Below, piece by piece: positions 1-38,968 of a stretch of DNA of 38,968 bases. The notes under the pieces are model-generated. The model worked only from the letters and a program-made list of their open reading frames with translations. It was not told the DNA's origin and searched no databases. The translations under genes and the position numbers were made by a program. Source of the stretch: Cryomorphaceae bacterium BACL7 MAG-120322-bin74 (GTDB lineage Bacteria; Bacteroidota; Bacteroidia; Flavobacteriales; Schleiferiaceae); the NCBI GenBank assembly GCA_001438205.1, contig LICG01000014.1, positions 1-38,968 on the forward strand, written 5' to 3'. Position 1 is the first letter of the stretch. Every line of letters starts with the position of its first letter.

Positions 1-23
1 TTTTTGTGTAATATACCCAGCAT

Positions 24-2291
24 ATGGCTTTTGACCTTGATATGATCCGCGCCTTTTATGAGCGCTTTCCCGCACGCGTTGCTGCAGCACGCAACGTTGT
101 TGGGCATCCATTGACCCTTTCTGAAAAGATTTTATACGCGCACCTGTGGCAAGGAGATGCCACCGAAGCACATAAACGAGGCGCTTCCTATGTCGACTTT
201 GCTCCCGACCGCGTTGCCATGCAGGATGCAACGGCTCAAATGGCCTTGCTTCAATTCATGCAAGCGGGACGCAAGCAAGCGGCAGTGCCTTCAACCGTGC
301 ATTGTGATCACTTGATTCAAGCACGTGTCGGCGCTACAAATGACCTGCAAGAAGCGGTAAACAAAAGCAATGAAGTCTTCAATTTCTTGGCTTCTGTATC
401 CAACAAGTACGGTATTGGATTTTGGAAGCCAGGTGCCGGTATTATTCATCAAGTAGTGCTAGAAAACTATGCATTCCCAGGTGGGATGATGATTGGCACA
501 GACTCACATACGGTCAATGCGGGCGGCTTGGGTATGGTCGCGATTGGGGTCGGTGGAGCAGATGCCGTAGATGTCATGGCGGGCATGCCTTGGGAATTGA
601 AATTCCCCAAGTTGATTGGTGTTAAGCTCACAGGTCAACTGAATGGTTGGGCATCTGCGAAAGATGTTATTCTGAAGGTTGCGGGCATCTTGACAGTAAA
701 AGGCGGAACAGGTGCCATAGTGGAATATTTCGGCGAGGGTGCAACTTCATTGTCTTGTACCGGAAAAGGAACCATTTGTAACATGGGCGCAGAAATTGGC
801 GCGACAACGTCAACCTTTGCCTACGATGCCTCCATGGAGCGCTACTTGCGCGCCACAGACCGAAGTGATGTGGCTGATCTGGCCAACACCGTGCGCACAG
901 AGCTAGAAGCGGATGCAGAGGTTTATGCCAATCCAAGTGTCTATTTTGATCAAGTTTTTGAGATTGACTTGTCCACGCTTGAACCCCATGTCAATGGCCC
1001 ATTTACGCCAGATTTGGCCACCCCAATTTCTCAGCTTGGCGCTGTAGCAAAGGCAAACAATTGGCCTTTAGATATAGAGGTTGGGTTAATCGGATCTTGT
1101 ACCAATTCCTCCTACGAGGATTTGACTCGGGCGGCATCCGTGGCCAAGCAAGCTGCGTCAAAAAATTTATTGGTTCAATCCGAATATTCTGTAACACCGG
1201 GTTCTGAGCAAGTGCGTTATACTGCGGAACGCGATGGTCTGCTTGCTGAATTTGAAGCCATTGGCGGCAAAGTATTTGCCAACGCCTGTGGACCGTGTAT
1301 TGGCCAATGGGCGCGTAAAGGGGCAGACAAAGAAGAGAAGAATACCATTGTGCATTCATTCAACCGAAATTTCGCCAAACGTGCGGATGGCAACCCCAAC
1401 ACGCATGCCTTTGTGGCATCACCTGAAATGGTTACGGCCCTTGCCATCGCGGGCCGTTTGGATTTTAATCCGCTTACGGACACCTTGCTGAATAAAGAGG
1501 GACAAGCGGTCAAACTTGATCCCCCTGTAGGGGAGGAGTTACCTGCTCGTGGTTATGCCGTGGAAGACGCAGGCTTCCAAGCCCCTGTAGCAGATGGTTC
1601 GCATGTGGTGATCTCAGTCTCAGAAGACAGCCAACGACTCCAGTTATTAGATCCATTTGCGCCTTGGGATGGCCAAAACATCATGGGCGCAAAGCTTTTG
1701 ATCAAGGCACAAGGAAAGTGTACAACGGATCACATCTCCATGGCAGGCCCTTGGTTGCGTTACCGCGGTCATCTGGACAACATTGCCAACAATACGTTAA
1801 CAGGCGCAGTAAACGCCTACAACGGGGCGACCAATTCGGTGCTGAACCAATTGACGGGTGCGTATGGTGAAGTTCCAGCCGTTCAGCGTGATTATAAAGC
1901 ATCGGGCGTTTCGACCTTAGTCGTGGGCGACCAGAATTATGGCGAAGGATCCTCGCGTGAGCATGCGGCGATGCAACCCCGTCATCTAGGCGTTCGCGCC
2001 GTATTAGTCAAAAGCTTTGCGCGTATTCACGAAACCAACTTGAAGAAGCAGGGCATGCTGGCGCTCACTTTTGTCCAAGAGGGGGATTATGACAAGATCC
2101 AAGAGACGGACCGCATTGATTTTGTTGATTTAGTGGAATTTTCTCCAGGAAAGCCCCTTACGTTGGTATTTACCCATGCGGATGGCACCACAGACCATGT
2201 GGTGGCCCATCACACCTATAATGATCAGCAGATTGCATGGTTTAAGGCAGGTAGTGCGTTGAACTTGATCAAACTAGAGCAAGCTTCCTAA
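24..2291 (+). CDS. acnA: Aconitate hydratase (mitochondrial-type aconitase)
   Basis: This 755-residue protein interconverts citrate and isocitrate in the TCA cycle with a [4Fe-4S] cluster. The three cluster cysteines are visible: C359 in GSCTNS, and C422 and C425 in [20 protein letters not shown] stretch in the C-terminal swivel domain matches the substrate-binding region of the family. The length fits the 750-780 residue mitochondrial-type branch used by Bacteroidota rather than the roughly 890-residue AcnA or the AcnB fold. The ATG at 24 is the first in frame and lies almost at the window edge, so upstream control cannot be judged. A hairpin terminator follows the stop by about 35 bases. 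The family call is secure; the symbol follows common Bacteroidota annotation. Confidence 0.96.
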
Positions 2292-2326
2292 AGCCCAACA
2301 TATTTCGTGTATAAGTGAACAGCGCC

Positions 2327-2352
2327 GCACCCATTTTGGGTGCAGCTTTTTT
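2327..2352 (+). terminator. Intrinsic terminator after aconitase
   Basis: GCACCC (2327-2332), the loop ATTTT and GGGTGC (2338-2343) form a perfect six-pair stem, followed after three bases by six T (2347-2352). It lies between the acnA stop and the ATG at 2366. This argues against the upstream GTG at 2315 as start of the next gene, because that start would place the terminator inside a coding region. Confidence 0.75.
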
Positions 2353-2365
2353 ATATCTTCCCAAC

Positions 2366-3667
2366 ATGGAGGCATACAACAGGCGAACGCAGTGGGGTTG
2401 GGCTATGTATGATTGGGCAAATTCATCCTATAGCCTGGTCATTGGTACGGCAATTTTCCCCATTTACTACGCAGCAGTGATGGAAGGTGCAGACAAATGG
2501 ACTTTTCCGTTTTTTTGGGGCGAGATAAGTACGACCGCGGCGTATACATTTGCTGTAGCTGCCTCTTTCCTGACGATTAGTGTATTCACACCCTACTTAA
2601 GTGCTCTAGCCGAATTGGCAGGGAATAAGAAATCCTTTATGCGTGCCTTTATATGGACAGGTGCTGCCGCCTGTGCAGGGATGTTTTTCTTCACGTCTGA
2701 TGTACTTTGGTGGGGATTGCTGTCCCCGTACATTGCCTCATTATGCTTTAGTGGAAGTCTCGTTTTTTACAACTCGTATCTCCCTGAGATTGCGCCAACA
2801 GAACAACAGGATGCTTTGTCTGCAAAGGGTTTTGCTTTAGGTTACTTGGGAAGCTCTCTGGTCTTAATCGTTGCATTGTTCTGCATTCAAAACCCAGCAT
2901 GGTTTGGGATAGAAGGGGCAGGATTGATCACGCGGTGCAGTTTTGTGGTAGTGGGTTTGTGGTGGTTTGGTTGGGGCGAATATGCCTTGACCCGTCTTCC
3001 AGACGGACAGCATGCAGGCGGGATGGTTAAAGAAAAGGGATGGATCCCAGCAGCCTACCAGCGACTATTTGATGTGGTCAGTAAATTCCGGAATATGCCT
3101 GGCGCTACGCGCTTTTTACTCGGATTTTTCTTTGCTTCTGCGGGGGTCCAGACGGTTATTTTGATTGCCTCCTTATTTGGAACCAAAGCCTTGGGTTTAG
3201 AAACCGGGGCCTTGATTACAACCATTTTGCTCATACAGTTTGTGGGAATTCTGGGTTCCTGGTTGTTTTCAAAATTGAGCCAAACGCTAGGCAATGTAAA
3301 AGCACTCATTTTATCAGCAGCTTTATGGGTGGTCATTTGTGCTATGGCGTATTTCATTCAAAATGAAAGCCAGTTCTATGCATTAGGTGCTGCCGTGGGT
3401 TTGGTATTAGGAGGGATTCAATCGTTGGCGCGATCGAGTTTTTCCAAGTTGCTTCCAACAGAAGGGGAGCATGTAACCTATTTCAGTTTTTATGATATCG
3501 CAGAAAAACTCGCCACGGTTTTTGGGATGGTAGCCATTGGTTGGATGGAAACACGCACCGGTGACCTTCGATTGTCAGCGGCATTGTTGTCCGTATTTTT
3601 TCTCATGGCTGTCGTTTTTTGGTCCGGAGTGAAAATGGAACAGAAATTGCCACCTTTGACGGAGTGA
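2366..3667 (+). CDS. UMF1-family (Atg22-like) MFS transporter
   Basis: This integral membrane protein of about 433 residues has roughly twelve hydrophobic segments. The N-terminus after ATG 2366 contains WAMYDWANSSYS, a hallmark of the UMF1/Atg22-like branch of the major facilitator superfamily. Eukaryotic Atg22 effluxes amino acids from vacuoles; the substrates of bacterial members are mostly unknown, so none is assigned. The ATG at 2366 was chosen over the GTG at 2315 because the family N-terminus starts there and the acnA terminator occupies the extra stretch. The last codons overlap the next gene by four bases (GTGA), suggesting translational coupling to the heme lipoprotein, although the products have no obvious shared role. 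Confidence 0.88.
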   Translation: MEAYNRRTQWGWAMYDWANSSYSLVIGTAIFPIYYAAVMEGADKWTFPFFWGEISTTAAYTFAVAASFLTISVFTPYLSALAELAGNKKSFMRAFIWTGAAACAGMFFFTSDVLWWGLLSPYIASLCFSGSLVFYNSYLPEIAPTEQQDALSAKGFALGYLGSSLVLIVALFCIQNPAWFGIEGAGLITRCSFVVVGLWWFGWGEYALTRLPDGQHAGGMVKEKGWIPAAYQRLFDVVSKFRNMPGATRFLLGFFFASAGVQTVILIASLFGTKALGLETGALITTILLIQFVGILGSWLFSKLSQTLGNVKALILSAALWVVICAMAYFIQNESQFYALGAAVGLVLGGIQSLARSSFSKLLPTEGEHVTYFSFYDIAEKLATVFGMVAIGWMETRTGDLRLSAALLSVFFLMAVVFWSGVKMEQKLPPLTE

Positions 3668-4020
3668 AAACACGCTGGTTTATGATCCTCATTCTACTGT
3701 TGTCCGCTGCAAGTTGTTATTATGACAATGCGGAAGACCTCTATGGATCAACTCCCTGCGATGTATCTATGGTGACATGGTCGGTAGATATTCAGCCCAT
3801 GATACAAGTGCAATGCCTCTCTTGTCACCAAGGGGCATCGCCTTCAGGAGGTAAAGACTTCAGCAGCTATGCGAATGTCAAACTACATCTTGGTGGGGCG
3901 GTAAGTCGGATCAACAAGCCTGAAGGAGACCCTTTGATTATGCCTCCGAGTGGTCCCCTATCCAATTGTTCTTTATCTAAAATGGATGCCTGGATTGCCG
4001 CCGGTGCATTAGAAAATTAA
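3664..4020 (+). CDS. Small c-type cytochrome-domain lipoprotein
   Basis: This predicted lipoprotein has about 118 residues and one c-type heme motif. From the GTG at 3664 it begins with K-T-R-W-F, a hydrophobic run and S-A-A-S-C, a lipoprotein signal peptide with the acylated cysteine near residue 18. The heme motif CLSCH lies near the middle, followed by LIMPPSGPLS, where the methionine could be the distal ligand, and an amphipathic C-terminal helix (KMDAWIAAGA) usual in these Bacteroidota and Planctomycetes cytochrome domains. The GTG start overlaps the TGA of the transporter (GTGA); an internal ATG at 3682 would remove the charged n-region. It is first in the YceI/DUF5777/cytochrome cluster, so an envelope electron-transfer role is inferred. 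The redox partner is unknown. Confidence 0.8.
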   Translation: MKTRWFMILILLLSAASCYYDNAEDLYGSTPCDVSMVTWSVDIQPMIQVQCLSCHQGASPSGGKDFSSYANVKLHLGGAVSRINKPEGDPLIMPPSGPLSNCSLSKMDAWIAAGALEN

Positions 4021-4031
4021 ATACAAAATCT

Positions 4032-4574
4032 ATGAAAAAGTCTATTCTCCCCTTCTTGTTTTTGGCGATAAGCTTGCATCTCTCTGCCCAGAAATTAGTC
4101 AGTCAAAACACCTATGTCCATTTCTTTTCTGAGACACCGATCGAAGACATTGAAGCATCGCTGAATGATGGTGTAGGGATCGTGAATGCGGAAACAAAGG
4201 ATTTTGCTTTTCAAGTGAATATCCAATCTTTCACTTTTGATAAAGCGCTAATGCAAGAGCACTTTAACGAAAATTATATGGAGTCGACGGCCTATCCTAA
4301 GGCTTTCTACAAAGGGAAGATCACAGGGGAAGTGTCTTGGTCAAAACCGGGCAGCTATGCTGTCCAAATGGTGGGGAAGATGACCATTCACGGCAAGGAG
4401 CAATCTTTCACAACGCCAGCAAAAATCTCTATTTCCAAAGAAGGGTTGGTCGTGTTGGAATCCAATTTTATTGTTCGGCCAGAAGAATTTGATATTGAAA
4501 TTCCTAGCCTTGTTATTACCAAAATAGCGAAGGAAATTGAGGTAAAAGTTAAATCAACCCTGCGCGCGAGCTGA
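4032..4574 (+). CDS. YceI-family periplasmic protein
   Basis: The product has 180 residues, with a signal peptide ending near LSAQ and then a YceI-like lipocalin-type beta barrel. Family features are the central FDKALMQEHFNENYMES stretch (equivalent to the MxxHLxSxdFFd region), YPKAFYKGKI and the amphipathic strands MVGKMTIHG and TTPAKI. Characterised YceI proteins bind isoprenoid chains such as polyprenyl phosphates or quinones in the barrel; the ligand here is unknown. It lies 11 bases after the heme lipoprotein and its stop overlaps the start of the DUF5777 gene by one base (TGATG), so the genes are surely co-transcribed. The second YceI in this window, at 21611, differs: it is a lipoprotein in another context. 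Confidence 0.9.
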   Translation: MKKSILPFLFLAISLHLSAQKLVSQNTYVHFFSETPIEDIEASLNDGVGIVNAETKDFAFQVNIQSFTFDKALMQEHFNENYMESTAYPKAFYKGKITGEVSWSKPGSYAVQMVGKMTIHGKEQSFTTPAKISISKEGLVVLESNFIVRPEEFDIEIPSLVITKIAKEIEVKVKSTLRAS

Positions 4575-5440
4575 TGAAGTACCCTTTGGTCCTGATGTTC
4601 ATCTTGGGCAGCCTAGCTGTTTGGGGTCAAGATGATTTATTGGCTGAATTAGACGCGTTGTCTCCAACACAGTCAAAAAGCTTTGTGTTTGCAACCTTTA
4701 AGGGAACGCGCATCATTAATCAGCAATCTGTGGAGTTGCCAGCAGAAAAGGAAGGCCAATTTGTGATTGGCCATCGTTTTGGTTCGCTCAATGATCGTCC
4801 CTTGTACAATCTCTTTGGCTTAGATGTAGCGAACATTCGCTTTGAATACAGTTATTCTCCTTTCCCTTGGTTAAATCTGGGTGCCGGGAGATCTTCTGGG
4901 GCAAAAACCTATGACACCTTTACCAAAGTCCGTTTGGTCCGTCAATCTTCTGGGACAGGATTCAATTGGCCTGTTACCATCGCTTACTATACCAATGCCA
5001 CGATTGTGACGACGCCTTTTTCTGACGGCCAAAAGCATTTTTTTACGGATAGGATGGCGTATAGCCATCAATTGTTGATCGCACGAAAATGGAATGAAAC
5101 GGTCTCCTTTCAAATTGCCCCGACGTTAGTTCATTTTAACCTCGTCCCTTTTGCAGCAGAGGCAAACGATCAATGGGGCTTATCTATTGCAGGACGATAT
5201 AAGCTCAACCGGCGAATGGCGTTGACGGGAGAAACCTTATTACGTCACGACCCATTTTCTCGCTATCACAATGCTGCGAGTGTAGGGATTGATATTGAAA
5301 CGGGGGGGCATGTATTTCAGTTTCATGTAACGAATGCGCGTTCAATGGCGGACCCACAGTGGATGATGCAAACCCCGAGCGTTTGGTCAAAAGGGGAAAT
5401 TTACCTTGGTTTCAATATTACACGGGTGTTTAACCATTAA
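4574..5440 (+). CDS. DUF5777-family beta-barrel outer-membrane protein
   Basis: This 288-residue secreted protein has a signal peptide ending near VWGQ and then alternating hydrophobic/aromatic strands typical of an outer-membrane barrel. The segments SFVFATFKGTRIINQQSVE and FVIGHRFGSLND close to the N-terminus are characteristic of DUF5777, a Bacteroidota family with no established function. The C-terminus carries the strand pattern GEIYLGFNITRVF. It is translationally coupled to the upstream YceI (TGATG) and followed 11 bases later by a two-heme lipoprotein. Such clusters of YceI, DUF5777 and cytochrome domains recur in the phylum as far as I recall. A porin-like partner of the lipoproteins is a reasonable inference, but nothing in the sequence proves transport. 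Confidence 0.82.
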   Translation: MKYPLVLMFILGSLAVWGQDDLLAELDALSPTQSKSFVFATFKGTRIINQQSVELPAEKEGQFVIGHRFGSLNDRPLYNLFGLDVANIRFEYSYSPFPWLNLGAGRSSGAKTYDTFTKVRLVRQSSGTGFNWPVTIAYYTNATIVTTPFSDGQKHFFTDRMAYSHQLLIARKWNETVSFQIAPTLVHFNLVPFAAEANDQWGLSIAGRYKLNRRMALTGETLLRHDPFSRYHNAASVGIDIETGGHVFQFHVTNARSMADPQWMMQTPSVWSKGEIYLGFNITRVFNH

Positions 5441-5451
5441 GTAGCGGGGTT

Positions 5452-6108
5452 ATGAGAAATCTAAGCGCATGGATCCCTGGACTGTTGGTATTGTTCCTGT
5501 CCACAGAGAGTTGCACCCATAGCCCAATCCTTGAAGAGGAGTGCCCGCCAGGAACGGTCGACTTTACGCAAGAAATCTTACCCTTAATTCAGACAAATTG
5601 CGCCATGTCCGGTTGTCACGTTGGCGCAAATGCCGCCGAGGGAATTCGCCTCACAAGCTATAGTCAAATTATGCGCCAAGTAGAACCTGGCCATCCAGAG
5701 GAGAGCGAATTGTTTGAAGTATTGACGGAACAAGGTGGAAAAAGAATGCCCCCTCCACCGATGGCCTCGCTTTCTAGTGCGGCGATTGAAAGAATCCGGC
5801 TCTGGATTCAGCAAGGGGCAAAAGAAACCCATTGTAATAGCGGATGTGATACAACGGCCCCTGCTTCATGGGCACAGGTTTCATTTGTTTTTAGCTCCCA
5901 ATGCGTAGGCTGTCATCAAGCCAGTTTGACGAGTGGGAATGTGCGCCTAGACACCTACGCAGACGCGGTCCAAGCTGTGAATGATCACGATGTGTCCTCT
6001 GCTATTTTCGGCATCAATGGGGCGCCGAAAATGCCCCCTAATGCCCTCCTTTCGGACTGTCATAGCGCCATCATTATGCGTTGGATCCAGGCGGGGATGC
6101 CCCAATAA
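5452..6108 (+). CDS. Two-domain c-type cytochrome lipoprotein
   Basis: The product has 218 residues, with a hydrophobic N-terminus ending in LSTESC, so it is probably a lipoprotein. Two cytochrome-c-like domains follow. The first has the expanded heme motif CAMSGCH (C-x4-C-H) with RMPPPPMASLS as possible distal-ligand region; the second has the standard CVGCH with KMPPNALLS. Each ends in a conserved amphipathic helix (IRLWIQQGAKE and IMRWIQAGMPQ). The C-x4-C-H form is common in this Bacteroidota/Planctomycetes domain class. The second domain resembles the single-domain lipoprotein at 3664, suggesting duplication within the cluster. It probably acts at the outer membrane or in the periplasm with DUF5777 and YceI. 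Confidence 0.82.
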   Translation: MRNLSAWIPGLLVLFLSTESCTHSPILEEECPPGTVDFTQEILPLIQTNCAMSGCHVGANAAEGIRLTSYSQIMRQVEPGHPEESELFEVLTEQGGKRMPPPPMASLSSAAIERIRLWIQQGAKETHCNSGCDTTAPASWAQVSFVFSSQCVGCHQASLTSGNVRLDTYADAVQAVNDHDVSSAIFGINGAPKMPPNALLSDCHSAIIMRWIQAGMPQ

Positions 6109-6110
6109 GC

Positions 6111-7304
6111 ATGAATCAGAAGTTTGACCTTATCGTTGTCGGCGGCGGCATTGTAGGTGCAGCTACCGCCTATAAATTCAAGCAAGCGCATCCGACGGCC
6201 AAAGTGTTGATTTTAGAAAAGGAAAGTAACCCGGCCCAGCACCAAACAGGCCGAAATTCGGGTGTTATACATTCGGGTCTGTATTACGCCCCAGGATCTT
6301 TAAAGGCAAAAACCTGCTTGTCCGGGTACGCGCAACTGATCCAGTTTTGTGAAGAGCATGATGTGGCCCACGATATCTGCGGAAAGATTGTCGTAGCCAC
6401 CTCGCCAGAAGAAGCCTTGAATTTGCGTCGTCTAGAAGAGCGCGGCAAAACCAATGGACTTGAAGGATTGCAATTTTTGGATCCCAAAGAATCAAAAGAG
6501 ATAGAGCCGTATATCGAGGCCCAGCAGTCCCTTTGGGTGCCGCAGACAGGTATTGTGGACTACAAGGGGATGACAGAAGCGCTCTTGCATCGTGCTATTG
6601 AAGGCGAAGGAAGTTTGCGCCTACAAACGCGCGCTATAAAAGTGCATAGGCTTGGGTCTACTCGTAGGGTATTGACTACATCTGGAACCTTTTTTGCCCC
6701 CAGGGTAGTGGTTTGTGCGGGTTTGCAAAGTGACCGAATGGCGCGTGCGGATGGGGTGCAGAATCATATCCGCATTGTGCCATTTCGGGGTGATTATTTT
6801 GCCCTCACACCTGAGGCTGCGCACAAGGTAAAAAACCTGGTCTACCCGGTTCCGGACCCTCAATTCCCTTTTTTGGGGGTACACTTTACGCGCATGATGG
6901 AAGGGGGCGTAGAATGTGGCCCAAATGCGGTGTTTAGTTTTGCGCGAGAAGGCTATGCTAAAACGGCATTTGATCTGTCTGATAGTGCTTCTTCCCTAGG
7001 TTTTGGAGGTACGTGGCGCTTATTTGCACAGCATTGGCGCTATGGTTTGGGCGAGTATGAGCGCGCCTTCTCGAAGCCGAAATTTCTAAAGGCCCTTCAG
7101 AAAATGATGCCCACCTTGAAAATGGAGGATATACAACCCGGCCGCGCGGGTATAAGAGCGCAAGCTTTAGATGCAAGGGGCAAGTTGGTCGATGATTTTG
7201 TCTTAGAACAGGGGGATGCTGCCCTGCATGTAATCAACGCCCCATCCCCAGCTGCAACGGCGTCATTGGCCATTGCAGACGAGATTTTGGCGCGCTTAGC
7301 CTAA
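6111..7304 (+). CDS. lhgO: L-2-hydroxyglutarate oxidase (FAD-dependent)
   Basis: This FAD-dependent oxidoreductase of the DAO fold has 397 residues and oxidises L-2-hydroxyglutarate to 2-oxoglutarate. The N-terminal Rossmann motif IVVGGGIVGAATAYK binds the ADP part of FAD. HQTGRNSGVIHSGLYY matches the LhgO/L2HGDH family closely, as do VPFRGDYFAL, HFTRMMEGGVECGPNAV and the C-terminal INAPSPAATASLAI. The ATG at 6111 lies two bases after the stop of the cytochrome gene and directly precedes the FAD motif; longer in-frame starts lie inside the upstream gene. Electrons usually pass to the membrane quinone pool. The 3' end overlaps the convergent hydrolase by nine bases. It may be co-transcribed with the cytochrome cluster, but no functional link is shown. 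Confidence 0.93.
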   Translation: MNQKFDLIVVGGGIVGAATAYKFKQAHPTAKVLILEKESNPAQHQTGRNSGVIHSGLYYAPGSLKAKTCLSGYAQLIQFCEEHDVAHDICGKIVVATSPEEALNLRRLEERGKTNGLEGLQFLDPKESKEIEPYIEAQQSLWVPQTGIVDYKGMTEALLHRAIEGEGSLRLQTRAIKVHRLGSTRRVLTTSGTFFAPRVVVCAGLQSDRMARADGVQNHIRIVPFRGDYFALTPEAAHKVKNLVYPVPDPQFPFLGVHFTRMMEGGVECGPNAVFSFAREGYAKTAFDLSDSASSLGFGGTWRLFAQHWRYGLGEYERAFSKPKFLKALQKMMPTLKMEDIQPGRAGIRAQALDARGKLVDDFVLEQGDAALHVINAPSPAATASLAIADEILARLA

Positions 7305-8306
7305 ATCATCTACAGTTGGCCAGTCTTGTTCCTTTCCAATATGGAAAAGGGCATCTCCGCGGTGTACCAATGGAATGTTGTTGTGCCCCACAATAAAGCC
7401 ATCCATGGGGCTTAAAACCTTGACAGAGTAACTGTCGTAGGGATTGCGGATTCGGCCAATGAGTTCTCCCTCCCTTACGGCTTGTCCTGACCCTCGTTCA
7501 AAGGAGAAAAGACCAGAAACATCGGCGCGTACCCAGACATTACCCCCAATATGGCGTGGCAATCGGGCTTCGCCTTTCATTCTCGCTTTGATACCATGAA
7601 TTTTAGGCGCCGTTTCTAGCATGCCCATGGAAAAAAGCATTCGCTTCGTACCCCTGATGGCTTCTTCAACAGCTAATTCATCCATGCGGAGAGATTCCCC
7701 TCCTTCAAATACGATAATCGGGACGTTTTGAGCCTGTGCACAAGCGCGCAGCGAACCTGAAATCAAACCTGAACCTAAGGACAAAGGTGCCTGGAAGGCT
7801 TTGGCCATGTCAATAGCCTTGGGATCCAATGGGTCATACCGAATCTGGGGATAATTGGTCCTACTGGCACCCCCGGTATGGAAGTCAATTCCCAAGTCCA
7901 CCACAGGTAGGATTTTGGTCGCCATGGTATGGGCTACCTGCGCAGCTAAAGATCCATTAGGCGACCCTGGAAAGCTCCTGTTGACATCCTTTCCATCAGG
8001 GACTTCTCTGCTAAAAAACAAAAAACCATAGACATTGATGATGGGGATCGCAACGACGGTGCCACAGGTGATATTATCTAGGGTTCCTACGGATATCATC
8101 CGACGTACCACCTCAATGCCATTAACCTCATCTCCATGGAGTCCTCCGCTGAGCAATACCGTTGGACCGGGATTTTCGCTACGAAAAACATGCACGTGCA
8201 TGTGAATAAGGGTGCCCGATAAAAGCCGTGCTACTTGAATATCAACGGTTTTTGAGGTGCCAGCCGGGATGACAATGTCATCAATCACCAAAGGGTCTAT
8301 TCCCAT
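7296..8306 (-). CDS. Succinylglutamate desuccinylase/aspartoacylase-family zinc hydrolase
   Basis: This 336-residue M14-type zinc hydrolase belongs to the AstE/AspA family. The zinc ligands are visible as H57 and E60 in GGLHGDEVNGIE and H143 in DFHTGG; R110 in DVNRSFPG matches the substrate carboxylate-binding arginine, and the VFEGGE motif holds the probable catalytic acid. The last 90 residues form a biotinyl/lipoyl-like hammerhead beta domain common in this family. The start codon immediately follows the purB stop with no spacing, so translation is coupled to purB. In many bacteria relatives neighbour rimK; here there is no rimK, so the substrate (an N-acyl amino acid or a peptide modification) is open. 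Confidence 0.88.
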   Translation of the reverse strand: MGIDPLVIDDIVIPAGTSKTVDIQVARLLSGTLIHMHVHVFRSENPGPTVLLSGGLHGDEVNGIEVVRRMISVGTLDNITCGTVVAIPIINVYGFLFFSREVPDGKDVNRSFPGSPNGSLAAQVAHTMATKILPVVDLGIDFHTGGASRTNYPQIRYDPLDPKAIDMAKAFQAPLSLGSGLISGSLRACAQAQNVPIIVFEGGESLRMDELAVEEAIRGTKRMLFSMGMLETAPKIHGIKARMKGEARLPRHIGGNVWVRADVSGLFSFERGSGQAVREGELIGRIRNPYDSYSVKVLSPMDGFIVGHNNIPLVHRGDALFHIGKEQDWPTVDDLG

Positions 8307-9647
8307 CTATTTGCCTGTGTAGGTCTGTGGGCGCAGAGCGCGAAGCTCGTCCTTTACATCTTCTGAAACGTCCAGCGTTTCGATGAAGGCGGCAATGGTG
8401 CTCCGTGTAATGCCCTCGTTCGTTCTCGTTAATGCTTTAAGCGCTTCATAGGGTTGAGGATAGCTTTCTCTGCGAAGAATGGTCTGAATTCCTTCCGCTA
8501 CAACCGCCCAGGAGGCTTCTAAATCAGCATCCATGGCCTTTTCGTTGACAATCAACTTACCTAAGCCTTTTTGAAGATTCTGCATGGCCAACAAACTGTG
8601 GCCAAAAGGCACCCCTATATTGCGCAGGACAGTGCTATCGGTAAGGTCACGTTGAAGCCGAGAGATGGGCAGTTTTGCCGAAAGGTATTCGAGCAATGCA
8701 TTGGCAATCCCGAGGTTCCCTTCAGCGTTTTCAAAATCAATAGGATTTACTTTGTGCGGCATAGCAGAAGAACCTACTTCACCCGCCACTATGCGCTGTT
8801 TGAAGTACTCCATACTGATATACTGCCAAACATCTTTGGTAAAATCCAATAAAATGGTGTGAATGCGTTTTATAGCATCCAAATAAGCGGCAAGATGGTC
8901 GTAATGTTCGATCTGCGTGGTTGGGTAGGACCGCGTCAGGCCCAATCGTTCTGCACAAAAAATTTCTGCAAATTGGTGCCAATCCGTTTGAGGAAAAGCA
9001 GCAAAGTGGGCATTAAACCCACCCGTGGCACCGCCAAACTTGGCAGCAAATGGGATGTGTTTCATCAATGCGAGCTGTGCTTCAATACGGGCAATAAACA
9101 CCTGCCATTCTTTGCCTAAAAGGGTAGGGGAGGCAGGTTGTCCATGCGTGCGGGCAAGCATGGGTAAATCTTTCCAAGCTTCTGATTGACTGCGCAAAAG
9201 ATCTAAAACGTCAGAAATAGCGGGGAGAAAAATCTCTTCGTGGTATTCCTTGATCGACAAGGGAATCGCGGTGTTGTTAATATCCTGCGATGTGAGACCA
9301 AAGTGGATATACTCTGCCTGCTCAAGCATACCGAGGCCGTTCATTTTTTCTTTAAGGAAGTATTCAACGGCCTTGACATCATGGTTGGTCGTCTTCTCGA
9401 TCCCTTTTATCTGCAAGGCATCTGCCTCTGAAAAGGACAAATACAATTGGCGAAGGGCTGTCTTTTGACTTTCTGTCACCATTGCCAAGGCAGGGAGAGG
9501 GAGCTCGGCCAAGGCAATAAAATATTCAACCTCTACTCGGATACGATAGTGGATGAGGCCAAATTCCGAAAAATATGGAGAGAGGGGTTGGGTAGTCCGC
9601 GCATAGCGACCATCCAGCGGCGATAAAGCGTGTAGGGCAAATTCCAT
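8307..9647 (-). CDS. purB: Adenylosuccinate lyase
   Basis: This 446-residue member of the fumarase/aspartase superfamily cleaves SAICAR to AICAR and adenylosuccinate to AMP in purine synthesis. The superfamily signature is present as GSSAMPHKVNPIDFENAEG, together with the active-site stretches TSQDINNTAI and RTHGQPASPT and the N-terminal LSPLDGRYA characteristic of the E. coli-like PurB branch. The ATG at 9647 is chosen because the preceding in-frame residues lie inside the neighbouring gene and do not resemble PurB. A TACCTTTG box 17 bases upstream (9664-9671) would serve as -7 element, placing the promoter within the tail of the HsdR_N-like gene. The hydrolase gene downstream abuts exactly. 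Confidence 0.97.
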   Translation of the reverse strand: MEFALHALSPLDGRYARTTQPLSPYFSEFGLIHYRIRVEVEYFIALAELPLPALAMVTESQKTALRQLYLSFSEADALQIKGIEKTTNHDVKAVEYFLKEKMNGLGMLEQAEYIHFGLTSQDINNTAIPLSIKEYHEEIFLPAISDVLDLLRSQSEAWKDLPMLARTHGQPASPTLLGKEWQVFIARIEAQLALMKHIPFAAKFGGATGGFNAHFAAFPQTDWHQFAEIFCAERLGLTRSYPTTQIEHYDHLAAYLDAIKRIHTILLDFTKDVWQYISMEYFKQRIVAGEVGSSAMPHKVNPIDFENAEGNLGIANALLEYLSAKLPISRLQRDLTDSTVLRNIGVPFGHSLLAMQNLQKGLGKLIVNEKAMDADLEASWAVVAEGIQTILRRESYPQPYEALKALTRTNEGITRSTIAAFIETLDVSEDVKDELRALRPQTYTGK

Positions 9648-9655
9648 TCTCAATA

Positions 9656-10093
9656 CTAAAGCGCAAAGGTACCAAATGCAGGTAGCTTGGGCACGCCCTG
9701 CGCGCCATCTGCGCAAAAAATCTTCCAGGTCTCCCCATTCGTTAAGACCCCCCATGTGGCCTTGGTGACAAGGTTATAGCGCATCCACTGGTCTGACACT
9801 TGCTCATTCAGCCTTATACTGGGTGCTTTGCATTCGATCAGCATCCAAAGTTCTCCTTGGACATACACGGCAATGTCAAATCTTTTCAATAATCCATTTA
9901 CAAGAAACCCTTTTTCTATTGCAATCGCAGCAGCAGGGTAGCCCGCATCCAACATCAAGCGCCTAAGTGCATCTTGACGCACCCATTCTTCTGGGGAAGC
10001 CTTGACGTGCTTTTTTCTGAAAGCATCCCAAAGGGTTGGACATTCGGGATCTAAGTCCTGCATACTTTCATGTAACCAAGGGCGTAGAGTCAT
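9656..10093 (-). CDS. Stand-alone HsdR_N-type PD-(D/E)xK protein
   Basis: This 145-residue protein matches the single-domain Bacteroidota proteins labelled 'type I restriction enzyme HsdR N-terminal domain'. SPEEWVRQ near residues 33-40 and the nuclease-like core D73 (RFDIAVY) and E87-x-K89 (LIECKAPSIRL) are visible, with WMRYN and GVLTNGETW following as in the family. There are no helicase, HsdM or HsdS genes nearby, so it is not a working type I restriction system. Its role is unknown; DNA repair or housekeeping nuclease activity is a guess. The stop lies eight bases before purB, suggesting read-through as well as the internal purB promoter. The start faces the acyltransferase gene, with 32 bases between start codons. 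Confidence 0.82.
   Translation of the reverse strand: MTLRPWLHESMQDLDPECPTLWDAFRKKHVKASPEEWVRQDALRRLMLDAGYPAAAIAIEKGFLVNGLLKRFDIAVYVQGELWMLIECKAPSIRLNEQVSDQWMRYNLVTKATWGVLTNGETWKIFCADGAQGVPKLPAFGTFAL
9664..9671 (-). promoter_or_regulatory. Putative -7 box for purB
   Basis: Reading the minus strand gives TACCTTTG, a perfect match to the Bacteroidota -7 consensus TAnnTTTG. It ends 16 bases before the purB ATG and lies within the last codons of the HsdR_N-like gene. No clear -33 TTG is visible, so this rests on the box and its position. Confidence 0.55.
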
Positions 10094-10107
10094 GCTACAA
10101 GGTTATG

Positions 10108-10115
10108 TACTTTTG
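10108..10115 (+). promoter_or_regulatory. Putative -7 box for the acyltransferase gene
   Basis: TACTTTTG fits TAnnTTTG and ends ten bases before the ATG at 10126, so the leader would be only a few nucleotides. No -33 element is evident. Confidence 0.5.
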
Positions 10116-10125
10116 TGGAATTGTC

Positions 10126-10911
10126 ATGAAGAAAAAAGTTATTCCTTACCGCGACCCTTTCGGCTATCCAATTTGGGCCAAGCGCACGGTCATCTTTTGG
10201 TTTGGGATCATTACATGGTACCGATGTAACCGCATCAATAAGCTTTCGGTTATCGGAGGCGAACATCTCCGAGATTTACCAAGCCAGAATGTGTTGTTTG
10301 TGAGCAATCATCAAACCTATTTCATGGATGTAGCCAGCATGTATTTGGTGTTCAGCCATGCAAAGCATAAGATTTATGATAGGGCAGACCGTTTTTGGCC
10401 GTTTATCAACCCCAAGATCAATCTCTTTTTTATTGCAGCAAAAGAAACCATGAAGGCGGGCTTGTTGCCCAGGGCGCTTGCCTTGGCGGGCTCAGTGAGC
10501 ATCAAACGTACTTGGCGAGAGGCAGGTAAAAATGTTAGCCGAAATGTGGATCCAATAGATTTAGACAATATTAAAAGGGCGATTCAAAATGGTTGGGTGA
10601 TCACCTTTCCGCAAGGGACGACGAAGCCCTATGTGCCCGGACGTAGAGGTACAGCGCACATTATCAAGCAATTAAATCCCATAGTGGTGCCCGTTGTCAT
10701 TGATGGCTATCGACGTGCCTTTGATAAAAAAGGGTTACGTACAAAAAAACGTGGTTCAAAGATGTCCATGCGGTTTAAAGCCCCTTTGACATTTGACATA
10801 GCGGCAAACCCACAGGCGATTTTGGATCAAATTATGGATGCTATTGAACAATCCCCCAAGCACCAAGGAATTCGTACCTTGGAGGCGGAAAATACGCATG
10901 TTAACGACTGA
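10126..10911 (+). CDS. 1-acyl-sn-glycerol-3-phosphate acyltransferase-like (PlsC family)
   Basis: This 261-residue acyltransferase is expected to transfer an acyl chain to lysophosphatidate or a related lipid at the membrane. Two catalytic-region motifs are visible but variant: VSNHQTYFMD, in which H62 and D68 are separated by five residues instead of the usual four, and FPQGTTKPYVPGRRGTA, in which Q replaces the E of FPEGT. As I recall, Bacteroidota relatives share both variants, so this looks like a subfamily trait rather than decay. A hydrophobic segment near residues 20-31 may anchor it. The ATG at 10126 follows a TACTTTTG box closely; longer starts would overlap the divergent gene. The MbnP-like gene follows after eight bases. 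Confidence 0.83.
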   Translation: MKKKVIPYRDPFGYPIWAKRTVIFWFGIITWYRCNRINKLSVIGGEHLRDLPSQNVLFVSNHQTYFMDVASMYLVFSHAKHKIYDRADRFWPFINPKINLFFIAAKETMKAGLLPRALALAGSVSIKRTWREAGKNVSRNVDPIDLDNIKRAIQNGWVITFPQGTTKPYVPGRRGTAHIIKQLNPIVVPVVIDGYRRAFDKKGLRTKKRGSKMSMRFKAPLTFDIAANPQAILDQIMDAIEQSPKHQGIRTLEAENTHVND

Positions 10912-10919
10912 TTTATCGC

Positions 10920-11702
10920 ATGAAACGCCTCCTTTTCCCCCTTTTGGCTGCTGTAGCCTTTCTTGCAGGATGTGAAACCATCTTACCAGAAGATGCTTCG
11001 TATGACCAACGCAATGTCGTCCTCCGTCACTTCTTCTACTATGATGGCGTGACCATGGACACCAATAAGGTCTTTACTTTGGGTAATGCAGAAGTGCGTT
11101 TCCAAGACATTGAGATTGTCTTTGGATCCTACTATTTTACCGACCATTTGGATGATACTTTGACTCCCAATTTTAAAGACACGGTCAATCCCTATGTATT
11201 TGACCCAGTAGCCGCTTCCCTTGCATTCAACAATGATGCGCGGCTGTATCGCATCGCCAAAGGCGTGTATTCGGGTTCGCACCATTTCTGGATGGGGCTA
11301 GATTCAACGGCAAATGCAACGCCTCCTTCTGCTTTAGCTGAAGGGCATACGCTCCGTCATCCAGGTCTGTACCGTGGAGAAGATCAAGGGTACAACATTT
11401 TGTATATCAAAGGCCTTTACCGTGACCTGACGGACACGGTAGTGTTAAAGCCTAACCAGCCGTTTACCTATCGCGTATCTAGCAAATTGATGAAGATGGA
11501 TTGGTTCAAGTCGATGTCCTTCAATGTAGTGCCAAACCGCGATGTCAACCTAAATATCGTGTGGGATATTGAAAAGCTTCTTTTGGGTCTGGATCCTATG
11601 TTGGTGGATGACTTAGATGTAGATCCAAGTAACCCTATCGCCTCTGCCTTGTATCCTACCATCAAAGGGAATATGGTGGCTTCCTACAGCATCCAGCTTT
11701 AA
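10920..11702 (+). CDS. MbnP-like lipoprotein
   Basis: This 260-residue predicted lipoprotein has the signal peptide MKRLLFPLLAAVAFLAGC with lipobox LAGC. The mature protein shows RHFFYYDG, FTLGNAEVRFQDIEIVFG, SGSHHFWMGLDSTANATPP and GYNILYIKGLY, an order that resembles MbnP-like proteins (an aromatic-rich N-terminal strand, then FxxGxDSxxN and a GY...G strand). MbnP partners copper-binding MbnH in methanobactin operons, but Bacteroidota homologues lie in many contexts, and no MbnH-like di-heme peroxidase is next to it here. I infer only a surface or periplasmic lipoprotein, possibly metal related. It lies between the acyltransferase and mpl in a plus-strand run with gaps of eight and seven bases. 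Confidence 0.6.
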   Translation: MKRLLFPLLAAVAFLAGCETILPEDASYDQRNVVLRHFFYYDGVTMDTNKVFTLGNAEVRFQDIEIVFGSYYFTDHLDDTLTPNFKDTVNPYVFDPVAASLAFNNDARLYRIAKGVYSGSHHFWMGLDSTANATPPSALAEGHTLRHPGLYRGEDQGYNILYIKGLYRDLTDTVVLKPNQPFTYRVSSKLMKMDWFKSMSFNVVPNRDVNLNIVWDIEKLLLGLDPMLVDDLDVDPSNPIASALYPTIKGNMVASYSIQL

Positions 11703-11709
11703 ACTTTTT

Positions 11710-13056
11710 ATGAAGGCGCATTTTATCGCCATTGGAGGGTCTGCTATGCACAATTTAGCGTTGGCCTTGTCTGAACGAGGCGACACCACCATCACGGGGA
11801 GTGACGACGCTATTTTTGAACCATCTCGAAGTCGTTTGGCCGCCGCAGGAATATTGCCCGCAGCCGAAGGTTGGTTTCCTGAGAAAATCACAAAAGATCT
11901 TGATGCCATCGTGTTAGGCATGCATGCCCGAGCGGACAATCCAGAATTGCTTCGTGCCCAAGCGCTTGGACTTCCCATCTTCTCCTATCCAGAGTATCTC
12001 TACGAATCAACCAAAGGCAAGACACGTGTTGTGATTGGCGGTAGTCATGGCAAAACCTCTACCACGTCCATGCTCTTGCACGCTTTACGCTTAGACGGAA
12101 TGGATATAGATTATATGGTGGGCGCACAATTGGCTGGCTATCAGACCATGGTGCGTTTGTCTAATACGGCGGAATGGGCAGTGTTTGAAGGGGATGAGTA
12201 TTTATCCTCGCCTATTGATTTGCGACCAAAATTTCATTTGTATCAGGCCAATGTGGCGATTCTTACGGGAATGGCCTGGGACCATGTCAATGTTTTCCCT
12301 GCCATGGAGGACTATGAACGTGCCTTTACTGGATTCTTAGCGACTATGGAGCCAGGGGGTACGCTTATATATAATGAAGAGGATGAAGCGCTTACCTCGC
12401 TTGTACTCGCAGACCAGAGCCCACTTCGCAAAATACCCTATCAAACTCCTTCCTATCGGATTGAAAACAACCAATGGATTTGGGAAACCCCAGAAGGAGA
12501 CCTTCCCTTGCGCATCATGGGACGCCATAACTTAAGCAATGCAGAAGGCGCGAGATGGTTGGCACAAGAGATGGGAGTGCAGGCAGTTGATTTTTATGAT
12601 GCCATGGCCACATTTGAAGGTGCCCAACGTCGCTTAGAGGTGCTGGCAGAGTCTGATTTTCGACGCGTTCATTTAGATTTTGCCCATGCTCCAAGCAAAG
12701 TAAAAGCTACGGTAGCCGCCTATGTTGAGACGTATGCGCAGACAGCTGGATTGCTTGAACTCCATACGTTTAGTTCTTTGAACCCTGCCTTTATTCCAGG
12801 CTATGCGGGTACGATGGAAGGCTTGGATCATGCTATGGTGTTTTTTGATCCTGAAGCGGTGGCCCATAAAAAACTTCCCGCATTGGATCCATCATGGGTT
12901 CAGGCTACGTTTGGTCCCAATGTGCATGTTTTTACGACCCAAGATGAGGTAAAAGCTGCACTTGCTTCCTTACCTGAGCAATGCAATGTCCTCATTATGT
13001 CTTCCGGAAATATGGGCGGCATAGACGTCCGAACTTGGGCGCCTTCCTGGGTTTAG
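11710..13056 (+). CDS. mpl: UDP-N-acetylmuramate:L-alanyl-gamma-D-glutamyl-meso-DAP ligase
   Basis: This 448-residue Mur ligase of the Mpl type attaches recycled murein tripeptide to UDP-MurNAc. Domains are an N-terminal Rossmann region (FIAIGGSAMHNLALAL, ITGSDD), a central ATPase with the P-loop GGSHGKTSTTSML near residues 114-126, the FEGDEY motif used by the Mpl/MurC group, MAWDHVNVFP, and a C-terminal domain with LDFAHAPSKVKAT. MurC, which has similar motifs, is normally in the dcw cluster and starts with HxxGIGGxGM, so Mpl is favoured. The 3' end overlaps the convergent hypothetical gene by four bases. Peptidoglycan recycling fits with the AmiC-like amidase encoded further along the window. 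Confidence 0.88.
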   Translation: MKAHFIAIGGSAMHNLALALSERGDTTITGSDDAIFEPSRSRLAAAGILPAAEGWFPEKITKDLDAIVLGMHARADNPELLRAQALGLPIFSYPEYLYESTKGKTRVVIGGSHGKTSTTSMLLHALRLDGMDIDYMVGAQLAGYQTMVRLSNTAEWAVFEGDEYLSSPIDLRPKFHLYQANVAILTGMAWDHVNVFPAMEDYERAFTGFLATMEPGGTLIYNEEDEALTSLVLADQSPLRKIPYQTPSYRIENNQWIWETPEGDLPLRIMGRHNLSNAEGARWLAQEMGVQAVDFYDAMATFEGAQRRLEVLAESDFRRVHLDFAHAPSKVKATVAAYVETYAQTAGLLELHTFSSLNPAFIPGYAGTMEGLDHAMVFFDPEAVAHKKLPALDPSWVQATFGPNVHVFTTQDEVKAALASLPEQCNVLIMSSGNMGGIDVRTWAPSWV

Positions 13057-13706
13057 TCCACCCACTTCGTGATGCCAGCCTGAAGTGGCATGCCAATGCT
13101 CCAAAGCCATGTCGTGCGTAATTTTTCCGTGCGCATGTCAAGGGATGTTTGCGGTCCAAATGCCACCCGAATAGGGAGATAAGACCCCCATTTTTGCCAA
13201 TTTGGCTGCTTGAGCATCTGCCAATGTCCTTGAACGCGTAAAACCCATGGGTAGCCTGTTTGATGGGACACGAAAGGGACCCCAGGTGTTTCGGTGAAGG
13301 AACTACGTGCATAGCCCCAACCTGCAGTGGCACTCAAGTCCCAAGGATGGCCTTGACCCACTAAATAACCAGTAGCCAAAAGGCCCATCCACCGCATCTG
13401 ATCCAAATAAATAAGTTCTCCAGCTTCACTCATTGCTTGACTCTGGGCGTCTTGTAGGGCTAGTCCAAGTGTCATATGTGGGTGGACCATCGCACTAAAG
13501 TGTAGGCCACTTAAATTGCCTGTGATGCTGTTGAGGGCATTTGTATTGGGGGAGAAAAGTGTATAAGCACCGGACTCAAAAGAGACGGCTAGTGGCCGCC
13601 TAAGGGTGAGTTCTTGGACAATGTGAATAAGGCGTTGCTCAGAAGTGTCTACCTGAGCCTCCGCCATCATAGGGATAAAGAGCGCTAAGGCTAGGAATTT
13701 TTTCAT
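13053..13706 (-). CDS. Hypothetical exported beta-rich protein
   Basis: I do not recognise this 217-residue protein. It has a clear signal peptide (MKKFLALALFIPMMAEAQ) and a mature part with alternating hydrophobic and aromatic strands (LSGLHFSAMV, WDLSATAGWGYARSS, PWVLRVQGHWQML), suggesting a small outer-membrane or periplasmic beta barrel. No cysteine pair or catalytic motif is apparent. Its ATG overlaps the stop of the STAS-like gene (ATGA), so it is translated from the pyrR-pyrB transcript. In many Flavobacteria the STAS-like gene is followed by ribonuclease Z instead; here this unrelated exported protein occupies that place. The 3' end overlaps mpl by four bases. Confidence 0.75.
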   Translation of the reverse strand: MKKFLALALFIPMMAEAQVDTSEQRLIHIVQELTLRRPLAVSFESGAYTLFSPNTNALNSITGNLSGLHFSAMVHPHMTLGLALQDAQSQAMSEAGELIYLDQMRWMGLLATGYLVGQGHPWDLSATAGWGYARSSFTETPGVPFVSHQTGYPWVLRVQGHWQMLKQPNWQKWGSYLPIRVAFGPQTSLDMRTEKLRTTWLWSIGMPLQAGITKWVD

Positions 13707-14041
13707 TCTTCCATCAGCTTTCGCTGAATCTCGTCCATGTCAAAGAAATCTTCGGCTTCTTGAAAAGTGGGCACAACGGGCAAATCTTCATCAAAAAGAT
13801 TCATGAGGCTCTCACGTACAATGAGGATGAAACTCAGGTGGGCATCTAAGCAGTCTGCCTGAAAGTCTTGAAGAACTTCGGTGTCTTCAAACTCTTCAAC
13901 CCGAGTAAGGTTCAGAAACACATGCTGGTTCGCATGTTTCGTTAATAAAGCCTTTAACTCTTTGACATCATCTTGAGCAAAGACGTCCTCCCCGAACTTG
14001 ATGTGCAAGAAGGCAGATTTGGGTTCTACTTTAAAAGACAT
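13703..14041 (-). CDS. STAS-like domain protein (often mislabelled ribonuclease Z)
   Basis: This 112-residue acidic protein has a STAS/anti-anti-sigma-like pattern: a strand near FLHIKFGEDV, helix KELKALLTKHANQ, strand HVFLNLTRV, then LSFILIVRES. The ending VVPTFQEAEDFFDMDEIQRKL matches a short Flavobacteria family, encoded between pyrB and rnz, that databases often call ribonuclease Z because of its neighbour. It lacks any metallo-beta-lactamase motif and so is not a nuclease. No clear phospho-acceptor serine in the typical STAS DS motif is seen; the corresponding place reads FEDTEV. Function is unknown. It lies six bases after pyrB and overlaps the next gene by four. Confidence 0.78.
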   Translation of the reverse strand: MSFKVEPKSAFLHIKFGEDVFAQDDVKELKALLTKHANQHVFLNLTRVEEFEDTEVLQDFQADCLDAHLSFILIVRESLMNLFDEDLPVVPTFQEAEDFFDMDEIQRKLMEE

Positions 14042-14047
14042 GATGGT

Positions 14048-14992
14048 TTATGAAATATTCTTTCCTTGGGATGCGAGAAGATACAACACAGCCATGCGAA
14101 CTGCTACACCGTTTTGCACTTGGTCCAAGATGATGGCGTATTCAGAATCAGCGACTTCTGAAGTGATTTCCACGCCACGGTTAATAGGTCCGGGATGCAA
14201 AATCAAAGGAATGGATTCTAAGCTGCGCAATTTTTCCATGGTAACACCGTACCGCATATGGTATTCTCGGATACTGGGAAAATAGGCACGGTCCATGCGC
14301 TCATGTTGTACCCGGAGCATATTGGCTACATCCGCCCACTCTAGAGCATCTTCAAGACGAGGTATGACCATGACGCCTAAGCTGTGAATGTGGCGGGGAA
14401 TCAAGGTTGCGGGGCCACAAACAGCCACGTCTGCGCCGAGTTTTTGTAGGCAATAGATATTACTTAATGCAACACGAGAATGGGTTATGTCACCCACGAT
14501 GACAACGCGTTTACCTCGCAAATCACCCAATTTCTCTTGCATGGAATAAGCATCCAATAATGCTTGAGTGGGATGCTCATGGGTTCCATCTCCTGCATTG
14601 ACAATTTGCGCATCAATGTGTTTGCTCAAAAATTCTGCTGCTCCCGGTTCGGGATGACGCATAACCACCATGTCCACTTTCATGGCCAGGATATTATTGA
14701 CCGTGTCCACCAATGTTTCTCCTTTTTTAACCGATGAATTAGAGGTGGCAAAATTGATGACATCCGCACTTAAACGTTTTTCTGCTAATTCAAAGCTGAG
14801 GCGGGTACGGGTAGAGTTTTCAAAAAATAAATTGGCAATGGTGATGTCACGGAGAGAAGGAACTTTTTTAATGGGTCGATTGATGACCTCCTTAAACTGT
14901 GCTGCCCAATACATGATCAAATGGATATCCTCCGGCGTCAAACCTTTGATGCCAAGGAGGTGACGCGTGCTCAGTTTAGCGCTTTGCGGCAT
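14048..14992 (-). CDS. pyrB: Aspartate carbamoyltransferase, catalytic chain
   Basis: This 314-residue enzyme makes N-carbamoyl-L-aspartate from carbamoyl phosphate and aspartate in pyrimidine synthesis. The carbamoyl-phosphate motif FENSTRTRLSFE, HPTQALLDAYSM, the 80s-loop-like SSVKKGETL and the aspartate-binding LHPGPINRGVE are all present. No pyrI regulatory chain follows, as in the Bacillus-type unregulated trimer. The ATG at 14992 was chosen over a TTG at 15007; either overlaps the pyrR end (17 bases for the ATG), so pyrR and pyrB are translationally coupled. Confidence 0.97.
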   Translation of the reverse strand: MPQSAKLSTRHLLGIKGLTPEDIHLIMYWAAQFKEVINRPIKKVPSLRDITIANLFFENSTRTRLSFELAEKRLSADVINFATSNSSVKKGETLVDTVNNILAMKVDMVVMRHPEPGAAEFLSKHIDAQIVNAGDGTHEHPTQALLDAYSMQEKLGDLRGKRVVIVGDITHSRVALSNIYCLQKLGADVAVCGPATLIPRHIHSLGVMVIPRLEDALEWADVANMLRVQHERMDRAYFPSIREYHMRYGVTMEKLRSLESIPLILHPGPINRGVEITSEVADSEYAIILDQVQNGVAVRMAVLYLLASQGKNIS

Positions 14993-15527
14993 GTGCTGTG
15001 GATTCAATCAATACAGTGGGAAAGTCTTCTGTCCATTCTAATTTGACGCGCTCTTCCGCAATGGCATCGACACGGCGTCCAGAAAAGTCAGGCTGAATAG
15101 GTAATTCACGTGAGAATCGGCGGTCAATCAGAACGCATAGTTCAACGCGGTGGGGACGTCCATAATCTTGTAAGGCATCCATTGCTGCGCGCACACTGCG
15201 TCCCGTATAAAGGACATCATCGACTAAGATGACACGCTTGCCTTCAATTTGGACTTCCATTTGATTTGGACTGGCTGCAATGGGTTCCTCTCTTCTTCGG
15301 AAATCATCACGATGAAACGTGCTATCCAAGGCGCCAAAAGGGATGTGGCTCACGCCGTGCTCCTGCTTCAATCGTTGCATGATGGCCTCGGCCAAGCGGG
15401 TTCCCCTGGGTTGCAAGCCAATGATAACGGAGTTATTCCAAGGGAAGTGAACCTCGTTGAGTTGGCAACAAAGACGGTTCAGCGTAATAGCGCTTTCCCG
15501 TGCATTCAGTAGCGTTTTTGTAGCCAT
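14976..15527 (-). CDS. pyrR: PyrR bifunctional pyr regulator / uracil phosphoribosyltransferase
   Basis: This 183-residue type I phosphoribosyltransferase has the PRPP-binding loop VILVDDVLYTGRSVRAAMDAL, the RRRPEEPIAA-like stretch and the N-terminal AITLNRLCCQLNE helix typical of PyrR. It makes UMP from uracil and PRPP and in Gram-positives also controls attenuation by binding leader RNA. The ATG at 15527 fits the family; an extra in-frame ATG at 15554 would lie upstream of the predicted start of transcription. The TACCTTTG box at 15536-15543 leaves a leader of only a few bases, so there is no room for a PyrR-type attenuator ahead of this operon. Confidence 0.93.
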   Translation of the reverse strand: MATKTLLNARESAITLNRLCCQLNEVHFPWNNSVIIGLQPRGTRLAEAIMQRLKQEHGVSHIPFGALDSTFHRDDFRRREEPIAASPNQMEVQIEGKRVILVDDVLYTGRSVRAAMDALQDYGRPHRVELCVLIDRRFSRELPIQPDFSGRRVDAIAEERVKLEWTEDFPTVLIESTAHAAKR

Positions 15528-15535
15528 GTTAAGGG

Positions 15536-15543
15536 CAAAGGTA
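15536..15543 (-). promoter_or_regulatory. Putative -7 box for pyrR-pyrB operon
   Basis: The minus strand reads TACCTTTG, ending eight bases before the pyrR ATG at 15527. This predicts a leaderless or nearly leaderless transcript. No -33 TTG is recognisable at the normal distance. Confidence 0.55.
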
Positions 15544-15601
15544 CTTTTTTGCACGCGATCTACGCATATATTGGCCAGGATAGTAAGAAGGATGGCTGTT
15601 T

Positions 15602-17359
15602 CTAGCCATTCATAGAAATCAAGAATTCCTCATTATTGAGGGTCTTGGACATGCGATCATGCATGAAGTCCATGGCTTCTACTGGGGTCATATCAGCAAG
15701 ATGTCGGCGAAGAATGTACATGCGGCTAAGTATATCGGGAGGAAGAAGTAAATCCTCCTTCCGCGTGCCTGAAGACATGAGGTCCAAAGCAGGCCATACC
15801 CGGCGATTGGCAATCTTCCGGTCTAACTGCATTTCCATATTGCCTGTGCCTTTGAATTCTTCATAAATCACTTCGTCCATCTTGGAACCTGTGTCAATCA
15901 AGGCAGTCGCTAGAATGGTGAGGGACCCACCATTTTCAATATTTCGTGCGGCACCAAAAAAGCGCTTGGGACGGTGTAAGGCATTGGCATCAACACCACC
16001 GGAAAGCACCTTCCCAGAGGCAGGACTCACCGTATTGTAGGCACGTGCAAGTCTTGTGATAGAATCCAGCAGAATGATGACGTCATGGCCACATTCTACC
16101 AGACGTTTGGCTTTCTCTAATACGATGTTGGCCACACGGACATGACGTTCTGCCGGCTCATCAAAAGTGGAGGCTACCACCTCTGCATTGACACTTCGGG
16201 ACATATCTGTCACTTCTTCTGGTCGTTCGTCCACAAGCAAGATGATCATATAGGCTTCCGGGTGGTTGGCCGCAATGGCATTGGCTATTTCTTTAAGGAG
16301 TGTTGTTTTACCTGTTTTTGGTTGCGCGACGATCAATCCACGTTGCCCTTTGCCGATGGGAGAGAAAAGGTCAATAACACGCGTTGACAAGGTGCTGCGG
16401 CGTCCTGTTAAATTGAATTTTTCTTCAGGGAACAGGGGTGTCAAGTGTTCAAAGCTGACGCGGTCACGGATGAAGTCAGGCTCACGTCCATTGATGCTAA
16501 TCACCTTGGTCAGCGGAAAGAACTTTTCCCCTTCTCTTGGTGGGCGTACTTCGCCACGTACTGTATCCCCTGTTTTCAGGCCAAATTGTTTGACTTGTTG
16601 GACCGAAATATAGACGTCGTCAGGCGAATTGAGATAGTTATAATCAGATGACCGAAGGAAGGCAAAATTGTCAGGCATCATTTCTACCACACCTTCCGTT
16701 GGGATGATGCCTTCAAATTCATACTGTCGGCGTTCGGTGCGCTCTGGCCGTTCGCTACGCTCTGGCCGTTCGGTGCGCTCTGGCCGTTCGGTGCGCTCTG
16801 GCCGAGGACCACGGTCCTGGCGGTCATTGCGTTCGGGGCGATCACCGCCTGGTGTGCGCTCTTGGCGGTCGCCACGGTCATTTCTCGGCCCGCGGTCATT
16901 GCGTTCTGGGCGAGGGCCACGGTCCTGGCGGTCATTGCGTTCTGGGCGATCACCGCCTGGTGTGCGCTCTTGGCGGTCGCCACGGTCATTTCTAGGCCCG
17001 CGGTCATTGCGGTCATAGCGCTCTGGACGATCGTTTCGAGGTCCGCGGTCTTCTCTTGGGTTGCGTTCTGCTGATTCCTCTCCTACGGCTGGTGCTGGAG
17101 GGCTAGGGTTATCGCTATAAGAATCTTCTGGCGTCCTGTTTTTAGCGGGACGGCCACGACGACGCTCAGGCTGGGCTTCTGGGCCTTCAGAAGCCGTGTT
17201 TTCAGCCGAAGGTGCGGCAGAGGGGCTGTTTCCGCGCTGGGAAATCGCCTCAATAAGCTCGGGTTTGCGCATGTAACGTGCTTTGGGGATGCCCAAGGCT
17301 TCGCCCATTTCTTTGAGTTCGGGAAGTTTTAATTCCGTGATATTCGGGGAATTAGCCAT
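15602..17359 (-). CDS. rho: Transcription termination factor Rho with repetitive charged insert
   Basis: This 585-residue Rho is a hexameric RNA helicase that ends transcription. Residues 1-45 form the Rho_N helical domain ([15 protein letters not shown]). Residues of about 50-212 are a low-complexity insert made mostly of R, D, E, P, N and G, including two near-identical 36-residue units. The cold-shock RNA-binding domain follows (PDNFAFLRS), then the RecA-like ATPase with Walker [12 protein letters not shown], Walker [17 protein letters not shown] and the Q-loop [21 protein letters not shown]. Standard Rho has about 420 residues; Bacteroidota often carry such inserts, which in other phyla add RNA binding or phase-separation ability. 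It is monocistronic, divergent from the DUF4293 gene. Confidence 0.97.
16733..16804 (-). repeat. Four tandem 18-bp units in rho
   Basis: Four consecutive 18-base units, at 16733, 16751, 16769 and 16787, each read TTCGGTGCGCTCTGGCCG on the plus strand, with three changes in the second. They encode ER(T/S)ERP hexads just before the Rho RNA-binding domain. The period is a multiple of three, so copy-number change keeps the frame. Confidence 0.9.
16801..17011 (-). repeat. Two tandem 108-bp units in rho
   Basis: The segment from 16801 repeats from 16909 with a 108-base period and about four mismatches over about 103 bases. Each copy encodes a 36-residue unit rich in [16 protein letters not shown] and RGPRPER. 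The very high DNA identity indicates a recent duplication or ongoing homogenisation. Confidence 0.9.
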
Positions 17360-17481
17360 AAAAACAAAAAAGAGTGTCTAAAAAAGGAGGTGTTCAGAAA
17401 GAGAGTCTCGGGAGGGTTGATGCAGGAATTGCATCATTGAACTGCTACAATAATACAAAAAATTCGGAAATTGCGGTCCAT

Positions 17482-17862
17482 ATGTGGCAAAGAATTCAAA
17501 CTTTATACATGGCGCTAGGCGCTATGATGTTCTTTTTAGTAGGTACAGGGAATCCTTCCAATGCGCAAGCTTTACTGGCTGGCCTGGGTGTAGCCCTCTT
17601 TTTGGCAAATACTACCTATTTCAAACACCGCAAACGCCAGTTTGTGGTCAACCGTGTTGTGATCCTGACGGCGTTTGTCTTAGAAGGGTGGATGCTCTAT
17701 AGTGCTAATGGCTTTTCAGCAGGAAAAGAGCAAGAAGGCAGTCCCCTAGAATTCTTGGCGATGGCTGCGCCTCTGATGGCAGTCATTTTTGCCGCATTAG
17801 CCAATCGTGCGATTCAGTCGGATGAAAAGAAAGTGCAATCAGCCGACCGCTTCAGGAAGTAA
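17482..17862 (+). CDS. DUF4293-family membrane protein
   Basis: This 126-residue membrane protein begins MWQRIQTLYMALGAMMFFL, the hallmark start of DUF4293, a Bacteroidota family of unknown function commonly encoded beside rho. Four hydrophobic segments can be seen at about residues 8-21, 28-45, 52-70 and 86-105; the C-terminus is charged (SDEKKVQSADRFRK). The ATG at 17482 is chosen because it gives the family N-terminus; the longer in-frame stretch begins with a TTG and is not hydrophobic. The 3' end overlaps the convergent phosphoesterase gene by 11 bases. Confidence 0.85.
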   Translation: MWQRIQTLYMALGAMMFFLVGTGNPSNAQALLAGLGVALFLANTTYFKHRKRQFVVNRVVILTAFVLEGWMLYSANGFSAGKEQEGSPLEFLAMAAPLMAVIFAALANRAIQSDEKKVQSADRFRK

Positions 17863-18394
17863 GCGCACCTTTTCCGCTTAACGCCCCCCTTTTTCCTAAT
17901 TCTATCACGGCCAAATCTTGGACCCGACCATCTTCGATCGTAAATCGCAGCATGGTGCGCATGGCGTGAAATCCATGATGGCCTGCAGCGCCAGGATTTA
18001 AGCACAAAACACCACTCGGATCATGTCCTGCGCGTAGGATATGTGAGTGCCCACAAATGAAAACGTCCGGTTTGTGCACGAGAAGGCCTGCGCGAATCGC
18101 CTTGGGTAACCTGCCAGCAGGTCCCCCAATATGGGTCATCCAGAAGGTTACACCCCCTAGCGTGAAGTGTAGGTCCAGCGGCGCTTCTCTTCGCATAAGG
18201 GCATCATCAATATTGCCATGTACAACTCGTAATGGCTTGATTGATAGTAGCTTATCAATGACATCAAATTGTCCAACATCCCCTGCATGCCATACCTCAT
18301 CAGCCGCTTTTACATGACGTAGTATGTCCTGATCTAAATGACTGTGGGTGTCTGAGAGTAAAAGGATTCGGTGCGCTGTACCTTTGGGTTTCAT
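17852..18394 (-). CDS. YfcE/MJ0936-type metallophosphoesterase
   Basis: This 180-residue calcineurin-like phosphodiesterase has the dimetal motifs in order: LLLSDTHSH (D-x-H), VWHAGDVGQ (GD), VVHGNIDD (GN[H/C]D-type, here GNID), WMTHIGG and FICGHSHILRAG (GHSH). YfcE and MJ0936 hydrolyse phosphodiesters in vitro; the natural substrate is unclear. The start codon is separated from the divergent truA ATG by only two bases, so its promoter must lie within truA. A one-mismatch -7 box (GAAGTTTG, 18400-18407 on the minus strand) is present there. The end overlaps the DUF4293 gene. Confidence 0.9.
   Translation of the reverse strand: MKPKGTAHRILLLSDTHSHLDQDILRHVKAADEVWHAGDVGQFDVIDKLLSIKPLRVVHGNIDDALMRREAPLDLHFTLGGVTFWMTHIGGPAGRLPKAIRAGLLVHKPDVFICGHSHILRAGHDPSGVLCLNPGAAGHHGFHAMRTMLRFTIEDGRVQDLAVIELGKRGALSGKGALTS
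18379..18386 (+). promoter_or_regulatory. Putative -7 box for truA inside the phosphoesterase gene
   Basis: TACCTTTG fits TAnnTTTG and ends ten bases before the truA ATG at 18397. It lies in the first codons of the divergent phosphoesterase gene, so the predicted truA transcript is leaderless or nearly so. Confidence 0.55.
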
Positions 18395-18396
18395 CT

Positions 18397-19179
18397 ATGC
18401 AAACTTCGGAAAACCCTCGTTATGCCCTACGGCTTGCCTATCATGGCGCGCCTTATAGTGGATGGCAAGTTCAACCAGAGCAAAAAACGGTTCAAGCCGA
18501 GCTTGAAAAAACGCTGTCTTCCCTATTGCGCCAAACGACGGAGGTTATAGGGGCGGGCCGAACAGATACGGGGGTGCATGCATCGAACTATGTAGCCCAT
18601 TTTGAAGGGACAGAAAGTTTGGATGTAGAAGATTTGGCCTATCGCCTCAACCGTTTTTTGCCCCCGCGCATTGTCGTGCACGAAATTCAGCCTGTAGATA
18701 AAGAGTTTCATGCACGATTTAGTGCAACTTCGCGCGCCTACCGCTATGTGTTGCGCAGGAGTAAAAATGCATTTGACACCGACGTAGCCTGGTATTTCCA
18801 AAGACCCATGGATTTTGAGAAACTCAAAAGAGCTGCAGCTACGCTTCACAACACGAAAGAATATTCCGCTTTTGCCCGCCTTGGCAGTTATACGGGCACT
18901 ACCCAATGCACCCTATCACATGCCACATGGCGCATGGAAGAGGATTGCTGGATTTTTGAAGTTCGAGCCAATCGCTTCTTGCGTAATATGGTGCGTTCTC
19001 TTGTAGGCACGATGGTAGAGCATGCCCTAGATAAGCGCTCGTGGGACCAGTGGACCTCCCTGCTGCAAGGGGGTGAACGCGCCGATGCAGGGAATTCCGC
19101 CCCTGCACACGGATTAACTTTTGCTGGGGTAACCTATCCTAAATCTCCATTTGATGAGCGCGAAAACGCCTCCTTCTAA
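18397..19179 (+). CDS. truA: tRNA pseudouridine(38-40) synthase TruA
   Basis: This 260-residue enzyme makes pseudouridine at positions 38-40 of the tRNA anticodon arm. The catalytic aspartate lies in GAGRTDTGVHA near residues 52-62. Other family stretches are LAYHGAPYSGWQVQP, FHARFSATSRAYRY, FLRNMVRSLVGTM and APAHGLTF. The length is typical. Transcription probably starts inside the divergent phosphoesterase gene. The last 26 bases overlap the start of the ABC exporter gene. Confidence 0.96.
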   Translation: MQTSENPRYALRLAYHGAPYSGWQVQPEQKTVQAELEKTLSSLLRQTTEVIGAGRTDTGVHASNYVAHFEGTESLDVEDLAYRLNRFLPPRIVVHEIQPVDKEFHARFSATSRAYRYVLRRSKNAFDTDVAWYFQRPMDFEKLKRAAATLHNTKEYSAFARLGSYTGTTQCTLSHATWRMEEDCWIFEVRANRFLRNMVRSLVGTMVEHALDKRSWDQWTSLLQGGERADAGNSAPAHGLTFAGVTYPKSPFDERENASF

Positions 19180-20956
19180 AGCTGCCGTATCTGGCAAGGC
19201 GTTTGACTGGAAAGTCATGCGCAAAGTGTTGGCGTATGCTATACCCTATCGCTGGCAAACGATGGCTGCTGCTATTTTGTCCGTTCTATTGGGACTCTTG
19301 AGTACGGCGCGTCCCGTTTTGGTCAGGCAAGGGGTCGATGATGCCGTTGTGATGGCGGATTGGGAAGGCTTGTACACGTCCATGGCCATTTTAGCGCTGG
19401 CATTGGTCATAGAAGCGGTAGGACAATTCGCCTTTATTTATGCGACCAATGACCTGGGACAGCGGGTGATTAAAGACATTCGGATCGCTCTTTTTGGAAA
19501 GTTATTGCATTTCAAAATGCCCTTTTTTGACAAGACGCCAGTCGGTACACTTGTTACTCGAACGGTGAGCGATGTAGAGACCATGGCGGATATTTTTTCG
19601 GATGGATTGCTCGTCATTTTTGGCGATCTATTCAAAATTGTGGTGATGGTAGGCGTCATGTTCTTCTTGTTTGACCCGGCATTGGTTGCGGTCAGTTTAA
19701 GTGTCATCCCGCTGTTATATGTTGCAACACGTTGGTTTCAGCGGAGCATTAAATCTGCCTTTACGGATGTGCGTAATCAAGTGGCTGCGCTGAATGCGTT
19801 TGTCCAAGAACGAATCACAGGCATGTCCATTGTGCAAGTATTTGCGCGCGAGCAGGTGGAGTTCAAGCGATTTTCAGCCATCAATGCCAAACACCGCGAT
19901 GCCAATATTCAAAGCATTTGGTATTTCAGTTTGTTTTTCCCCATTATTGAAATGTTATCAGCCGTCAGTATTGGTCTGGCGATTTGGTATGGGGGTGTAG
20001 CGGCAGCGGCGGGCGCATCTGTGAGCATTGGTGACCTGACCGCCTTAATCCTATTCATCAACCTCCTTTATCGCCCTTTGCGTCAGCTGGCAGACCGATT
20101 TAACACCCTGCAAATGGGGATGGTGGCAAGTGATCGCGTTTTGAAGCTCATCTCAGACCAAGACCAAGTGGAACCTTCTGGGACCCATACTGCAACACAA
20201 GTTCAAGGTGATCTTCATTTGCGCGCTGTGCATTTTTCTTATCTGCCCGATGAACCTGTTTTACGGGGAATCAACCTAGACATACCTGCGGGACAAACGT
20301 GGGCTTTAGTGGGAGCTACAGGCTCAGGTAAGAGCACTTTGGTACATCTACTTATGGGCTATTATCCTTTATCTACGGGTGAAATTCTCTTAGATGGCGT
20401 TCCACTGAATGATTGGGATGTAGCATCGCTTAGGAGACATGTCGCGTTGGTGCAGCAAGATGTTTTCTTGTTTTCGGACACAGTTCGAAATAATGTGACA
20501 GTCTACCGAGACATCCCCGATTCTGCCATCTGGGCAGCCGCAGAGGCCATGGGTATTGACGAGTTCTTGCGAGGCCTCCCCGGGGGACTCGATTATGATG
20601 TGAAGGAACGAGGGGGAATGCTCAGTACGGGGCAACGCCAGCTCTTAGCCTTCTTGCGTGCTTACCTCCGTGAGCCATCCTTGCTTATTCTGGACGAAGC
20701 GACTTCTAGCATTGATTCCCAGGCCGAAGCATGGATTCAGGAGGCCACCATCAAACTCACTGAAGGTCGGACTTCCCTAGTGGTGGCACACCGCCTAGCT
20801 ACCGTCTTGAATGCGGATCAGATTGTGGTATTAGATAAAGGTTTGGTGATAGAACAGGGTACCCATGAAGTATTACTTTCCCAGAGTGGGGCCTATGCCA
20901 ACCTCTATGAGAAACAATTTTTCGGAGAGGAAGACCCTTCAGGCGGGAAGGCCTAA
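19154..20956 (+). CDS. MsbA-like ABC exporter (fused permease and ATPase)
   Basis: This 600-residue half-transporter has an N-terminal six-helix exporter domain (about residues 25-320) and a C-terminal ATPase. Visible motifs are Walker A GATGSGKST, the Q-loop ALVQQDVFLF, the signature LSTGQRQLLAF (S-T-G-Q where LSGGQ is usual), Walker B LLILDEATSSID and the H-loop VVAHRLATV. It should dimerise to export a lipid or lipophilic compound; MsbA-like lipid A export is possible but not proven. The ATG at 19154 overlaps truA by 26 bases; an adjacent TTG at 19151 is less likely. The 3' end overlaps the convergent PH-like gene by 18 bases. Confidence 0.92.
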   Translation: MSAKTPPSKAAVSGKAFDWKVMRKVLAYAIPYRWQTMAAAILSVLLGLLSTARPVLVRQGVDDAVVMADWEGLYTSMAILALALVIEAVGQFAFIYATNDLGQRVIKDIRIALFGKLLHFKMPFFDKTPVGTLVTRTVSDVETMADIFSDGLLVIFGDLFKIVVMVGVMFFLFDPALVAVSLSVIPLLYVATRWFQRSIKSAFTDVRNQVAALNAFVQERITGMSIVQVFAREQVEFKRFSAINAKHRDANIQSIWYFSLFFPIIEMLSAVSIGLAIWYGGVAAAAGASVSIGDLTALILFINLLYRPLRQLADRFNTLQMGMVASDRVLKLISDQDQVEPSGTHTATQVQGDLHLRAVHFSYLPDEPVLRGINLDIPAGQTWALVGATGSGKSTLVHLLMGYYPLSTGEILLDGVPLNDWDVASLRRHVALVQQDVFLFSDTVRNNVTVYRDIPDSAIWAAAEAMGIDEFLRGLPGGLDYDVKERGGMLSTGQRQLLAFLRAYLREPSLLILDEATSSIDSQAEAWIQEATIKLTEGRTSLVVAHRLATVLNADQIVVLDKGLVIEQGTHEVLLSQSGAYANLYEKQFFGEEDPSGGKA

Positions 20957-21499
20957 TCTATTTTTTGGGTCTTGGATTGGGATACCGGGAGCCATCACCT
21001 CCAGGAATTTTCGAAAGTCTTCCGTGCGTTGGATTTGGATTCCTACCGTCCGTCCAGACTTCAGTGTAAAAAGTGCATAAGTGCCCTCATCAAAGGCATA
21101 TACGTGGGCGCGCGAGAAGGGACCTACGGAGCCTAGACGCAAGCCCCACCCGCCCAAATCGCCGATGGGACTTACCGTGTCTACATAAATCTTCGTCACC
21201 TCGGTCCACGATCGAAATTTGCAGCCCCAAACAAACGGAGGATAGCTAATCCTGAACCCTTGTGCATCCATTTCTACTCGGCACCAAGAGGTAATCATCC
21301 AAGCCAACCCCCCTTCCAGCGCGATAATCCCCAGGAGAACCCAAAAAAGCCTAGCGCCTTCTATGGTCGGTTGTCCTTGCAAATAGGCCGAAAGGTCTAC
21401 CCATCCTACCGCGATCACCATCGTGGCAGTGGTGAATCCACTCATGGCCATAACGATGAGGAATGCGGGTGGAATACGGAATTGATCTCGATACACCAT
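20939..21499 (-). CDS. Two-TM protein with PH-like domain, unknown function
   Basis: This 186-residue membrane protein has two hydrophobic segments (about residues 10-33 and 48-70), followed by a soluble beta-rich domain. RVEMDAQGFRISYPPF, the GGWGLRLG stretch and ALFTLKSGRTVGIQIQRTEDF fit a bacterial PH-like domain of the kind found in small membrane proteins. No enzyme motif is seen. The upstream region is shared with the YceI gene at 21611, and the nearer of the two operator sites there could also affect this gene. The 3' end overlaps the exporter gene by 18 bases. Confidence 0.72.
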   Translation of the reverse strand: MVYRDQFRIPPAFLIVMAMSGFTTATMVIAVGWVDLSAYLQGQPTIEGARLFWVLLGIIALEGGLAWMITSWCRVEMDAQGFRISYPPFVWGCKFRSWTEVTKIYVDTVSPIGDLGGWGLRLGSVGPFSRAHVYAFDEGTYALFTLKSGRTVGIQIQRTEDFRKFLEVMAPGIPIQDPKNRLGLPA

Positions 21500-21545
21500 G
21501 AGGTAAAAATAAAGAGGGAGAGTGCAAATAAAATCAATGTTTTAA

Positions 21546-21558
21546 GTGTTTAAACATG
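21546..21558. promoter_or_regulatory. Operator half of a paired site upstream of yceI
   Basis: GTGTTTAAACATG is an imperfect palindrome around GTTTAAAC. Its exact reverse complement recurs at 21594-21606. It lies 12 bases upstream of the -7 box at 21571, where the -33 contact would be. The arrangement suggests repressor binding, perhaps by a MarR- or TetR-type protein encoded elsewhere. Confidence 0.6.
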
Positions 21559-21570
21559 CTATAGTTTCTA

Positions 21571-21578
21571 TACATTTG
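21571..21578 (+). promoter_or_regulatory. Putative -7 box for the lipoprotein YceI gene
   Basis: TACATTTG matches TAnnTTTG and is centred between two inverted operator-like sites. Transcription would begin near 21583-21585, giving a leader of about 27 bases that holds the second operator. Confidence 0.6.
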
Positions 21579-21593
21579 CCGTTCGTAATTATA

Positions 21594-21606
21594 CATGTTT
21601 AAACAC
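21594..21606. promoter_or_regulatory. Second operator-like site in the yceI leader
   Basis: CATGTTTAAACAC is the exact reverse complement of 21546-21558. It lies just downstream of the predicted start of transcription and ends four bases before the ATG at 21611. A bound protein would block elongation, or, in RNA, the two copies could not pair because the first is upstream of the transcript. Confidence 0.6.
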
Positions 21607-21610
21607 ACTC

Positions 21611-22249
21611 ATGAAAAAAACTCTTTTAACCCTTTGTTTTGCTGCACTTGTAGCATCTTGTTCAAATGCAGTGGATACGCAGGATGCCCAAGATGGCGCG
21701 ATGGGTGGCACAGAATATACGGTTGACGCATCCGCTTCATCGCTTCAATGGTATGGCCACAAACCATTTGTTGAAAATTATGGACATGGAGGCGCCGTTC
21801 AAATTCAAGAAGGTGTAGTGGGTATTTCAGAAGGTGTATTGGTTTCAGGTTCTTTCATCTTGGACATGAAGACCATTGTCTGCACGGATGAAGCTTTACC
21901 GCAGGAAAAGCGTGATTATTTAGCAGGCCACCTTATGAGTCAAGATTTTTTTGCAGTAGACTCCTTTGCTACAGCGTCTTTTGAGATCACACAGGTTGAT
22001 GCAGCTGAGGGAACATATTCACACCATATCTCGGGTAACTTGACCCTGCGTGGCGTGTCAAAGAACATTGCCTTTGATGCGAATGTGACGGTTTCTGATA
22101 GTCTTGTACAATTGACTTCTCCTCGTTTCAGTATTGACCGCAAGGAATGGGGCGTCATGTATGCTTCCACGAGCATCCTAGATTTAGCAAAGGACAATCT
22201 TATTTCAGATGATCTAGGAATCACGTTAAACATTGTGGCTAAAAAGTAA
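21611..22249 (+). CDS. YceI-family lipoprotein
   Basis: This 212-residue protein has the lipoprotein signal MKKTLLTLCFAALVASC (lipobox VASC) and a YceI domain: EYTVDASASSLQWYGHK, GSFILDMKTI, then a DYLAGHLMSQDFFAVDSF segment close to the family consensus LxgHLkSxDFFdve, and LRGVSKNI. The C-terminal FSIDRKEWGVMYAS is also typical. Such proteins bind isoprenoid-type lipids in a barrel; this one is probably tethered to a membrane. It sits alone between a promoter with paired operator sites and a strong terminator, so it is a monocistronic, individually regulated gene. Confidence 0.92.
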   Translation: MKKTLLTLCFAALVASCSNAVDTQDAQDGAMGGTEYTVDASASSLQWYGHKPFVENYGHGGAVQIQEGVVGISEGVLVSGSFILDMKTIVCTDEALPQEKRDYLAGHLMSQDFFAVDSFATASFEITQVDAAEGTYSHHISGNLTLRGVSKNIAFDANVTVSDSLVQLTSPRFSIDRKEWGVMYASTSILDLAKDNLISDDLGITLNIVAKK

Positions 22250-22266
22250 ATAGGCTTGAATACCTC

Positions 22267-22296
22267 AAAGCCCGGGCCTTAGGTCCGGGCTTTTTT
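22267..22296 (+). terminator. Intrinsic terminator after the YceI lipoprotein gene
   Basis: AAAGCCCGG (22267-22275) pairs with CCGGGCTTT (from 22285) around GCCTTAGGT, followed by a run of six T to 22296. This is a strong plus-strand terminator 17 bases after the YceI stop. The T tract touches the stop codon of the convergent oxidoreductase gene at 22295. Confidence 0.88.
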
Positions 22297-23200
22297 ATTT
22301 TGACACCAAATGTTCCAGCGCTTTTTCTAGGGTTGCATAGGTATATTGGAAGTCAGTATGGGCCCATTTCTCTGCAGAAGATCGGGTACTCATCAAGGCC
22401 ACTTGCGCCATTGGGCCTAACATGAGATACAGGAACCAACCAGGAACAGCAGGCAAAAAAAAGGGTCGTCGAAGTGCGCTTGCTAGCGCCTTAGAAAAGG
22501 CGCGATTCTGAATAGATGCAGGTCCAACCCCATTCCAAACACCCACCGCTTCTGGATGATTTGAAAGCCAAATGAATTGCCTGGCGAGATCGGTCACATG
22601 AATCCAGGGCATCCAGTGTTTTCCATTGCCTAATGGACTTCCCAGCCCGAGAGAGAAAAGTGGGACCAAGGTGCCTAACACGCCGCCTTTTTTACCAAGG
22701 ACGATACCGATACGGACTTTTGCCACGCGTATCCCTAGAGCTTCCATCCTATCTGCAGCCGCTTCCCAAAGCTGCACTACTTCTCCTAAAAATCCCTGTA
22801 CTTGGCCATCTGATTCGCTGTAGCAATGGTCAGGATGGTTGGGGTAGATGCCTACAGCCGATGCGCTGATAAAATGTTTAGGCCTTCCCTCTGTCGACAT
22901 TTGGGCCAAAGCGCTGTGGAGGGTATTGCCTCCTTCAATCCGGCTACTTAGAATAGCTGCCTTGTGTGCTGGGGTCCAGCGATCGGCCACGTTGGCCCCT
23001 GCTAAGTGTATCACAGTATCCACGCCCTTGAGGGCCTCTGCATCCATGATACCTTTGGCCGGATTCCAATAATAGCGATTTGGAACGGGTTGTTTTTGTG
23101 TAGATAGGTGCCGGACATGATGTCCCTCTGCTTGTAATAAGCGTGTGATTTCGCGGCCGACCATGCCTGTGCCTCCGGTGATAAGAAATGTTCGGACCAT
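22295..23200 (-). CDS. TIGR01777-family NAD(P)-dependent epimerase/oxidoreductase
   Basis: This 301-residue extended SDR protein has the cofactor motif ITGGTGMVGREI at the N-terminus, VIHLAGANVADRWTPAHKA, the RIEGGNTLHSAL stretch and the C-terminal DUF1731 region (RSSAEKWAHTDFQYTYATLEKAL). Together these define the YfcH/SDR39U1 group. The substrate is unknown. The ATG at 23200 gives the exact Rossmann start; a longer in-frame ATG at 23245 is unlikely because it overlaps the divergent gene. A near-match -7 box (TTCTTTTG on the minus strand, 23204-23211) lies directly upstream. Confidence 0.9.
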   Translation of the reverse strand: MVRTFLITGGTGMVGREITRLLQAEGHHVRHLSTQKQPVPNRYYWNPAKGIMDAEALKGVDTVIHLAGANVADRWTPAHKAAILSSRIEGGNTLHSALAQMSTEGRPKHFISASAVGIYPNHPDHCYSESDGQVQGFLGEVVQLWEAAADRMEALGIRVAKVRIGIVLGKKGGVLGTLVPLFSLGLGSPLGNGKHWMPWIHVTDLARQFIWLSNHPEAVGVWNGVGPASIQNRAFSKALASALRRPFFLPAVPGWFLYLMLGPMAQVALMSTRSSAEKWAHTDFQYTYATLEKALEHLVSK

Positions 23201-23239
23201 GTACAAAAGAACCGCATTTTTGCATAACAGTTCACTTCT

Positions 23240-23812
23240 ATGCACGAATTACGTCCACATTCTGCTTGGTCACTTCAATACAAGGCCACGGATGATCCTC
23301 AAAGTCCTTTCTACAATGAACAAGGGGCGCCAGAAAATGGAGCATACCATAGAATGTATGATTTTGTCATCCACCCGGAATGGGACAACATTGGGTGCGA
23401 AACCTTGTATGTCAAACAACTCTATGCTGCGTATGATGAAGGCTTTGTGATACTTGAGCTCATAGGAGAATGGAATGATGCCTTACACAATGACATCATG
23501 GAACTCAAGCGTCGTGTGATTGATCCTATGTTATTAGAAGGCATTGACAAATACCTGCTTATCGCCGATAACTTGTTGAATTTTCATGGAGGTGAGTCGG
23601 ATTATTATGCCGAATGGGCTGAAGAGGTTGAGTCAGGCTGGATTGTATTCTTGAATGCCCGCGATCAAGTAGTGCAAGACCTAGATGCAGCAAGACTGCG
23701 CCCTTATGTATGGGTGGGTGAACGTTATCGATTGGGTGCATGGCGTGCACAAGATCCTTTGGCCTTATGCCAAGGAATCGATGTATTACTCCAGAAAAAT
23801 TTAGGGATGTAA
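23240..23812 (+). CDS. Conserved Bacteroidota hypothetical protein
   Basis: This 190-residue soluble protein belongs to a family I recall only as uncharacterised proteins of Bacteroidota. Conserved-looking parts are MYDFVIHPEWDNIGCETLYVK, ELIGEWNDALHNDIM, LLIADNLLNFHGGESDYYAEW and SGWIVFLNARD. No signal peptide, membrane segment or known catalytic motif is seen. It is encoded divergently from the TIGR01777 gene with 39 bases between start codons, and converges on ilvE with only eight bases between the stops and no terminator. Confidence 0.8.
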   Translation: MHELRPHSAWSLQYKATDDPQSPFYNEQGAPENGAYHRMYDFVIHPEWDNIGCETLYVKQLYAAYDEGFVILELIGEWNDALHNDIMELKRRVIDPMLLEGIDKYLLIADNLLNFHGGESDYYAEWAEEVESGWIVFLNARDQVVQDLDAARLRPYVWVGERYRLGAWRAQDPLALCQGIDVLLQKNLGM

Positions 23813-23820
23813 GAGTGCGC

Positions 23821-24864
23821 TTAAATATGCCGCATCCAGCCGTAATGATCTTTGGCACGGCCGTAGCGTATATCGGCTAAGGCATTTTTTACTTTCATAG
23901 CCACACCGTCATTCGGGGAGGGTACCGGGAAAATCTCGCCTTCATATCCAAGACCATCTATAGGGCTGACTACAGCAGCTGTCCCCATACCAAAGGCTTC
24001 CTGAAGGCTTCCATCCTTCGCTGCGGCAACAATTTCTGCCACAGAAATACGACGTTCTTCTACTTGCAGACCCCAATCGTTGGCTAGAGTGAGAATGGAT
24101 TCACGTGTAATTCCCTCCAAAATACGGTCAGAAAGAGCGGGAGTCAGAAGGGTGCCATTGACAACAAAAGCCACATTCATGGTGCCAGCTTCTTCCAAAT
24201 AAGCATGCTCAGCATGATCGGTCCATAAAACTTGGTTAAAGCCATCTTGGACTGCTTTTCGGGTGGCAAGGAATGCTCCACCGTAGTTGCCAGCAGCCTT
24301 AGCAAAGCCAACACCACCTTGGGCTGCACGGGTAAAGTGCTGCTCAATTTTGACCTTTACGGGTTGTGTATACAGTTCACCTACAGGACTTGTAACAATC
24401 GCGAAGGTGTATTCTTCACTTGGGCGTGCCGCGACAAATTCTGAACTGGCGAATAGGAATGGACGCAAGTAAAGGGCGGTATTGGCACCGCGCGGTACCC
24501 ATTCCGAGTCAAGACGAATGAGTTCTATTAAACCCTCCATAAAAATTTCTTTAGGAATCTCAGGGATGAGCATACGTGCGCCACTCTTATTGAGACGTTC
24601 CCAGTTTTTTTCAGGGCGGAAAACAGCAATAGTGCCATCGGTTTGGCGGTAGGCTTTTTGGCCTTCAAATACGGCTTGACCATAATGCAAGGCATGCAGA
24701 CCTAACCCTTGCTTTAGGGCACCATAGGGTTGAATTTCTCCCTCTCCCCAAGCGCCATCTTTGTATTCACAAATAAAAACGTGATCAGAGAGGCCCGCAC
24801 CAAATCCAAGATGGTTAAAATCTATGGTTGACAGGCGTGAGTTAGCAGTCTTAGTTACTTTCAT
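23821..24864 (-). CDS. ilvE: Branched-chain amino acid aminotransferase
   Basis: This 347-residue fold-type IV PLP enzyme transfers amino groups between glutamate and the 2-oxo acids of leucine, isoleucine and valine. The catalytic lysine lies in KAAGNYGGAFLA, and EAGTMNVAFV, GITRESILTLA and AFGMGTAAVVSPI are the expected cofactor and substrate motifs. QVLWTD and the N-terminal LGFGAGLSDH agree with the larger (class II) BCAT group. The ATG at 24864 gives the family start MKVTKTANS. A perfect TATCTTTG -7 box lies 45 bases upstream, back to back with the promoter for the DUF4920 gene. Confidence 0.96.
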   Translation of the reverse strand: MKVTKTANSRLSTIDFNHLGFGAGLSDHVFICEYKDGAWGEGEIQPYGALKQGLGLHALHYGQAVFEGQKAYRQTDGTIAVFRPEKNWERLNKSGARMLIPEIPKEIFMEGLIELIRLDSEWVPRGANTALYLRPFLFASSEFVAARPSEEYTFAIVTSPVGELYTQPVKVKIEQHFTRAAQGGVGFAKAAGNYGGAFLATRKAVQDGFNQVLWTDHAEHAYLEEAGTMNVAFVVNGTLLTPALSDRILEGITRESILTLANDWGLQVEERRISVAEIVAAAKDGSLQEAFGMGTAAVVSPIDGLGYEGEIFPVPSPNDGVAMKVKNALADIRYGRAKDHYGWMRHI

Positions 24865-24909
24865 GGTCGCTCTGGAAGGGTTGTATGGCTCCGAGCGCCG
24901 AAGCCGCGC

Positions 24910-24917
24910 CAAAGATA
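24910..24917 (-). promoter_or_regulatory. Putative -7 box for ilvE
   Basis: The minus strand reads TATCTTTG, a perfect TAnnTTTG match 45 bases before the ilvE ATG. It lies 14 bases from the plus-strand box at 24932, so the two promoters diverge back to back. Confidence 0.55.
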
Positions 24918-24931
24918 CAAAGGATTAGATG

Positions 24932-24939
24932 TACCTTTG
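24932..24939 (+). promoter_or_regulatory. Putative -7 box for the DUF4920 operon
   Basis: TACCTTTG ends 12 bases before the ATG at 24952. The leader would be only a few bases long. Confidence 0.55.
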
Positions 24940-24951
24940 CCAAAACACACA

Positions 24952-25485
24952 ATGATGAAACGTATTTTACTTCCCTTAGCGGCGATATTGGCCGCATGTT
25001 CTGGGCCTTCAGAAAATCCTGTAGTCGAAGCCACCTATGATTATTATGGCGACACTGTCCAGGTGACTGACACGGTTTCCTTGCCCCAAATCTTAGCCCA
25101 ACTTCAAGGGGGAAATGATTCCATCTACGCCACTTTTGCCGCACCCATCTCCTCTGTTTGCCAAGTGAAGGGTTGCTGGATGCAGTTGGACTTAGGAAAC
25201 GGTCAAGAAGCGCTGGTGCGCTTTAAGGATTATGGATTCTTTGTCCCCATGGACGCAGCAACGGAATGGGCCTTCATTGAAGGAGGATTGACGGTAGATA
25301 CGCTTTCTGTTGAATGGCTTCAGCATCAAGCTGCTGATGCGGGCAAATCAGATTCGGCCATTGCCGCAATCACTGAGCCTAAAATTTCTTTTACCGTGAT
25401 GGCCTCAGGTGTTGCATTAGTTCAAAAAGAACGTGTTGTTTCTGATGAAGCCGAAGAACATGACCACAGTAGCCATGAACATTAA
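24952..25485 (+). CDS. DUF4920-family lipoprotein
   Basis: This 177-residue predicted lipoprotein has signal MMKRILLPLAAILAAC. The DUF4920 signature is clear: VCQVKGCWMQLDL, VRFKDYGFFVPMDA, the HQAADAGKSDSAIAAI stretch and a final SFTVMASGVAL. The two cysteines of VCQVKGCWM could bind a metal or form a disulfide. The C-terminal tail EEHDHSSHEH is histidine rich and also suggests metal binding. The function of the family is unknown. In Flavobacteriia it commonly lies between ilvE and mnmD, the order also kept here. The next gene starts within its last 11 bases. Confidence 0.9.
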   Translation: MMKRILLPLAAILAACSGPSENPVVEATYDYYGDTVQVTDTVSLPQILAQLQGGNDSIYATFAAPISSVCQVKGCWMQLDLGNGQEALVRFKDYGFFVPMDAATEWAFIEGGLTVDTLSVEWLQHQAADAGKSDSAIAAITEPKISFTVMASGVALVQKERVVSDEAEEHDHSSHEH

Positions 25486-25957
25486 TCAAGGGGCCCGGAA
25501 GGGCCTTTTGTATTTAGGCCTACTCGCGATGGGCCAAGTGGGCTGCCAAGAAAAAGCAGAGGATCGCACTCCTCCCAATAGCGGACGGACAGGGATGTAT
25601 ACCCCGAGTCCTTTGGCAAGCACCATGCGCAACATGGCGGACGACATGGAGGCACTTCGCACAAAAGCAGACGAGGGAAGTTTAACGGTGGCAGAAGTCG
25701 ATGTGCTCATCCAGGCTCATGCTGCGATGAAAGAGGCAGAAGCTACAAAACCAGATGATATTAAGGCCACCTTTAGTGGCTATGCTGAGGCCTATTTACT
25801 TCAATTAGAAGAGCTGAAGTCAGCGCTTGAAGATCATGCTTCGCGTCAAGAAAGATTAGATGCATTCAATGCAGCCTTGGCTACTTGTGTGGCCTGTCAT
25901 CAGGAGCATTGCCCTGGTCCCATAGCCCGCATACAGAAAATGAAAGTACAGCAATGA
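25475..25957 (+). CDS. Small cytochrome with C-terminal CxxCH (class II-like)
   Basis: From the ATG at 25475 this 160-residue protein has a basic then hydrophobic N-terminus ending in GQVGC, so it is probably a lipoprotein. The mature part is mostly helical, and the heme motif CVACH lies near the C-terminus, as in cytochrome c' (four-helix class II) proteins rather than class I. HQEHCPGPIARIQKM follows. The position suggests an electron-transfer or gas/metal-related role with the DUF4920 lipoprotein upstream, which its start overlaps by 11 bases. An alternative ATG lies at 25460. The stop overlaps the next ATG (ATGA). Confidence 0.72.
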   Translation: MNINQGARKGLLYLGLLAMGQVGCQEKAEDRTPPNSGRTGMYTPSPLASTMRNMADDMEALRTKADEGSLTVAEVDVLIQAHAAMKEAEATKPDDIKATFSGYAEAYLLQLEELKSALEDHASRQERLDAFNAALATCVACHQEHCPGPIARIQKMKVQQ

Positions 25958-26184
25958 AGGAGCGGGTTCTCACCCGCGATGGCAGTCCCGCCTTATGGAG
26001 TGCTTCTGCCTTGTCGCCCTGGTTGCAGGCATTAAGCCAACAGGGCATCTTTGTCAACTATTGCGCCACGGCGGATCGGTTTCGGCAAATACAGTCATGG
26101 GGCTACACGGTGGAGCACCTTCCTGGCCCACCGGGGAAAAGAGAAATGTTGCGTGCCCGAAGAAAAACGTCCTTGATCGCATGA
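25954..26184 (+). pseudogene. mnmD: Internally deleted mnmD (tRNA U34 methyltransferase remnant)
   Basis: This 76-residue reading frame joins both ends of MnmD, which methylates 5-aminomethyl-(2-thio)uridine at tRNA position 34. MKERVLTRDGS matches the MnmD N-terminus (K-x-T-x-DGS). Directly after it, PALWSASALSPWLQALSQQG, then IFVNYCA, and finally YTVEHLPGPPGKREMLRARR match the C-terminal end (PElWt...GGxLVTYCA...GFxVExLPGPPGKREMLRA). About 150 residues with the S-adenosylmethionine-binding core are missing, yet the frame is open and coupled by ATGA overlaps on both sides. It cannot be an active methyltransferase. It may be a decaying gene, a retained fragment with another role, or an assembly artefact. 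The family assignment rests on recalled motifs. Confidence 0.72.
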
Positions 26185-26633
26185 AAAAGCGCACCATCCG
26201 TGTTTATGGTTTCCTAACCAACCAACAAGGAGAGCTTTTGGTGGCCCTAGAACGCTTTCGTGATCAACCATTGGTGAAATATCCAGGCGGCGGGGTGGAG
26301 TGGGCTGAGTCCCATCAAACGGCCTTGAAGCGTGAATTTATGGAAGAACTTGCCTTAGAAATTGAAGTGGAAACGTGCTGTTACTTTAACGACTTTGCCG
26401 TCATCTCTGCCTTTGATGCAGAGGTGCAAGTGCAGTCCTTCTTCTATCATGTTCAGGCAAAAGACCCACACCAGTTATCCGCATTGACAACGCAAGAAGG
26501 TTGGGAAATACCCGAAGAAAACGGAGAGGTTTTTCATTGGGTTAGTGCAGAGGCGTTGCGGCCTAATCGCTTTACTTATGCGATTGAACAGGCAGCTACC
26601 CGCGCTTGGTTGGACACAACCAGGAATCCTTAA
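26181..26633 (+). CDS. Nudix hydrolase
   Basis: This 150-residue protein has a Nudix box in which G-x5-E-x7-REUxEE can be read: GGVEWAESHQTALKREFMEE, with A replacing the G that normally follows two residues later. It should hydrolyse a nucleoside diphosphate linked to another moiety; the substrate is unknown. The ATG at 26181 overlaps the TGA of the mnmD remnant (ATGA) and gives a family-like N-terminus (KKRTIRVYGFLTNQQGELLV). Longer in-frame starts would cover the mnmD remnant. The last 38 bases overlap the convergent gene on the other strand. Confidence 0.88.
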   Translation: MKKRTIRVYGFLTNQQGELLVALERFRDQPLVKYPGGGVEWAESHQTALKREFMEELALEIEVETCCYFNDFAVISAFDAEVQVQSFFYHVQAKDPHQLSALTTQEGWEIPEENGEVFHWVSAEALRPNRFTYAIEQAATRAWLDTTRNP

Positions 26634-27063
26634 CGGACAGGATAGGTGACCAAAGCCCTTTTTTGTCGGCTACGGTATTTAAAAATTCACCTTCCGCTTT
26701 TTTCGCTTCAGATAGGGAGATACGCTGCCAATCTGAAGAGGATGCCTGCCTATGGTGGATATGCATGCGTCCAAAAAGATCAATATCCAACGCAATAGAA
26801 AGTGCTGTTAGCGCTTTCATGCGGCTATCAATACTGCAACCACTGGCGGCGTGTTGCCCTTCGTCCACAGCGAGGGCTATGAGCCTCCTTTCGACCGTGC
26901 AAAATCCAGCCATGACAGGTGAGCCATGGGCTGCCCATTCCGCACAAAGGGTGTCTAGGTGTTGGTCCACCATGGATTGCTTTGCAGGGCTCCAGGGTTT
27001 GGCTGATGAGAAACACCAAAATCGACTATCAGGAGGGAGTGCCTCCCATGCTTTAGAGCGCAT
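26596..27063 (-). CDS. Conserved Bacteroidota protein (mislabelled 'ABC transporter ATPase')
   Basis: This 155-residue protein resembles a Bacteroidota family that databases call ABC transporter ATPase although no Walker or signature motif exists. Conserved features are SRFWCFSSAKPWS, EWAAHGSPVMAGF, LIALAVDEGQHAASGCSIDSR with the hallmark SGCSID, and DLFGRMHIHH. Its function is unknown. The start overlaps the end of the CCG-domain gene by 11 bases, so it is the last gene of the amidase-MCE-FeS transcription unit. A longer start at 27075 is possible. The C-terminal codons overlap the Nudix gene by 38 bases in antisense. Confidence 0.8.
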   Translation of the reverse strand: MRSKAWEALPPDSRFWCFSSAKPWSPAKQSMVDQHLDTLCAEWAAHGSPVMAGFCTVERRLIALAVDEGQHAASGCSIDSRMKALTALSIALDIDLFGRMHIHHRQASSSDWQRISLSEAKKAEGEFLNTVADKKGLWSPILSVKDSWLCPTKRG

Positions 27064-27856
27064 CAGCTTCAGCAATGGCTTGGGCGAGGGTCTCCGAGAT
27101 GTCTTGGACTTTCACCTCGCCTTCCTTTTCAAAATGTTTCACGCCGTCCGTGATCATGGTATTACAGAAGGGGCAACCTGTGGCAATGATATCCGGACGT
27201 TGTGTAAGGGCCTCCTCTGTGCGTTCATGGTTAATGTCTTTGTCACCTGCTTCGGGTTCTTTAAACATTTGAGCACCGCCCGCGCCACAGCATAGTCCTT
27301 GTTTTTTACAGCGACGCATCTCGATTAGCTCCGCTTCTAGCGTGGCCAATAATTCGCGAGGGGCTTCATACTCGCCATTGATACGTCCGAGATAACAGGG
27401 GTCATGAAAAACAATGCGTTTGCCTTTGAAAGCACCGCCCTGCACCTTTAATCTACCTTCTTCTAGGAGCGTCTTTAAGTATTGTGTGTGATGAAATACC
27501 TCAAATTGCCCACCGAGTTCAGGATACTCATTCTTCAACGTATTGAAGCAATGCGGACAAGTTGTCACAATGCGCTGCACCTCATACCCATTGAGTACTT
27601 CAATATTAGCCAAGGCTTGCATTTGGAAGAGAAACTCATTTCCTGCCCTTCTAGCCGGGTCGCCAGAACAACTTTCTTCTGCACCAAGCACTGCAAAGCT
27701 GACCTCCGCGCGTTGCAAAAGGCTAGCAAAAGCTTTGGTGATTTTTTTTGCCCGGTCGTCAAAGCTCCCTGCACAGCCCACCCAGAAAAGAACCTCGGGC
27801 TTATTGCCTTGACTGGTCATTTCGGCAAGCGTGGGGATGGCTATTGTTTCGCTCAT
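27053..27856 (-). CDS. CCG-domain (Fe-S)-binding protein, HdrB/LldE-like
   Basis: This 267-residue protein has two cysteine-rich CCG-type regions: VGCAGSFDDR with ESCSGDPARRAG and TTCPHCFNTL, then HDPCYLGR with GLCCGAGGAQMF and TGCPFCNTM. Such domains bind unusual [4Fe-4S] clusters in heterodisulfide reductase HdrB, GlpC and LldE. With the membrane ferredoxin-like protein encoded two genes upstream it probably forms a quinone-linked oxidoreductase of unknown substrate. The ATG at 27856 follows the HAD gene by four bases; a longer start at 27880 would overlap it. It is followed by the SGCSID protein. Confidence 0.9.
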   Translation of the reverse strand: MSETIAIPTLAEMTSQGNKPEVLFWVGCAGSFDDRAKKITKAFASLLQRAEVSFAVLGAEESCSGDPARRAGNEFLFQMQALANIEVLNGYEVQRIVTTCPHCFNTLKNEYPELGGQFEVFHHTQYLKTLLEEGRLKVQGGAFKGKRIVFHDPCYLGRINGEYEAPRELLATLEAELIEMRRCKKQGLCCGAGGAQMFKEPEAGDKDINHERTEEALTQRPDIIATGCPFCNTMITDGVKHFEKEGEVKVQDISETLAQAIAEADAL

Positions 27857-27860
27857 GATA

Positions 27861-28286
27861 TTAATCTTCAAATACTTCAATCAAGGCATTCTTGCGCGTT
27901 AGGTCAGAAAATGTTCCTGAATAACGTGTTGCCCTGACAATGTGGTTGTCAATCCAATGGTAATTGCCTCCCCGGGGTTTGCCCATAAGAAGGCCGTGGT
28001 AAGGGAACTGGTATTGTTGGAGCCAATGTTCTGTCACGCCCCTATGTTCTTCTGTTCTGGAGGTGAAAAAGGTGATAATATGCCCTTCTGCATGCCATTT
28101 TTGAATCGTTTCTAGGGCATCCTGGTAGACAGAGGCGGTGGCCATTCGCTCAGGTTCTTCATTGGGAATATCATCGCAAACCGTTCCGTCAATGTCAATA
28201 AGGTAATTTTTTACCTCCTCTGGCAGAACGGGACTTATTTTTTGTCCATTCACGATCAGTTCTTGAAGCCCCTTTTCTTGTTTCAT
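27861..28286 (-). CDS. Small HAD-superfamily phosphatase-like protein
   Basis: This 141-residue HAD-fold protein has motif I NYLIDIDGTVCDD near residues 25-37, motif II FFTSRTEEHRG (S/T plus R) and a K in LLMGKPRGGNYHWIDNH. It resembles the Bacteroidota proteins sometimes named phosphoheptose isomerase, a name the sequence does not support. Its substrate is unknown. The ATG overlaps the TGA of the FeS membrane gene (ATGA), and the CCG-domain gene follows at once, so it lies between the two genes of a likely redox complex. A longer start at 28310 would only add residues read from the upstream gene. Confidence 0.82.
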   Translation of the reverse strand: MKQEKGLQELIVNGQKISPVLPEEVKNYLIDIDGTVCDDIPNEEPERMATASVYQDALETIQKWHAEGHIITFFTSRTEEHRGVTEHWLQQYQFPYHGLLMGKPRGGNYHWIDNHIVRATRYSGTFSDLTRKNALIEVFED

Positions 28287-29551
28287 CGTTGTGTTGATTC
28301 TGTCATCCATAATCCACGATCAGCCTGCGGATAAGCCCATGGAGCGCCGTTGTTTTCGACATTGGTCATCATCGTATTGAGCGATGCGGGGGCTGCAGAT
28401 TCTTCCATGACCAAGTACTGTCGCATTTGCTGAATGATATCTAAAGGGTCAATGTTCAGCGGGCATACTTCCACGCAGGCATTGCAGGTGGTACATGCCC
28501 AAAGCTCTTCACGACTAATCCAGCCATCGAGGAGCGTTTGCTGGCTTTCCGAATCTTGTAGTATTTGTTCCACGCGGTCGCGCGTAGCCATCATGATTTT
28601 GCGTGGAGAAAGTTTTTTACCCGTTTGGCTGGCAGGACATTCACTTGTGCAACGGCCACATTCCGTACAGGTATAGGCATTCAAAAGGTTGGCAAAATGC
28701 AAGTCTTGGATATCTTTTGCGCCGAATCGGCTCGGTACATCCGAACCATCTGGAACATAGCTAGGGTCTAGCATGGCTTTGATTTCAGTCGTAACAGCCG
28801 CCATGGCAGGAATGCGCCCTCGTGCAGCTAAGTTGCTGTACCACGTGTTAGGGAATGCAAGAATGATATGAAAATGCTTACTCTTGGGTAGGTAATTCAA
28901 AAAAGCGAGGATACCGACAAAGTGAAACCACCAAGCTGCCTTTTCAGTTAGGTGTAATGTGCTTTCTGACCAACCGTTAAACAGAGGTTGAAGATGCCGA
29001 GAAATGATAAAACCGCCTTCTTCTAGGCGCACACTTTCCGCAGCATTCATCACAAATAGCGCCAACATCAAGACAATCTCTGTGTAGAGGATTATGGCCG
29101 CATCCTGGCGTGGCCAGCCGGCCATGTCCGCGTGTTTAAACCGGCCAATCTGGCCAAATGCCCGACGTAAAAGGAAGACAATACAGGCAAGAAGCACGGC
29201 GGCACCTAAGAGTTCAAAGAAGTTGATAAGGATGGGGTAAAATGGACCCATTGGTTGCGCAAATACCCGATGCGTTCCGATAGCTCCGTCGATCAGAATT
29301 TCTAGGACCTCAAGGTTGATCAGAACAAAGCCTACATAAATCAACAAGTGAAAAAAAGCAGCCAGGGGGCGGGTTCCCATTTTTGATTGCCCCATCGCCA
29401 CACGGAGCATAGTACTCCATCGCTCAGATGGCTGATCATGTCGGTGGCTCGGACGTGCGAGCGCCAAACCTTTTCGAAGGCGGATAATCTGGCGTGCAAA
29501 AAGGACTACGCCTAGACTTAGTATGAAAAGGAAGATAATCTGAGAGATCAT
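28283..29551 (-). CDS. Membrane (Fe-S) protein with two 4Fe-4S motifs, HdrC/GlpC-like
   Basis: This 422-residue protein has five hydrophobic segments in its first 250 residues, with several histidines that could bind heme b as in NarI-like subunits (HLLIYVGF, WWFHFVGI). A ferredoxin domain follows, with CTECGRCTSECP and CTTCNACVEVCP. The pattern resembles the fused membrane cytochrome-ferredoxin proteins of the HdrE/HdrC or DsrM/K kind. It probably passes electrons between quinones and the CCG-domain protein encoded downstream. The ATG overlaps the stop of the MCE gene (ATGA), so the three downstream genes are translationally linked to a lipid-transport protein. Confidence 0.9.
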   Translation of the reverse strand: MISQIIFLFILSLGVVLFARQIIRLRKGLALARPSHRHDQPSERWSTMLRVAMGQSKMGTRPLAAFFHLLIYVGFVLINLEVLEILIDGAIGTHRVFAQPMGPFYPILINFFELLGAAVLLACIVFLLRRAFGQIGRFKHADMAGWPRQDAAIILYTEIVLMLALFVMNAAESVRLEEGGFIISRHLQPLFNGWSESTLHLTEKAAWWFHFVGILAFLNYLPKSKHFHIILAFPNTWYSNLAARGRIPAMAAVTTEIKAMLDPSYVPDGSDVPSRFGAKDIQDLHFANLLNAYTCTECGRCTSECPASQTGKKLSPRKIMMATRDRVEQILQDSESQQTLLDGWISREELWACTTCNACVEVCPLNIDPLDIIQQMRQYLVMEESAAPASLNTMMTNVENNGAPWAYPQADRGLWMTESTQR

Positions 29552-30525
29552 TCGTCTTTTTTAGCCTCTTTGTCGCGGCCTCCAAATATGGAAAATTCTA
29601 CATAACGGCCCGGATGTTCGCGAATGTCTTCGAGGAGTTTATCCAATGAGAGGATGGCATGATTCACTTCATTGTACAGGGAGTCATTGCTGACCAATTT
29701 GCCAAGGGTTCCTTCCCCGCGCTCTATTGAACCTGTAAGGGCATCTAAACGTTGCGCAGTTTTGCTTAGACTGCGTATGGCAGCCCCTGCATTCGATTGG
29801 GCTAGGGTGTCTGAAATAGTGGCCAAATTGTTGAAGACGCGGTCCAGTTCATCCCTATTTTCATTGAGCATGCCGGTTAAGCGTTCCAAATTCTTTGTGG
29901 CTGAGCCGAGTGCTTCACGATTGTCCGTCATGTAGGCGCTAAGTTCATCTGTGATAGTGCTCAGGTTGAGAACGCTTCGGTTGACATTGGAAAAGGAGGT
30001 GCGTAATTCCGATTGCATTTCACCACCCAAAAAGCCACTCAGAATGTTGATGGTAGAATCTAGGCTAGACAATAATTTCTCCGCTTTTAGTTTTACGGGT
30101 AAGACTTCTTTATTGATCGATTCTGAAATGGACTCTTCAACACTCGCACGCAGGGTATCTCCTTTTTCAATAAGGACAGATCCTTTTTCAAGAATTAAGG
30201 CTATTTCTTTGGCCCCAAGCAAATCGGCTGAGCGGATTTCCGCAAGGCTATTGGCTGTAATAGGGTAATCGCTGGTAATCTTCATTTTGACCACAATTCG
30301 GCCCGAATTGTCCGGATGGAAGTAGACATCGGATACCTTGCCCACGGCAAAACCATTGATGGTCACATTCTGGCTTTTGGTGATGCCTTCGGTATTGTCG
30401 TAAACAGCAAATATGTCAATGCCTTTTTTAAAAAGATCGGAACCTTTCAGGAAACCAATGCCCCAATAGAGCACTCCAGCGGCGAGAATAACGGCAATGC
30501 CGGCTTTGAATTCACGTGACATCAT
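29548..30525 (-). CDS. MlaD/MCE-family protein
   Basis: This 325-residue protein has an N-terminal anchor (FKAGIAVILAAGVLYWGIGFL), an MCE domain of about residues 38-120 (VYDNTEGITKSQNVTINGFAVGKV, ADLLGAKEIALI) and a long helical C-terminal part with regular heptad-like repeats (DELSAYMTDNREALGSATKNLERL). MCE proteins bind lipids in MlaD-type hexamers and move phospholipids between membranes. No mlaE or mlaF genes are adjacent, so the rest of the transporter must be elsewhere. It is encoded 18 bases after the amidase gene. The start could be either ATG at 30525 or 30522. Confidence 0.92.
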   Translation of the reverse strand: MMSREFKAGIAVILAAGVLYWGIGFLKGSDLFKKGIDIFAVYDNTEGITKSQNVTINGFAVGKVSDVYFHPDNSGRIVVKMKITSDYPITANSLAEIRSADLLGAKEIALILEKGSVLIEKGDTLRASVEESISESINKEVLPVKLKAEKLLSSLDSTINILSGFLGGEMQSELRTSFSNVNRSVLNLSTITDELSAYMTDNREALGSATKNLERLTGMLNENRDELDRVFNNLATISDTLAQSNAGAAIRSLSKTAQRLDALTGSIERGEGTLGKLVSNDSLYNEVNHAILSLDKLLEDIREHPGRYVEFSIFGGRDKEAKKDE

Positions 30526-30543
30526 AGGTGGAACAAGATACGA

Positions 30544-31695
30544 TTATTGGGTAAGGCTTTCTGCTTCAGATATCGAGATCCTTTCCATGCCTTTGTAGGC
30601 AACGATGAAGGCATCAGGAAATCCTTTTGCTTGATGGAGGGGCAATCCAGCTTTGGCTGCCTCTAGGTTTTCATAGTGCCCTTGAAGATAGCGGTATAAG
30701 CGTCCGTCAGGCTGAATCCATGCGTCTTCCAATCCCTTAAAGGGGGACTCGGAAAGGGGTTTCTTGAGACCCGATACAGAGAGTTGTACCGCAAAGACCA
30801 CTTTTGGTGCGGGAGGTGGGGTGACTGCAGCTGGCTGAGGCGTTGTGCTTACGGCTCCATTTGTTTCTTGCGAAGGGGAAGGTAACCCACGTTCGCGGCG
30901 CGCTTTATAGGCCCCAAAAGAACGTGCAATAGCACTGGCCATTTGGTCTTGCCCTTCTGCGCTGTGCAAGTAATCTTCTTCGGTACTGTTGGTAAGGTAA
31001 CCCAATTCAATCAATACGGAAGGCATCGAGCAGCGGCTGGTTACATAAAAGGGCGCCTGTCTCACGCCGCGATCACGCCGTCCCACATCATTTTTAAAGG
31101 AATTTTGGACCGTTTGGGCAAATTCTATGCTTTGCGTTTGGAAGGCATACTGGTATAGGGTTAAGGCAATGTAACTCTCCGGTTTTCTGGGATCAAAGCC
31201 TTCATATTTGTCTTGGTAGTCATCCTCCATCAGGATGACGGAATTTTCTCGCAGGGCAACTTGGTTTTCGTCGTCGTGGTCTTTCCCCATTACATACGTT
31301 GTGGCACCATAAGCGGTCTTGTTCTCTGCTGCATCACAATGGATACTAATGAAGAGATCCCCTTTCTCTCTATTGGCAATGGCAGTCCGCTCATAGAGCT
31401 CAAGGAAGCGGTCAGTATTGCGTGTAAGCACCACTTCTACATCGGGGTAAAGCGCTTTAATCTTGGCCGCCAGTTGCTGTGCAAGGTCTAGTGCCACATC
31501 CTTTTCTGTCGTCCTGTAGCGTCTTGTCCCTAAGTTTCCAGGGTCCTTTCCTCCGTGGCCAGCGTCAATGACCACTTTTTGAACACGGTCAGAAGATCCA
31601 GTCGCGGGTCGGAAACCGAGATAGGGAAGCGCAATTACCGCAATAAGAAACCAGCTCAGGCGTTGCAATGCAGTACTTTTGGACATCGTATTCAT
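30544..31695 (-). CDS. N-acetylmuramoyl-L-alanine amidase with C-terminal SPOR-like domain
   Basis: From the ATG at 31695 this protein has about 383 residues. It has a signal anchor (LSWFLIAVIALPYLGF), an Amidase_3 domain with zinc ligands in VVIDAGHGGKDPG, the E of RTTEKD and the H of LFISIHCDAAEN, and ends with a tail (VFAVQLSVSGLKK ... AFIVAY) that looks like a SPOR-type peptidoglycan-binding domain. It cleaves the bond between MurNAc and L-alanine, probably at division sites. The ATG shares its CATG with the start of the divergent LptD gene; the next in-frame ATG is at 31686. Its promoter box (31707-31714) lies inside the LptD gene. Longer in-frame starts lie inside LptD. Confidence 0.92.
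   Translation of the reverse strand: MNTMSKSTALQRLSWFLIAVIALPYLGFRPATGSSDRVQKVVIDAGHGGKDPGNLGTRRYRTTEKDVALDLAQQLAAKIKALYPDVEVVLTRNTDRFLELYERTAIANREKGDLFISIHCDAAENKTAYGATTYVMGKDHDDENQVALRENSVILMEDDYQDKYEGFDPRKPESYIALTLYQYAFQTQSIEFAQTVQNSFKNDVGRRDRGVRQAPFYVTSRCSMPSVLIELGYLTNSTEEDYLHSAEGQDQMASAIARSFGAYKARRERGLPSPSQETNGAVSTTPQPAAVTPPPAPKVVFAVQLSVSGLKKPLSESPFKGLEDAWIQPDGRLYRYLQGHYENLEAAKAGLPLHQAKGFPDAFIVAYKGMERISISEAESLTQ
31674..31681 (+). promoter_or_regulatory. Putative -7 box for the LptD gene, inside the amidase gene
   Basis: TACTTTTG matches TAnnTTTG and ends 12 bases before the LptD ATG at 31694. It lies inside the first codons of the divergent amidase gene. Confidence 0.55.
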
Positions 31696-34183
31696 GGGGA
31701 TAGGAACAAAATTACGCGGTTTCGCGCCAATATGCCTGCTCGTCTTAGGGACTTTTTCCCTTAAGGCGCAAGAAGCCGTGTCCAATAGCCCCATCCAATT
31801 TCGTTCCAAACAAGATGGCCTCTACCTCGCTCAAGAGAATGCGGTGTTATTGCGGGAGGATGCCGTTGTGACCATGGAGGGGATAGAACTCAAGGCCTTT
31901 TACATCAAAATAGACCAAGGAAACCAGACCCTGATTGCCTATGGAGAACCCAACGCACTTGGGCAAGTGGTGGGTAGACCCATTTTTACGCAAGGAAACC
32001 GCACTTTTGGAGCAGACACATTAAAGTATAATTATCAGACCCAAAAAGGGTGGGTATTTCAAGGAAATACAACGGAAAATGGCGGATATCTCCATGGGGA
32101 CAGGATCAAAATGATGGAGGATAGTTCCTACTTCTTGGGTCGTGCCTCCTTTACCACGTGTAATCATGAACATCCACACTTTGCCATTGTGGCCCAAAAA
32201 GCGAGGCTTGACGTTGGGAAAAGAATCGTTACCGGCCCTGCATTTCTGGAAATTCTAGATTTACCCACGCCGCTTGGATTGCCCTTTGCATTTTTTCCCA
32301 TCATGGATAAGCGGGCCTCAGGCTACATTTTGCCCACGTTTACGGACAAACGTGAATGGGGTCTCGGTCTAATGGGAGGCGGCTATTACTGGGCATTTGA
32401 TGACCATTATGATTTGCGCTTGACCGGGGATGTGTATACGCAAGGTTCCTATGGGATTCAAGCGACAAGTAATTACCGTTTTCGTTATCGGTATGCAGGT
32501 AATGTGGGTTTGCAGATCAACAGAACCCGCTTTGGTGACCCACGCCAAACCACGGGTCCGTTCATGGATTCAAGAGATTTTCGTGTAACATGGAGCCATA
32601 CGCAAGATGCAAAAGCGCATCCGAGTCAATCGTTCAGCGCTAGGCTAGAGTTGGCCACGGGGTCCTTTTTTAAGAATACGACAACGAATGCCCAAGACTT
32701 TCAGAAGAATGATATGTCCTCTTCTATTAGTTATACCAAGCGGTGGCCAGGAAGTCCCTTTTCGCTCACAGCGGCTGCGCGTCACAGACAAAACAACCAG
32801 AATGGCACGCTGTCTTTGAGCCTGCCTGATGTCAATTTTGGCATGAGTAGAATTCAGCCTTTTGCACGAAGAAACCCTATCGGGGGTTCGCGATGGTATG
32901 AAAAGATCGGTCTTACCTATAGCATGCAGGGAAAAAATGAGACCAATGGATTGTTGACTGAAATGACCACCCCTTCCGTTTTGTTTCAGTCGGATCGTCT
33001 TCGGGCTGGGGTCAACCATTCTGCCAATATGGGCACCAACATCAAAGTCTTGCGGTTTATCACAATCAACCCCAATGCAACCTATCAAGAACGCTGGTAT
33101 CCGTATGCCCTAAATTATCAGTGGGATTCCATTGCTGAAGACGTTGTGCGCGATACGGTTCCGGGATTTTTTGCTGCCAGAGAATTTGGGGTGAGTGCAG
33201 GTGCGAGTACGACCCTGTATGGTATCTTCAATATCAAAAATGGACCTGTAAAAGCCTTGCGCCACATGGTGTATCCTTCGGTGAGCTGGCGTTATGTCCC
33301 TGATTTTACGGAAGGTCGTTGGAATGCTTTCCAGACCGTACAAAGCGATACGGCAGGGACGATCAAATCATTCAGCCGCTTTCAAGGATTTATCTATGGT
33401 GCCCCGGGAGTGGGAAGCCAGGGCGGGATCAATTTTAGGTTGCGCAACACCCTTGATGGCAAATGGATGCGGGGAGACTCCGGCACCCTGAAAAAATTCA
33501 ACGTCCTAGAAGATTTTACTTTAGAAAGCAATTACAATCCGCTATTGGTTCGTAATCCGCTGAGTCCTGTAGGGGTGAGAGCAAGTACGAGTTTTTTGAA
33601 AAGCAAAATCAGAATGTCCTACCAAGGTTCCTATGATTGGTATGCCCAAGATTCAACGGGCCAGCGTTCAGAGGACCTTGCCTACCAAGAAGGACAAGGG
33701 TGGTTGCGCCCCGCCTTGCATCAGTTTTCCGTTGACTTGCGTTTCAGAGGTGGTGCTGCGGCAGGCCGCCCTAACGCCCCTCTCAATGAGTTTGGCTTAG
33801 AGCAAGATCTTTACCCGGATTATTACGGTGCCATGCCTTTTATGGATTGGCATGCGCCCTGGACCTTTAATGTGGGATACTCTCTTCGGCAGAATGCACA
33901 GGCTGGATCCATGGAGTTGAAAACAACTCAAAGCGTTCGGATGGATGCTTCGTGGGAGCCAACGGCAAACTGGCGATTAGGCGTGACGACGGGGTACGAT
34001 GTCAAAGCGCAAAGTTTTACGTTTACCACCATTGATGTGCTTCGCCAACTGCATTGTTGGGAAATGCGCATTCGCTGGGTGCCTTTTGGCTACGCACGTT
34101 CCTACAATATTGGTATCGGAGTAAAAGCACCTTTGATGTCCGCGCTAAAACTTGAGCGTCGACGGGGGATCGGTGATTATTAA
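31694..34183 (+). CDS. lptD: Putative LPS-assembly outer-membrane protein LptD (OstA-like)
   Basis: This 829-residue protein has a signal peptide ending near FSLKAQ, an N-terminal beta-jellyroll (OstA-like) domain of about residues 25-170 and a large barrel of many aromatic-ended strands. Bacteroidota LptD features are seen in YNYQTQKGWVFQG, GYLHGDRIKM, TTCNHEHPHFAI, RIVTGPAFLEI and PTPLGLPFAFFPI. It inserts lipopolysaccharide into the outer leaflet of the outer membrane. The ATG at 31694 follows a perfect -7 box by 12 bases and overlaps the start codon of the amidase gene on the other strand. The cysteine pattern of E. coli LptD is not conserved, as usual in this branch. Confidence 0.9.
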   Translation: MGIGTKLRGFAPICLLVLGTFSLKAQEAVSNSPIQFRSKQDGLYLAQENAVLLREDAVVTMEGIELKAFYIKIDQGNQTLIAYGEPNALGQVVGRPIFTQGNRTFGADTLKYNYQTQKGWVFQGNTTENGGYLHGDRIKMMEDSSYFLGRASFTTCNHEHPHFAIVAQKARLDVGKRIVTGPAFLEILDLPTPLGLPFAFFPIMDKRASGYILPTFTDKREWGLGLMGGGYYWAFDDHYDLRLTGDVYTQGSYGIQATSNYRFRYRYAGNVGLQINRTRFGDPRQTTGPFMDSRDFRVTWSHTQDAKAHPSQSFSARLELATGSFFKNTTTNAQDFQKNDMSSSISYTKRWPGSPFSLTAAARHRQNNQNGTLSLSLPDVNFGMSRIQPFARRNPIGGSRWYEKIGLTYSMQGKNETNGLLTEMTTPSVLFQSDRLRAGVNHSANMGTNIKVLRFITINPNATYQERWYPYALNYQWDSIAEDVVRDTVPGFFAAREFGVSAGASTTLYGIFNIKNGPVKALRHMVYPSVSWRYVPDFTEGRWNAFQTVQSDTAGTIKSFSRFQGFIYGAPGVGSQGGINFRLRNTLDGKWMRGDSGTLKKFNVLEDFTLESNYNPLLVRNPLSPVGVRASTSFLKSKIRMSYQGSYDWYAQDSTGQRSEDLAYQEGQGWLRPALHQFSVDLRFRGGAAAGRPNAPLNEFGLEQDLYPDYYGAMPFMDWHAPWTFNVGYSLRQNAQAGSMELKTTQSVRMDASWEPTANWRLGVTTGYDVKAQSFTFTTIDVLRQLHCWEMRIRWVPFGYARSYNIGIGVKAPLMSALKLERRRGIGDY
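31707..31714 (-). promoter_or_regulatory. Putative -7 box for the amidase-MCE operon, inside the LptD gene
   Basis: The minus strand reads TAATTTTG, ending 11 bases before the amidase ATG at 31695. It overlaps codons 5-7 of the divergent LptD gene, face to face with the LptD promoter box at 31674. Confidence 0.5.
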
Positions 34184-34226
34184 TTCTGCTTCAGAAAAGT
34201 ATCCGTTTGTTGGCATGTCCGCCCCT

Positions 34227-34829
34227 TTAGACAGCTGTATGGTTTTGGCAGAAGCGCACCCAATTAGCCAATAGGCGATCGCCCTCTGGGGTTAGAATAC
34301 TCTCAGGATGAAACTGTACCCCATGTGCGAGCGAATCAGGCCATTCTGCCGCCATGACCACTCCATTGGCCAACCATGCCGTGGCAGCCGCTCCCACAGT
34401 GAACGAATCGACTGCCCAGGAATGATACAGTCCAACTGTGGCGGGTATGGTCAACCCTTGAAACAGCATGGAATGCGGGGCAACTTTGATCACTTCGCGA
34501 GAAACGCCATGTTGTGGAGGTCCTGCATGAACAAGGGGGAGGCCTGTGTATTCCGCTAATGCTTGCATACCGAGGCATACGCCCAGGATAGGCAGACGGC
34601 CCCAGTTTGCTCCGATCACCTCCATCAAAATGCCGGCATCCTTTGGAAGGCCTGGGCCAGGGGATAAAATCAGGCCATCTGCCTGCGCAATGGCCGACAT
34701 CGCTTCTTCGTCATCATTGCGTACAACCTGAATTTCCGCCACCATAGGGGCTAAGCGGTGCACCAAGTTGTAGGTGAAGGAATCCAGGTTGTCCAGAACA
34801 ACAAGTTTTAGCTGTGTGTTAAGAGGCAT
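34227..34829 (-). CDS. pabA: Glutamine amidotransferase of anthranilate/aminodeoxychorismate synthase
   Basis: This 200-residue class I glutaminase supplies ammonia for tryptophan (TrpG) or folate (PabA) synthesis. DNLDSFTYNLVH at the N-terminus, LSPGPGLPKDAG, the nucleophile cysteine in LGVCLGMQALAEYTG, and the HPES triad part in GVQFHPESILT are present. M follows CLG where H is usual in TrpG (CLGHQ). No trpE or pabB gene is adjacent, so pabA rather than trpG is a cautious choice. The ATG at 34829 gives the family start LKLVVLDNLDSF; in-frame starts further upstream (34877 and 34952) run towards or into the divergent gene. It converges with lptD, with 43 bases between the stops and no clear terminator. 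Confidence 0.85.
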   Translation of the reverse strand: MPLNTQLKLVVLDNLDSFTYNLVHRLAPMVAEIQVVRNDDEEAMSAIAQADGLILSPGPGLPKDAGILMEVIGANWGRLPILGVCLGMQALAEYTGLPLVHAGPPQHGVSREVIKVAPHSMLFQGLTIPATVGLYHSWAVDSFTVGAAATAWLANGVVMAAEWPDSLAHGVQFHPESILTPEGDRLLANWVRFCQNHTAV

Positions 34830-34934
34830 GCGGGCTGCGTTTGTTTTTGATGATGCACGTTTCGTTGGTGGTTTCATTCGAAAACACTTCCATGTCCCAA
34901 AGATTACCGAATTTGCATGAAATTCCTTCATACC

Positions 34935-35318
34935 ATGCGACAGATAGTGCACAGTTCTACCGCCCCAGAACCCTTTGGCCCCTATAGTCAGGCAGTTCGA
35001 GCAGGAGATTTCCTTTTTATTTCAGGTCAAATAGCCTTAGATCCAGCCACAGGCGAATTAAAAATGGCCACATTAGGCGAAGAAGTTCAACAGGTTTTAG
35101 CCAACCTCTGCGCTGTTTTGGCAGCAGCAGGAGCACAGCCGAGCGATGTGGTGAAATGCAGCATTTTCTTGTCAGACATGGCCCTCTTTTCTCAAGTCAA
35201 CACGTATTACGCGCAAGTTTTTGGTGATTCTTCCCCGGCACGTGAGACCGTCGCGGTGGCTGGTTTGCCAAAAGGGGTTCGGGTAGAAATTTCTGCCACG
35301 GCCTACCTACCTTTGTGA
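34935..35318 (+). CDS. ridA: RidA-family reactive enamine/imine deaminase
   Basis: This 127-residue protein of the YjgF/RidA family hydrolyses reactive 2-aminoacrylate and related enamines formed by PLP enzymes. FGPYSQAV, FLFISGQIALDPATGEL and the C-terminal GVRVEISATAYLP contain the family consensus with the key arginine and glutamate; PARETVAVAGLPKG is also typical. The ATG at 34935 gives the usual 126-128 residues; an ATG at 34917 would add six residues. It is encoded divergently from pabA and 13 bases before lpdA. Confidence 0.93.
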   Translation: MRQIVHSSTAPEPFGPYSQAVRAGDFLFISGQIALDPATGELKMATLGEEVQQVLANLCAVLAAAGAQPSDVVKCSIFLSDMALFSQVNTYYAQVFGDSSPARETVAVAGLPKGVRVEISATAYLPL

Positions 35319-35331
35319 AGCAATTAATTAA

Positions 35332-36723
35332 ATGACGATGGAATACGATGTGATGGTTGTGGGTTCGGGCCCAGGTGGATATGTAGCGGCCATTCGTGCC
35401 AGTCAACTAGGTCTCAAAACGGCCATTGTAGAAAAAGAAAATTTAGGTGGCGTGTGCCTGAATTGGGGCTGTATTCCAACTAAGGCCTTGATTAAGAGCG
35501 CCCAAGTATTTGAATATATTCAACATGCCGAAGATTATGGGATCACAGTAAAAGAGGCCAAGCACGATTTTGGCAAAGTGGTCAAGCGAAGCCGCGATGT
35601 AGCCGATGGCATGAGCAAGGGCATTCAATTTTTGATGAAGAAAAATAAGATTGACGTAGTCATGGGCTACGGAAAGATCTTGCCCGGAAAAAAAGTAGAA
35701 GTCAAAGGGGAGGATGGCACAAAAATCCTCAGCGCAAAAAATATTATCCTGGCAACAGGAGGCCGTTCACGTGAACTTCCTAATTTGCCTCAGGATGGAA
35801 AGAAAATTATGGGTTACCGTGAGGCCATGACGCTGGCAATTCAGCCAGAATCTATGGTCATTGTGGGCTCAGGAGCCATCGGCGTAGAGTTTGCCTATGT
35901 CTATAATGCTTTGGGGACCAAGGTGACCATCATGGAGTACTTGCCTGCGATTGTGCCAAATGAAGATGCGGACGTGTCGCAAGCTTTGGAACGGACCTTT
36001 AAAAAGAATGGCATTGACATTCAAACGGGCACGGAAGTCACCAAGGTGGATACGTCGGGCAAGGGATGTGTTGTCACCTATAAGAATGCGAAAGGGGAGC
36101 AGACCCTCACGTGTGATGTGGTATTGAGTGCCGTGGGCGTATCGACCAACATCGAAAATATTGGGCTTGAGTCTGTCGGTATCAAAACAGACAAAGGGCA
36201 TGTTGTGGTAGATGATTTTTACCGAACCAGCGTTCCTGGTTATTTTGCCATAGGTGACATTGTCAAGGGACAAGCCCTTGCACATGTGGCTTCAGCAGAA
36301 GGTATCATCTGTGTCGAGGCCATTGCAGGACACCACCCAGCGCCATTGGATTATGGAAATATTCCGGGTTGCACGTATTGTTCTCCCGAGATTGCCTCGG
36401 TAGGCATGACGGAAAAGGCGGCCAAAGAAGCGGGCTATGATATCAAGGTGGGCAAGTTCCCTTTCAGTGCTTCCGGAAAAGCTTCTGCTGCCGGTGCAAA
36501 AGATGGCTTTGTAAAAATGATCTATGACGCCAAGTATGGTGAGCTCCTAGGCGCACACATGATTGGTGCCAATGTAACGGAAATGATCGCAGAGATCGTC
36601 GCCGCGCGCAAACTTGAGACAACGGGCATGGAGCTATTAAAGACGGTCCATCCACACCCCACCATGAGTGAGGCGGTGATGGAAGCGACTGCTGCCGCCT
36701 ATGATGAAGTTATCCACCTCTAA
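35332..36723 (+). CDS. lpdA: Dihydrolipoyl dehydrogenase (E3)
   Basis: This 463-residue flavoprotein regenerates lipoyl groups of pyruvate, 2-oxoglutarate or branched-chain dehydrogenases using NAD. FAD motif VVGSGPGGYVAAIRA, redox disulfide GGVCLNWGCIPTKAL, NAD motif IVGSGAIGVEFAYVY and the C-terminal HPHPTMSEAVMEA with the catalytic histidine-glutamate pair are all present. The start could be 35332 or 35338. No E1 or E2 genes lie next to it. The stop overlaps the ABC ATPase start by one base (TAATG). Confidence 0.96.
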   Translation: MTMEYDVMVVGSGPGGYVAAIRASQLGLKTAIVEKENLGGVCLNWGCIPTKALIKSAQVFEYIQHAEDYGITVKEAKHDFGKVVKRSRDVADGMSKGIQFLMKKNKIDVVMGYGKILPGKKVEVKGEDGTKILSAKNIILATGGRSRELPNLPQDGKKIMGYREAMTLAIQPESMVIVGSGAIGVEFAYVYNALGTKVTIMEYLPAIVPNEDADVSQALERTFKKNGIDIQTGTEVTKVDTSGKGCVVTYKNAKGEQTLTCDVVLSAVGVSTNIENIGLESVGIKTDKGHVVVDDFYRTSVPGYFAIGDIVKGQALAHVASAEGIICVEAIAGHHPAPLDYGNIPGCTYCSPEIASVGMTEKAAKEAGYDIKVGKFPFSASGKASAAGAKDGFVKMIYDAKYGELLGAHMIGANVTEMIAEIVAARKLETTGMELLKTVHPHPTMSEAVMEATAAAYDEVIHL

Positions 36724-37640
36724 TGGCGATACGCCTTCGTGTCTCTGAGATTCTCCATGGCTTTGAGCGGTTTCTGCTCTCTGTCCCTGATTGGGAGGCT
36801 GAAAGCGGCGAAATTGTGGCTTTGCTGGGACCTTCGGGTTCTGGCAAAAGCACCTTTCTGAACATCTTAGGTGCCCGGATGGTGCCGGACGAAGGGAAGG
36901 TGTGGTATGGGAAGACGCCGCATATTCGCGTTCCCCTTGTGCCAGGCCATCCGCGCATTAAAATGGTTCGTCAAGACTTTGGTCAGATGCCCTACAAAAC
37001 GGTGCGCGATAACTTGTTAGAATTTGCGAGTATTCGCTCGGAAGCGGCAGAAGACCGTGCAGTAAGACATTGGATCAAAAGCCTAGATCTGGCGCCTGCG
37101 CTCACAGAGAAAGCCCGTGGTTTATCCGGAGGAGAATTGCAGCGCCTAGCCCTGGGGCAAGCCTTGATTGGACGTCCTGGCGCCTTGCTCTTAGATGAGC
37201 CTTTTTCGCATCTAGACGCCTACCATAAAAGAAGATTACAAGATTTACTCCGCGAGTGGCAATTACGCAGTGGGGCAACTGTGGTGATGGTGGTACACGA
37301 TGTGCGGGATGCCATGGAATGGGCCGATAGAATTGACGTCATGCGGGATGGTAGTATTGTCGAGAGTGGTGCCCCAGAACAAATCTATTCGGCGCCAAAG
37401 ACGCATGCCATGGCGCACGCCTTTGGCCGGATTAATGCACGTCCTCTGAGCCATGTACCCCCCCCCTTAAAAGCTCATCCAGCTGCTTTTGTCATTGACC
37501 AGGTGTGGTATGTCCGCCCTGAGCATTTGACCGACATGCAGTTGCCCAAAGCGGCAGTTCGCGTGCGCGAAGAGCGCAGTGGGGCTGTGGCGATCCAAAT
37601 ATGGGATGACCAGGGCATGCCTTGGTATACGAAGTTGTAA
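36723..37640 (+). CDS. Orphan ABC transporter ATPase subunit
   Basis: This 305-residue ABC ATPase has Walker A GPSGSGKSTFLN, Q-loop MVRQDFGQMP, signature LSGGELQRLALGQAL, Walker B ALLLDEPFSHLD and H-loop VVMVVHDVRDAMEW. This is the pattern of the spermidine/sulfate/iron import group, and the final 70 residues (VWYVRPEHLTDM, VRVREERSGAVAIQI) resemble a TOBE-like regulatory domain. No permease or binding protein is nearby; the upstream gene is lpdA, translationally coupled by TAATG. The partner permease and substrate are therefore unknown. It is followed by the rplT terminator on the other strand. Confidence 0.88.
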   Translation: MAIRLRVSEILHGFERFLLSVPDWEAESGEIVALLGPSGSGKSTFLNILGARMVPDEGKVWYGKTPHIRVPLVPGHPRIKMVRQDFGQMPYKTVRDNLLEFASIRSEAAEDRAVRHWIKSLDLAPALTEKARGLSGGELQRLALGQALIGRPGALLLDEPFSHLDAYHKRRLQDLLREWQLRSGATVVMVVHDVRDAMEWADRIDVMRDGSIVESGAPEQIYSAPKTHAMAHAFGRINARPLSHVPPPLKAHPAAFVIDQVWYVRPEHLTDMQLPKAAVRVREERSGAVAIQIWDDQGMPWYTKL

Positions 37641-37679
37641 TTGGACAGGATTTTGCTTGTGCCCGAAAAAGGGGCAAGC

Positions 37680-37707
37680 AAAAAAAAGCCGGCGCAACGC
37701 GCCGGCT
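37680..37707 (-). terminator. Intrinsic terminator of the infC-rpmI-rplT operon
   Basis: On the minus strand AGCCGGCGC and GCGCCGGCT pair perfectly (nine pairs, loop GTT; 37687-37707), followed by a run of eight T (37687-37680). It lies 25 bases after the rplT stop. In the plus direction the stem lacks a T tract, so it terminates mainly the ribosomal operon. Confidence 0.93.
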
Positions 37708-37731
37708 CTTGGGTAATCAGCAAGAACCCCT

Positions 37732-38076
37732 TTATTTTACTTTATCCACTACGGCTTTAAACGCTTCCGGATGGTTCATGGCCAAATCGGCCAATACCTT
37801 ACGGTTGAGTTCAATGCTGTTTGCATGAAGCTTACCCATCAATTGACTGTAGGAAATTCCGTTGATACGGGCTCCAGCATTGATACGGGCAATCCACAAT
37901 GCGCGGAAATTGCGTTTTTTGTTGCGGCGATCACGGTATGCATACTGCAGACCTTTCTCAACGGCGTTTTTGGCGACCGTCCACACATTTTTGCGGCGAC
38001 CGAAGTAGCCTTTGGCCATAGCCATTACCCGTTTGCGACGGGCACGTGAGGCGACATTGTTTACTGAACGTGGCAT
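37732..38076 (-). CDS. rplT: 50S ribosomal protein L20
   Basis: This 114-residue protein starts [18 protein letters not shown] and contains [20 protein letters not shown] and [11 protein letters not shown], typical of L20. It binds 23S rRNA early in 50S assembly. It is the last gene of the minus-strand infC-rpmI-rplT unit, 82 bases after rpmI, and a strong terminator follows. L20 represses the operon in other bacteria by binding its leader mRNA; no matching site can be confirmed here by eye. Confidence 0.98.
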
Positions 38077-38158
38077 AGTTTACATTTTTTTTGGCAGCGC
38101 GGTAGAGGTAACTACTCTTAGGGGCGTTTGCACAGGGTTAATGGATACCAATAAAGGA

Positions 38159-38353
38159 TTACAGAACTAACTGCTCCTTGATGGATTTAACGTCGGCTTT
38201 GTGTACCAACGTGGCATGCGTCAAACGACGCTTGCGGTCTTTCGCCTTTTTGGTCAAGATGTGACTCTTGAAGGCGTGCTTACGCTTGATTTGTCCAGTG
38301 CCAGTGAGCTTAAAGCGCTTCTTTGCGCTGGACTTGGTTTTCATCTTAGGCAT
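38159..38353 (-). CDS. rpmI: 50S ribosomal protein L35
   Basis: This 64-residue basic protein, [18 protein letters not shown] at the start, is typical of L35. [14 protein letters not shown] follows. It is encoded 25 bases after infC and 82 bases before rplT, the conserved order. The ATG at 38353 is the family start. Confidence 0.97.
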
Positions 38354-38378
38354 TGTTCCTTCGATTTAGGGTTGCTGA

Positions 38379-38948
38379 TTATTTCTTTTTTATCGGTGCG
38401 ATCAGGATGAACATCCGCTTGCCTTCTAGGTGGGGGAGTGCCTCCACTTTGCCCAGGTCCGAAACATCTTGCGCTAGGCGCAATAAGAGCAATTCTCCTT
38501 GCTCTTTGTAGATGATGGAGCGTCCCCGGAAGAACACAAAGGATTTCAGCTTAGCGCCTTCTTCCAAAAACTTACGTGCATGTTTGAGCTTAAACTCATA
38601 GTCATGGTCATCTGTTTGGGGTCCAAACCGGATTTCCTTAATCACTACTTTTTGCGCTTTGGCCGTAATCTCCTTCTGCTTTTTCTTTTGGTCATAGAGG
38701 AACTTTTTGTAGTCAATGATCTTACAAACAGGCGGGTCAGCCTTTTCTGCAATCATGACTAAGTCGAGTTCTTCGGCTTGTGCCATGGCCAATGCCTCTT
38801 GAGAGGAAATGACAATGGGTTCTTGACCTTCGAGGATCAAACGAATCTGAGATTCGCGGATCGCGTCGTTGATTTTGTGCGGGTTTTCCGGAACTACGGG
38901 CCGGTAAGGGCCTCGTCCGCGTCCACCTTTTCTGAAGGGCTGTGCCAG
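38379..38948 (-). CDS. infC: Translation initiation factor IF-3 with unusual start codon
   Basis: IF-3 binds the 30S subunit and checks start-codon and initiator-tRNA pairing. The conserved core starts at PHKINDAIRESQIRLILEG, upstream of a TTG (38840) that cannot be the true start because KINDAIR belongs to the conserved N-domain. DYKKFLYDQKKKQKE (linker region) and KIIDYKK are typical. The frame is closed by TAA at 38961-38963. Between this stop and KINDAIR there is no ATG, GTG, TTG or ATT; the only NTG is CTG at 38948-38946, giving AQPFRKGGRGRG as N-terminus and 189 residues. The start is therefore non-standard, which is known for infC in E. coli (AUU). The whole gene lies in the window. 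Confidence 0.9.
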   Translation of the reverse strand: MAQPFRKGGRGRGPYRPVVPENPHKINDAIRESQIRLILEGQEPIVISSQEALAMAQAEELDLVMIAEKADPPVCKIIDYKKFLYDQKKKQKEITAKAQKVVIKEIRFGPQTDDHDYEFKLKHARKFLEEGAKLKSFVFFRGRSIIYKEQGELLLLRLAQDVSDLGKVEALPHLEGKRMFILIAPIKKK

Positions 38949-38968
38949 AGTTAATGCGTTTTAGTTAC

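What the first reader, a model, noticed from the sequence alone, without database searches (positions are those of the whole stretch)
31674..31714. Interlocked start of the LptD gene and the amidase-MCE operon
The LptD ATG (31694-31696, plus) and the amidase ATG (31695-31693, minus) share one CATG. Each has a perfect TAnnTTTG -7 box inside the other's coding region: TACTTTTG at 31674-31681 and TAATTTTG at 31707-31714. If these boxes work, the two RNAs start near 31688 and 31700 and run towards and past each other, so each polymerase must cross the other promoter. The two units build LPS transport on one side and peptidoglycan cleavage plus MCE lipid transport on the other. Mutual exclusion at a single site would give an automatic balance between outer-membrane LPS insertion and lipid or wall turnover. 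This regulatory reading is inference; geometry and boxes are seen directly. I know of no description of it.
Basis: partly seen in the sequence, partly recalled or inferred. Interest (0 to 1): 0.75.

Follow-up and report, generated by a model that had tools for sequence, protein, structure and literature searches.

The report
Two facing, overlapping promoters at lptD
The start signals of two neighbouring cell-envelope genes point at each other and overlap so closely that probably only one polymerase fits at a time, and the same facing arrangement recurs in many distantly related bacteria of the class, although how it regulates the genes is still untested.

Summary
lptD (ATG 31694-31696, +) and the amidase (ATG 31695-31693, -) share CATG. 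TACTTTTG (31674-31681, +) and TAATTTTG (31714-31707, -) lie inside the partner genes. In the 21 of 22 genus genomes with an intact junction, the plus box is invariant at 8 of 8 positions and the minus box at 6 of 6 consensus positions, while both minus-box N positions vary; 28 of 174 other columns are invariant. The boxes are under DNA-level selection.

The shared CATG is the lesser part: it holds in 15 of 21 genomes and looks like local compaction. The deeper feature is promoter geometry: facing -7 boxes in 71 of 94 order-level junctions and in 24 of 39 class-level junctions picked for adjacent genes, with spacing concentrated at 20-39 nt. Among 30 other divergent pairs with boxes on both sides, one has a facing pair 16 nt or more apart.

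Expected starts are 31686 and 31702, a 17-nt overlap. Mutual exclusion of polymerases is a geometric inference. The proposed LPS-versus-wall balance is not supported: in Riemerella, loss of PhoP raises lptD and the amidase together.

The parts
31674..31681 (+). -7 box TACTTTTG of the lptD promoter, inside the amidase coding region
   Evidence: Sequence; invariant at 8 of 8 columns in 21 of 21 genus junctions; a facing TAnnTTTG pair at the junction in 71 of 94 order-level and 24 of 39 class-level cases
31686..31686 (+). Expected lptD transcription start (G of the box at -5)
   Evidence: Inferred from the -12 to -5 placement in PMC6847099 and PMC9723704; not measured
31707..31714 (-). -7 box TAATTTTG of the amidase promoter, inside the lptD coding region
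   Evidence: Sequence; six consensus columns invariant and both N columns variable in 21 of 21; read on the plus strand the N letters are AT, AC, GT or GG
31702..31702 (-). Expected amidase transcription start
   Evidence: Inferred from the same placement; not measured
31686..31702 (.). 17-nt stretch expected to be transcribed on both strands, containing both start codons
   Evidence: Follows from the two inferred starts
31693..31696 (.). CATG shared by the lptD start (+) and the amidase start (-)
   Evidence: shared and in frame for both genes in 15 of 21 genus junctions
31694..34183 (+). lptD (LPS assembly protein)
   Evidence: Pfam LptD_2, E 2.6e-147
30544..31695 (-). N-acetylmuramoyl-L-alanine amidase, first gene of the minus unit
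   Evidence: Pfam Amidase_3, E 2.4e-53
29548..30525 (-). MlaD/MCE protein, second gene of the minus unit
   Evidence: Pfam MlaD, E 7.7e-16
28283..29551 (-). Fe-S protein overlapping the MlaD gene end by 4 nt
   Evidence: Pfam Fer4 families; ORF list

Best explanation
The junction carries two housekeeping-sigma promoters facing each other: the lptD promoter starts near 31686 and the amidase-MCE promoter near 31702, so the RNAs overlap by 17 nt at their 5' ends. This is the local form of an old arrangement that recurs in the class Bacteroidia, in which the two -7 boxes face each other with a start-to-start spacing mostly of 20-39 nt. In this genus the space between the genes has collapsed, so each box now lies in the partner's coding region and the start codons share CATG. 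By geometry the two polymerase footprints overlap, so only one promoter can be occupied at a time on one DNA molecule. Selection has kept the overlap, most likely to tie the two units to one shared control point (common operator, coupled output) rather than to run a see-saw. Shown: sequence, DNA-level constraint on both boxes, taxonomic spread, spacing peak, rarity elsewhere. Inferred: start sites, mutual exclusion, the reason for selection.
For: Boxes: 14 of 14 consensus columns invariant in 21 genomes against 28 of 174 other columns (hypergeometric 1.1e-10, phylogeny not corrected for); third codon positions under the plus box and the minus consensus letters 5 of 5 invariant against 4 of 71 elsewhere. 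Order level: facing pair (d 16-80) in 71 of 94 junctions against 0.60 expected in Markov resamples. Class level: 24 of 39 against 0.45 expected. Group-weighted offsets of box pairs: 43 in the 20-39 nt bins, at most 5.0 in any other 10-nt bin, over 73 genus or family groups. Rarity: among 172 divergent pairs in samples of four genomes, 31 have a box on both sides; 23 are back-to-back only, 6 have boxes 9-15 nt apart only, 2 have a facing pair at 16 nt or more, one of them this locus.
Against: Geometry is inherited stably elsewhere too: the control pair aminotransferase/DUF4920 is back-to-back in all 20 of 30 loci that have a box on both sides (15 in the window's genus, 5 in other genera), so persistence alone does not prove selection for overlap. 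16 of 16 examined genomes of genus g6 lack a perfect minus box. 14 of 39 class-level junctions show no facing perfect pair and one shows overlapping boxes; allowing one mismatch recovers 5 of these 15 against about 1.7 expected (my sum). No transcript start has been measured. A TTG 21-25 nt upstream, as for a -33 element, is seen on the lptD side in 0 of 29 genera and on the amidase side in 6 of 29.
Confidence: 0.65

Rival explanations
1. See-saw: mutual exclusion of polymerases sets an automatic inverse balance between LPS transport and peptidoglycan/MCE lipid turnover.
For: Facing promoters with an expected 17-nt overlap should not be occupied together (geometry and the placement); narrow spacing peak; in E. 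coli strong activation of one direction can repress the other (PMC12825309).
Against: Same paper: no competition at basal activity in five of five promoters tested. In Riemerella anatipestifer loss of PhoP raises the amidase and lptD together (PMC9603813 Table 1).
Confidence: 0.2
2. History and compaction only: the facing order arose once, is hard to invert by small indels, and the interlock in this genus is genome streamlining without regulatory meaning.
For: The control pair keeps its order too (20 of 20 informative loci, six genera). In the genome sample 7 of 57 divergent pairs have start gaps of 20 nt or less, and box-to-start distances are short (median 16 nt against 33, 25 and 23 in three other genomes).
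Against: Facing order is kept in 3-5 Mb genomes with room between the genes. Spacing is not free: 43 group-weighted offsets fall at 20-39 nt, whereas the control pair's nearest spacing runs from 9 to 62 nt within one family. The control was not followed beyond the family.
Confidence: 0.3
3. The complementary 5' ends, which here include both start codons, pair and mutually limit translation or stability (excludon-like RNA effect).
For: 17-nt perfect complementarity over both AUGs in the window follows from the inferred starts; expected overlaps are 4-23 nt where d is 20-39 (arithmetic).
Against: Expected overlaps are very short in many groups, and apart from the lptD ATG no column between the boxes is invariant in the genus. 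No RNA data.
Confidence: 0.1
4. The boxes are by-products of conserved signal-peptide residues and not promoters.
For: Both boxes lie in coding sequence in the window.
Against: Third codon positions under consensus letters are invariant, the minus-box N positions vary, and the plus box stays where the amidase start has probably moved past it; in larger genomes a facing pair is found between or near the gene starts.
Confidence: 0.03

Closest known systems
Face-to-face divergent promoters such as E. coli bioA/bioBFCD and argE/argCBH (recalled from general knowledge; my one library search for argE/argCBH, listed nothing usable)
   Same: Divergent genes whose promoters point at each other, so start regions and 5' ends overlap
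   Different: Here the -7 boxes are of the Bacteroidota TAnnTTTG type, the arrangement recurs in a class with a narrow spacing, and in this genus the boxes lie inside the partner genes
E. coli bidirectional promoters (PMC12825309, abstract and passages)
   Same: One polymerase binding event is expected to block the other
   Different: Those have starts on either side of or within one shared -10 element, most often 18 bp apart; here there are two separate boxes 33 nt apart and the RNAs are expected to overlap
Excludons (only search listing seen)
   Same: Overlapping transcripts of divergent units
   Different: Known ones, as recalled, use long overlaps; here about 17 nt
PhoP-regulated lptD/amidase locus of Riemerella anatipestifer (PMC9603813, passages and sections 5 and 7)
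   Same: Amidase, lptD and RidA carry neighbouring locus numbers; listed as direct PhoP targets, all up in the deletion mutant
   Different: Promoter geometry of that locus is not described in the parts I read, and its sequence was not examined here

Membership tests
Housekeeping-sigma promoters of Bacteroidota (-7 box TAnnTTTG) | Six consensus positions of the -7 box present and conserved, N positions free | tested here: met
   14 of 14 columns counted (plus box 8, minus consensus 6) invariant and 0 of 2 minus-box N columns invariant in 21 genomes; the plus box's own N columns do not vary in the genus
Housekeeping-sigma promoters of Bacteroidota (-7 box TAnnTTTG) | -33 element TTTG/TTG at usual spacing | tested here: not met
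   TTG 21-25 nt upstream: 0 of 21 genus genomes on either side; over 29 genera 0 (lptD side) and 6 (amidase side). Promoter-proximal boxes of the own-genome sample show no peak there, those of G024 a modest one, so the element may be weak in this lineage
Housekeeping-sigma promoters of Bacteroidota (-7 box TAnnTTTG) | Transcript 5' end about 5 nt after the box | not testable with these tools
   Needs RNA data
Face-to-face divergent promoters | Promoters of a divergent gene pair point at each other and transcripts overlap at the 5' end | tested here: met
   By sequence only: plus box left of minus box, d 33; starts inferred
Face-to-face divergent promoters | Shared operator controlling both promoters | tested here: inconclusive
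   Candidate TTATTAACG in 23 loci of 11 other genera, absent from 21 of 21 junctions of this genus; binding untested
Bidirectional promoters sharing one symmetric -10 element | Divergent starts on either side of, or within, one shared element | tested here: not met
   Two separate boxes 33 nt apart
Excludon | Long transcript of one unit antisense to the divergent neighbour and repressing it | not testable with these tools
   Expected overlap only 17 nt; no RNA data

The most novel reading that the evidence does not exclude
Across the class Bacteroidia the lptD and amidase-MCE units are driven from a pair of facing promoters whose spacing is held at 20-39 nt so that only one polymerase can load at a time; this single loading site couples outer-membrane LPS insertion to cell-wall cleavage and lipid traffic, and in this genus it has been compressed until each promoter lies in the partner's gene and the two start codons share four bases.
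Probability: 0.3. Interest if true: 0.8.

Novelty: new variant of a known kind. Interest (0 to 1): 0.6.

Why it matters
Envelope growth needs LPS insertion, wall remodelling and lipid traffic to keep step, and how Bacteroidota coordinate them is, to my knowledge, poorly known. A promoter pair kept facing and overlapping in many families of a class is a concrete, testable place for such coupling. It also gives a natural series of spacings for studying polymerase competition outside E. coli. Seven paper searches (listings) showed no paper that, by title or opening of abstract, describes this promoter pair; most subscription journals are not held.

Tried and rejected
A -33 element at usual spacing: absent in the genus, 0 and 6 of 29 genera on the two sides. 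A regulon for the extended lptD motif TTTTGNTTAGYTTTGGC of larger-genome genera: exact at this locus in 5 of 6 genomes and with one mismatch in the sixth, with one further 1-mismatch hit in three of them; the backward control pattern also hit once in three of the six. The extension may only be the A-rich amidase leader read from the other strand (my inference). A regulon for GTTAATAAAATGATA: exact at this locus in 4 of 8 genomes and with one mismatch in a fifth; four other 1-mismatch hits, fewer than the nine of the backward control. Chance and protein constraint as sources of the boxes: rejected. The CATG interlock as the conserved core: rejected, 15 of 21. The inheritance control weakens the argument from persistence and is kept as a rival. 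The paper search for argE/argCBH listed mostly unrelated papers.

Rows dropped before counts: G001 (contig break) from the genus alignment; L094, L095 and L107 (contig end or wrong stretch) from the family set; L289 (no amidase found) from the class set. The class set was chosen by me from genomes where both genes lie near each other on one contig in the capped listings; genomes of families f22, f38, f49, f65 and f75 with the genes on different contigs, and one of f43 with them about 5 kb apart, were seen and not fetched.
Full report
What is there. The window is contig C14 of a 1.74 Mb genome in 77 contigs. Five of its genus relatives match, by equal contig length, records titled Schleiferiaceae (2), Cryomorphaceae (2) or Flavobacteriales (1) bacterium. 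Pfam confirms LptD, Amidase_3 and MlaD, followed by Fe-S proteins. Using T at -12 and G at -5 (PMC6847099, passages; PMC9723704, section 15 part 1), I expect starts at 31686 and 31702, leaders of 8 and 7 nt, and a 17-nt overlap that contains both start codons.

Are the boxes real. Motif counts in the window do not exceed chance. But in 439 kb of this genome 29 of 169 leading genes have the box 0-14 nt before the start, and boxes near starts avoid G at -10 and -9, as reported for F. johnsoniae. In the 21 of 22 genus genomes with an intact junction, plus box 8 of 8 columns and minus box 6 of 6 consensus columns are invariant, both minus-box N columns vary, and 28 of 174 other columns are invariant. 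Third codon positions under the plus box and the minus consensus letters: 5 of 5 invariant; elsewhere 4 of 71. Phylogenetic relatedness is not corrected for in the hypergeometric value of 1.1e-10.

The interlock. CATG serves both starts in frame in 15 of 21 genomes. In L008-L012 the amidase frame has no ATG there, and in L013 a CATG exists but out of the amidase frame; in all six an in-frame ATG lies just beyond the box. The boxes stay unchanged. Tight divergent starts are common in this genome: 7 of 57 pairs in the sample have a gap of 20 nt or less, though starts come from my own simple caller; of these seven only this pair has perfect boxes on both sides.

How old is the geometry. I examined 94 junctions at order level (21 genus, 53 other family members, 20 from other families). 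67 have a facing pair only and 4 have both facing and back-to-back pairs, against 0.60 facing expected. Misses: 23, of which 16 are one small-genome genus (g6). There the plus box stays and the minus side reads TAATTTGC or TATTTTGC in 16 of 16 (read), which fits the TAnnTTGY form described for a presumed alternative sigma in F. psychrophilum. At class level I fetched 40 junctions from 197 searched genomes, picking cases where both genes lie near each other on one contig, so this set says nothing on how often the genes are adjacent. Of 39 with a recognisable amidase, 20 are facing, 4 both, 1 overlapping, 14 none; 0.45 facing expected. Allowing one mismatch recovers 5 of the 15 others against about 1.7 expected (my sum). 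Over 73 genus or family groups, pair offsets concentrate at 20-39 nt: 21.0 and 22.0 group-weighted pairs in the two bins, at most 5.0 in any other.

How unusual is it. In samples of four genomes (G000, G024, G115, G071), 172 divergent pairs gave 31 with a box from 10 nt inside to 120 nt upstream of both starts: 23 back-to-back only, 6 with boxes 9-15 nt apart only, and 2 with a facing pair at 16 nt or more, one of them this locus. As an inheritance control I followed the window pair aminotransferase/DUF4920 (24864/24952) in 30 loci: back-to-back in 20 (15 of the window's genus, 5 of other genera), a box on one side only in 10, nearest spacing 9-62 nt. Order is thus inherited stably in general, at least within the family; it is the rarity together with the narrow spacing over the class that argues for selection here.

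How it may work. Footprints of two polymerases starting 17 nt apart and facing should overlap, so occupancy should be exclusive; this is geometry, not measurement. Whether exclusion matters depends on promoter strength: in E. coli, shared promoters competed only when one direction was strongly activated (PMC12825309, abstract and passages). The only expression data I found on this gene pair speak for common control: in Riemerella anatipestifer the phoP deletion raises the amidase (1.61), lptD (1.84) and RidA (1.72) together, and these are in its table of directly PhoP-repressed genes (PMC9603813, section 7). The most conserved letters of the PhoP motif are TTTAACA (section 5). Both order-level junctions of family f6 carry that string about 25 nt from the amidase box (L130, L131); whether f6 is the family of Riemerella I do not know. 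In 23 loci of 11 other genera of the window's family the codons TTA TTA ACG of the lptD signal peptide recur unchanged, 38-40 nt upstream of the amidase box in the 22 that have a facing pair, although ACG is only 10-14% of threonine codons in the two sampled genomes of that group. That is a candidate operator; it is absent from 21 of 21 junctions of the window's genus.

Verdict. Observation confirmed and strengthened; interpretation partly supported. The conserved thing is the facing promoter pair, not the shared CATG, and its function is open between a shared control point, a see-saw, and inherited history.

Noticed in passing
Own genome sample L136-L155 plus window; compare L156-L175, L185-L204, L205-L224: Box-to-start distances are short in this genome: median 16 nt and 18 of 58 at 4-6 nt (expected leader 0-2 nt), against medians 33, 25 and 23 nt and 4 of 44, 5 of 73 and 4 of 42 at 4-6 nt in three other genomes. 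Near-leaderless mRNAs may be common in this genus.
   Followed up: partly
LptD signal-peptide region of 23 loci between L063 and L115, e.g. L069: TTATTAACG (the search key that selected these loci) is accompanied by an invariant TTG, the presumed lptD start, with 27 nt between them, in 23 of 23 loci of 11 genera, within an otherwise variable signal peptide.
   Followed up: partly
L188, L193, L194, L201 (genome G115): Four divergent pairs with facing boxes only 13-15 nt apart, three of them at exactly 13: possible symmetric bidirectional promoters.
   Followed up: no
L093-L114 (genus g6, 16 genomes): lptD box kept, amidase side carries TAATTTGC or TATTTTGC instead of TAnnTTTG, resembling the TAnnTTGY motif of F. 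psychrophilum.
   Followed up: partly
window 18379-18397: Another tight divergent pair (metallophosphoesterase / tRNA pseudouridine synthase, gap 2) with TACCTTTG 10 nt before the plus start, inside the partner gene, and no perfect box on the other side.
   Followed up: partly
lptD box in larger-genome genera of the family, e.g. L069-L082: Box has G at -10 (TAGCTTTG, TAGTTTTG or TAGATTTG) in 12 of the 14 family genera listed other than g1 and g12, a base described as virtually absent there in F. johnsoniae promoters.
   Followed up: no
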